A stretch of 38,184 bases of DNA, taken from the IMG/VR virus record IMGVR_UViG_3300034108_001117, positions 1-38,184 of that record, one strand, 5' to 3'. Below the pieces are notes generated by a model. It worked only from the letters and a program-made list of their open reading frames with translations, had not been told where the DNA came from and searched no databases. Origin of the DNA: a virus. Below, piece by piece: positions 1-38,184 of this stretch; position 1 is the stretch's first letter; the number at the start of each line of letters is the position of its first letter. The position numbers and the translations under genes are program-made.

Positions 1-695
1 GTGGTGGCGGCACGGCTGGCGCAGCGGGCTTGAATCCGCTTTTTGGATCTCCGTCGTATGTTCGGGCCACGACTTACACGCTACTTTTCGCCCATGGCGG
101 AGCTGCGGGGACTGGCGGTCAGACCAGTGCGGCTGTCACCGCAGGCGGCACCGGGGCTGGCACTCATGGCGTCAGCATTGGGGGAATAAACAGTGCGGGG
201 GCATCGGGGCAGCAAACGAACGGCAGCAATTCGACTGCGTTTGGCCCTAGTTGGGAAGGCGGCGCGGGCGGTGGCGGCTCCAGCAATAGCGCGACCGTTC
301 CTCTCGTGACTGCGGGTGGCACTGCCCGCTGGGGTGGCGGTGGTGGCGGCTCTGGCGGGTGCCACAGCAACGTCCCGGCGAACGTGGACGCTACAGCAGG
401 CGGCGGCACCGGCAACAGTGTGGGCGCTACGGCGGGCGGGCTTGGTGGTGCAGCAGGCACGAGCGGCGCATCGCCCACGGCAGGTACTAACGGCGTTGCC
501 ACTACCGGCATCGTAGGTGGCACAGGGGGAGGAGGTGGTGGCACAACTGTCACGGCATCTACTGCGGGTGCGGCTGGCGGCAATGGCGGCAAAGGTGGCG
601 GCGGCGGAGGCGGCGGCGGGTGCGGCATGAACCCTGGCATCGGCGGCAATGGCGGCAACGGAGGCAACGGCTATGGGATCATAATATCATGGTGA
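1..695 (+). CDS. Glycine-rich tail fibre-like protein, C-terminal part (continues from 37647)
   Basis: This is the 3' part of a gene that starts at 37647. The last base of the window plus bases 1-2 make one codon, and the frame then runs open to the TGA at 693-695, giving 1233 nt and 410 residues in total. This half is almost entirely Gly, Ala, Thr and Ser, with many GGxGG runs, like the glycine-rich domains of phage fibres and adhesins that pack as polyglycine helices. Its stop overlaps the start of the next gene (ATGGTGA, 689-695), so the two are probably translationally coupled. The proline-rich frame on the opposite strand is only a reflection of the glycine codons. A receptor-binding role is inferred from composition and position. 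Confidence 0.8.
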   Translation, partial: GGGTAGAAGLNPLFGSPSYVRATTYTLLFAHGGAAGTGGQTSAAVTAGGTGAGTHGVSIGGINSAGASGQQTNGSNSTAFGPSWEGGAGGGGSSNSATVPLVTAGGTARWGGGGGGSGGCHSNVPANVDATAGGGTGNSVGATAGGLGGAAGTSGASPTAGTNGVATTGIVGGTGGGGGGTTVTASTAGAAGGNGGKGGGGGGGGGCGMNPGIGGNGGNGGNGYGIIISW

Positions 696-886
696 CACGT
701 TGGGCGTTACTGACAACTGCAGGTCAAGTCTTTAACGTGTGTGTTTGGGATGGGGTCGAGGCTTGGACTGCACCGGTCCATTTGACTGTTATTGAATGTC
801 CCGATTACGCTGGTCCTGGCTGGCAATACGTCGATTTGGAGTGGTCTCTGATTCCTCCTCCTGTTGAAGAAGGTGGGGGAGACTAA
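689..886 (+). CDS. Small tail-fibre-associated protein
   Basis: A 65-residue protein. The frame is open further upstream, but the ATG at 689 overlaps the preceding stop and puts the start at a sensible hydrophobic N-terminus. It contains the pattern FNVCVWDG..AWTAP...TVIE, then GWQYVD and W. This resembles short accessory proteins encoded next to phage tail fibres, which carry a vvnVvvWDG.. W.P motif and a GW.Y.dg motif. Their function is generally unknown; a chaperone or fibre-tip role is possible. Its stop (884-886) directly abuts the next ATG. Family resemblance is from memory. Confidence 0.65.
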   Translation: MVTRWALLTTAGQVFNVCVWDGVEAWTAPVHLTVIECPDYAGPGWQYVDLEWSLIPPPVEEGGGD

Positions 887-1738
887 ATGGTGCGGATCGG
901 TGCATTTGATCGACATCTAGAACCGTTAGCATGGTGGGAAGCAGAGCTGCTTCCTGCGGGCTGGTACGTCGATGAATTGCTCGTCGAGCCAGTAGCTGGC
1001 GGTGTCACAGGTACGGTAACAAGTACACTTTCTGACGCAACTCTGACTAGTTCTGGAACACTTTCTGGTGGGGCTGCGACAGGTAGCGTATCGGTTACGC
1101 TAGGAGCCGCAACGCTGTCGGCTTCTGGAACGCTTGCTTCTGGCTTGAGCGGAACTGTAACTAGAACACTCGATAATGCTTCGCTATCGTCTAGCGGTAC
1201 CGTCGCTGCGGGTGCATCAGGTACGGTAACGCGTACACTCGACAACGCAACGCTATCAGCAACAGGTGGTGCGGCTGGTTCCGTAACTGGTTCGGTTGCG
1301 TCAACACTAGCGGCTGTTACTTGCTCGGCAACCGCAACGCTTGCTGCTGGGCTAAGTGGTAGCGTCAACAGGACACTGGCAGCCGTTACTTCGTCAGCAA
1401 CTGGCACAGTAACAAACGGTGCATCAGGTAGCGTAACACGAACACTCGCAAATGCTACTCTATCGTCCACTGGTTCTTTCAGTGCTGGCTTAACAGCGTC
1501 AGTCAACCGAGCACTCGACTCGTGCGTTGTATCGTCAACTGGTACAGTCGCAAACGGTGCTACGGGTTCGCTATCGGTTCAACTTGCTTCGGCAACTTTG
1601 CAGAGTGGCAATGTGGCTCTGGGTGGCTTCAGGCTGAAGGTTGCGGGTGAGTGGAAAGATGCGATGGCTTTTGTGAAGGTAACTGGCACTTGGAAGAGTG
1701 CGACACCTTTCGTTAAGGTTGGAGGTGTTTGGGAATGA
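887..1738 (+). CDS. Tail fibre-like protein with 23-residue repeats
   Basis: 283 residues. A non-repeated N-terminus (residues 1-40, with WWEAELLPAGWYVDE) is followed by eight full repeats and one partial repeat of about 23 residues (41-242). The consensus is roughly TGSVTRTLDNATLSSTGTVA plus a GxA-type turn, with alternating small and beta-branched residues that suggest a beta-solenoid or stacked beta-prism shaft. The C-terminus (about 243-283) carries W-K..-FVKV-G-W motifs ending in VKVGGVWE, a tip pattern found in many phage tail proteins. It starts immediately after the previous stop and overlaps the next gene by ATGA. A structural fibre or tip-adhesin role is inferred; the exact family is not recognised. 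Confidence 0.65.
   Translation: MVRIGAFDRHLEPLAWWEAELLPAGWYVDELLVEPVAGGVTGTVTSTLSDATLTSSGTLSGGAATGSVSVTLGAATLSASGTLASGLSGTVTRTLDNASLSSSGTVAAGASGTVTRTLDNATLSATGGAAGSVTGSVASTLAAVTCSATATLAAGLSGSVNRTLAAVTSSATGTVTNGASGSVTRTLANATLSSTGSFSAGLTASVNRALDSCVVSSTGTVANGATGSLSVQLASATLQSGNVALGGFRLKVAGEWKDAMAFVKVTGTWKSATPFVKVGGVWE
1007..1612 (+). repeat. 69-nt tandem coding repeats (23 residues each)
   Basis: Eight complete units and one partial unit of about 69 nt lie in frame inside the fibre-like gene; one unit is 24 codons. The units are similar but not identical at DNA level. The most alike neighbours, around 1150-1290, share phrases such as GTVTRTLDNA. In-frame units of this length can expand or contract without breaking the gene. 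Confidence 0.75.
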
Positions 1739-3291
1739 AATTCAGAAAGTTCGACTCGTCGAGATACTTGGTTCGGCAATACCAAACGCCGCAAGGCTTA
1801 GCCAGCGTCAGTCTCGTCGAGTACACACTACCAAACACAGAATCGCAATTGTGGTACGAGAACCGAGACGGATTCCATGCGAACTTCCATGGATTCGATA
1901 ACACAATCGAAGTACGAGAAGGTTTTACAGGCTTTGGGATATCGCTGAACGAAATCTATCGCAATGGAATTGTTCTTTCAAACTCATCGACAGCATCCGC
2001 ACCTTCCGAAGAGTCTGGAAGCAACACTAGAGTTCCCGATAACTCGTTCAATTGGTACACGATTCGAGAAGCATGGCAAGCAGGATTGATACAATTCTTT
2101 CCTGAGTACCGAGATTATGACGGTAGTGATTGGTTCAAAATCAATCAGCCATACGTCTTCACGACGCAAGGATCGTCTGGGAGCGAAAAAGAAGAAGTCG
2201 AAAAGGCTCGGCAGTTGATTAACGCACTTAGACCGGAAGTTCGACAACACCTAATTGAGAACAATCGTGTCGGTGATGTTGTTGCGTACTTGATGCGATG
2301 CAATCAGACGACTGGTTACCTTAATCCAATCTCTCATCGAGTGGTTGTTGATATGCAACCTTCGAACGTAGAGGTCGCCCAGTCTATTACTCTCGATACG
2401 CTACCACCGAAGTTATCCATAAAGGTAATCAGTGACAGTATTACGAACAGCACTATACTAATCACTGACGAAGTTATAGGGCTGAAACGAACTGAATACC
2501 AACCAATCAGAACCATTGTTGTCGAAGTTGCATCAGATAAGGCTTGCGACATCCATTGGTTGAAGGCTCAAGGTGATTGCACGATCACTTTCCAGAACCC
2601 AGAAAAGACGCGAGCAACAATCACGATTCCGTTTCAAATCAACTTTCCTGTTGTGTCACAATCGAATCATACACTTGTTTCGAATCGTGTCGAAGTCATA
2701 GCGATTGCTGACGACGGTACACATTATTCCAGCCCAGTGTTCCTTACAGAATACTTCACACCGGAGGCACGAAACCAAATGCCAAAGTCGAATGAGATCC
2801 TAGTTTACGGTGACGATAGCTTTGTGTGTCGAGTAAACGGAACGGAGGTCATGCGAGGGTCAGCATGGAACGTCCCAGTGTCTTGCCATGTCGCTTGGAC
2901 TGGTAGTGATGTTGTCGAGATCGAAGTGCACAACGTAAACGGTGCGGGTGGGTTGCTTGCTGGCTTGTGGGTCGGTGATGTGTATCTTCCAACGGATAAC
3001 TCGTGGGAGTGTTCTCTTAATCGATCGAATTGGGTTCCACCTGTCGAGATCGCACACGCTGGAAGCAATTGGCAGCGTTATGGACTGTCGCATTTGGGGC
3101 TACCTGGAACGAATCACAAATGGCTATGGCATCCGAACGCTGGTGAAAACACTACTGTTTACTTCCGAAAAACAATAGGTGCTGTTGTGCCAGATCCAAC
3201 ACCAACACCGCAGCCCGTCGTCGGAGATTTCGAGCGTCGCATCAAAGCACTCGAAGAAATTGTTTCCAAGTTGCGTGCTGCGTTGACTTAA
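1735..3291 (+). CDS. Large adhesin-like tail protein with C-terminal coiled coil
   Basis: 518 residues. The start at 1735 is chosen because it overlaps the previous stop as ATGA. The protein is rich in beta-forming residues. Around residues 360-480 there is a region with VYGDDSFVCRVNG, WVGDVYLP, WLWHPN and TVYFRKTIG. This resembles the galactose-binding-like jelly-roll domains of glycosidases, where a W-x-W-P segment is followed by a YFRK strand. The last 20 or so residues (FERRIKALEEIVSKLRAAL) form a short coiled coil after a proline/threonine linker, suggesting oligomerisation. It is the last gene before the capsid promoter. A carbohydrate-binding receptor-recognition role is inferred; no catalytic motif is seen. 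Confidence 0.55.
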   Translation: MKFRKFDSSRYLVRQYQTPQGLASVSLVEYTLPNTESQLWYENRDGFHANFHGFDNTIEVREGFTGFGISLNEIYRNGIVLSNSSTASAPSEESGSNTRVPDNSFNWYTIREAWQAGLIQFFPEYRDYDGSDWFKINQPYVFTTQGSSGSEKEEVEKARQLINALRPEVRQHLIENNRVGDVVAYLMRCNQTTGYLNPISHRVVVDMQPSNVEVAQSITLDTLPPKLSIKVISDSITNSTILITDEVIGLKRTEYQPIRTIVVEVASDKACDIHWLKAQGDCTITFQNPEKTRATITIPFQINFPVVSQSNHTLVSNRVEVIAIADDGTHYSSPVFLTEYFTPEARNQMPKSNEILVYGDDSFVCRVNGTEVMRGSAWNVPVSCHVAWTGSDVVEIEVHNVNGAGGLLAGLWVGDVYLPTDNSWECSLNRSNWVPPVEIAHAGSNWQRYGLSHLGLPGTNHKWLWHPNAGENTTVYFRKTIGAVVPDPTPTPQPVVGDFERRIKALEEIVSKLRAALT

Positions 3292-3308
3292 ACACTTCCA
3301 CACAAAGT

Positions 3309-3336
3309 TTTACACGCCCCATCTCTACCGTATCAT
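3309..3336 (+). promoter_or_regulatory. Sigma-70-like promoter upstream of the capsid gene
   Basis: TTTACA (3309-3314), a 16-nt spacer and TATCAT (3331-3336) each differ from the sigma-70 consensus at one position. The promoter lies in the only sizeable gap between the fibre block and the capsid gene and would start transcription near 3343, leaving a leader of about 170 nt. Confidence 0.5.
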
Positions 3337-3346
3337 TCCAGCATGC

Positions 3347-3411
3347 CCGTGATTCTCACGGTCCAGACGTCTATACGCTGGCACCGTTGGACTATCTCAC
3401 TTTGCCAGCGT
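3347..3411 (+). promoter_or_regulatory. Structured leader of the capsid mRNA: two stem-loops
   Basis: CCGTGA/TCACGG (3347-3361) is a 6-bp stem with a 3-nt loop. ACGCTGGCA (3375-3383) pairs perfectly with TGCCAGCGT (3403-3411) across a 19-nt loop. The same segment also holds the direct near-repeat GTCTATACGC / GTCCATACGC. No T-run follows either stem, so they are unlikely to be simple terminators. They could stabilise the capsid mRNA or regulate it. Confidence 0.45.
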
Positions 3412-3514
3412 CCATACGCAGACGGTGGGCAGGATTAGCAGCCCGAGGAGGCTTGCACCGTCAATCTTTAGTGGGTCCAACCACCAATCCCGAAAACAGG
3501 ATCAGCAAAAACAA

Positions 3515-4975
3515 ATGGTAGCAATCGCAGAAAAACGACAAAAGGCAGCACAGCTAGCCAACGAAATCAAAAAGCTCGGCTCCGAGTTCCAACAACGCCA
3601 ATCGGCTCAAGAAAAAGATCCCTCCGTCAACCTTTGGCCAGATGAAACCCGCTCCGCTTGGGATCGCGTCAATACCGAATACGATGCGCTCGTTGACCAG
3701 ATCAACACCGAAGAATCAGCCAACGCCATCAACGAACGAATGGCCAAGGTGACCGAAGATCAAAAGCGATCCACTCGCCACGGTCGACAAATGCCCGGCC
3801 TCGACGACACCATGCCAGGTGAATCCCGAACCTACGGCGACGCCGGTTTCGATCGCGACGAAGCTAAGAAATACGCACAACGCGAAGACGACAAACGACT
3901 AGCTTTCCAAAGCTACCTCGTTCGACATGCTGCCCCGCACCTTATCACCGACAAACATCGCGACGCATGCCAGAGGCTAGGCTTTAGCCCAGACTCCGCA
4001 GAGCTCCGCGTTCCATTGATGGACACAGAGTCGCTTAAACACATGCGGTCCCAAGCGCGACGCACGAACGCGATTCGAGATATCGAAGTTCGGAAAATGA
4101 ACAAGCCCACGTCGGGTGCTGGTCCTGAATTGGTCCCGCAAACGTTCCTTGCTACGTTCGAACTGGCGATGCTCGCGACGTCTCCGATGTTCGCTTATAC
4201 CGACACGATCACGACCGCATCGGGAGAGGACATGCTCTTCCCAGTCGGAAATGATACGGCAGTCACGGGCGTATTGGTCACGGAAGGAAACGACCTTTCC
4301 TCCGACACCCAAACCGACCCAGTGCTCGAGCGTTTGACATTGCGAGCATACGACTACTCGTCCAGATTCATCCGAGTTTCTCAACAGCTTCAAAGAGATG
4401 CAATCGTGGACGTGGATCAGATCGTCGCGACTCTGCTCGGCGAGAGACTCGGACGAATCACCATGCAACACGCAACGGTGGGTACAGGTTCCTCCCAACC
4501 TCAAGGGGTCGTTACCGGAGCCGCCGCTGGTGTTACATCCGCCGCAGCCGCAGCGATTGCCGTCTCCGACGTGATCCGATTGCAACACTCGGTAGATCCG
4601 ATGTACCGAGGCAATGGAGTCTTCATGTGCCACGACTTGGTTACCCAAGCACTTCGATTGCTCAACGACACCACAGGCCGACCGCTCTGGATGTCAGGCA
4701 TCCGCGAAGGCATTCCAGACACGTTGCTCGGTCAGCCGCTGATCTATAACCAATACATGGCTTCATCGATCGCGACAACGCAAATCACCATGCTTTATGG
4801 TGACTTGTCTTACTACAAAGTCAGACGCGTTGGTTCCATGCGATTGATCCGAGCCCAAGAGCGATTCATCGAATTCCTCGAAACCGGGTTCCTCGGTTAC
4901 ATGGGCTTCGACGGTCGTCTCGCACGATGGACCGCCGCAGGCCCATGCCCAGTGAAACGATTGACCCAAGCTTAA
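3515..4975 (+). CDS. Major capsid protein, HK97 family
   Basis: 486 residues from the ATG at 3515. The frame is open back to a GTG at 3425, but the protein from 3515 begins MVAIAEKRQKAAQLANEI, the coiled scaffold-like delta domain expected at the N-terminus of HK97 gp5-type capsid proteins. After a charged region of about 170 residues, the mature part carries the usual elements: a PQTF segment, LTLRAYDYSSRFIRVSQQL, LGERLGRITMQHATVGTGSSQPQG, a conserved NDTTGRPLW region and the C-terminal YMGFDGRL strand. The prohead protease (33571-34248) should cleave the delta domain. The capsid gene normally follows the protease directly, but here the whole fibre block lies between them. Confidence 0.93.
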   Translation: MVAIAEKRQKAAQLANEIKKLGSEFQQRQSAQEKDPSVNLWPDETRSAWDRVNTEYDALVDQINTEESANAINERMAKVTEDQKRSTRHGRQMPGLDDTMPGESRTYGDAGFDRDEAKKYAQREDDKRLAFQSYLVRHAAPHLITDKHRDACQRLGFSPDSAELRVPLMDTESLKHMRSQARRTNAIRDIEVRKMNKPTSGAGPELVPQTFLATFELAMLATSPMFAYTDTITTASGEDMLFPVGNDTAVTGVLVTEGNDLSSDTQTDPVLERLTLRAYDYSSRFIRVSQQLQRDAIVDVDQIVATLLGERLGRITMQHATVGTGSSQPQGVVTGAAAGVTSAAAAAIAVSDVIRLQHSVDPMYRGNGVFMCHDLVTQALRLLNDTTGRPLWMSGIREGIPDTLLGQPLIYNQYMASSIATTQITMLYGDLSYYKVRRVGSMRLIRAQERFIEFLETGFLGYMGFDGRLARWTAAGPCPVKRLTQA

Positions 4976-4976
4976 T

Positions 4977-4999
4977 GTGGGAAGGCTTCAAGCCTGTCA
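4977..4999. repeat. Family A dispersed repeat, copy 1 (diverged)
   Basis: GTGGGAAGGCTTCAAGCCTG plus TCA matches the family A consensus GTGGGATAGGCTTCCAGCCT(GTCA) with a few changes. It begins two bases after the capsid stop codon. Confidence 0.7.
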
Positions 5000-5012
5000 T
5001 CACTTGTTACCC

Positions 5013-5043
5013 AAGGACGCCTTAAGTCGACTAGGGCGTCCTT
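5013..5043 (+). terminator. Stem-loop terminator after the capsid gene
   Basis: AAGGACGCC (5013-5021) pairs perfectly with GGCGTCCTT (5035-5043) across a 13-nt loop, and the 3' arm ends in a short T-run. It lies 37 nt after the capsid stop, between two family A repeats. It could be a partial terminator that sets the capsid level above that of the downstream connector genes. Confidence 0.6.
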
Positions 5044-5046
5044 TAT

Positions 5047-5107
5047 GTGGGATAGGCTTCTAGCCTGTCAACCTTTCTAAAGTTCGATAGCTGGAAGACT
5101 ATCCCAC
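5047..5107. repeat. Family A repeat, copy 2, forming an inverted pair
   Basis: A forward copy of family A (5047-5070, GTGGGATAGGCTTCTAGCCT then GTCA) is followed by an inverted partial copy (5090-5107, GCTGGAAGACTATCCCAC). The two 18-nt arms pair with 16 Watson-Crick pairs, one G-T pair and one mismatch across a 25-nt loop. The result is a strong hairpin downstream of the terminator. Confidence 0.75.
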
Positions 5108-5135
5108 TTTTCAAACCTTTAGCATAGTTTCAATC

Positions 5136-5396
5136 ATGCGTTCAGTTATCCTCCTGCAATCACTCGCCGGTAGCACTTTCTGCCACAATGCTGGCACGCT
5201 CCTCGAGTGTGATTCAGTCGAAGCCGAACGCCTTATCGAAGCAGGCATCGCACGAGAACTACTCTCAGGCGAACCGACAGAACTACAAAAAGCAACAAAA
5301 GGACGCATGGTTCCTGAGCCGGTGGGCGCTAGCCCCGGTTCCCCCGAACCGCAGGTTCCACCCCCCGAACAACCCAAACGCCGCCGCCGCTCCTGA
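5136..5396 (+). CDS. Small head-region protein with repeat-derived C-terminus
   Basis: 86 residues. The N-terminal half (MRSVILLQSLAGSTFCHNAG...VEAERLIEAGIARELL) resembles short phage head-operon proteins that place a hydrophobic core before an EAxRLIxAGxA helix; no function is established. The C-terminal half is Pro- and Arg-rich, is partly encoded by a family B repeat (5315-5340), and ends RRRRS at the edge of the family C array. Repeat insertion probably extended or replaced the original C-terminus. Confidence 0.6.
   Translation: MRSVILLQSLAGSTFCHNAGTLLECDSVEAERLIEAGIARELLSGEPTELQKATKGRMVPEPVGASPGSPEPQVPPPEQPKRRRRS
5315..5340. repeat. Family B dispersed repeat, copy 1
   Basis: Contains CCGGTGGGCGCTAGCCCCGG inside a TGAGC...TT frame. 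The core GGGC-GCTA-GCCC can form a hairpin. It lies inside the coding sequence of the preceding small gene. Copies 2 and 3 are at 6439 and 9556. Confidence 0.8.
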
Positions 5397-5525
5397 TCCC
5401 AACCCGACGCGTAAGCGAGGGACAGCAATCCCAACCCGACGCGTAAGCGAGGGACGACCAATCCCAACCCGACGCGTAAGCGAGGGACGACCAATCCCAA
5501 CCCGACGCGTAAGCGAGGGACAGCA
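5396..5525. repeat. Family C tandem array, four units of 32-33 bp
   Basis: Units start at 5396, 5428, 5461 and 5494. Each contains AACCCGACGCGTAAGCGAGG followed by GA and a short variable tail (CAGCA or CGACCA). The array starts at the stop codon of the 86-residue gene and fills the gap before the next gene. A single further copy lies at 12378. The units are contiguous with no spacers, so this is not a CRISPR. The opposite-strand reading gives SLAYASGW, a string I recall from planctomycete genomes. Confidence 0.85.
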
Positions 5526-5554
5526 ATCCTACACACCATGCAGGATGAAAAGAA

Positions 5555-5950
5555 TTGTTCCGAAAACCACAATACCCCCCGGTGTTGCTCCTCGAAGACG
5601 AACCGACAGAGCTGTCGTTCGGAGAGATCTACCTCGGGTGGGATGAGATCCGACTCGGCTTTCGACGCAAATTCAGCGACGAGGTGCGAGCGCGACGACG
5701 AGACGTCAGCTACACCAACCCAGGCCCGTACCGAGAGTGTGAATCCGATTCCGGCACCCTCTCCGAATGTTCCCGCGACTGGTTGCGATTAACCGACGAC
5801 GACAAACGACACCTTAGACACATCTGGATGGTTCAGACGGGGATGCAATGCTTATCGAAAAACTCAGCGAGGGCGCGTTCTCAATTTCAACAGTTGACCG
5901 CGTTCGACACAATTCCCGAATCAGTGACAAGTACGACGACCAATGGATAG
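5555..5950 (+). CDS. Hypothetical head-region protein
   Basis: 131 residues from a TTG start. An in-frame stop lies just upstream, so no ATG is available, and AGGA at 5542-5545 gives suitable spacing. Codon choice (GAC, CGA, CTC, TAC) matches neighbouring structural genes, and the protein has segments typical of real proteins (FGEIYLGWDEIRLGFRRKF, WLRLTDDDKRHLRHIW), so I prefer this frame to the competing ones. It overlaps the connector gene by about 100 nt, and its last 35 residues are therefore doubtful. Position between capsid and connector suggests a head-tail interface role; the family is not recognised. Confidence 0.5.
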   Translation: MFRKPQYPPVLLLEDEPTELSFGEIYLGWDEIRLGFRRKFSDEVRARRRDVSYTNPGPYRECESDSGTLSECSRDWLRLTDDDKRHLRHIWMVQTGMQCLSKNSARARSQFQQLTAFDTIPESVTSTTTNG

Positions 5951-6441
5951 TAGACGCCCTGGCATCAGCCACCGATTATTGCGAGCGATCCCTCGAGTGT
6001 TGTATCGCACGGTCGAACTGGCGATTGACACTAGACAGCTTTCCAGCGAGAGACGAGCCGATCCATATACCACTTTGGCCCATCCACCAAGTGACCGCGA
6101 TCAGCTACACCAACACAGCCGGAACAACGACGACCCTCGACCTAGCGAACATTGTTCAACCTGTCGGGATGTCCCGCTACGACCTGCGTCCTAGATTCGG
6201 GATCAATTGGCCCGAAGCACAACCGCCGAACGGATTACGTATCGAGTTTTCCGCAGGATGGGCCGAGCTCGCCGCAGTTCCAGCCACCATACAACGCGCC
6301 GCATTGATGCTTATTTCGCATTGGTACGAAAACCGCGAAGCGACATTGATTGGCGTCAACTCAAAAGAGATCGAGCTAGGATTCGAATCGATGGTCGAAA
6401 TGGTCCGCCCCGGCGTCGACAGCTTCGCGTGGGGTTCATGA
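5848..6441 (+). CDS. Head-tail connector protein, HK97 gp6-like
   Basis: 197 residues. The N-terminal helices (VDALASATDYCERSLECCI), the strand WRLTLDSFPA, the IHIPLWPIHQVTAISYT segment and the C-terminal IQRAALMLISHWYENREA helix match the phage gp6-like / YqbG-type connector family, whose rings join the portal to the head-completion protein. The family B repeat starts exactly at the stop codon (6439-6441). Order with the following genes (adaptor, tail completion, tail tube) is canonical. Confidence 0.85.
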   Translation: MLIEKLSEGAFSISTVDRVRHNSRISDKYDDQWIVDALASATDYCERSLECCIARSNWRLTLDSFPARDEPIHIPLWPIHQVTAISYTNTAGTTTTLDLANIVQPVGMSRYDLRPRFGINWPEAQPPNGLRIEFSAGWAELAAVPATIQRAALMLISHWYENREATLIGVNSKEIELGFESMVEMVRPGVDSFAWGS

Positions 6442-6464
6442 GCCGGTGGGCGCTAGCCCCGGTT
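6439..6464. repeat. Family B dispersed repeat, copy 2
   Basis: The sequence is identical to copy 1 over the 26-nt TGAGC...GGTT unit. Its first three bases serve as the stop codon of the connector gene. Confidence 0.85.
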
Positions 6465-6500
6465 TTCCAAAGCCGCCAGGCTTACCACTAAGAGAACAAC

Positions 6501-6827
6501 ATGCGCGGCGGAAAACTCCGACATAGATTCACCATCCAACGCCGAACCGTCCAGTACGACGCACGCGGACACGAAACAACCGTCTGGACAAATGTCGGTA
6601 CACCGATCTATTGCGAAGTGCTCGAGTTGTCCGGTAGAGAGTTGGAACGCGCCCGCCAACTTGTTGCCGAAGCAACCGTCCAAATCAAAACACGCCGCAG
6701 CGACGTACTAGCCACCGACCGGATCAAGTTCAATAACCGAATCCTACAGGTTTACTCCGTAGTGAATTCACCAACCGGCGAAGAACAAACCATCCTCTGC
6801 GCCGAACCAAAGACACCAGTGGGATAG
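6501..6827 (+). CDS. Head-tail adaptor (head closure protein)
   Basis: 108 residues. It begins MRGGKLRHRFTIQRR and continues with G..TTVW.NVGTPIYCEVLELSGRELERARQLVAEATVQIKTR and DRIKFNNRILQV, the conserved layout of the SPP1 gp16 / phage head-tail joining family, a small beta-barrel that closes the head and docks the tail. The stop TAG (6825-6827) lies inside a family A repeat. Its last 30 codons are part of a perfect 161-bp duplication that reappears at 7422. Confidence 0.85.
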   Translation: MRGGKLRHRFTIQRRTVQYDARGHETTVWTNVGTPIYCEVLELSGRELERARQLVAEATVQIKTRRSDVLATDRIKFNNRILQVYSVVNSPTGEEQTILCAEPKTPVG

Positions 6828-6898
6828 GCTTCTGGCCTGTCATCGCAGCACATGACCCACGCAACCTTACCCGACTTCCTGATCTCTGCGATGCGAGC
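6738..6898 (+). repeat. 161-bp direct repeat, copy 1
   Basis: Identical over 161 bp to 7422-7582 by base-by-base reading (offset 684). This copy holds the genuine end of the head-tail adaptor gene, a family A repeat and the first 47 bases of a tail completion gene, after which the sequence diverges. Confidence 0.95.
6819..6842. repeat. Family A repeat, copy 3
   Basis: GTGGGATAGGCTTCTGGCCT plus GTCA. Its TAG at 6825-6827 is the stop codon of the adaptor gene. It is part of the 161-bp duplication. Confidence 0.85.
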
Positions 6899-6977
6899 AG
6901 AAAAACGCGTTTTTGCCCTCGCTCGCACGTATAGAATGGAAATCGGGGCTTCCGGGTTGCCCCCCCTGCATGACTGA
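6852..6977 (+). pseudogene. Truncated 5' copy of the tail completion gene
   Basis: Starts MTHATLPDFLISAMRA, identical to the intact tail completion gene at 7536, then leaves the homology after the duplicated segment and stops at 6975-6977 after 41 codons. It is a by-product of the insertion between the two 161-bp copies. Bases 6970-7092 hold another short frame of 40 codons (MTEPVSVVLEKT...) which I cannot judge. Confidence 0.75.
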
Positions 6978-7054
6978 GCCAGTTTCGGTTGTGTTGGAAA
7001 AGACTTCAAACGGTCCCGAACTCCGCATCCTTAAGCGAATCACGAACGCAACCT

Positions 7055-7414
7055 ATGAGTATATCTTCGATCAACTTCGAAGCCGCCTATAGCAACGCAG
7101 AGCTAGCTGAAGCTACAAACGTCCTTCGAGATTGGCTTCAACGCCATCCAGATTTGCCGTTCTTCACATTCGACTTGATCTGTCGCGAGCTTTCGGATCG
7201 GATGCCAGCGGAGTATTTCAACCGAGTATTGCTTCGACTCGTAGCTGCAGGCGAACTGAAGGTAAACTACCGCGTAAAAATCAACGAGGGTGAATATTCA
7301 GAGGAGTCATACGATTCTCTCGAGTCTATTCCTGAATGCGTCTTTGATTCTGCTTTTGAGCCGGTCGACGTTGACGACTCTGCGAAGGTCCCTTCATACG
7401 CACCGGCGAAATGA
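7055..7414 (+). CDS. Inserted cargo gene, winged-helix-like protein
   Basis: 119 residues from the ATG at 7055; an upstream in-frame TTG at 6989 is less likely. Residues 15-75 (LAEATNVLRDWLQRHPDLPF then FTFDLICRELSDRMPAEYFN) read as a small helical or winged-helix domain, followed by LKVNYRV and an acidic region with YDSLESIPECVFD. The pattern reminds me of small adaptor domains near bacterial effector or defence proteins, but I cannot name the family. It is the only complete gene of convincing length in a 523-bp segment (6899-7421) bounded by the two 161-bp copies, so it is accessory to the structural operon. Same strand as its neighbours; no separate promoter was identified. Confidence 0.6.
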   Translation: MSISSINFEAAYSNAELAEATNVLRDWLQRHPDLPFFTFDLICRELSDRMPAEYFNRVLLRLVAAGELKVNYRVKINEGEYSEESYDSLESIPECVFDSAFEPVDVDDSAKVPSYAPAK

Positions 7415-7421
7415 GCGATCT

Positions 7422-7511
7422 CGAATCCTACAGGTTTACTCCGTAGTGAATTCACCAACCGGCGAAGAACAAACCATCCTCTGCGCCGAACCAAAGACAC
7501 CAGTGGGATAG
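7422..7511 (+). pseudogene. Orphan 3' fragment of the head-tail adaptor gene
   Basis: The frame encodes ILQVYSVVNSPTGEEQ and the rest of the adaptor C-terminus up to the TAG at 7509-7511. It has no adaptor N-terminus: upstream sequence belongs to the inserted segment. It is a remnant created by the duplication. Confidence 0.8.
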
Positions 7512-7526
7512 GCTTCTGGCCTGTCA
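7503..7526. repeat. Family A repeat, copy 4
   Basis: Identical to copy 3, carried along inside the second 161-bp copy. Confidence 0.85.
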
Positions 7527-7535
7527 TCGCAGCAC

Positions 7536-7940
7536 ATGACCCACGCAACCTTACCCGACTTCCTGATCTCTGCGATGCGAGCCAATGCAGACATAAGCGG
7601 TAAAGTCGCAAACCGAATCCATTACCAGACCGTTCCGCAATCCTCCGTTTATCCACACATCTACATTGCACGCCAGGGCAGCAATAGAGATCGAAACCTA
7701 GGTGGAGAGCCAGGCGTGGAAACTGAGCGATTCGTTGTCGAGATCGTAGCCGAGACATTCGACGACGAGCTATGCACAGCGGTCCGCGACGCCCTCGAAT
7801 TCGACGGCGGCCAATATCCAGACTTCACCGTCTTTATGACTGAGATCGAAGACGTCAATGACGACTACACTTTTCAATCCGCCGACAGTGACGCCTTGTT
7901 CCTCCACGGGTACGTCGTCACTGCTTACATTTGCTACTAG
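7536..7940 (+). CDS. Tail completion (tail terminator) protein, DUF3168-like
   Basis: 134 residues. The N-terminal helix (LPDFLISAMRANADISGKVANRIHY), the P..VYPHIYIARQGS strand, the VETERFVVEIVAET strand, the DELCTAVRDALEF helix and the final FLHGYVVTAYI strand follow the layout of HK97 gp10 / lambda gpU-type tail terminators, which cap the tail tube at the head end. It sits between adaptor and tail tube, as expected. Its stop (7938-7940) is directly followed by a family A repeat. Confidence 0.75.
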   Translation: MTHATLPDFLISAMRANADISGKVANRIHYQTVPQSSVYPHIYIARQGSNRDRNLGGEPGVETERFVVEIVAETFDDELCTAVRDALEFDGGQYPDFTVFMTEIEDVNDDYTFQSADSDALFLHGYVVTAYICY

Positions 7941-7963
7941 TGGGATAGGCTTCCAGCCTGTCA
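7940..7963. repeat. Family A repeat, copy 5
   Basis: GTGGGATAGGCTTCCAGCCT plus GTCA, the consensus form. It shares its first base with the stop codon of the tail completion gene. Confidence 0.85.
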
Positions 7964-7987
7964 TAAACGCTCCAGGAAAAAACAGTT

Positions 7988-8437
7988 ATGCCACGACGAA
8001 AGCTACTAGGACACGGAACACAAGTCTCCATCAACGGCAGCACATACGGACTGCTGAAGACATTCAAACCAGCCGAGTCTTCGCGCGACTCCGTTGACGT
8101 CACCACGATGGAGGACGAGGTAACAAAGTTTTTCGATTCGGACCCTCCGACCGTTGGCGTTATCACCATCACCGGATTTTGGGATCCGGCAGACACGGAC
8201 GAAACGACAATCGATAACTTCTTCTACAACGATAGTCTGACGGAACGCGAGACAACCGTCGCGCTCCGAATCCGAAACACTGGCACCGGAACAGCCCCAG
8301 CCGCGTCGACTTGGACCTATACGACGATCACCTACACGGGACGCATCATGAAGCTATCCCCCGCAGAGATCACCCAAAAAGGCGAGATCATGCGTACCAT
8401 CGAATTCCAACCCACCGCACGACCAGTTCACTCCTAG
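7988..8437 (+). CDS. Major tail tube protein
   Basis: 149 residues. GHGTQVSINGSTYGLLKTF, DSVDVTTMEDEVTKFF, VGVITITGFWDP, and the later YTGRIMKLSPAEITQKGEIM then RTIEFQPT are the hallmarks of the phage tail tube fold: two orthogonal beta sheets in which an immunogenic-like domain is absent. It forms the stacked hexameric rings of the tail. It is placed directly before the frameshifting chaperone pair, as in lambda and HK97. No sheath gene is present, so the tail is non-contractile. Confidence 0.85.
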   Translation: MPRRKLLGHGTQVSINGSTYGLLKTFKPAESSRDSVDVTTMEDEVTKFFDSDPPTVGVITITGFWDPADTDETTIDNFFYNDSLTERETTVALRIRNTGTGTAPAASTWTYTTITYTGRIMKLSPAEITQKGEIMRTIEFQPTARPVHS

Positions 8438-8439
8438 TA

Positions 8440-8898
8440 ATGTCTATTCTTTCTAAGCTCAAAACACGCAATCGTCCTCTCGTCGCTGCCCCCGTACCCA
8501 CCCCTGAGCTAGCCGAGGTGGTCAACGACGTTGAGGTCGATTCTGTCCAGTACCTTGCCGAACTCGACGGAGCCGAGATGGATAGTTTTGTATCTATCTG
8601 GTCAAGTATCCGCGACAAACATCTCGACGATGAAGACTCCACCGTACAAGATTTCAAACGCGCCGCGGTCTCGTTCTGTTGGTGTGACTCCGAGAGGGCG
8701 CTCCATCACAAGAACGAAGCAGACGTTTGGGAGTGTGTCAAAGCACTCCGAACGCAGCCAGCAACGCTGGTTGCTCGCATGTTCAACGTCGCGAATGGGC
8801 TCAATGCCTTCGTGGGCGTGGACGACGAAACTAAAAAAAACTTACTGGTGAAGATGCTGAAAGCGAAGAGCGCCGATGGCAGTGGCGCCAAGCCATAA
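8440..8898 (+). CDS. Tail assembly chaperone G
   Basis: 152 residues. The frame is open further upstream inside the tail tube gene, but the ATG at 8440 lies two bases after the tube stop and is the sensible start. It is helical and acidic in the middle (VVNDVEVDSVQYLAELDGAE, then W..VKALRTQPATLVARMFNVANGL), fitting the lambda gpG / HK97 gp13 class that binds the tape measure and recruits tube protein. Near its end codons AAA AAA AAC form a slippery site from which a longer G-T product is made. Confidence 0.8.
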   Translation: MSILSKLKTRNRPLVAAPVPTPELAEVVNDVEVDSVQYLAELDGAEMDSFVSIWSSIRDKHLDDEDSTVQDFKRAAVSFCWCDSERALHHKNEADVWECVKALRTQPATLVARMFNVANGLNAFVGVDDETKKNLLVKMLKAKSADGSGAKP

Positions 8899-9107
8899 GC
8901 CAGGGATACAACAGCCGGTTGATTTGGTTAGCACAGATCACAGCGAAAGAGTATGCCGAGTTAAAGCTATTCCATCAACTTGAATACACCGGAGAAGACA
9001 AGCTCGCCATGTGTTTCGGAGTCGATCCAAACAAAACCCATTGGAAGCCGGACGGCATCGAACAAACCGAAGAGCAACTCCTCGCCGCCATCCGATCCAC
9101 TTTATGA
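8440..9107 (+). CDS. Tail assembly chaperone G-T fusion by -1 ribosomal frameshift
   Basis: Ribosomes slipping back one base at 8835-8841 leave the G frame and continue in the overlapping frame, which is open to the TGA at 9105-9107. This gives 222 residues: 134 from G, then LTGEDAESEERRWQWRQAIS..., LIWLAQITAKEYAELKLFHQ and so on. The T part has a WxxLAQITAxEYxEL motif like other T domains found between tail tube and tape measure genes. No stop interrupts the T frame from the slip point. Frameshifting at this gene pair is conserved in siphoviruses; the ratio cannot be judged from sequence. Confidence 0.85.
8835..8841 (+). other. Programmed -1 frameshift slippery heptamer A AAA AAC
   Basis: In the G frame the codons are ACT AAA AAA AAC TTA (8830-8844), so the last A of the first AAA plus AAA AAC is a textbook X XXY YYZ heptamer. 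It lies inside a run of eight A. After slipping, decoding resumes at CTT (8841-8843) in the T frame. Confidence 0.88.
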
Positions 9108-9124
9108 GATAGGTTCCAAAAGAA

Positions 9125-9457
9125 ATGGCAAAGAATTTATCATCTGCGGATGTGGTTATTGCGAACGGTGGCACAACGTCGGCCTCTCTCGTTTTGCCTG
9201 CCAATCGAATCCCGCTCGCGATCGTCACGCCTTCCGCGATGACGGGCACCGCTTTAACGTTCAACGTTTCGTTTGATGGGGCAACGTTCGTTCCGCTGTT
9301 TTACGAATCGACAGTTTATTCGATTACTATTTCGACGTCTGTCGCTCGGCAATACGCATTGAATCGAAATGCATTCGAGGGAGTTAGGTTCCTACAGATC
9401 GTCAGTGGATCTACCGAAGCCGCGTTGCGAACACTTCGAGTGATTAACGGCGAGTAG
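9125..9457 (+). CDS. Small virion-associated protein
   Basis: 110 residues, nearly all beta-strand in character: SADVVIANGGTTSASLVLPA, FNVSFDGATFVPLFY, then FEGVRFLQIVSGS and RTLRVINGE. It matches a small protein family I recall from many phage structural operons, with a L.G..LvgI..P..wt...LtF..S.DG..f..ly pattern and a lkvrSGt segment. Its role is unknown; minor virion or decoration protein is possible. A strong terminator follows. The stop of the upstream T frame lies in a degenerate family A-like segment (9104-9118). Confidence 0.65.
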   Translation: MAKNLSSADVVIANGGTTSASLVLPANRIPLAIVTPSAMTGTALTFNVSFDGATFVPLFYESTVYSITISTSVARQYALNRNAFEGVRFLQIVSGSTEAALRTLRVINGE

Positions 9458-9527
9458 AGCAGACCCTCGCCACTTTATAGCAGAACTCACTAAACCACGG
9501 TAACTTCCGTATAAATCCAGCAGTAAG

Positions 9528-9554
9528 CCCGTCCGACCTCGGGCGGGTTTTTTT
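9528..9554 (+). terminator. Rho-independent terminator in the tail operon
   Basis: CCCGTCCGA (9528-9536) pairs with TCGGGCGGG (9539-9547), effectively 8 pairs with one G-T and a tiny loop, followed by seven T (9548-9554). This is the clearest intrinsic terminator in the window. It separates the tail tube/chaperone group from the gp10-like and tape measure genes, so those need read-through or their own promoter. Confidence 0.85.
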
Positions 9555-9555
9555 A

Positions 9556-9581
9556 TGAGCCGATGGGCGCTAGCCCCGGTT
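9556..9581. repeat. Family B dispersed repeat, copy 3
   Basis: One base differs from copies 1 and 2 (CCGATGGGCGCTAGCCCCGG). It lies directly after the terminator T-run and 10 nt before the next start codon. Confidence 0.8.
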
Positions 9582-9590
9582 GGTTTTTTT

Positions 9591-10070
9591 ATGCCCAAGA
9601 AAATAACAATCCTACTCATCGGCGAATCCGAGCTACGCAAAAAGCTCGCGGGCCTCACCGATAAAGAATCGAAAGCAGTCATCCGAGGCGCATCGCGCGA
9701 AGCCCTCAAGCCGATACAACGCATGGCCCAGGATCTAGCCCCTAGAAGAACGGGCAGGCTACGGCGATCGATTCGAGTAAGGTCATTAACACGATCACGC
9801 AAGCGTATCGGGGCACGCGTCACGATCTCGAACAAAGACACACAGTTTACAGGCCGATCTTTCTACGGTGCGTTCCAAGAGTTCGGCTGGCGACCAGGCA
9901 AGCGATTGACCAGAGCTTCATCGGCCGCCACAGCGACCGATCAACGCCCAAGAGTCCCCGCAAAAGACTTTCTACGGCGAGCAGCGAAAAGCGGTGCGGC
10001 TGGAGCGGTCAACCTATTCAACTCCATCGTTTCGAAACACATTCATAAAGTTATGTCGAAAAGGAAATAG
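9591..10070 (+). CDS. HK97 gp10-like tail protein
   Basis: 159 residues. The frame is open back to 9555, but that stretch is the family B repeat, so the ATG at 9591 is chosen. The central APRRTGRLRRSIRVRSLTRS segment, followed by FYGAFQEFGW and PAKDFLRRA, is the signature of the HK97 gp10 family, a small basic protein needed in head-tail joining or tail assembly (tgtLr.Si / y....EfGt / apPfl). It usually sits next to the tail terminator; here it follows the chaperones. Confidence 0.8.
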   Translation: MPKKITILLIGESELRKKLAGLTDKESKAVIRGASREALKPIQRMAQDLAPRRTGRLRRSIRVRSLTRSRKRIGARVTISNKDTQFTGRSFYGAFQEFGWRPGKRLTRASSAATATDQRPRVPAKDFLRRAAKSGAAGAVNLFNSIVSKHIHKVMSKRK

Positions 10071-10073
10071 CCT

Positions 10074-11492
10074 ATGAGTGTGATCGAAAACATCGATGTC
10101 GTAATGGGCGCCCAGACTGCCCAACTGGATGCTGCCGTAGCCAAAGAGATCAAACAACTCCAAAAGCTAGAGACCGTTGCCTCTGGTTTCTCAAACTCAG
10201 CCAGTGCTCTTGGGTCCTTCGCCGCTGGATTCTTCACGCTAACCGCTGCGGCTTCCGGTGCAGCATTCGCCGTATCGAAAGTCTCGGAGGCATGGAAGCA
10301 ACTCGACGAATCGGCAGACGTTGGCGCACGTCTTGGCATGTCGTTCGCGGACCTAAACACCACACGCGAATCTATCGGCCGATCGACTGGGATGGATGCG
10401 GGGTCCATCGATGCGACGATGCAAAAGATGAACCTAAACCTAGCCAACGCAGCGGCCGGCAGTAATGCAGAGCTCGCGAATCGGTTAGCAATGCTCGGTC
10501 TAGAAGCGGGGCAACTGATAAAGGCTGGACCGCTCCAGGCGATCAAAGAAATCTCCGCAGCCACAAAAGACCTGAGCCCATCTGACCAAATGATCGTCGC
10601 GTACGAAACGTTTGGGAAGCAAGGCGTCGCGATGGTGCAGGCGTTGCGCGATGGCCCCGAAGCGATCGCCGAAATGGAAGCGAAGTTGACCGCATCGGGT
10701 TCCAACCTTTCAGACGCACAGATCGCACAGATCGGAGCCGCTCAAGACGCCTGGGACGATGCGTTGATGTTAGTAACAGGGCTTTTCAGAACGGTCGCAG
10801 CGGAAAGCGCACCTCTCGTTGAATTGTTTTCAGAGTGGGCGCAAGGGACCGGAGAGAGCTTTAGTGGTTGGGGCGAGTCTCTCGAGTTTGTGGTTGATAC
10901 TGCTGCGTACTTTTCTGGTGTGATGTATGACGCTTACGAAGTCATCAATCTTCAATACACGCTGCTATCCAAAATGGCGACGATGGATTTTTCTGGCGCT
11001 GGGGAGAGTCTGCGATCTGCGATGGACCTTTCGACAGGTGATCGCAATGTCATGGCACTAGCCGAGAAACGACAAGCAGCCGAAGAGAAAGCCGCTAAAG
11101 ATGCAGCCGACAGGCGATCCAACGCCGGTATGGAGAGCGAGATCGAAGCCTATGAACGAGCACAAGCGGAAAAGAAACGACTAGAGGAAGAGGCCGCACG
11201 CGAAGAACAGGAAAAACAAAAACAGGCCGAAAAAGAAAGACAAGACCTTTTGAAGGAAGCCGAGTCAATACAGAAACGAATCGATTCTATGGGCACCCAA
11301 CCAGGGAAAACCGGCGCAGTCTCAGCCCAAGAGGGATCAGTCGAAGCGTACAAACTCCTTCTCCAACGTGACAACGAGCAGAAGCAAATAGCCGAGGAAG
11401 CCAAGCAACAAACCATCCTCCAGCAACGAATGGCGGATCTTCTCGAGCAAGCGAACATGAAACCAACCGTACAATTGGCGAGGGCTCGATAG
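10074..11492 (+). CDS. Tail tape measure protein (short)
   Basis: 472 residues. Helical almost throughout, with a hydrophobic Ala/Gly/Phe-rich segment (about 42-70, SALGSFAAGFFTLTAAASGA), a central region with MSFADLNTTRESIGRSTGMD and AYETFGKQGVAMVQALRDG typical of phage tape measures, and a long charged coiled coil (about 345-410, rich in K, E and Q). It sets tail length and later passes through the tube. By the usual 0.15 nm per residue this predicts a tail of roughly 70 nm. It follows the chaperone pair as expected and is the largest gene of the tail core. Confidence 0.8.
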   Translation: MSVIENIDVVMGAQTAQLDAAVAKEIKQLQKLETVASGFSNSASALGSFAAGFFTLTAAASGAAFAVSKVSEAWKQLDESADVGARLGMSFADLNTTRESIGRSTGMDAGSIDATMQKMNLNLANAAAGSNAELANRLAMLGLEAGQLIKAGPLQAIKEISAATKDLSPSDQMIVAYETFGKQGVAMVQALRDGPEAIAEMEAKLTASGSNLSDAQIAQIGAAQDAWDDALMLVTGLFRTVAAESAPLVELFSEWAQGTGESFSGWGESLEFVVDTAAYFSGVMYDAYEVINLQYTLLSKMATMDFSGAGESLRSAMDLSTGDRNVMALAEKRQAAEEKAAKDAADRRSNAGMESEIEAYERAQAEKKRLEEEAAREEQEKQKQAEKERQDLLKEAESIQKRIDSMGTQPGKTGAVSAQEGSVEAYKLLLQRDNEQKQIAEEAKQQTILQQRMADLLEQANMKPTVQLARAR

Positions 11493-12353
11493 ATGGCAAC
11501 CGTACTCATTGGAGAGAAAGCCGAACGGAGCGGAACACTCACCGCGACCGATTCGGGGTTTAACTACGTCGTTCCTCGAACTTACCTAGTTCAGTCTGAC
11601 ATTAACGACGACGGCGAGCTCAATGTTCTTTTGACTTCCGGCCTGCCCATTATTGGATTGTCAGGGCTAGTCGCATTCCCCGAGGCGATTTGCCGAAGTC
11701 TGCGACCTAGACAGAATCCAAAGCAACCCAAGCTATGGGAAGTGCAAGCGGAGTTTTCGACCGCTCCACTCAACCAGTCGATCCCAGCCGGTGGAGGTGG
11801 GTCTCCTAACCCCGACCCAACAACATGGATACCAATCTATAAAGGCTCTATCGAATACTACGATGAGGTTATTCACGAAGACTTTTCAACACCAGTTCGG
11901 CAGTATGTAAACTCGGCTGGGTGTAAGTTTCCAGAACCGCTGGTCGTTAAGCGTCCAATCATCGTGTTTGACTTCTATCAGTATGAATCGGCATCAACCA
12001 CAGACAAGACGATTGCAGAGAGAAACGATTGTATCAACAATATGACGGTAACTCGTGGCTCGGTAAACTACGACGAGTACACGCTAAAGTGTACGGTAAC
12101 GGATTTCGAGCGAGGCTTCTACTACGGCTACGGGGCGGTTAAGGTGCATTATCGGGTAGCCTACAAACCAGCCAAGTGGCTCAATAAACCTCTAGATATG
12201 GGCTACGAATACAAGAACACCGCAGGAGAATTGCAATCTTCCCCGAAACTCGTGACGCTCAATTCAGATGGAACGATGAGGAGCCCATTCGGTACGATCA
12301 GCTCGAAAGAATTCAAACCACATAAACCAATCTCCTTTGCATTCCTAAGATAG
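11493..12353 (+). CDS. Hypothetical distal tail protein
   Basis: 286 residues, ATG immediately after the tape measure stop. Beta-rich with many aromatic residues (IPIYKGSIEYYDEVIHEDFS, FDFYQYESAS, VHYRVAYKPAKWLN), including a glycine/proline linker near residue 100. The position after the tape measure is where distal tail or hub proteins are encoded. I do not recognise the family. SSPKLVTLNSDGTM near the end suggests a beta-hairpin. A tail-tip role is inferred from position only. Confidence 0.6.
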   Translation: MATVLIGEKAERSGTLTATDSGFNYVVPRTYLVQSDINDDGELNVLLTSGLPIIGLSGLVAFPEAICRSLRPRQNPKQPKLWEVQAEFSTAPLNQSIPAGGGGSPNPDPTTWIPIYKGSIEYYDEVIHEDFSTPVRQYVNSAGCKFPEPLVVKRPIIVFDFYQYESASTTDKTIAERNDCINNMTVTRGSVNYDEYTLKCTVTDFERGFYYGYGAVKVHYRVAYKPAKWLNKPLDMGYEYKNTAGELQSSPKLVTLNSDGTMRSPFGTISSKEFKPHKPISFAFLR

Positions 12354-12377
12354 TAAATCGCTCCGACGATCCATCTC

Positions 12378-12404
12378 ATCCCAACCCGACGCGTAAGCGA
12401 GGGA
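12378..12404. repeat. Family C repeat, single copy
   Basis: AACCCGACGCGTAAGCGAGG preceded by ATCCC, matching the units of the 5396-5525 array. It fills most of the 61-nt gap between two tail genes. Confidence 0.85.
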
Positions 12405-12414
12405 TAACCGACCA

Positions 12415-12741
12415 ATGGCAGAACAAAACGAATCCGAAGAGATCGTCGGCTTCAACCGCCCCGACGCGATGAACTTGCTGGGATCTCTACCCAACGCCGG
12501 TAGTGAACTAGTCACACCGCAGCATCGCCCCCCGATGGAGAACGTCCTCGGACGCACAGGCGCGGGAGGCATCGCCGCCAACAGTGCCGGCCAAGTCACC
12601 CTGTACTATACCACGTCCACCAACTGGACGCTAGGCACTGAAGTATGGGACGTCTTCACCCGAGGCGCAGCGATCCCAGCCAACACCGATTGTCTAGTCG
12701 TCCCCGTCAACGGTCGTTGGTTAGCGTTGGGGATCTGCTAG
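12415..12741 (+). CDS. Hypothetical tail-region protein
   Basis: 108 residues. Acidic N-terminus, a GSELVTPQHRPPMENVLGRT linker, then a beta-rich C-terminus (GQVTLYYTTSTNWTLG, TDCLVVPVNGRWLALG) that looks like a small SH3- or OB-like barrel. No family recognised. It is tightly coupled to the next gene, whose ATG directly follows this stop. Likely a minor tail-tip component. Confidence 0.5.
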   Translation: MAEQNESEEIVGFNRPDAMNLLGSLPNAGSELVTPQHRPPMENVLGRTGAGGIAANSAGQVTLYYTTSTNWTLGTEVWDVFTRGAAIPANTDCLVVPVNGRWLALGIC

Positions 12742-13845
12742 ATGGGATCACTCGGCGTTTGTTGTCGTGAAGCGTGCATTGAGCCACCAGAGATCCAAAT
12801 CACCGGACTTACTTCCTCTTCGGCATGGACATTGCCTAACCCAACGTTCTGTTGTTGGCAGAAAACATTCTTCTACAACTCTTGGCCAATCTCGCCGACG
12901 AAATACACAAGCCCAACGATTTCTGATTTGGCTATAGAGTTCAAAGGGAGACGTACAATAGAGGCAACTGTTGGAACCGTCTCCGGCCCCGATTGTATAG
13001 ATCAAGAAGACATAGATTTAGGATACATAGAACGCTGGAGAATCTACGAAGACGCTTACAGAAAGTACGCATACATCTCTCCGCTTTCTAATCAAGTAGT
13101 CGTTAAAGCACATCTGGTAACGATCATAGAATCCGGTTTGCCTGTGGTTTATTGGGCGTTTAGCATTCAAGAGGAATTCACATCGACGTATGGTTTTGAT
13201 CGAAAATTTAGAAATTACGTTGATAACATCTTGGTTGCCATTGAATGCGCGACATGGCGAAACGGTCTTGCAAACGTCAATGACCCAACCTATCTATCAA
13301 GACCAACAAGCACTTGGGTGGAGCAGACTCCAATTGCTTCAGGTGCGGTAGACGGTTCGATTACTTTTGGTTTAGTTCGATTATCTACCCTAGAAGCGTT
13401 GCCACCTGGTGATTGGAACGAACAGGTGGTATCCACGACAGACGCCAATACTCCCGCGGTTTCTGGATGTTTAACAGGAGTTCAAGACCCGTTTTTGTTG
13501 GCGTATTCCATTTCACCAAGTCCAGCGTGCAGTCAAATAGAGGTTTCTACCGCGGCTTGCGGAGAGCAGATTATCACAACAGGAAACGTACTTTTCGATC
13601 CCAATTTTTTAACTGCGCAACTCATCGGAAGATACGATTTTGCAGATCCTGTGTTTGTAGATCATCTGCGTTTGAACGCTGGCTGCTGTATTGACACGGG
13701 CACTGTGTGTAATTTCAACCCTAGCACGTCAACTTTTAATTGGTCTGCTCGTGCTGAAGTAATAACATCGACATGCACTAGCACGTACTCCCCGGTGGAT
13801 ATGATAGTACATCCATCGTACACCGTTCGGTTTCGACTGCCATGA
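12742..13845 (+). CDS. Cysteine-rich structural protein, tail tip or fibre
   Basis: 367 residues with 14 cysteines, including CC pairs at about residues 7-8 and 37-38 and another near 313 (NAGCCIDTGTVC). The rest is beta-rich (VVVKAHLVTIIESGLPVVYW, DGSITFGLVRLSTL). This is many more cysteines than its structural neighbours have, and the spacing suggests disulfides rather than one metal site. It overlaps the next gene, an ERV/ALR-like thiol oxidase, by ATGA, so the two are coupled. Codon use is more AT-rich than in the capsid genes, like the fibre genes, suggesting a different origin. A surface tail protein held together by disulfides is my inference. Confidence 0.55.
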   Translation: MGSLGVCCREACIEPPEIQITGLTSSSAWTLPNPTFCCWQKTFFYNSWPISPTKYTSPTISDLAIEFKGRRTIEATVGTVSGPDCIDQEDIDLGYIERWRIYEDAYRKYAYISPLSNQVVVKAHLVTIIESGLPVVYWAFSIQEEFTSTYGFDRKFRNYVDNILVAIECATWRNGLANVNDPTYLSRPTSTWVEQTPIASGAVDGSITFGLVRLSTLEALPPGDWNEQVVSTTDANTPAVSGCLTGVQDPFLLAYSISPSPACSQIEVSTAACGEQIITTGNVLFDPNFLTAQLIGRYDFADPVFVDHLRLNAGCCIDTGTVCNFNPSTSTFNWSARAEVITSTCTSTYSPVDMIVHPSYTVRFRLP

Positions 13846-14207
13846 TTGCTCGGGAGGTAGTCTACGTTCCCAGCGACCAGCCACGGACGCAAGAAACTAG
13901 ACACATTCCAGGCGTTGCGTATCACACAGAGATAACGCAGCGACAACGCGACCATTGGGCGAAACTCCACACAACCCTAATGGATGCGGTCAGCTTTGAA
14001 GCGTGGGTAGCCGCTATCCCCGGTTGCGAAACATGCCGACGAGATTTTCGCGAGTTGATGAAATCTAATCCGCCCCGTTTCGACGATTGGTTCCGCTGGA
14101 CTTGGGAGGTACACAACGAAGTCAATCGAAAAATTGGCAAGCCCGTACTAACCTGGTCCGAAGCCTGCCACCTTTGGAAAAATGTCTCTGATCCAGCCGA
14201 ACAATGA
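13842..14207 (+). CDS. ERV/ALR-like sulfhydryl oxidase-type protein
   Basis: 121 residues. The segments W39-A-K-L-H43, C62-E-T-C65, DFRELMKSNPP, then W and H91-N-E-V-N-R-K97 followed by IGKP match in order the flavin-binding helices and active site of ERV1/ALR sulfhydryl oxidases (W..LH, CxxC, HNxVNxxLGKP). That family makes disulfides de novo with FAD and oxygen and is known from eukaryotes and large DNA viruses. The start overlaps the stop of the 14-cysteine protein. Activity is inferred; a shuttle CxxC outside the core is not visible, although C109 is present. A non-catalytic binding relative is possible. It is the last gene of the late arc, ending in a family A repeat. Confidence 0.65.
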   Translation: MIAREVVYVPSDQPRTQETRHIPGVAYHTEITQRQRDHWAKLHTTLMDAVSFEAWVAAIPGCETCRRDFRELMKSNPPRFDDWFRWTWEVHNEVNRKIGKPVLTWSEACHLWKNVSDPAEQ

Positions 14208-14228
14208 CAGGCTGGAAGCCTATCCCAC
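14205..14228. repeat. Family A repeat, copy 7 (inverted), between convergent arms
   Basis: Reverse-strand copy of the consensus, reading GTGGGATAGGCTTCCAGCCT on the - strand. The TGA at 14205-14207 ends the + strand late arc, and the repeat overlaps the end of the - strand early arc (stop at 14220). Its palindromic arms may help stop transcription from both sides. Confidence 0.85.
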
Positions 14229-14693
14229 CCGCGCGAACGCAGCCTCAACAATCGCATCTGCCTCACGGAATGCCGTTTCGCGATCAATCTCCCCGGCGTT
14301 GTATCGTTCTCTTATAACCTGACAACTCCGAATCACCTCACCGCACGTGACCATTATCTTTGGCCTAGTTGCCGAAATCCTCCGCTCCTCCATAGAGGCC
14401 TTCGCCTTCGCTTCTATCGCGTTCATTTTCTTTCTGGCCTGTCGAGCCACGGCGGCGACGTGCGACGCGAATACGGCTAACTGGAAGCCCTTTGGTTGTG
14501 GTATGTCGTCCTTATCTAGAAGGAACGCATCGATCACGTCCATGCATTCGTTCAAGGTAAACTCCTTTAATGGCTTCGACCATTCGCGAAGTGTCGCGCC
14601 GACGTCCGGCGAGTTCCGCCTCAACCAATCGTAAACCGCAGGCATTGCAATCTCGACCCGTTGCCAAAACTGTTCTAGTTCTTTGCCGTCCAT
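14220..14693 (-). CDS. Hypothetical replication-module protein, possible helicase-loader partner
   Basis: 157 residues from the ATG at 14693, which overlaps the replisome organiser stop as TGATG. The N-terminus (LEQFWQRVEIAMPAVYDWLR, then P..GATLREWSKPLKEFTLN then CMDVIDAFL) is helical, with W and DVIDAFLLDKDDIP, followed by a basic helix (ARQARKKMNAIEAKAKASME). Small helical proteins downstream of a replisome organiser are often helicase loaders or loader inhibitors (lambda P, SPP1 gp39 types). Placement and a superficial similarity are the only support. No Walker motifs are seen. Confidence 0.55.
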   Translation of the reverse strand: MDGKELEQFWQRVEIAMPAVYDWLRRNSPDVGATLREWSKPLKEFTLNECMDVIDAFLLDKDDIPQPKGFQLAVFASHVAAVARQARKKMNAIEAKAKASMEERRISATRPKIMVTCGEVIRSCQVIRERYNAGEIDRETAFREADAIVEAAFARVG

Positions 14694-15478
14694 CAATCAA
14701 AAACTCCTGTCAAGTCCGTTGGCGCCCGTTGCGTCCCACGCGTTCCACCCCCGGCAACCCCACCAAGGAAACTTTGTTTTTCGTTGTATCGTTTGTGATC
14801 CCCATTCGTGATGAGGTTCCTCGCCTGCCTTTCGATGCTGAACAGAACCGCCGCGATGCGTTCCTCGTCGCTGTCGAAGCATCGGCCCAAGTTCATAAGC
14901 TGCACCTCCTCGGCAGCCGGTGCGAGCGGTTTGTGAGTCTCTCGAAGATGTTTTTTCCACAGGTTCCAAACCTGTTTGAATTCGGGAGAGTGGGTTTTCG
15001 GTCGCGGTTCGGTCTCTGAATTTTCCAGTTGATCCAATTCTGAATTGTCTTGATCCTTATCCTTGTCTATATCCTTATCCTTATCCTTGTATGTGTCTTG
15101 GTCTCTTTCGATACTCTCTCTATACCCTTTGGATACCCTTTCGAATTTACTCTCTAAATCATTCTTTTTGATCGAACTGAAAACAGGATTGTGTGCTTTG
15201 CAGTCTTTAGACAATTCACCGTATTGGTATTCAATGAATTTGTGTAACCAAACCTTCCCATTGTGCAACACGGAGACGCGATCCTCGCAGGTCTTGTAGA
15301 ACGCTTGCCAATCGACATTTGTTCCAATCTGGAAGTTCGCGAGCTCGTCGTCTAAATCGATCACTCCAGCATGGTCGCAGTTGTCTAGGAGATAGAGATA
15401 CGCAAGTTTGAATTCGCACGTAAGAGACCGGAACCATTTGTCTTTCCACTTTTCCGTTTCTGTAAATCTCTTTGGCAT
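14693..15478 (-). CDS. Phage replisome organiser (replication initiator)
   Basis: 261 residues. The N-terminal MPKRFTETEKWKDKWFRSLT, FKLAYLYLLDNCDHAGVIDL, then VLHNGKVWLHKFIEYQYG form the winged-helix domain of phage replisome organisers, which bind the origin and recruit the helicase loader. A low-complexity linker (YKDKDKDIDKDKDQD, about 130-145) follows, then a C-terminal domain with FKQVWNLWKKHLR. The linker is encoded by repeated TCCTT units, a candidate origin as in lambda O. The ATG has a good upstream AAAGGAA. It starts the distal half of the early operon. Confidence 0.8.
   Translation of the reverse strand: MPKRFTETEKWKDKWFRSLTCEFKLAYLYLLDNCDHAGVIDLDDELANFQIGTNVDWQAFYKTCEDRVSVLHNGKVWLHKFIEYQYGELSKDCKAHNPVFSSIKKNDLESKFERVSKGYRESIERDQDTYKDKDKDIDKDKDQDNSELDQLENSETEPRPKTHSPEFKQVWNLWKKHLRETHKPLAPAAEEVQLMNLGRCFDSDEERIAAVLFSIERQARNLITNGDHKRYNEKQSFLGGVAGGGTRGTQRAPTDLTGVFD
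15053..15090. other. Candidate replication origin: iteron-like repeats in the organiser gene
   Basis: ATCCTTATCCTTGT occurs at 15053-15066 and 15077-15090, with further TCCTTA steps between. In lambdoid phages the origin iterons lie inside the initiator gene just after the DNA-binding domain, which is where this is. The simpler reading is a codon repeat for a Lys-Asp linker. Confidence 0.35.
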
Positions 15479-15515
15479 GTTCGTAGATTCCTTTCCTGTT
15501 GTTTTCGTTGGGTTC

Positions 15516-15539
15516 TGACAGGCTGGAAGCCTATCCCAC
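15516..15539. repeat. Family A repeat, copy 8 (inverted)
   Basis: Consensus copy on the - strand, placed in the leader upstream of the replisome organiser gene. Confidence 0.85.
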
Positions 15540-15618
15540 TTAGCCGCGATAGAGTTTTAGCGTCACCGGTCCGCTGCGGAGACAGGACGAAGTAGTTGCT
15601 CCCTGCCTCATTTCTAAA

Positions 15619-15636
15619 CCTCTCGAATTCGAGAGG
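15619..15636 (-). terminator. Perfect 18-bp palindrome, possible terminator or attenuator
   Basis: CCTCTCGAATTCGAGAGG is a perfect inverted repeat 12 nt past the stop of the 95-residue gene on the - strand and is followed on that strand by TTTAGAAAT. It could end or attenuate the upstream transcript before the replication genes; an operator is the alternative. Together with 15479-15647 the gap holds no gene. Confidence 0.45.
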
Positions 15637-15647
15637 GCTCGGATATG

Positions 15648-15935
15648 TTATGCGAATGAACCGCCAGACTTTGCAGCCTTCCGCGTTTGAACTCTTGCGT
15701 CAAGTTTTGACGAAGAGTAATTAAAAAACTGGTCGAACATCCACCGAGGAACACCCAATTGTCGCAATGCTGCTGAACGGATCGCCTCCGATGCCTCAGC
15801 GTATGTTCCGTGATTGGTCATCGCTTGCTCTTGTGCGTTGAAAATGCTTGGCGGCTGATAGACGATCATCGCATAACAACGCGATGGACACGAAGCCCCA
15901 TCAACGTTCTTTGGCACTTCCTTGGAATCACTCAT
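15648..15935 (-). CDS. Hypothetical early protein
   Basis: 95 residues with an upstream AAAGG at good spacing. The middle (TYAEASEAIRSAALRQLGVP then RWMFDQFFNYSSS) is helical and the C-terminus basic (RVQTRKAAKSGG). No family recognised. The RWMFDQFF segment looks like a short interaction helix. It lies in an early operon of small genes, most preceded by AGGA-type ribosome sites. Confidence 0.55.
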   Translation of the reverse strand: MSDSKEVPKNVDGASCPSRCYAMIVYQPPSIFNAQEQAMTNHGTYAEASEAIRSAALRQLGVPRWMFDQFFNYSSSKLDARVQTRKAAKSGGSFA

Positions 15936-15976
15936 AGTTCAAACCTTTCTTGTTGGGGCTCGGTCATCGCTACAGT

Positions 15977-16276
15977 TCACACGACCTCTCCAGTAGCGTG
16001 TTGTATCGCCTGCGCTGCCATGTGTCGCGTAGACGACATGGACGCCATCGACCCGCCAATGCAATCCTGATGCCGCAAGATTCGCCGCAAGGCTTCGAGC
16101 ATTTCGGGGGCTGCCGAAATTAACTTGAGGTCTGCATCTGTCCATTCTTCTTTCGGGTCCACTTGGTAATTGTGTGCCGCTCTGAGATGACCACACGTTA
16201 ACGACCGAACCGCCTCCCAGGGTCCAGGCGTGTGAACAACGGATTGATCCGAAGGCTTGGTCTCTTGGTTTGCCAT
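15977..16276 (-). CDS. Small conserved phage protein with HTPGPW motif, paralogue 1
   Basis: 99 residues. VHTPGPWEA near residue 14 followed by ADLKLISAAPEMLEALRRIL is the well-known pattern of a widespread phage protein (HTPGPW ... ANA.LIAAAPeLLeAL). Function unknown. A second, divergent copy lies at 16831-17172, and the two probably arose by duplication. Confidence 0.75.
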   Translation of the reverse strand: MANQETKPSDQSVVHTPGPWEAVRSLTCGHLRAAHNYQVDPKEEWTDADLKLISAAPEMLEALRRILRHQDCIGGSMASMSSTRHMAAQAIQHATGEVV

Positions 16277-16383
16277 CTTTACTCTCTCAATTTGGCGTAA
16301 TTGTCATCCATCGATCTTCTCGTTTTCCAATCCATAAATCCGATCTCATTTCAACAAAGTATTGATCCGAAGTCCTCGATAAC

Positions 16384-16737
16384 CTAATCGATGTACTCAA
16401 ACTCTATCCGCGTTACTACTTGATCTCGCTCGCATTTCATATGCTGGCAAAACATAGAAACGAACTTGTGTCCGCTTTGATCTCCAAACCCTTCTTTTCT
16501 CGATTCCTCTAGACCGTATTGTCCATTGAGCTTTGACAAAGGTTCTTGTCGTACGTCAACGATGCGAATTTGTCCTAACCTTTCAATTTGCTCCCCTGGT
16601 TTCAATCCCATGCACTTCACGCACGCATTGAGTATCTGACCAGGCTTGAGATTCTTCCAGCCTAGACGACGGGTGACCGTCTTGGTCCGATTCCGAATCT
16701 GATCTGTTGTCAACGCAAAGGAGATGTTTCTTGGCAT
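16384..16737 (-). CDS. ASCH/PUA-like domain protein
   Basis: 117 residues. It begins with a strand (ISFALTTDQIRNRTKTVTRR) and then WKNLKPGQILNACVKCMGLK and LGQIRIVDVRQEPL, the R.KTvTRR ... l.kPGd.. layout of ASCH-type small beta-barrels, which in other proteins bind RNA or modified nucleotides. It is flanked by the two HTPGPW paralogues. Ribosome site AGGAAG is well spaced. The specific ligand is unknown. Confidence 0.65.
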   Translation of the reverse strand: MPRNISFALTTDQIRNRTKTVTRRLGWKNLKPGQILNACVKCMGLKPGEQIERLGQIRIVDVRQEPLSKLNGQYGLEESRKEGFGDQSGHKFVSMFCQHMKCERDQVVTRIEFEYID

Positions 16738-16830
16738 AAGCGTTTACTTCCTAGTTGATTGCATCCAAGTCGCGTAACCAGTCTTTTGACAGTGGATGCG
16801 TTACTGCCGCGACTGGATGAATCAAAGCGT

Positions 16831-17172
16831 TCACACGACCTTGCGCATGATCTCACGACACTCGTTGACCCACAAAGCCAACTCCGCATCGCCGATGCAC
16901 TCTACGGCCGGATCGATGGTTGCAAAACGATTGACGACTCGCAGCATTTCTGGTGCGGCCGCAATCAATTTCGCGTTCGCGTCCCAGTCTTGGTTTGTTG
17001 TCGCGACATAGCAAATGCAATTGGCCACACACTTACCGTCTCGATCTGGAATTGAGTCCGTAATCACCGGCCTGCGAAAATCCACGCCGTACCCTTCGTA
17101 GCGTTTCCACGGTCCCGGCATGTGAACAATGGGATGCATCGAAGCCCCTGTCACGTCTTTCTCTAATTCCAT
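16831..17172 (-). CDS. Small conserved phage protein with H-PGPW motif, paralogue 2
   Basis: 113 residues. VHMPGPWKRYEGYG and DANAKLIAAAPEMLRVVNRF match the same motif order as the protein at 15977-16276, with an extra middle section (DRDGKCVANCICYVAT). AGGAAAG precedes the ATG. Function unknown. Confidence 0.75.
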   Translation of the reverse strand: MELEKDVTGASMHPIVHMPGPWKRYEGYGVDFRRPVITDSIPDRDGKCVANCICYVATTNQDWDANAKLIAAAPEMLRVVNRFATIDPAVECIGDAELALWVNECREIMRKVV

Positions 17173-17224
17173 GAAGTCTTTCCTTGTTCAAAATTTACTG
17201 GTTGGGGCTCGATGCTCCCAAGCG

Positions 17225-17461
17225 TTATCCAGACTTTTTACGTTCGTCCAATTGCCAGCAGACGCAACCAAAATCGGCAGTTGTTCGCATGGACTTCTTT
17301 CCAGAAAAATCTACCTTGCGCACCTTATTGTCACGCAAGCCTGTATGCCACACACAGACTGCTCTACCGTCGATCGTGCCCAGCACATCTGTCCACCAGT
17401 GGCATGTGCCACACCGCTGGACAACAGATTGCAAGAAAGCCTCATTCGTCTCGCTCATCAT
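17225..17461 (-). CDS. Small cysteine-rich protein, probable zinc binder
   Basis: 78 residues. CGTCHWW near residue 17, AVCVWH in the middle and FGCVCW near the end place cysteines and histidines as in short phage zinc-knuckle proteins. Two ATG codons in a row start it. Function unknown; such proteins are common in early operons. Confidence 0.6.
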   Translation of the reverse strand: MMSETNEAFLQSVVQRCGTCHWWTDVLGTIDGRAVCVWHTGLRDNKVRKVDFSGKKSMRTTADFGCVCWQLDERKKSG

Positions 17462-17500
17462 GTTTACCTATTTCCTTTACGGACTCGGATAATCCTATCG

Positions 17501-17821
17501 TTACTTCTTCGCCGCCTTGACCCGAATGCACGGGACGGTCTTTCCGTCGAGCGTTGTCTCGCTTCGGTATAGTTGCAACTTCTGACCAATCCAAGTTGAC
17601 GTATCCGCCCCGAACAAATCCGCTATAGCTCGGGAGTTCGTTTTATTGAGCACCAACCCGCGATCAAACTCTTCAAGGTAGAGGACTCCTTTTCGCACTT
17701 GGTCCGCGCCGACTGTTTTGATCTCAACGGCCTTCATCGTGACCGTTTTAGATTCGCCCATTTCGTCCCCAATGTCCAACGCTTCCAAGTGTGGACTAGG
17801 GCAAAGATCTGTTACTCGCAT
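17501..17821 (-). CDS. Conserved phage OB-fold-like protein, possible ssDNA-binding role
   Basis: 106 residues. TVTMKAVEIKTV, KGVLYLEEFDRGLVLNKTNS, IADLFGADTSTWIGQKLQLY and VPCIRVKAAKK match a small family I recall from many phages (LNKTNa..I...yG.dt..W.Gk.i.Ly...v....v..IRv). The strand pattern suggests an OB-fold. It lies one gene downstream of the RecE-like exonuclease, where an ssDNA-binding or annealing protein might be expected. No experimental role is known to me. GGAGA precedes the ATG. Confidence 0.65.
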   Translation of the reverse strand: MRVTDLCPSPHLEALDIGDEMGESKTVTMKAVEIKTVGADQVRKGVLYLEEFDRGLVLNKTNSRAIADLFGADTSTWIGQKLQLYRSETTLDGKTVPCIRVKAAKK

Positions 17822-17890
17822 TCTGTTCTCCGTTTAGGTGTGTTGTTGTGTTGTTGTGCGTGTGAATGGACCGCGGAGCGATCCACTACT

Positions 17891-18784
17891 TTAAGCGATC
17901 AGCGACTCGCCGCCGATCAATAGCTCGACAGGTTCCGAGCTGCTGCGTCGGAACTTCTCTGGCAATACCCACGCCTTCGGGCTCTCGTATCCCGGCCACT
18001 CGTTCGATTGTTGATGTTCTGCCAACTTGGCCAGCAACTCGTCTACTAAACGATCGCCGATCTCTAACGACTCTTCGCTCATCGGAGCAACTCGATTGCA
18101 ATAAGGAGATTCAACCTCTACCGCAGCGATCCACGGCGTATGATCGCCACCGAAGATTGTGTCGAGACCACGTTTGTAGAATGACATTTGCCGGTGATAG
18201 TCGTAGTTGCCAATCGACCACTCGAAATCAAGAGCATCCGCACACGTTTTCAGATCAGCAAAAAGGCAATCCGATTTGTCGCTGAGGTAGTCGATCCGAG
18301 CTTTGCAACGGATTCCCGTCTCCGGCTCGTCCCAAACGATCGTCACCTCTGATTGACCTCCGCTAAACAACTCTCGGCACCGTTCGTTCTGCGACAGCGA
18401 GATCGCGACGCCGCACATCCGAGCGTAATCGTCTTCGCTAACTACTTGTTTGTGGTGGTTCAGGTCGAGGAAGTCTTTTTCCATCTTCTTTACGAAGTCG
18501 GTAGAACTCGAAAACGATCGCTCGCCGCTCTTCGTGCAGTTGCTCGGGTGCTTTGAGTAGTTCGGCATGAAACAATATCGCCGAGCAACCTCCAGCGGTT
18601 CTAGAACGCCGCAATGGACGAGCGAACCGATCGACATAGATTTCGTAGGTTCTTTGAATTTGCCAGTTTTGAAATGCAACGCACTACGTTTCAACAACGA
18701 CAGCCTCGAATTGCTCACCGCGTTCAGTGCGAAGTAGTCTTCCGCCGGCAGGTCGTAGTAAACGCCTGGTTCTTTGTTAAGCAC
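17891..18784 (-). CDS. RecE-like PDDEXK exonuclease (DUF3799-type)
   Basis: 297 residues from a GTG with AAAGGAA eight bases upstream. The order of motifs is diagnostic: S-x-L-x-x-L near 25-31, MSIGSLVHCGVLEP (about 50-63, the GxxxH helix), E146, K161-A-R-I-D165, D177-L-K-T180 (the D-x-K catalytic strand) and Y196-H-R-Q199 (the YxxQ helix). These define the lambda-exo/RecE class of 5'-3' dsDNA exonucleases used in phage recombination and concatemer formation. It overlaps the upstream zinc-ribbon gene by 8 nt. No RecT or Red-beta partner is recognisable nearby. Confidence 0.8.
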   Translation of the reverse strand: MLNKEPGVYYDLPAEDYFALNAVSNSRLSLLKRSALHFKTGKFKEPTKSMSIGSLVHCGVLEPLEVARRYCFMPNYSKHPSNCTKSGERSFSSSTDFVKKMEKDFLDLNHHKQVVSEDDYARMCGVAISLSQNERCRELFSGGQSEVTIVWDEPETGIRCKARIDYLSDKSDCLFADLKTCADALDFEWSIGNYDYHRQMSFYKRGLDTIFGGDHTPWIAAVEVESPYCNRVAPMSEESLEIGDRLVDELLAKLAEHQQSNEWPGYESPKAWVLPEKFRRSSSEPVELLIGGESLIA

Positions 18785-19073
18785 TTGCCAGATTCCTTTG
18801 CTGTTGTCGTTTCCGTTTCATTTCTTGTTTGATCGCGAACTCTCGCATTTCAATTTGTTCGCACGCGTAACATTTGTTCGGTTCTACGAACTGCACCGAC
18901 AGAATGTTGCATTTCGGGCACCGTCTAGGAGGTTTCTTTCGCATCCAAATGCGAAACCTCGCTTCGTCGAGATCACACATCGTGAATCCCATTTTGAAGA
19001 GCTTCTCATCCGAATAGAATTTCTTTTCTATGAGATCGACAATTCTTCCGATCGCTTTGTAGTCCTTGCCCAT
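18777..19073 (-). CDS. Zinc-ribbon small protein
   Basis: 98 residues. A helical, charged N-terminus (AIGRIVDLIEKKFYSDEKLF) leads to a four-cysteine ribbon, RRCPKCN ... NKCYACEQ, and a basic C-terminus (KRKRQQQRN). Good AAGGAA ribosome site. It overlaps both neighbours. Nucleic-acid binding is likely; no specific family recognised. Confidence 0.65.
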   Translation of the reverse strand: MGKDYKAIGRIVDLIEKKFYSDEKLFKMGFTMCDLDEARFRIWMRKKPPRRCPKCNILSVQFVEPNKCYACEQIEMREFAIKQEMKRKRQQQRNLASA

Positions 19074-19294
19074 TTGACCGCGTTCCTTTTCTTCCTGACT
19101 CGAATTGTTGCGACCGCTACCGCTTGCGTCCGCAAATGTTTTGCCCGCGCCGGTTCCATCTGCGAGAGATCGAGCGACACGTCCACATAGCCGAAATAGA
19201 TCTGCACCCTAGCTAGCTGTAGCCTGCCCTGATGCATGAAGTCCAGATAAAACCATCTCCGCTTTTCCACCCGTTCCCAAATTTCTGTTCGCAT
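19028..19294 (-). CDS. Hypothetical protein downstream of csrA
   Basis: 88 residues. The ATG at 19294 has the strong site GAGGAG eight bases upstream, which itself lies within the csrA coding region, so translation is coupled. WERVEKRRWFYLDFMHQGRL is followed by IYFGYVDVSLDLSQ and a basic tail. It overlaps csrA by 86 nt and the zinc-ribbon gene by 46 nt. The overlaps make the boundaries less certain, but the ribosome site supports the start. Function unknown. Confidence 0.5.
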   Translation of the reverse strand: MRTEIWERVEKRRWFYLDFMHQGRLQLARVQIYFGYVDVSLDLSQMEPARAKHLRTQAVAVATIRVRKKRNAVKWARTTKRSEELSIS

Positions 19295-19454
19295 ACAGTT
19301 CTCTCCTCAACACCTTGACACCGGCAGGAGCAGAGATCGCCAAAGCAACCTTCTTGCCCTTTAGGTGGCTCACATGTACAACGATCTCCGACCCATCGGG
19401 CAAGAGCATGACAATCCCCTCGCTGACTTCTCGCCGTAGTACCAACATCCCCAT
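19209..19454 (-). CDS. csrA: CsrA/RsmA-like RNA-binding translational regulator
   Basis: 81 residues. MLVLRREVSEGIVMLLPDGS then EIVVHVSHLKGKKVALAISA and PAGVKVLRREL line up without gaps of note with CsrA: an N-terminal MLxLxRxxxExI strand, a VxVxxVKGxxVxLxIxAPxxVxVxRxEL core, and the arginine in the last strand that contacts GGA motifs in RNA. CsrA dimers usually block ribosome binding on target mRNAs. The last 25 residues are an extension beyond the fold and overlap the next gene. The start at 19454 is favoured by GGGAAGG upstream; a second ATG at 19448 gives MLVL directly. A terminator-like hairpin lies just upstream. Confidence 0.85.
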   Translation of the reverse strand: MGMLVLRREVSEGIVMLLPDGSEIVVHVSHLKGKKVALAISAPAGVKVLRRELYANRNLGTGGKAEMVLSGLHASGQATAS

Positions 19455-19487
19455 GATCTCGAAACCTTCCCTGTAACGAGCGTTCGT

Positions 19488-19525
19488 AAAAAAGGGCTAG
19501 CCAGCACGCCCATACTGGCCAGCCC
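19488..19525 (-). terminator. Intrinsic terminator just upstream of csrA
   Basis: On the - strand GGGCTGGCCAG (19525-19515) pairs with CTGGCTAGCCC (19504-19494) with one weak position and is followed by six T (19493-19488). It lies 34 nt before the csrA start and would stop transcription arriving from the ParB-like gene side. Confidence 0.75.
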
Positions 19526-19591
19526 CGCTAGGCACGTCACACCACGCACCGCACCTAGTTTGTTTCTGAAGAGGATCGACGGACCGATCCA

Positions 19592-19786
19592 CTACAATGT
19601 GTTTAATTCGTCTACTAACCCGAGCAAATGATCTGCCGCAGCAGACGCTAAAACATCCATCCCGCCGGTGCGAGCACGAAACCAGTCGTCCGCTAGTTGC
19701 TTGACTTTTTCCACTAACTGGGCATCCGAAGGCAAGTCGCCGCCGTCATATAACCAAACATCTACCGGGCATCGTTCAGTTGGCAT
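19592..19786 (-). CDS. Hypothetical small acidic protein
   Basis: 64 residues from the ATG at 19786; the frame is open upstream, but GGAAG precedes this ATG and it overlaps the ParB-like stop by 11 nt. WLYDGGDLPSDAQLVEKVKQ and LADDWFRARTGG are followed by a C-terminal helix, SAAADHLLGLVDELNTL. Mostly helical, function unknown. It is followed by the terminator before csrA. Confidence 0.55.
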   Translation of the reverse strand: MPTERCPVDVWLYDGGDLPSDAQLVEKVKQLADDWFRARTGGMDVLASAAADHLLGLVDELNTL

Positions 19787-20516
19787 CGTTATCTTCCAAA
19801 TACAAACGAATAGCCCTCTTCGCAGTTGGGCTGCACGATTCCCACAACCGGATGAACTCCGAGACCTTGCACGGTGCAGGCTCAGGGGGATCGCATTCGG
19901 AAAACTCTTCCTCGGTCGAATCGATCGCAGTATTCGAAACAGTCGAAACGCGTTCTCGGACTGCTTTGGCACCCTGCGCGACGATCGCCGATTGTTCTTC
20001 CTTGTTCGGTACGTCCTTCACCAATTTGGCGGCTAATGAGACGGGTAACTCGCCAGAACTCACCGCCGATTGCACTTCTTCGCTACCGTTTTCGGTGACC
20101 GACTTGGCACGAGCCACCGTAGTACGACCGACGTTTAGTTGTTTCGCTGCGTCATCCATCGAGACCAAAGTACCAATTGGTATCTTGCTCTCGTTCAGAC
20201 GGTCTCCACCGTGAAGGATGTTCGCCAACTTTGCCGCAACCATCGCCCTTTGACTCGATGTCAAATGCCTTCTGTGCAAGTTGTGGCTAATGACAAACTT
20301 CCACGGATCGCATTCGTCCGGTAGCTCCCAAAACGCCGGATCGACTCCGATCTCTTCGCAAGCCTTTAGCCTGTTCCGTCCGTCGATCACTTGATCGCAC
20401 CAAACCACAATAGGCTCGCGCAATCCGTTTTCCTCGATGTCAGCTTTCAATCCTGCGAACTCTTCATCCGACATCATCGGAAAGAGTGTCGCGGCTGGGT
20501 GTATTTCGTATGTCAT
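19776..20516 (-). CDS. ParB-like nuclease/partition-domain protein
   Basis: 246 residues. An N-terminal ParB/sulfiredoxin-type domain (PMMSDEEFAGLKADIEENGL, then PIVVWCDQVIDGRNRLKACE with D45-G-R-N-R49) is followed by an HTH (about 105-140: SMDDAAKQLNVGRTTVARAK), and a region with NGSEEVQSAVSSGELPVSLA, as in phage and plasmid ParB-like regulators. The last part is a separate helical segment. Such phage proteins act as regulators or DNA-binding factors; no ParA is present, so plasmid-like partition is unlikely. AAAGGA precedes the ATG. Confidence 0.8.
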   Translation of the reverse strand: MTYEIHPAATLFPMMSDEEFAGLKADIEENGLREPIVVWCDQVIDGRNRLKACEEIGVDPAFWELPDECDPWKFVISHNLHRRHLTSSQRAMVAAKLANILHGGDRLNESKIPIGTLVSMDDAAKQLNVGRTTVARAKSVTENGSEEVQSAVSSGELPVSLAAKLVKDVPNKEEQSAIVAQGAKAVRERVSTVSNTAIDSTEEEFSECDPPEPAPCKVSEFIRLWESCSPTAKRAIRLYLEDNDAN

Positions 20517-20543
20517 CTAGCAATCCTTTACACTTGGTTTGGT

Positions 20544-21137
20544 TTAGCTACCCGAGCACAAGCTACCGCAACGGGCATATCCGGCTATATCAACCCAGTT
20601 GTCCCGCTTCCTTTGGTGAACTTCGCGACTGAGTTTCAAACACACCATAAACAACGCCACTTCGCGAGGTTCGAATGTCACGCCTTTCAATGCGGACCAC
20701 ATCGCCGCAGTGCGTCGGAAGTCTTGGTCAGGTGGTCCGTATTGGGCGTTCCGGTCTCCACGAGTAATACGCGAAGCCTCTTCTAAAACGTCTTCGGTGT
20801 GTTGGTAGATGACCGCGAGCCCCATCCATTCAGCCAAAGCAAACTCAGCCCGAGCACCTTTCGACCGCTCCCAACCGCGAAGCATGTAGATTGCGTCGCA
20901 TTCTTTTAGCGCTTCGACGTCTCGATCGATCGCATCGAGAAGGGAAAAGCCGATCGATTCTAGATCGGTATCCGCTGGTAATTTCGAGAAATCGAATCCC
21001 GCGTCTCGATCCAAGTCGGCAGGCGAGATCGGCGAGTAACCCAACGCCTCGACCTCTTTGCGTGCCTCGTCAAAGGCCGGGAAGTTGAAATGATCTATCC
21101 CACGCATGGGACCAGCGATATAGCAAAGTTTCGACAC
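20544..21137 (-). CDS. DUF4406 plus DUF6378 fusion protein (deoxyribosyltransferase-like)
   Basis: 197 residues from a GTG with AAAGGA upstream. The N-terminal half (CYIAGPMRGIDHFNFPAFDE, then IYMLRGWERSKGARAEFALA) is a DUF4406 domain, related to nucleoside 2-deoxyribosyltransferases, with the YIAGPM and GWxxSxGAxxE motifs. The C-terminal half (ITRGDRNAQYGPPDQDF, W...GV.FEPREVALFMVCLKLSRE, DNWVDIAGYA) is the DUF6378-type phage domain. A role in nucleotide metabolism is plausible. Both halves are common separately in phages; here they are one protein. Confidence 0.8.
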   Translation of the reverse strand: MSKLCYIAGPMRGIDHFNFPAFDEARKEVEALGYSPISPADLDRDAGFDFSKLPADTDLESIGFSLLDAIDRDVEALKECDAIYMLRGWERSKGARAEFALAEWMGLAVIYQHTEDVLEEASRITRGDRNAQYGPPDQDFRRTAAMWSALKGVTFEPREVALFMVCLKLSREVHQRKRDNWVDIAGYARCGSLCSGS

Positions 21138-21140
21138 GGT

Positions 21141-21311
21141 TCAATCCTTTCGATGTAGTCGGTGAATCTCTAGTTTCAGTTCCATGGTCAACAGTCGTTG
21201 TTCTAGCCGAGCGTTCTTTTCCTTCTCCGACATCAGTTTCTGGAAAAGGCGTCTGTTTTCCTCTTGGAGTCTGATGCCAGTCTCGACAAGTTGTTCGTTG
21301 ATTGCAGCCAT
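21141..21311 (-). CDS. Small coiled-coil protein
   Basis: 56 residues. MAAINEQLVETGIRLQEENR is followed by RLFQKLMSEKEKNARLEQRL and a short basic end, which is one continuous amphipathic helix with heptad leucines. The ATG follows the previous stop without a gap (TAAATG), and its own stop lies 3 nt before the next gene's GTG. The tight operon packing supports it. Function unknown; a dimerising adaptor is possible. Confidence 0.65.
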   Translation of the reverse strand: MAAINEQLVETGIRLQEENRRLFQKLMSEKEKNARLEQRLLTMELKLEIHRLHRKD

Positions 21312-21533
21312 TTACGATCCCTTTCGCGGGTTGAGGATTTCTGCGTGGATGGTCGTTTGTACTTCGAACGTGTCGATGGTCTCAGGTTCGGATTCGCAAC
21401 GGCACTCGATCACCCAAATGCCAAGCCCACGGCAAAAGGATAGAGCGATCGCGTGCCTCTTCAGTGCCTCGAAGAAAGTCACGTTGCCGTAGCTTTCCCA
21501 CGGTGCCCCTTCGATTCGTGCTTGTCTGTTCAC
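21312..21533 (-). CDS. Hypothetical early protein
   Basis: 73 residues from a GTG at 21533 that shares its G with the upstream stop (TAGTG). The frame is open further upstream, but that part is the shadow of the DUF1580-like gene. WESYGNVTFFEALKRHAIAL, CRGLGIWVIECRCES and FEVQTTIHAEILNP alternate strand and helix. No family recognised. Confidence 0.55.
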   Translation of the reverse strand: MNRQARIEGAPWESYGNVTFFEALKRHAIALSFCRGLGIWVIECRCESEPETIDTFEVQTTIHAEILNPRKGS

Positions 21534-21874
21534 TAGCTCACCGTCGCTTTCTGTGGTCGTTTGAAGAATCCAAGCCTTTCGAGTTTCTTCATCGCAAACG
21601 ATGTTTGGCGTTCGATCTGTTTGCGAGTGATCGGAGCGTCTTTTCGTTTCGCGACCGGTAGTCCTCGTTCGCGTTGGATTGTGTCGTTGAATCGATGGAC
21701 CGCTTCGACCGAAGTCATCACACGTCCACCGACTCGGGAACATTCGAGGCATACTCGACCGTTCGGAGTCGAGATCCCTTTTCGGTGCCATCGCCATGCC
21801 GTCGTGTAGTTCGGTCGTCGACCGGTCGCCAGCTCGATCGCCTCGAGCAATTCGAAGTGTTGTTCAGTGCTCAC
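21533..21874 (-). CDS. DUF1580-like HTH protein (planctomycete type)
   Basis: 113 residues from a GTG at 21874 that overlaps the upstream stop (GTGA). LLEAIELATGRRPNYTTAWR then WHRKGI.TPNGRVCLECSRV and GGRVMTSVEAVHRFND follow DUF1580, a MerR/excisionase-like winged HTH described mainly from planctomycetes (lleaa..lg.rp...T..RW...G..g..Le....Gg...Ts.eA..RF). The C-terminus is a basic helix (FAMKKLERLGFFKRPQKAT). As second gene of the early operon it may be an excisionase or early regulator. It is one of the better clues to the host. Confidence 0.7.
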   Translation of the reverse strand: MSTEQHFELLEAIELATGRRPNYTTAWRWHRKGISTPNGRVCLECSRVGGRVMTSVEAVHRFNDTIQRERGLPVAKRKDAPITRKQIERQTSFAMKKLERLGFFKRPQKATVS

Positions 21875-22275
21875 GATGCGTCCCTCTTTAGTAGCCTTGC
21901 GAAAGCAAAGCGCGTTTTCATTTTTCGAATCTCCTGTTCCCCAAGAATCCAGCCGCGGGCAATTGCCTCTTGCTCGGCTGCGGCTGATTGGTCGGGAGGC
22001 ATCGAGCCCAAGTAGTTTACGAACGACTGATAACAACGAGCACAACAACCACGCGTACCGATCGAGCGACCGTTTACGATGGTGGGAGCGTTGCAATCGA
22101 TGAGATCGTCGGTGTTCGACTTGGGGTCTCTGTGTTTCATCGTGCAGAGTCCCGCCGCGACGCGTTCCTCGGCTCGTTTCTGTTCAGAGCGACTTCGTGT
22201 TCGACGCGAAAGAATCACAACCAAACCCTCTCGGGAATTCATGGGGGAATTAGATTCATGTAAGGAAAAACGCAT
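21871..22275 (-). CDS. First gene of the early operon, zinc-finger-like protein
   Basis: 134 residues from the ATG at 22275. Other starts are possible (22242, 22140), and none has a good ribosome site. The part from about residue 43 (LCTMKHRDPKSNTDDLIDCN, then GRSIGTRGCCARCYQSFVNY) has cysteines spaced like a small zinc module that often reads C..C ... TRG.C..CY. The C-terminus (EQEAIARGWILGEQEIRKMK) is helical. Probable DNA binding. It is nearest to the divergent control region and should be the first early - strand product. Confidence 0.5.
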   Translation of the reverse strand: MRFSLHESNSPMNSREGLVVILSRRTRSRSEQKRAEERVAAGLCTMKHRDPKSNTDDLIDCNAPTIVNGRSIGTRGCCARCYQSFVNYLGSMPPDQSAAAEQEAIARGWILGEQEIRKMKTRFAFARLLKRDAS

Positions 22276-22473
22276 CCATGCGAAAAGCTTCGTGCGTTCC
22301 TTCCGTGTCCATCCACCGGACGAGTAAGAATTTAGCCTCGGGATAGCTCTATTGCAATCCTATACAATGCGTATCGATACGAATTCCGTCTGTTATTGAT
22401 CTAAAACAAAGTCGTAAGTCTTTATTGGAATTAAACTTATGTACATCAAAAAAATCTTTGCTAATCTTTTGGA
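22276..22473. promoter_or_regulatory. Divergent control region with a 12-bp palindrome
   Basis: This gap separates the - strand early operon from the + strand gene at 22474 and is AT-rich on its right side. It contains the perfect palindrome CGTATCGATACG (22370-22381), next to TATACAAT (22361-22368), and runs such as AAAAAAATC. A protein binding the palindrome would overlap a promoter for either direction. I could not settle on a -35/-10 pair, so this is a location call rather than a defined promoter. Confidence 0.45.
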
Positions 22474-22806
22474 ATGGGAAACGAAAGCAATCCACAACGA
22501 GTTGATCTCAACTCCGTAAAGGCGTTAGCCGCAGTCGTTCGCGACGCATTGGCTGTAATGGACAAGACGATAGACACCGCAGAAAAGCTAGGTATTAAAG
22601 ACTTTTCCGTGCGACAGGTGCCTAAAGGAAGAAAGGCTGTTCAAGGTCTTTTGGAATTCAGCACTTTGTTGAGTGTTTCGGTAGTCGGATCACTGCTACC
22701 GAAACCAATAGAATCTGCTGACTATGGGCCGATGGCCGCTCCCGAAACTAAGCCACCCTACGAACAAGCAACGGGCAATAAGCCTCGGAAGAAACCGGAG
22801 TCATGA
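22474..22806 (+). CDS. Hypothetical protein facing the early operon
   Basis: 110 residues. The N-terminal helical part (LNSVKALAAVVRDALAVMDK, then TIDTAEKLGI) is followed by VRQVPKGRKAVQGLLEFSTL, a hydrophobic stretch (LLSVSVVGSLLP) and a disordered basic tail (PPYEQATGNKPRKKPES). No HTH is obvious, so I do not call it a repressor, although it stands where one would be expected. Its 3' end overlaps a small gene on the other strand. Confidence 0.5.
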   Translation: MGNESNPQRVDLNSVKALAAVVRDALAVMDKTIDTAEKLGIKDFSVRQVPKGRKAVQGLLEFSTLLSVSVVGSLLPKPIESADYGPMAAPETKPPYEQATGNKPRKKPES

Positions 22807-22942
22807 TCCATGTCTCGCCGGGATTCAGCTCTACTTCCTGCGCGATGTTTCGGCATTTCTTCGCCCTCTTTTTCGCAGCAACTAGACGAATGGTGTTGTC
22901 TCGAAGGATCCATAGATCGTAGCGTGGTTTTCCTGTTTTCAT
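22748..22942 (-). CDS. Hypothetical small basic protein
   Basis: 64 residues from the ATG at 22942, preceded by AGGA at good spacing; the frame is open upstream but without a ribosome site. MKTGKPRYDLWILRDNTIRL, then VAAKKRAKKCRNIAQEVELN and PGETWIMTPVS look like a real compact protein, with W and acidic/basic alternation. It overlaps the 3' end of the + strand gene at 22474 by 59 nt (convergent). I see no gene in 22943-23060. Confidence 0.4.
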   Translation of the reverse strand: MKTGKPRYDLWILRDNTIRLVAAKKRAKKCRNIAQEVELNPGETWIMTPVSSEAYCPLLVRRVA

Positions 22943-23060
22943 TGGTTTTCCTGCGTGAGAAAAATCGCAACGGCTCATCCCTTCCGCCTGGTTGCGTGAT
23001 TGATAAAACATTTCCTTTGTGTGTTGGTAGTTTCGCTCGGTTCCGTGACACGTTAGGTCT

Positions 23061-23774
23061 GTGAGAATTAAACAAATGTTTCTGAATACGTTGATTGTTC
23101 TGGTGTTGACCATTGAAGTGCCTCAAGCGTCGATTGATACCTTCTATGAGGCGGGTTTAGCGGCTGCGGAAAAAGCAAAAGACAACGCGAAAAACGAGAT
23201 CAAGAAAGAGCAAGAGAAGATCACCGCGCTGGGTCGCGTCTTTGCTGATCCATCGACGGAGAAAATAGAATACATCACTGATCCAAAGGGGAAGCCTGCT
23301 GTTAAAGCACCCAACCGAGGCATTGCGGAAAAAGAGAAAACGAGCATCCGGAAACGAATCAAGGAACTCGAAGCAAAGATTGAAGCGATGCCGAATTGGT
23401 CGTCACTGGTTGAAAAGCCGATTGTTGATACTCAACGCGGCGATCTTGGGTACTTTCATCTACGGCAAGGTGATGTTGGCAGTTTAGGATCAAACATTCC
23501 TACCGGTGCCGTTGCTGGTTCTAGGGCGGCTTACCAACTGATGCTGGACATTGAACGGCAGAACATGCGAGTTGCCTTTCGACCAGTTATCAACGATTGG
23601 GTTTTGCACATCGATGGCAACGGCCAAGATATGGCTAGCGACAAGCTCGCTATAATCACAGGCAAAGCCCAAGGGCATATCAACATTCGAATCCTTCCAG
23701 AAGAGGAAGCAGCGAAGATTCTAAAGCAATGCGAAGAGAAAGCGGCAAAGCTCAACGCATCCAAGAAACAATAG
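23061..23774 (+). CDS. Exported coiled-coil protein, possible lysogenic-conversion factor
   Basis: 237 residues from a GTG that gives a positive n-region (MRIKQ). The alternative is the ATG at 23076. Residues 6-24 (MFLNTLIVLVLTIEVPQASI) form a cleavable-looking signal peptide, then a long charged helix (KAKDNAKNEIKKEQEKIT) and a second one (KRIKELEAKIEAMP), then a globular part (GYFHLRQGDVGSLG, AGSRAAYQLMLDIERQ, DWVLHIDGNGQDMA). Placed beside the integrase, it may be expressed from the prophage and act in the envelope, for example in exclusion. Family not recognised. Confidence 0.55.
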   Translation: MRIKQMFLNTLIVLVLTIEVPQASIDTFYEAGLAAAEKAKDNAKNEIKKEQEKITALGRVFADPSTEKIEYITDPKGKPAVKAPNRGIAEKEKTSIRKRIKELEAKIEAMPNWSSLVEKPIVDTQRGDLGYFHLRQGDVGSLGSNIPTGAVAGSRAAYQLMLDIERQNMRVAFRPVINDWVLHIDGNGQDMASDKLAIITGKAQGHINIRILPEEEAAKILKQCEEKAAKLNASKKQ

Positions 23775-23830
23775 AAACAACACGTTGAGCCCGAGTGAAA
23801 CCGCCGTAATCTTCCAAAAGTGTTCGTGGT

Positions 23831-25000
23831 TCATCCTAGCCTTTTTGCTGTGTTGATCGCCAATTCTCGGCTTGCTTCGGCGTAGATCTGCGTCGTGGTT
23901 ATCTGCGAGTGGCCAAGGATCGCACTTGCTGCCTCCAATCCGATGACTCGCCGCACGTTCGTGGCTGCTGCGTGTCGTAGTTGGTTGGGTGACCAGCGGG
24001 GGATGTTGTTCTCCTCGCAGACGCGAGCGATAGCACGTCCATAGCTGTGGGTGTTGTAGTGGTCGCTGATTTGTCTCGAGGTCTTGGGTGTGTGATTGCT
24101 TTTTCCGATTCCATTCCCGCAACTCTTAGGAACGATTCGCGGTCGCCTTTGGTGGAAAGCCTCGATAGGCGAAAAGCAATAGGCGCACGGGTCGCGATCC
24201 AAATAGGGCGTCAGGATCGCTTGGGCTTTCGGCCCGATGTAGAGAATGCGTTCGGTGCCTCGCCATGCGGTTTTGTGTGCATCGAGCTTGATCTCCCAAA
24301 CGTCTCCGACCGATCGATCGACCATGCAAGGCTGAATGTCACACACTTCACCAGGGCGACATCCGACGAGCGATTGGAAGCGGATCATATCGGCTAGCAC
24401 TGGTGGAAGTCGTTCGATTGTCTGTTGGACGGTGGCTGGGTCGACTGGCTTGATCTTCTCAGGCTCGCGAGCTGTGGTTCGTCCGCGTTTGAGTGGTGCG
24501 AGATCGGCTAAGGCTTGGTGAATCGATGGGGGCAACATGCCTTCGCCAGACGCCCATCTGAACATGCGGCGTATACACTTCACGATGGTGTTGACATAGG
24601 TCCGCGTCGGAATGTTTTCGCGTTTGCGTTCGTCGAAGTATTTGCCATCGACTATGGATTGACGAACGGCCTTTAGATGATGCGGCGCGAAGTCTTTGGC
24701 TAGTGTGTCTCCGTACAGCTCGACGAGTGGGCGTATGGCTACCTTGATGCGGTTCGATTCTTTGTCTTGGTAGTAGCCAAGGCAGTGCTCGAAGTAGGTT
24801 GTACACAAAGCGGCAACGGTGATGCTATCGACTGGCAACCGAAACACGTCTTTGTGTCCGCATGCAAGATACTCACCAACGAGGCGTCGGTATTCGGCTT
24901 CAGATTCATCGCTTCCCCATTTTCCTAGGTAGTGATGTTTGCGATTGATGACTACGAACGCTTGGCCGGTTTTGTGTCGTCTGAGAGAAGGGGTTCGCAT
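23831..25000 (-). CDS. int: Tyrosine-type integrase
   Basis: 389 residues. An N-terminal part (about 1-60, KTGQAFVVINRKHHYLGKWG) and a core-binding helical domain precede the catalytic domain. Catalytic positions seen: R215 (GCRPGE), K243 region, R342 in NQLRHAAAT, H364 (LGHSQ) and the nucleophile Y373 (TTTQIYAE). The usual first histidine of HxxR is Asn339 here, which some family members tolerate. The long layout and motifs resemble planctomycete phage integrases. It faces the attP 100 bp upstream of its start, and the pair inserts the phage at a tRNA gene. Confidence 0.9.
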   Translation of the reverse strand: MRTPSLRRHKTGQAFVVINRKHHYLGKWGSDESEAEYRRLVGEYLACGHKDVFRLPVDSITVAALCTTYFEHCLGYYQDKESNRIKVAIRPLVELYGDTLAKDFAPHHLKAVRQSIVDGKYFDERKRENIPTRTYVNTIVKCIRRMFRWASGEGMLPPSIHQALADLAPLKRGRTTAREPEKIKPVDPATVQQTIERLPPVLADMIRFQSLVGCRPGEVCDIQPCMVDRSVGDVWEIKLDAHKTAWRGTERILYIGPKAQAILTPYLDRDPCAYCFSPIEAFHQRRPRIVPKSCGNGIGKSNHTPKTSRQISDHYNTHSYGRAIARVCEENNIPRWSPNQLRHAAATNVRRVIGLEAASAILGHSQITTTQIYAEASRELAINTAKRLG

Positions 25001-25099
25001 GGGTCGAGACCTCGAAAAAGGGTAAACTACCTATTTTCCAAAATCTCGGGGCTAACCCGGTATCGTGACTTTATCAACGATTTTATTGGTATTTAACAG

Positions 25100-25142
25100 T
25101 AGCGATGATTGGACTCGAACCAACGACCCACGGCTTATGAAA
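25100..25142. other. attP core: 3' half of a tRNA-Met(CAT)
   Basis: The - strand reads TTCATAAGCCGTGGGTCG, then the T-arm GTTGGTTCGAGTCCAAT, then CATCGCTA: anticodon loop with CAT, variable region, T arm and 3' acceptor strand of a methionine tRNA. The 5' half is absent, so no functional tRNA is encoded. Integration would replace the identical half of the host gene and restore it. It lies upstream of the integrase start, the usual attP position. The flanks (25001-25099 and 25143-25280) hold CGAAAAAGG twice (about 25012 and 25268), possible arm sites. No gene is seen in 25001-25312. Confidence 0.8.
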
Positions 25143-25280
25143 CAAGCCACGGTGCATTGTCGATTGTGTTTCGCCCTGTAAATTCGTTGGTGAAGTCACG
25201 TTTTTGGTCAAAGGTTTGTAAGTTGCACAGTATTGCAAATCCCTGGGAAATCGCAACCTAGTCAAGACGAAAAAGGTCAA

Positions 25281-25308
25281 TTACCCTCCAGGTAATCAAA
25301 CATGGAGG
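25281..25308 (+). promoter_or_regulatory. Alternative hairpins around the ribosome site of the first late gene
   Basis: CCTCCA (25285-25290) can pair with TGGAGG (25303-25308), which is the Shine-Dalgarno for the ATG at 25313. The same region has TTACC (25281-25285) / GGTAA (25291-25295), an exclusive alternative stem that would free it. The arms are short, so this is a weak prediction of translational control. Confidence 0.35.
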
Positions 25309-25312
25309 TGTT

Positions 25313-25729
25313 ATGGCTAATGCTCTTTTGCTATTGGTCTTGGTTGGGATCGGATCGCCCTTCTCGCAGCCTGTTTGCGAGTCTGTGGATCTCATCGAAC
25401 TAAACCACAAATACGATCCCAAAGGACAGCATACGTTCTCACAGGTGATCTTCTACGAGCGATTGCCTCACAATGGACTGTACCGCGTGCGTGATTGGGT
25501 GTTGGTCGACGATCGCGAATCTATTTGTGCGATTCCAGTAAATCGAAACGGCCTATACCACTCTTCCTTCATTAAGGAAGGCGTCTTCTACCGGATACGC
25601 TCGCCGTTATTCCGAGAGTCTTGGACACACTACGACCCAGAGATCGAGGACGGTCGTATCTATCCAAAGCACACTAGGCGACTACTACGGAGGCGTGAGC
25701 ATGTACCGACGAGCGAAGGCAAAGAGTAG
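25313..25729 (+). CDS. Exported hypothetical protein
   Basis: 138 residues with a strong GGAGG ribosome site. MANALLLLVLVGIGSPFSQP looks like a signal peptide with cleavage near residue 19-24. The mature part (VDLIELNHKYDPKGQHTFSQ, then VIFYERLPHNGLYRVRDWVL) is a compact alpha/beta domain with many aromatic and charged residues. I recall similar proteins with ELNH.YD..g...FdQvIF in planctomycetes and their phages, function unknown. It overlaps the following nuclease gene by 29 nt. Confidence 0.6.
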   Translation: MANALLLLVLVGIGSPFSQPVCESVDLIELNHKYDPKGQHTFSQVIFYERLPHNGLYRVRDWVLVDDRESICAIPVNRNGLYHSSFIKEGVFYRIRSPLFRESWTHYDPEIEDGRIYPKHTRRLLRRREHVPTSEGKE

Positions 25730-26141
25730 CTATCGACGCAAGCCAGGCGAGATGAACAAGACAGAGCTGGCATACTCCGAACACCTTGACGACTTAGTGG
25801 CACGCGGTGAGATCCTCGGTTATCTGTTCGAACCGATCAAGCTAAGGCTAGCACCACTAACCTATCTGACTCCTGACTTCCTAGTCGTATCGCTCGACGG
25901 AACGCTCGATTTTCACGAGGTCAAAGCGTGCATGTCTGATGGTCGTTTTCTTTGCGAGGATGATGCGAAGGTAAAGATCAAAGTCGCTGCGGAAATGTAC
26001 CCCATGTTCGGCTTTGTGTTGTGCGGCAAGCTGTCGAAGAAGACTGGCGGAGGGTGGAGGTTCGAGCAGGTCGGCACGACCCCAAGCCTACCACCCCACG
26101 ACCGGGGGGCGTCGGATTCTGCCATAGTGGCAGGTGCGTAG
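25701..26141 (+). CDS. Phage PDDEXK nuclease, DUF1064-like
   Basis: 146 residues from the ATG at 25701 with GGAGG seven bases before it (the GTG at 25695 is too close to the site). MNKTELAYSEHLDDLVARGE, then FEPIKLRLAPLTYLTPDFLV, DFHEVKACM and KVKIKVAAEMYPMFGFVLCG match DUF1064-type phage nucleases: E..Y...L......I..y.fEpi.l.La....Y.PDFlv ... f.EvKg, with PD and E-x-K as metal site. A role in branched-DNA processing before packaging is likely. The last 20 residues, GTTPSLPPHDRGASDSAIVA and so on, are less conserved-looking. Confidence 0.75.
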   Translation: MYRRAKAKSSYRRKPGEMNKTELAYSEHLDDLVARGEILGYLFEPIKLRLAPLTYLTPDFLVVSLDGTLDFHEVKACMSDGRFLCEDDAKVKIKVAAEMYPMFGFVLCGKLSKKTGGGWRFEQVGTTPSLPPHDRGASDSAIVAGA

Positions 26142-26240
26142 ACCGCTTGCAGCACGTGCGCATTTTTGGCGCTGTTTTCGACCCCACGTCCTTCGGGCTG
26201 GGAAAGTTTTACACTCGCAACACGGGTGATAGGATTCGTC

Positions 26241-27005
26241 ATGGTCGAGCGAAAAGCTAAGAAACGAGGCTCAAAGCCTGGTCAAAAGCAACTAACTTGC
26301 GCTCAGCGAGTCCAGATCATTATCGAAAGAGCGAACGGCCAAAGCTGTATCAACCTCGGGAAGAAGTACCAAGTGACACGCCAACAAATTTGGAACATCT
26401 GCAAGGCTGCTGCAAGTTTGTGTCTATTGCTGTTCGTCGCTGGATGCGAGGAGCAACAATATCGACTACTCCAAAAGCCGAAGCCAGAATCGCCACCGAT
26501 CAACCCACCGTTACAGGTTCGTCAAACCAATTGGTTAGGCGGTCCCGCAGGTCGCGAGGGTTCATGCGCTCACGCGTCTCTCGTTTCGATGCTTCATTGG
26601 CAAAATCAGTTCAAACTAGCCTCCATATGGAAGCAAAAGTATGGTGGCGGCGAGTACGCTTCGCGCATTCGACAGCGACTTGATAGCGAAAACGTGCCCT
26701 ACGCGTTCACTGAAAACGCCAATCTAGCCCTACTCGACTACGCTCACAGCACAAGACGCGGTGCCATCTTGTGGTGGAAGCCCTCGCATTGCTGCACTTT
26801 CCTTGGTTGGGTGCAAGGTTCGGACGGAAAAACATACGCAGCGATCCTCGACAATAACAGCGTTTCCAAGTTCGAGTACACAGAGAAGTCCCAGTTCCAT
26901 CGATTGTGGGCGTCTTACGGTGGTTTCGCGCTGACTGTGTTGGGTGATCCACCTTCACCACCGATCTATCAAGCCTACGAATCAATAACCCTTCCGAGTC
27001 TCTAA
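26241..27005 (+). CDS. HTH-like N-terminus fused to a lipoprotein with papain/C39-like domain
   Basis: 254 residues from the ATG at 26241. Residues 18-55 (LTCAQRVQIIIERANGQSCI, LGKKYQVTRQQIWNIC) form a helix-turn-helix of resolvase/transposase type. Immediately after comes SLCLLLFVAGC, a lipobox with C69, and then a papain-like domain: GREGSC109AHASLVSML, H183 in PSHCCTFLGW and D204 in AAILDNN. Reading from a GTG at 26373 (V45), with GGGAAG upstream, would instead give MTRQQIWNICKAAASLCLLL and a normal lipoprotein signal. So the locus may make two products. A lysis or envelope role of the peptidase-like part is a guess; I recall this GREGSC.HAS domain from planctomycete genomes. Confidence 0.6.
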   Translation: MVERKAKKRGSKPGQKQLTCAQRVQIIIERANGQSCINLGKKYQVTRQQIWNICKAAASLCLLLFVAGCEEQQYRLLQKPKPESPPINPPLQVRQTNWLGGPAGREGSCAHASLVSMLHWQNQFKLASIWKQKYGGGEYASRIRQRLDSENVPYAFTENANLALLDYAHSTRRGAILWWKPSHCCTFLGWVQGSDGKTYAAILDNNSVSKFEYTEKSQFHRLWASYGGFALTVLGDPPSPPIYQAYESITLPSL

Positions 27006-27007
27006 CC

Positions 27008-27895
27008 ATGTCGACCCAAACCACAAAAGTAACGCTTGCCCTTGCGAGTATCGTTGCACTTTGTTTCTTTCACGCGCTAAGCGTAGCGACCGTGAACCGC
27101 GTTATTGTTCCGTCAATCGAAGAAGCCTTCGGAATCGAGCCCGAGCGACAACCGCAGGCAGGCGGCCTCAACTTCGACAACGCACGGAACGCGATAGGGG
27201 TCACCAACACACTACCCGTCAACTCCTCCGCACTCAACGAGCCCAAGCGACAAACCGGACCGGTGCCATACTGCCCGCCATGTGACGCAAACCCGCCGAC
27301 ACAACAACCCCGCGCACCGATCCCACCTCCTGCCGCAGCACCCACCAGCGGCAAGTACAACGTAAGTGTTTTCGTTCTCCATAACGACCCAGCATCGAAG
27401 ACCGTCCTAAGTTGGTTCGACGATCCATCGCTGACCAAGTTCAAAACCTCCACGAATTACCACGTTTACACCCGCGACAACCCGCTTTACCTGGGAAGAT
27501 TCGCTTCAACCGTACCCGTCTCCAGCTTTCCCGCAGTGCTATACACCGACCCAAGCGGCGGCTACATCTACAGCTTCGACAAATCGAGCGTCCCAAGCAG
27601 CCTCGCTTCGATGAAAACCGACATACAATCAGCCTACAACACCCATAAACAAGTCGCTGCACAGGTGCAAAACACCGTCGAAAGTGCCACAAACGCCGAT
27701 TGTCCAGACGGTTTTTGCCCACCACAGAGCACTCCCGGTGGGTTTTTAGATCGCTTTCGACCTAAACCAGACACGAATCCCATCGAAGGGATACTCCGAA
27801 CCATCACACGACCAGGCGAGACGCTTCTCCAATACGCGTTTATCGGACTTCTCGTGTTCGTAATCGTCCTATTGTTGAAACGCAGAGGTGCCTAA
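27008..27895 (+). CDS. Membrane-anchored protein with thioredoxin-like domain
   Basis: 295 residues. An N-terminal membrane or signal segment (9-28), a proline-rich linker holding YCPPC (about 88-92), a thioredoxin-like domain (about 117-210) with strand VSVFVLHNDP, the helix SKTVLSWFDDP and a cis-proline type SFPAVLYTDPSGG, and a C-terminal membrane helix (about 273-291) with a basic end. The domain lacks a CxxC at the usual place, so redox activity is uncertain. Flanked by other exported proteins. Known pathway unclear; I infer an envelope-located role. Confidence 0.6.
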   Translation: MSTQTTKVTLALASIVALCFFHALSVATVNRVIVPSIEEAFGIEPERQPQAGGLNFDNARNAIGVTNTLPVNSSALNEPKRQTGPVPYCPPCDANPPTQQPRAPIPPPAAAPTSGKYNVSVFVLHNDPASKTVLSWFDDPSLTKFKTSTNYHVYTRDNPLYLGRFASTVPVSSFPAVLYTDPSGGYIYSFDKSSVPSSLASMKTDIQSAYNTHKQVAAQVQNTVESATNADCPDGFCPPQSTPGGFLDRFRPKPDTNPIEGILRTITRPGETLLQYAFIGLLVFVIVLLLKRRGA

Positions 27896-28153
27896 GTGCT
27901 CACGACCGTAATCATTGCCGCAATCATCGGCCTAGTTGCTTTCATGTTGATCCCGTCCAAGAAATCGAACGGAGTATCGCAATCGTCGCCGATCGAATCG
28001 CAGGTCGCCGCGATGTTCTCCTCGCCGTCGAGTAACACAGTCGACCTCAACGAAAAACTGTCGATGGTCGATTCGCTAGTCCGCGAAAAGCACCTAGCAA
28101 AACGCAAACGCGAAGCCCTAGAAGAATTCAAATCACTCCTCGAAGATGATTAA
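27896..28153 (+). CDS. Small single-pass membrane protein
   Basis: 85 residues from a GTG immediately after the previous stop. MLTTVIIAAIIGLVAFMLIP is one membrane helix, then KKS and a polar stretch, then a charged helix (MVDSLVREKHLAKRKREALE). It overlaps the HNH gene by 8 nt. A holin-like or spanin-like role is possible but unsupported; the cytoplasmic helix argues for protein-protein contact. Confidence 0.5.
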   Translation: MLTTVIIAAIIGLVAFMLIPSKKSNGVSQSSPIESQVAAMFSSPSSNTVDLNEKLSMVDSLVREKHLAKRKREALEEFKSLLEDD

Positions 28154-28421
28154 GCGAGCGAAACGACTCGGCAGCACGGCACCGCAGCGAGGCAACTCCA
28201 CACAGCGAGGCTATGACCGCCGATGGAGGAACGCACGCCGCGATTTTCTCCGAGCTCATCCGCAATGTGCGGAGTGCATCAAGGAAGAACGATACATCGC
28301 CGCGACGGTAGTCGACCACATCACACCGCACCGGGGCAATCAGTTGTTATTCTGGGACGTTAGCAACTGGCAACCACTTTGCAAACCATGCCACGACCTA
28401 AAGACACTCAGCGGCAGATAA
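28146..28421 (+). CDS. HNH endonuclease of the packaging module
   Basis: 91 residues. C41-x-x-C44, the VVDHITPHRG strand with D57-H58, N74 in SNWQPLC79, and C82-H83 in KPCHDLK form the complete HNH motif with its zinc ribbon. Such nucleases next to terminase genes are needed for efficient genome cleavage during packaging in HK97-like phages. Small, typical length. Overlaps both neighbours. Confidence 0.9.
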   Translation: MIKRAKRLGSTAPQRGNSTQRGYDRRWRNARRDFLRAHPQCAECIKEERYIAATVVDHITPHRGNQLLFWDVSNWQPLCKPCHDLKTLSGR

Positions 28422-28867
28422 AGACCTCGAAGAAGTCCGTACCCATCAGCGAAGTTCCCTCGCCAGACGACTACGGACTCTGCGAACACGGAAAAAAATA
28501 CTGGGAAACCCACGCACCGCAGCTTGTCGAAGCGAACATCCTCACACCATTACACGTCGAAACATTCGCAGACCTTTGCCGATGCTACGGCGAGTACCGC
28601 AGACTTAGCGATTGGATCGCAGAAGACCCCAATCGAGCTATGTTCATCACCGATAAAGGCTACGCGATGGAGTCACCACAGCTCCGCATGAGAGACCGAG
28701 CGTTCGCAAACGTTCAAAAGCTCTGGCCCAAGTTCGGATTACACCCATTGTCACTAGCTCAAATGCGAAAACATGGCGGCATCTCCACGAGAAAAGCGTC
28801 GACGATCGCCGATTTCGCGCGGGGGAAATACCAATCGAGCACCGATAACGGTCACGATTCGGAATAA
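28388..28867 (+). CDS. terS: Terminase small subunit, P27 family
   Basis: 159 residues from the ATG at 28388 (MPRPKDTQRQI); the frame also has an upstream TTG. Helical throughout: GKKYWETHAPQLVEANILTP, then VETFADLCRCYGEYRRLSDW, and the C-terminal RDRAFANVQKLWPKFGLHPL. This is the layout of P27-type small terminases (l.....w......L...g.l...d...l...c..y...). It recognises phage DNA and brings it to the large subunit. It overlaps the HNH gene by 34 nt. Confidence 0.8.
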   Translation: MPRPKDTQRQIKTSKKSVPISEVPSPDDYGLCEHGKKYWETHAPQLVEANILTPLHVETFADLCRCYGEYRRLSDWIAEDPNRAMFITDKGYAMESPQLRMRDRAFANVQKLWPKFGLHPLSLAQMRKHGGISTRKASTIADFARGKYQSSTDNGHDSE

Positions 28868-29108
28868 ACGATACAGAATAGAGTTCGCCCAACTCGAGGA
28901 TTGTCGCGGTTCCTGCGATCCACTCACCCAAACAGCCAAAACGATCTGGATAGATTCGCGGCTAACAGGTGAGGAACTCGTAGAGGTCGCAATTCACGAA
29001 GCGATACACGCGGCATGCTGGGATCTCGACGAGACCGCAGTCATGGAATCGGCCCGCGACATCGCACGAATGTTGACACGGTTGGGACTACTCAAAAATG
29101 AAGATTGA
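28773..29108 (+). CDS. Small HExxH metalloprotease-like protein
   Basis: 111 residues. EELVEVAIHEAIHAACWDLD holds H75-E76-x-x-H79, with D86/E87 as possible third ligand. The N-terminal half has IEFAQLEDCRGSCDP. Short HExxH proteins at terminase genes occur in planctomycete and other phages, and their role is unknown. Its first 95 nt overlap the small terminase, so the exact start is uncertain; a later start would keep the motif. Confidence 0.6.
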   Translation: MAASPREKRRRSPISRGGNTNRAPITVTIRNKRYRIEFAQLEDCRGSCDPLTQTAKTIWIDSRLTGEELVEVAIHEAIHAACWDLDETAVMESARDIARMLTRLGLLKNED

Positions 29109-29946
29109 ACACCTCGGGACGAATAGCTCCGTTATTCGATTCCCAGACGTTCGTAGCAAGTGGCAACAGTGGGTACTACTCCGCAGCGACGTACACCACG
29201 ACAACCCACATTGCAATTGGAAACTCGAGAAGAAACACCTCGACCAAGCGAAAGAACGCGACGCGGTAATCATCGACAACGGCGATCTATTCTGCGCGAT
29301 GCAGGGCAAGTGGGACAAACGATCCTCAAAGGATTCGATACGACCTGAACACCAAAGCGGCAACTACCTCGATCGATTAGTCGAGACGGCAGCCGAGTTC
29401 TACAGACCCTACGCGAAACAATTCGTGATCCTAGGACGAGGCAACCACGAAACAGCCATCCGAGGGCGACACGAAACAGACCTAACCGATAGGCTTGCCA
29501 TCGAACTACGTCGCAGTGGTTCAGAATGCCTCGCCGGTGGCTATGGTGGATTCGTCCGGTTCATGTTCACCATCAACAAAACGAAACGCACGAGCCGAGT
29601 CCTATACCACTATCACGGTTCAGGTGGTGGTGGACCCGTCACACGCGGCACCATCCAGACCAATCGGATAGCGGTCTACACACCCGACGCCGATATTGTC
29701 CTCACAGGTCACACCCACGACTCGTGGATGCTGCCAATCCGCCGCCAACGCATCAACGACGCAGGCAACATCTACCACGACGAACAGTACCACGTCAGAT
29801 GCGCAGGCTACAAAGACGCATGGGGCGACGGTTCGAGCGGTTGGGAAGTAGAGCGAATGCTCGGCCCAAAACCACAAGACGCGGCATGGATTCGCTTCTA
29901 CTTTGAGAGCGACGCCATACACACAGAGATACTGCGAGCCACTTAA
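29098..29946 (+). CDS. Metallophosphoesterase (calcineurin-like)
   Basis: 282 residues. D31-V-H33, D60-N-G-D63, G114-x-GNHE118, H173 in HYHGSGGGG and G204-HTHD208 are all metal-binding motifs of the calcineurin-like phosphoesterase fold, in order. No export signal. It lies between small and large terminase and overlaps the HExxH gene by 11 nt. Substrate unknown; phosphoesterase genes inside packaging modules occur in some phages. The next ATG follows without a gap. Confidence 0.85.
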   Translation: MKIEHLGTNSSVIRFPDVRSKWQQWVLLRSDVHHDNPHCNWKLEKKHLDQAKERDAVIIDNGDLFCAMQGKWDKRSSKDSIRPEHQSGNYLDRLVETAAEFYRPYAKQFVILGRGNHETAIRGRHETDLTDRLAIELRRSGSECLAGGYGGFVRFMFTINKTKRTSRVLYHYHGSGGGGPVTRGTIQTNRIAVYTPDADIVLTGHTHDSWMLPIRRQRINDAGNIYHDEQYHVRCAGYKDAWGDGSSGWEVERMLGPKPQDAAWIRFYFESDAIHTEILRAT

Positions 29947-31734
29947 ATGGCCAAGCCCAACAGCACGAGACTAATCGAGCTGCGAGCAAAAGCCAGACGC
30001 GAGGGATGGGAACGATACATTCGCCAGGGATCAGGCGAGGAAGCAGACGAGCGAGCAATGCTCAACGGCTGTTGGTTCGAACCTCACCGCGCGGACCACT
30101 GGCTAGAATTCGCTGACCGATTCGGAACACTCACCGAAGGACCGTGGGCAGGCAAGCCATTTCGGTTACTCCCTTGGCAAGTGGCCGACACTTCGAGGCT
30201 ATTTGGTTGGGTGCGACACTCGAAAGAGTGGGGCTATCCTGTTCGACGGTTCCGAATGTGGTACGAGGAAGTACCCAAAAAGAACGGCAAGACGCCGCTT
30301 CTTTCGCTCCTGGGCAACTACTTGTTATTCGGTGACTCGGTTGGGCCGGACGGAAAGCCGCGACAGATCAACCTATACCTCGCCGCAACGACCCGCAAGC
30401 AAGCGGAACGGTGCCTAACGCACGCAATCCGACAGATCAGAAACAATGAAGAACTAGACAAACTAGCCAAGATTCGAAAACTCGAGGGGTTTCATCAGGT
30501 CCAATACCTCGACAACGAATGGCACGTAGTCGCAGCCGATCCCGAATCCGCCGATGGTGTGAATGGTCATTGCCTCGCTGACGAGTTCCATCGCTGGAAA
30601 GGCTTCGAGTTCTACAACGCACTCAAATGGATGTTGGCCTCGCAACCCGAGGGAGTCTTCGCAGCGATCACCACCGCAGGCGAAGAAGGCGAGAACGTTT
30701 GCAAGTACACACACGACCACGCGCTCGCAGTCAATGCCGGCAGAACGATCGACGAAACATTCGTAGGCACCATCTACGGACCAGACCGAGACGACGACCC
30801 GCACGACGATGCGACCTGGCACAAATGCAACCCATCACTCGGTAGCGATCCATCAAGCCCGATTAAACTATCCACGTTCCGACAAGACTACGAAGCAGCC
30901 AAAGCAGACCCGACACAATGGCCGAGCTTCATGCGACTTCGGCTAGGTTACTGGATAGCCTCGACCAACAGTTGGATTGATACGGCCGCACCGCACGGGA
31001 TCAGCGATTGGGACGCAGGGCCGACCGAACGAGCCAATGCAAAAGAACGAATCGATTGCTACGAGAACTTCGACGAAGAACAACTCGCGAACATCGCAAC
31101 GAACGCCAAAAACATTACCCTCGCATTTGACCTTGCTTCGGTGCGCGATACCGTCGCAGCATCGTTGACGATCGAAGACGAACAATCGATCTGTTGGAAT
31201 AGGACTTGGTTTTGGTTACCAGAGGCCGAAGCGATCCGACAGCAAAAACGGATCAGCTATCGACGATGGGCCGAGGATGGATGGATCACACTCCAACCCG
31301 GCGATGTGATCGACTATCGAAAACTGCTAAACGATCTAGTGATGATCTGCACACGGTTCAACGTGCCGCGGTTCTACTACGATCCGCAGTTCCAGGCCGA
31401 ATGGCTAACGCAGGAACTAGAGCTCGCAACCGGAGCCGAGCGCGTTCAGTTCCCGCAAACGATTATGCACTATGGCCCAGTCGTCAAAGACTGCGAGAGA
31501 CGGATCATATCGCACACGATACGGCACAACGGAAACCCTGTCCTAACCTGGCAGATGATAAACGCAGTCGCTCGCACCAACGCGAACGGCGACAAGCGTT
31601 TGGTTAAACAAAACAAAGGCGAATTCAAGAAAGTCGACGGCGCACAAGCACTCGTGATGAGTCTCCACGATTCGCTAGCAGCACAGAACGACGATTCAAG
31701 CTACTACGACAACAACGATTTCGAAGTGATCTAA
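29947..31734 (+). CDS. terL: Terminase large subunit
   Basis: 595 residues. PFRLLPWQVADTSRLFGWV and YEEVPKKNGKTPLLSLLGNY hold the adenine and Walker A-like motif (VPKKNGKT, 109-116), then CLADEFH (209-215) with Walker B acidic D212-E213, and the coupling ITTAGEEGEN. The C-terminal nuclease carries AFDLASVRDTVA (D395), a mid-domain FYYDPQFQAEW and the final DGAQALVMSLHDSLA. This is the HK97 gp2 / YmfN-type terminase, consistent with the HNH and P27 partners. Full length. Confidence 0.95.
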   Translation: MAKPNSTRLIELRAKARREGWERYIRQGSGEEADERAMLNGCWFEPHRADHWLEFADRFGTLTEGPWAGKPFRLLPWQVADTSRLFGWVRHSKEWGYPVRRFRMWYEEVPKKNGKTPLLSLLGNYLLFGDSVGPDGKPRQINLYLAATTRKQAERCLTHAIRQIRNNEELDKLAKIRKLEGFHQVQYLDNEWHVVAADPESADGVNGHCLADEFHRWKGFEFYNALKWMLASQPEGVFAAITTAGEEGENVCKYTHDHALAVNAGRTIDETFVGTIYGPDRDDDPHDDATWHKCNPSLGSDPSSPIKLSTFRQDYEAAKADPTQWPSFMRLRLGYWIASTNSWIDTAAPHGISDWDAGPTERANAKERIDCYENFDEEQLANIATNAKNITLAFDLASVRDTVAASLTIEDEQSICWNRTWFWLPEAEAIRQQKRISYRRWAEDGWITLQPGDVIDYRKLLNDLVMICTRFNVPRFYYDPQFQAEWLTQELELATGAERVQFPQTIMHYGPVVKDCERRIISHTIRHNGNPVLTWQMINAVARTNANGDKRLVKQNKGEFKKVDGAQALVMSLHDSLAAQNDDSSYYDNNDFEVI

Positions 31735-31736
31735 AC

Positions 31737-31958
31737 ATGCTTCCATCCTGGTTAGCCACCCTACTTTCAATATTCACTTCCTCCGCGCTCAAAGTCATGT
31801 TCGACATCATCACCACTCGCAAGGCTGCACTACTGTTTGGGGTCGCTTGCCTCGTCGTCGGTGCATTGGGTGGATGGGAAACGCTCATTCTAATCGGAGC
31901 GGGGGCAATTGTTTGGGTGACTTACGCAGAATCCCGAGACGATAAACAGGGCAAATAG
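31737..31958 (+). CDS. Small membrane protein between terminase and portal
   Basis: 73 residues with one or two membrane helices: WLATLLSIFTSSALKVMF, then LLFGVACLVVGALGGWETLI and VWVTYA, with a charged C-terminus (ESRDDKQGK). It shares a G with the portal start (TAGTG). Small size, hydrophobic helices and basic/acidic tail fit a holin, but the location is odd for one. I keep it as unknown membrane protein. Confidence 0.6.
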   Translation: MLPSWLATLLSIFTSSALKVMFDIITTRKAALLFGVACLVVGALGGWETLILIGAGAIVWVTYAESRDDKQGK

Positions 31959-33568
31959 TGGCGAAGAAATTTTCAAATCTCTGGGGATTGATCGCGAATA
32001 GATCGATCAACGATCCCACAAAACCTCTGACCGTCGCGGATGTCCTTGACTACGTAGGGGATAGCTTCTCCACCGACACAGGCCAAACGGTCAACGCTGG
32101 GAAGGTGATCGGCTACGCGCCACTTTTCCAAGCGGTCTCGATGATCTCGGGCGATTGTGCCAAGCTACCTCTGAACGTCTACCGAAAGACCGACCGAGGA
32201 CGCAGCGTCGAGACATCGCACCCAGTCCAACGCGTCATCCACCGTAGTGCGATGACGAATATCGAAATCAACGGGTACAAATTTTGGCGTCGATACTTTA
32301 CCAGCGCCCTACTTTGGGGAAATGCTTGGGCATACATCGACCGTAACAACCGAGGGGAGGTGATCGGACTCTACCAACTATTACCAGACCGAACATGGAT
32401 GAAGCGCGTGAACGGGAAGTTGGTTTGCGAGACAGAAACCACGGCGGGAGTGTTCACGATGAACGCTTCCGAGGTGTTGCATATCGAAGGGCTCTCTATC
32501 GATAACCTCGAGGGAGCCAACATGATTCAGGCATTTCGCAACGACTTTGCAACCGCGCTCGCGGCAAAACAATTCCAAGCGAAATTCTTTCAATCAAACA
32601 TGAGCGCGGGTGGTATTCTTCAAGCTCCACCCGAGCTCGCCAAGAACCGGCCTGAAGTTTTACGCAAAGCCGAAGAGGCTATAAATACGAAGTTCTCAGG
32701 TTCCGCCAACGCATTCAAAACGATCGTGCTCCGCGACGGGTTCAAATGGATCGCAACCCAGATCGATCCGCAGAAAGCCCAATTCACCGAGACAGTCGAA
32801 GAGGCCGCGCGGAACGTTGCACGAATGTACAACCTCAGCCCATCACGCCTGGGGCTCAAGGATTCGCAATCGTACAACTCCGAAGAGATGGCGCGCCGCG
32901 ACTACTACGACGGAGCCCTCTCGCACTGGTTGATAGCCAATCAATGCGAATGCACAACAAAACTCCTAAGCCCAGCCGAACGCGACGCCGGGCTCTATAT
33001 CGAAAACAATATCAACGCACTCCTATGGGCCGACGCGAAAACCCGATCTGACATCGCCATAGCAGGCATCAACGCAGGCCGTTTTAGTCCGAACGAAACC
33101 CGAGGTTGGGAGAACCTAGACGCCTACGAAGGCGGCGACGAATTCTACACCCCGCTCAACATGCAAACCGTAAGTGGGATAGGCTTCCAGCCTGTCGAAG
33201 AGGATGAGTCTGAAGCATCAGAACAAGAAGACCCAGCCGACGAAGAACCACAACGAAGCACCAATCACCAATCACCAACCACCAAACAAGCATACCGCAC
33301 ACTCCTAACCGAAGCATTCGAGCGAGCCATGAACCGCGCTTGCATAAAAGCCGACCGCAACAAACCGATCGCAGACGACCGCGACGGCATCATTGCCATC
33401 GTCGACGGCACATTGAATAGCGTCGGGATTCTCCTCGGAAAAGACACCACCAGCACCGCGTCCAGTTGGTTTGACTCGCTCATCGGCATTGACGCATCAA
33501 GCCTCCGCGCCACTGCCGAAGCGAGCAGCCAACAGATAATCGATACACTTCTATCGGATACCGAGTAG
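31958..33568 (+). CDS. Portal protein, HK97 family
   Basis: 536 residues from a GTG. YAPLFQAVSMISGDCAKLPL, PVQRVIHRSAMTNIEINGYK, LWGNAWAYIDRN, LQAPPELAKN, VEEAARNVARMYNLSPSRLG and NSEEMARRDYYDGALSHWL follow the phage portal family in order. The portal forms the DNA gate at one head vertex. After the conserved part, residues 404-440 are a low-complexity acidic linker. A family A repeat is translated in frame inside it (33174-33196, VSGIGFQPV). A helical C-terminal extension (AYRTLLTEAFERAMNRACIK) follows. That makes it somewhat longer than many relatives. Confidence 0.93.
   Translation: MAKKFSNLWGLIANRSINDPTKPLTVADVLDYVGDSFSTDTGQTVNAGKVIGYAPLFQAVSMISGDCAKLPLNVYRKTDRGRSVETSHPVQRVIHRSAMTNIEINGYKFWRRYFTSALLWGNAWAYIDRNNRGEVIGLYQLLPDRTWMKRVNGKLVCETETTAGVFTMNASEVLHIEGLSIDNLEGANMIQAFRNDFATALAAKQFQAKFFQSNMSAGGILQAPPELAKNRPEVLRKAEEAINTKFSGSANAFKTIVLRDGFKWIATQIDPQKAQFTETVEEAARNVARMYNLSPSRLGLKDSQSYNSEEMARRDYYDGALSHWLIANQCECTTKLLSPAERDAGLYIENNINALLWADAKTRSDIAIAGINAGRFSPNETRGWENLDAYEGGDEFYTPLNMQTVSGIGFQPVEEDESEASEQEDPADEEPQRSTNHQSPTTKQAYRTLLTEAFERAMNRACIKADRNKPIADDRDGIIAIVDGTLNSVGILLGKDTTSTASSWFDSLIGIDASSLRATAEASSQQIIDTLLSDTE
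33174..33196 (+). repeat. Family A repeat inside the portal gene
   Basis: GTGGGATAGGCTTCCAGCCT plus GTC, read in frame as (V)SGIGFQPV. The frame used skips the TAG that acts as a stop in other copies. It lies between the portal core and the C-terminal extension, where an insertion does little harm. Confidence 0.85.
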
Positions 33569-33570
33569 TC

Positions 33571-34248
33571 ATGACACGCCCAATCCATCGCCGCTTCGCC
33601 ACGCTCCACGCATCGAACGCCACAAGCCGATTAATAGTACAGCAACGCAACGCCACCAACACCAGCCGCGTCATCCGTGGCTATGGTGCTGTGTACTACG
33701 ACCAACGCGAAAAGGGTTCCGAGTATTGGCTCTGGGACGATATCGTCGAACGCATCAAACCCGGTGCATTCGATCGAATCCTCGCCGAGAATCAAGACGT
33801 CCGAGCCCTCTTTAACCACGACCCAAACCAAGTGCTAGGGCGAACCGTCTCAGGTACGCTTCGACTCTCCTCGGATGCGGTCGGGCTTTACTACGAGGCC
33901 GACGAATCCCCGAACGATCCGACATGGTTAAGCGTCGCAGAAAAGATCAATCGAGGCGATGTCTCAGGCAGTTCGTTCGGATTCATTCCGTCCATCACGC
34001 AATGGGAATCTGTCAAGGAAGAGAACCGATCCTACGAAGTTCGATGGATAGTCGAGATGAGTATGGTTTTCGACGTTGGCCCGGTCACCTACCCAGCCTA
34101 CGAGAGTGCCTCCTCATCCCGATCCATCAGCCCCGACGAACGCACGCAGCTCCTAACAGAACGCAACGCATTCTATCGCAACCGCGATTCCTCTTCCGTC
34201 GAGGTGCGATTGAAAACACTGAAAACTAACGGGGTGCATGTTGCGTAG
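33571..34248 (+). CDS. Prohead protease, HK97 family
   Basis: 225 residues. RGYGAVYYDQREKG, ERIKPGAFDRIL, ALFNHDPNQVLGRT with catalytic H83, and VSGSSFGF with S134/S135 are the motifs of caudoviral prohead proteases, herpesvirus-assemblin-like Ser-His enzymes that cut the capsid delta domain. Portal then protease is canonical; the expected capsid gene does not follow but lies 7 kb further along the circle. It overlaps the tailspike gene by 11 nt. Confidence 0.92.
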   Translation: MTRPIHRRFATLHASNATSRLIVQQRNATNTSRVIRGYGAVYYDQREKGSEYWLWDDIVERIKPGAFDRILAENQDVRALFNHDPNQVLGRTVSGTLRLSSDAVGLYYEADESPNDPTWLSVAEKINRGDVSGSSFGFIPSITQWESVKEENRSYEVRWIVEMSMVFDVGPVTYPAYESASSSRSISPDERTQLLTERNAFYRNRDSSSVEVRLKTLKTNGVHVA

Positions 34249-36460
34249 TATCTTCGTTTCTGACACGGATGGCTTATTGTCTTTCGCGCGTAATCAAACT
34301 CTGACCGCACCGCAGAAGACGCAAGCAAAACACAATATAGGCATACCGGAAACTTCCTTATCGGGCTTCACTTGGATTGTCGGCCCATCGTCCGGTCTGG
34401 TTATGCAAGTGACCGGAAATCGAAACATTATTCTGCACGGAGGAGAAGGCCAAGTATCTATCAGGGGTGGGGCGGGAGGGTGGATTACTGGACTTCAGTT
34501 TCGAGGGAATAACGAAACAGTTCTAGGTTGGTTTGGAGCTACTGGGAATGCTTCTGACCTAAACAGCTTGTTTGTCGGAAAATCTTGGGACGATTCAATA
34601 GTCGATTACTATATCACCCATGCGACTCTGCCCGGCAACTCTACCGTTCACAATGGGCCAGTTTATTTCGACGATGACAAATCGGCGTCTTCTGGGATTC
34701 CGATAACGCTAAAAGCGTTTGGGGCAGTCGGTGACGGGACTACGGATGACACAGCAGCGGTGGTGGCATTCTTTGCCGAGGCAGCTTCTACAGGTCGGTC
34801 TTGGTATGTAAACCCAGGAACTTACCTAGTAAACCATAACGCTGCGATTACTATCAAGACAAGTGGCTCATGCGACGGACTGTTTAAGATACCAAAAGCA
34901 AACACTACTTGCTGGTTCGAAGTAGCACGGGACGCAGCAGGATCGACACTATCGACATCTGGCTGGGGAGCTTTGACTAGAGGCAATACGACTGTCGGAG
35001 CCACAAACGCGGCAGGGAAATACCTTTTTGTTATTTCAACAGAAATCGTATCCAACCGCAATGGATATGTAACACCTTACTATAAGCAAGAATTTATTCG
35101 GTGCGACCAAAGCGGAAACATGACTTCAGCTCCGGTCAACACCTACGTTAGCTACGGAACTGTAACCGTAACGGCCCATACTCCTTCAGTACCGATTCAG
35201 ATTGACCGTTTTAGAGTTTTGCGATCAGGAGCGGGTCCTGTAGGTGCAAGAGGAAGTATTGTTGTCTTTCGTGACAACGTAACGATGAATCAAGCGGAAG
35301 TTCGAAACGAAACGCCATCGACTCCGTTAGACTTTGCAATTGAAGTCGGTTATTGTGCGGACGTGACGTTTAATCGTCCTGTTGTGTATGGATGCCAAAG
35401 TGCCGGTCTAGGTTACGGAATTATAGCTACGGCAACAATAGGGTTGACGATCAACGATGCCACGATGGTATCTTGCCGAAGAGGGATGTCGGGTGCTTAT
35501 AATGTTGACTTAACTATACACAGTGGAAACTGGCAAGATGGCATAGACGATCACTGGGGCAACCGAATGACTATCAATGATGCAAATATCTATTGCATCT
35601 CAAATGGTAGTGCTGTTTCGTATGCTGGATACGATATTTCCATTAACAACGTCGCCACGTTCGGAGGCAGAAACTTACTAGGAATCCGTATTGATACTCC
35701 GTCTCTAGGTGGAGTCGTGTCGATAAAAAATTCCAAGGTGCAATCAGCAGATGCCAGCACAAGCTACTATCTGTTTGGATTCACTTCGGACAATGGAACA
35801 GGAGCAATTTCGCCAGCCTTCACCGTCAAGCCTTTCTTGCCGGATGTGGTGGTCATCGAAGACGCTCAACTCAACGTTGCTGTGGCATACGCAACGATAG
35901 CTAGACTAGGCACGTTGGCAGCGCCGCATACAAACTGGGGATCGGTTGTGGTGCGAGGGAATATCATCTCTAACGTGATGGTGTTTGGCATCTTGGCGGA
36001 CAAGAACTCGACCTACCAAGAAGATAGAACAGCTACATTGCAAGTAGACGAGTTAGATTGCTTAGCGGGTTCTGCGATCTACGTGAATGCCGCCGATGCT
36101 ACAGCGACGCGAGGGTATAAATGCCGAGTGAATAGAATCACGGGTGATGTGCGGTACTGCGGATTCGGAGTAAGTCAGATGGAAATCGCCAATAGCCGAA
36201 TTGCAAACATGACTCAAGATGCTGCGAACGCTTGGGGAAACACACTAACAACCGTGAGCGATTCAATCTTCACAGGCGGAGCAATTGGAGCTAACTTCCG
36301 TAACCTGGCGTTTTTCAATTGCACTTTCAATGGCACTATAACGCAGTTTCCTTACGATGGCGTCACGAACTATGCAACGCTAATCGGCAACACTAGAACC
36401 GTAGCACAGGCCAACATGCCAACGGACATTCGGACCAACATTGTTTCACCATATTTGTAA
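34238..36460 (+). CDS. Tailspike-like protein with pectate-lyase-type beta-helix
   Basis: 740 residues. The N-terminus has LTAPQKTQAKHNIGI, a fibre attachment-type motif, then a small domain with SIRGGAGGWITGLQFRG. At 160-175 AFGAVGDGTTDDTAAV is the start signature of pectate lyase-superfamily beta-helices in tailspikes. The following 400 residues show short repeated strands (ITINDATMVSCRRGMSG, LTIHSGNWQDGIDDHWGNR, ISINNVATFGGRNLLG) as in a right-handed beta-helix. It probably binds or cleaves a surface glycan. Codon use is more AT-rich than in the protease gene it overlaps, consistent with exchange of the receptor-binding part. Confidence 0.85.
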   Translation: MLRSIFVSDTDGLLSFARNQTLTAPQKTQAKHNIGIPETSLSGFTWIVGPSSGLVMQVTGNRNIILHGGEGQVSIRGGAGGWITGLQFRGNNETVLGWFGATGNASDLNSLFVGKSWDDSIVDYYITHATLPGNSTVHNGPVYFDDDKSASSGIPITLKAFGAVGDGTTDDTAAVVAFFAEAASTGRSWYVNPGTYLVNHNAAITIKTSGSCDGLFKIPKANTTCWFEVARDAAGSTLSTSGWGALTRGNTTVGATNAAGKYLFVISTEIVSNRNGYVTPYYKQEFIRCDQSGNMTSAPVNTYVSYGTVTVTAHTPSVPIQIDRFRVLRSGAGPVGARGSIVVFRDNVTMNQAEVRNETPSTPLDFAIEVGYCADVTFNRPVVYGCQSAGLGYGIIATATIGLTINDATMVSCRRGMSGAYNVDLTIHSGNWQDGIDDHWGNRMTINDANIYCISNGSAVSYAGYDISINNVATFGGRNLLGIRIDTPSLGGVVSIKNSKVQSADASTSYYLFGFTSDNGTGAISPAFTVKPFLPDVVVIEDAQLNVAVAYATIARLGTLAAPHTNWGSVVVRGNIISNVMVFGILADKNSTYQEDRTATLQVDELDCLAGSAIYVNAADATATRGYKCRVNRITGDVRYCGFGVSQMEIANSRIANMTQDAANAWGNTLTTVSDSIFTGGAIGANFRNLAFFNCTFNGTITQFPYDGVTNYATLIGNTRTVAQANMPTDIRTNIVSPYL

Positions 36461-36463
36461 CCG

Positions 36464-37216
36464 ATGCCAACAGTAACCTATACAAACAGCATACCCGGAA
36501 CGATCATCGATTGTTTCCCGCTATCCGCTGCGCTCGTCGACTGGGCGACGCTCAAGGTCCGTCTAACCGAAGGGACCGGCGCGAACGTTGGTAGGTGGAC
36601 CGGCAATCTAGGATACGGTAACTGGGCAGTGTTCGAGGGCGGATCGACTCCAGCGAACTTTGCCGCAAGTGTTGGGACGTTCTACGTCGAAAACCCTGGC
36701 GTGAGTCTCGCATCTTCCGACGACTCCGACGCAGACGAACTAGTCGCGGCGATCGATAACGATTTTGAGTTTTCGCGAACCATTCTAAACTTGAACGGCG
36801 ATCCGATCGCACTTCCTGCGTGCTACTTCGTTCTATGCGATGAAAACCAAAAGCTGATCCAAACACTCTCCCCAACCATCTCGGGCGGCAATTTCTCCGT
36901 GACGGTCCCTCGAGTCTACACACTTCGAGAACGTACCGTCTATTGGTCTCTACGCGCTACGTCTGATGCGAATACGCGATACGACAGCGGCCGGATCCGT
37001 TTCGATTACGCCGCATCCGAAACCGCCCCCCAAGGCCCAGTGAGCTCGACCTACGTACCACGCTGGGGAGTCCCTTTAGGTGGATCTGCAAACCAAATCT
37101 TGACAAAAGTCGATAGCGTAGATTTTAACACGCGATGGGGCGCACGAATCACATCCGGCACGGCTCCACCATCAGGCGGCGACGACGGCGACATCTATTT
37201 ACAACACTCCCCCTAA
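36464..37216 (+). CDS. Baseplate/fibre protein with modular C-terminal tip
   Basis: 250 residues. N-terminal beta domain (VTYTNSIPGTIIDCFPLSAA, WATLKVRLTEGTGANV), a central beta domain (DPIALPACYFVLCDENQKLI, TLSPTISGGNFSVTVPRVYT), and a C-terminal module GVPLGGSANQILTKVDSVDF followed by TSGTAPPSGGDDGDIYLQ. That last module (g.gqvL.k.s..df.t.W ... g.P....GdiYl) is a common tip of phage fibres and short tail proteins. Starts just after the spike stop. Structural role inferred. Confidence 0.6.
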   Translation: MPTVTYTNSIPGTIIDCFPLSAALVDWATLKVRLTEGTGANVGRWTGNLGYGNWAVFEGGSTPANFAASVGTFYVENPGVSLASSDDSDADELVAAIDNDFEFSRTILNLNGDPIALPACYFVLCDENQKLIQTLSPTISGGNFSVTVPRVYTLRERTVYWSLRATSDANTRYDSGRIRFDYAASETAPQGPVSSTYVPRWGVPLGGSANQILTKVDSVDFNTRWGARITSGTAPPSGGDDGDIYLQHSP

Positions 37217-37227
37217 AGGAAAAAAGA

Positions 37228-37644
37228 ATGGCGATTCAATTTAATGTTGCGACACGCAACGCAAGGCTTGACACAATCGAATCGACGAACGGTACGTCCT
37301 GTTCGCTGGAAATTCGAAGTGGAACGAAACCTGGTACTTGTGCTACTGCGACTTCAGGTGGTGCGGTACTTGCAACGATCGATCTTCCATCAAACTGGAT
37401 GGACCCCGCCAATGCCGGTGCGAAAGCTATTGCAGGCACTTGGCAAGATTTGTCGGCAGATTCTACTGGAACAGCATCGTTCTTTCGTGTTTACAACTCG
37501 CAGTCAACCAAGAACGAAACGACTTGCTTCCTCCAAGGTGACGTAGCAGTGTCGGGAAGTGATATGAACGTTTCTTCTGTATCTTTCACGACAGGTCAAT
37601 CGTTCACGGTCAATACGTTTACCCTGACAGACGGCAACGCTTAA
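37228..37644 (+). CDS. Virion structural protein
   Basis: 138 residues from the ATG at 37228 with AAAGGA upstream; the frame is open 31 codons further, but that is the shadow of the previous gene. MAIQFNVATRNARLDTIEST, then LEIRSGTKPGTCATATSGGA, LATIDLPSNWMDPA, GTASFFRVYNSQS, TCFLQGDVAVSGSDM follow a family I recall from many phage tails (N...RNarLdaIe...g.sa.L.i.sG..p). Function not known in detail; a small minor tail protein. Confidence 0.65.
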   Translation: MAIQFNVATRNARLDTIESTNGTSCSLEIRSGTKPGTCATATSGGAVLATIDLPSNWMDPANAGAKAIAGTWQDLSADSTGTASFFRVYNSQSTKNETTCFLQGDVAVSGSDMNVSSVSFTTGQSFTVNTFTLTDGNA

Positions 37645-37646
37645 AC

Positions 37647-38184
37647 ATGCTGCTGACATCCACTAGCGATAAAATCCGATTAGTCACTTCCGTAGCTGGT
37701 GATGTTCGCGTGCAAGCTAGCTACGTGGACCTCTCTGGTAGTACGGTTACACCTGGACGGCTTAACAGTTCTATCAGCACAGCTACGACGACTGATATAG
37801 TCGCAAGCCCTGCGAGTAGCACGCAACGAAAAATAAAGTACGTCTCCATTTGGAACGACTCTAGCAGTTCAGCCAATTCGGTTACAGTGCAACACACCGA
37901 CGGGACGACAGTCGTTGATATTTATGTCGTCAGTCTGCCAAGCCAATCGGGTTTGACCTACGTCGATGGGCAAGGCTGGACTGTAATCGGCAACTCGCGG
38001 CCTACAAACATTCAAACCTTTTCCGCAAGTGGCACATGGAACAAGCCGACCAGCTTTAACCCTCGCGTTGTGATGGTTCGCGTCTGGGGTGCAGGTGGCG
38101 GCGGTGGCGGAGGTTCTTCGCTGGCAACTGCGACCGTTACCAAGGGCGGCGGTGGCGGCGGTGGGGGCTGCTTTGTTGAGCGCA
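37647..38184 (+). CDS. Glycine-rich tail fibre-like protein, N-terminal part (continues at 1)
   Basis: The first 179 codons of a 410-residue protein that continues at base 1. The N-terminal 120 residues (LTSTSDKIRLVTSVAGDVRV, then QASYVDLSGSTV, RKIKYVSIWNDSSSSANSVT and GLTYVDGQGWTVI) are a virion protein domain found in several phages. Then FSASGTWNKPT and VVMVRVWGAGGGGGGG begin the glycine-rich region, a recurrent fibre-tip pattern (F..sGtW..P ... v..wGaGGgG). ATG two bases after the previous stop. The frame ends one base short at the window edge and joins bases 1-2 in frame. Confidence 0.85.
   Translation, partial: MLLTSTSDKIRLVTSVAGDVRVQASYVDLSGSTVTPGRLNSSISTATTTDIVASPASSTQRKIKYVSIWNDSSSSANSVTVQHTDGTTVVDIYVVSLPSQSGLTYVDGQGWTVIGNSRPTNIQTFSASGTWNKPTSFNPRVVMVRVWGAGGGGGGGSSLATATVTKGGGGGGGGCFVER

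Follow-up and report, generated by a model that had tools for sequence, protein, structure and literature searches.

A predicted ERV/ALR-family sulfhydryl oxidase encoded beside cysteine-rich genes in uncultured tailed phages and Pirellulaceae prophages

Described ERV systems and the locus studied

The closest described systems are the oxidases encoded by large eukaryotic DNA viruses. In vaccinia virus, E10R acts together with A2.5L and G4L to make the disulfides of L1R (PMC1318495), and the baculovirus oxidase BSOX/Ac92 serves virion disulfides in a reducing compartment (PMC11654684). The latter source, a structural survey published in 2024, names large and giant DNA viruses as the only other eukaryotic viruses with homologues of the baculovirus ERV-like virion oxidase. 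As for bacteria, members of the same Pfam family as cellular ALR/Erv1 (PF04777) are recorded in Pirellula, Rhizobiales, cyanobacteria, and other groups (PMC10598087). The accessible part of that paper gives this as a taxonomic fact, with no mention there of a prophage location or of pairing with a cysteine-rich virion gene. Reports of an ERV oxidase in tailed phages, or of its pairing with a cysteine-rich virion gene, were not found in the literature outside subscription.

The stretch of DNA analysed here (the window) is an IMG/VR virus record of 38,184 bases. It encodes a 121-residue protein (13842-14207, + strand) which, like African swine fever virus (ASFV) pB119L (3gwl) and vaccinia E10R, is virus-encoded and consists of a single ERV domain. 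Unlike these two, however, it comes from a tailed phage of a bacterium, its gene is paired with one cysteine-rich gene, and no A2.5L- or G4L-like partner was identified for it. Cellular ALR/Erv1 shares with the window protein the order and spacing of motifs, most FAD-contact residues, and the fold, whereas the window protein has neither an N- nor a C-terminal shuttle disulfide, lacks the structural CX16C disulfide, and is not mitochondrial. BSOX resembles it in the role proposed here on the basis of gene pairing, but carries an extra, inactivated ERV domain, while the phage protein has a single one. The bacterial proteins of PMC10598087 fall into the same Pfam family, and Pirellula is also the host lineage to which the window is linked.

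Taken together, we consider it likely that the small protein is a phage-encoded ERV thiol oxidase that introduces disulfides into a tail or adhesion protein that is exposed and is made in the cytoplasm. Because the pairing of ERV and cysteine-rich genes recurs in all 22 loci examined, it is probable that these tailed phages, like poxviruses and baculoviruses, form disulfide bonds by themselves.

Head and tail genes in the window include those for terminase, portal, S78 protease, HK97-type capsid, head-tail connectors, major tail protein, and tape measure, and an integrase gene is also present. The module of interest is a tail module, since the tail length tape measure protein (10074-11492, +; phrog_9483, E = 2.4e-23) fixes its identity, and the ERV/cysteine-rich pair forms its end. 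Next to the tape measure lies a 286-aa tail-module protein (11493-12353, +), an anchor family that is kept beside the pair in relatives according to alignment and is matched by profile in 33 of the 199 Pirellulaceae genomes. It is followed by a 108-aa protein (12415-12741, +), the stop codon of which abuts the ATG of the cysteine-rich gene; many relatives have a small gene of similar size in its place. Regarding the host, a 28-base repeat with four copies in the window was sought in a genome collection holding one genome per species, where its sole matches are six contigs from two Pirellula MAGs. This confinement points to a Pirellulaceae host, and the virus is taken to be one of freshwater bacteria of the Pirellula type.

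Sequence and predicted fold of the 121-residue protein

According to both sequence matches and the predicted structure, the 121-residue protein is a member of the ERV family. It matches Pfam PF04777 (Evr1_Alr) with 49.1 bits (E = 7.3e-13, curated cut-off 27.6), and in a phmmer search of the PDB the best 14 of 16 matches are ERV/ALR proteins, with human ALR at E = 6.9e-6. Among solved structures, those closest in sequence are human ALR, plant and yeast Erv1, and ASFV pB119L. An earlier note, made from the letters alone, had described an ATGA overlap between the two genes and a set of motifs in the manner of ERV1/ALR oxidases. The ATG of the 121-residue gene does overlap the stop of the cysteine-rich gene, and all the motifs are present (W39-x-x-L42-H43, C62-E-T-C65, H91-N-E-V-N-R-K97, and G99-K-P). 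The resemblance is a real one and not due to chance, because the PF04777 E-value, the phmmer matches in the PDB, and the persistence of the motifs in relatives all support it.

The CxxC motif (Cys62-Glu-Thr-Cys65; 14025-14036, +) is presumed to be the flavin-proximal redox pair, and its second cysteine is invariant in 20 aligned ERV copies. The HNEVNRK-x-GKP segment (14112-14144, +) presumably corresponds to the FAD-binding helix 4 and the following loop, and its HN and VN residues are nearly invariant in relatives. In yeast Erv1, 13 residues carry the FAD-binding energy (PMC4721541). When these 13 positions were mapped by hand using the residue list of that study, 8 proved to be identical in the 121-residue protein (R36, W39, C65, F69, H91, V94, K100, and W112), and differences were seen at yeast Erv1 G91, Y128, C159, F174, and R182.

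As for the remaining cysteines, the CX16C disulfide is known to stabilise the folding of Erv1, the core of the family being the fold, cofactor binding, and the active-site cysteines (PMC3509050). This disulfide of the cellular members is absent in the 121-residue protein, which has W88 and W105 at the respective positions; across the phage set W88 is invariant and position 105 is occupied by Trp, Tyr, or Phe. No shuttle disulfide is recognisable in the 121-residue sequence, the only further cysteine being C109, and compact viral ERVs often lack one (PMC3509050).

An AlphaFold model of the protein, built from 11 phage sequences, has a pLDDT of about 90 across residues 31-110 and contains five predicted helices (25-44, 49-57, 63-75, 83-98, and a short one at 105-111). 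The best 26 PDB fold matches of this model consist entirely of sulfhydryl oxidases (ERV/ALR/Erv2/QSOX), with probabilities of 0.98-1.00 for the first 24 and ASFV pB119L (3gwl) at the top; the TM-scores are modest, at 0.4-0.5 (0.31-0.52 to the query over the 26 matches). Searching a viral structure library returned giant-virus and ASFV sulfhydryl oxidases as the named leading matches. The fold is accordingly predicted to be an ERV-type helical bundle.

On the favoured reading, we infer FAD binding, oxidase activity, substrate identity, virion location, and the electron acceptor as follows. Coupled translation of the ERV protein right after the cysteine-rich one would place the oxidase beside its substrate, and the compact 121-residue oxidase would bind FAD. 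Substrate thiols would reduce the Cys62-Cys65 disulfide, the Cys62/Cys65 pair would then reduce FAD, and reduced FAD would be reoxidised by O2 or another acceptor. In this manner the neighbouring 14-cysteine protein would acquire disulfides with both proteins still in the bacterial cytoplasm. As substrate one may think of an exposed virion protein of a tailed Pirellulaceae phage, for instance one of the tail tip or of adhesion; folded and disulfide-locked, this protein would join the virion, and the disulfides would stabilise it outside the cell.

Active-site variants and domain fusions in relatives

The set of ERV loci (n = 22) consists of the window, 10 further uncultured phage groups from viral contig scans, and 11 Pirellulaceae prophages. 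Of the prophage loci, 10 came from a profile search of 199 Pirellulaceae genomes, 6 of which were positive, and the eleventh from a further search. Two later viral contig scans reported only copies of known groups and provirus copies of genome G540.

According to the active-site motif, 14 copies are of the CxxC type, including that of the window, and 8 are of the CxC type (L010, L023, L024, L028, L048, L051, L052, and L054). As for motif conservation in homologues, on which the earlier note had made its reading depend, the second cysteine, WxxLH, and HNxVN are nearly invariant, whereas CxxC gives way to CxC in the 8 copies listed. In L054 the HN is missing as well, and some copies may thus be inactive or different. 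We make no claim on the direction of change between CxxC and CxC, because the ERV-domain tree is mostly unresolved; the best tree has at least 3 changes for CxC, with a single origin still possible.

Several copies are part of longer proteins. The ERV domain is fused N-terminally to GT2 in L049 (6336-7553) and L050 (8130-9341), and the fusion region of L047 (9068-10390) gives sub-threshold matches to phosphoribosyltransferase and HAD families. Long C-terminal extensions without a Pfam match, which we read as glycosyltransferase-like, are found in L012 (7001-8071), L048, and L052. Zinc-ribbon-like extensions at the N-terminus occur in L010, L028, and L049-L051. The fusions to glycosyltransferases, the CxC forms, and the aromatic residues replacing the structural disulfide are new beyond the earlier note.

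Since the ERV domain is fused to GT2 and to other C-terminal regions, a second explanation stays alive, although we regard it as unlikely. It holds that the ERV-like domain serves for docking or tailoring: by binding the cysteine-rich protein it would let a linked enzyme (often a glycosyltransferase) modify that protein, redox activity being secondary or lost in some lineages. The CxC motif in 8 of the 22 copies would suit such a role, as would the genes, glycosyltransferase-like by our reading, that fill the same slot in ERV-less prophages. However, most copies, the window's too, are stand-alone, and the FAD-contact residues and flavin-proximal cysteine are largely kept in fused, stand-alone, CxxC, and CxC forms alike. 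Moreover, docking alone leaves the cysteine richness of every partner unexplained.

Cysteine-rich partners and wider distribution

The proposed oxidase substrate in the window is a 367-aa protein (12742-13845, +). It contains exactly 14 cysteines, as the earlier note had counted, and the contrast with its neighbours noticed there is confirmed by upstream proteins having 0 cysteines in 472 residues (tape measure), 4 in 286, and 2 in 108, as read from the identical genes in L011. The same note had called this protein beta-rich, which was not confirmed, the AlphaFold model from a two-sequence alignment having a mean pLDDT of 29.5. Because that model is uninformative, no claim is made on cysteine pairing or beta content. 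The protein has no match in Pfam, PHROG, or NCBIfam, and its L012 homologue keeps 13 of the 14 cysteines at 65% identity of non-cysteine residues.

A cysteine-rich partner (3.8-7.3% Cys) accompanies all 22 ERV genes, directly upstream of 20 of them; in L009 and L021 a small gene lies in between. Twenty loci (window excluded; loci not all independent, L055/L056 and L008/L020 being close) contain 194 non-overlapping ORFs with a length of 150 aa or more, of which exactly 20 have at least 11 cysteines and at least 3% Cys, and these are exactly the 20 ERV partners, one per locus. Compared by BLAST at E 1e-3, the partners separate into 10 clusters that show no similarity to one another, and short CC/CCC motifs recur at the N-termini of many. 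In 3 prophage loci (L049, L050, and L053) the pair is found at a second genome position, between the protease and capsid genes and not after the tape measure. With unrelated partner clusters and two genome positions, the constant feature is thus the cysteine richness of the partner, not one conserved gene block. Of 21 loci compared for gene spacing, 20 have a possible ERV start codon at an offset of -22 to +2 bases from the stop codon before it, and in 12 of those 20 the overlap is of 4 bases or 1 base. In the best-sampled partner family cysteines are kept at 91-96%, compared with 39-44% for other residues. The number of cysteines in a partner is often odd, which means that not all of them are in intrachain disulfides. 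The proposal that the phage carries its own disulfide-forming factor for a virion protein is supported by the fold, the homologue motifs (CxC in 8 of 22), and co-occurrence in 22 of 22 loci; on these three points the earlier note had named outcomes that would speak against it, and none of those outcomes was obtained.

The relation holds in one direction. ERV-less Pirellulaceae prophages with cysteine-rich tail-module proteins exist, and hence an ERV gene predicts a cysteine-rich partner, not the reverse; the notion that every cysteine-rich tail protein has an ERV was rejected because of such prophages. The variety of extra genes after the last tail gene in related prophages agrees with the idea that the oxidase acts elsewhere (on thiols of the host, on further phage proteins, or on the redox state of the cell under infection), its cysteine-rich neighbour sharing an insertion hotspot. 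We find this quite improbable, however, as the pair stays together at the second genome position and each partner is the most cysteine-rich large ORF of its locus, even though the partners are unrelated. The richest ORF also has a higher median cysteine content with an ERV (5.1%) than in 13 ERV-less tail modules (3.4%; Mann-Whitney p 7e-5, loci not fully independent). That partner cysteines bind metal (Zn or Fe-S), the small protein being an ERV-fold metal or chaperone factor, is hardly credible: some ERV relatives do have CxC/CxxC motifs and zinc-ribbon-like N-terminal extensions, and many partners N-terminal CC and CCC motifs, but in the window the partner lacks CxxC and contains just 3 His, the small protein keeps FAD-contact residues, and the low His (1.1%) and Lys (2.0%) content of partners would suit disulfide-rich exterior proteins better than metal proteins.

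The phage-encoded thiol oxidase remains the preferred reading, and a broader version of it can be put forward tentatively, as possible but rather doubtful. The ERV genes would then belong to a dedicated virion-oxidation module of tailed phages, a diversified lineage (CxC forms, glycosyltransferase fusions) that travels with unrelated cysteine-rich adhesins and brings about their maturation within the cytoplasm of Planctomycetota. If ERV oxidases do occur in tailed phages, disulfide-stabilised virions from a reducing cytoplasm would have arisen by way of the same enzyme fold in another part of the virus world, and part of the scattered bacterial PF04777 genes would be explained as prophage genes. 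A bacterial oxidase would also be available together with its natural substrate, and CxC flavin-linked oxidases would pose a question that can be tested.

As for wider distribution, searches of 50,697 phage records, PHROGs, cultured phages, and plasmids gave no ERV relative, nor did the viral ERV alignment find one in the first scan of genome contigs. A weak tblastn match in Stenotrophomonas phage Stm18 (E 0.4) was rejected as chance, running antisense across the spanin/endolysin genes. PF04777 and a wide ERV alignment gave no match in 392 Planctomycetota genomes; given 6 positive genomes among 199 Pirellulaceae, ERV appears, within the collections searched, to be rare and concentrated in one family.

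Further observations concern the window as a whole. Two kinds of short repeat, ATCCCAACCCGACGCGTAAGCGAGGGAC (as four tandem copies) and GACAGGCTGGAAGCCTATCCCAC, are interspersed at 5396-5520 and 12378-12404; 14206-14228, and outside the window ATCCCAACCCGACGCGTAAGCGAGGGAC is seen in the genome collection only in the two Pirellula MAGs, i.e., as host-type repeats within a phage. A 740-aa pectate-lyase-like tail spike (34238-36460) directly follows the head protease, so that the protease-capsid gap holds a tail spike in the window and the ERV/cysteine-rich pair in L049, L050, and L053. No terminal repeat was found at the record ends. These ends (1-695 and 37135-38184), when joined, form an in-frame Gly-rich fibre-like ORF of 438 residues, which suggests a circular or permuted genome cut within a repetitive gene. 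A 295-aa protein (27008-27895) with a CPPC motif, a C-terminal hydrophobic segment, and no Pfam match is possibly thioredoxin-like and could be a second redox factor.

Among the prophages, the single-contig Pirellulaceae genome G492 has four ERV loci (L054, L055, L056, and L131), each beside a cysteine-rich gene. In an ERV-less prophage (L088:3790-4696) the same slot is taken by a protein with CCC and poly-Ser, followed by a 176-aa protein with 12 cysteines and no Pfam match, possibly another pair of a cysteine-rich protein and its partner.
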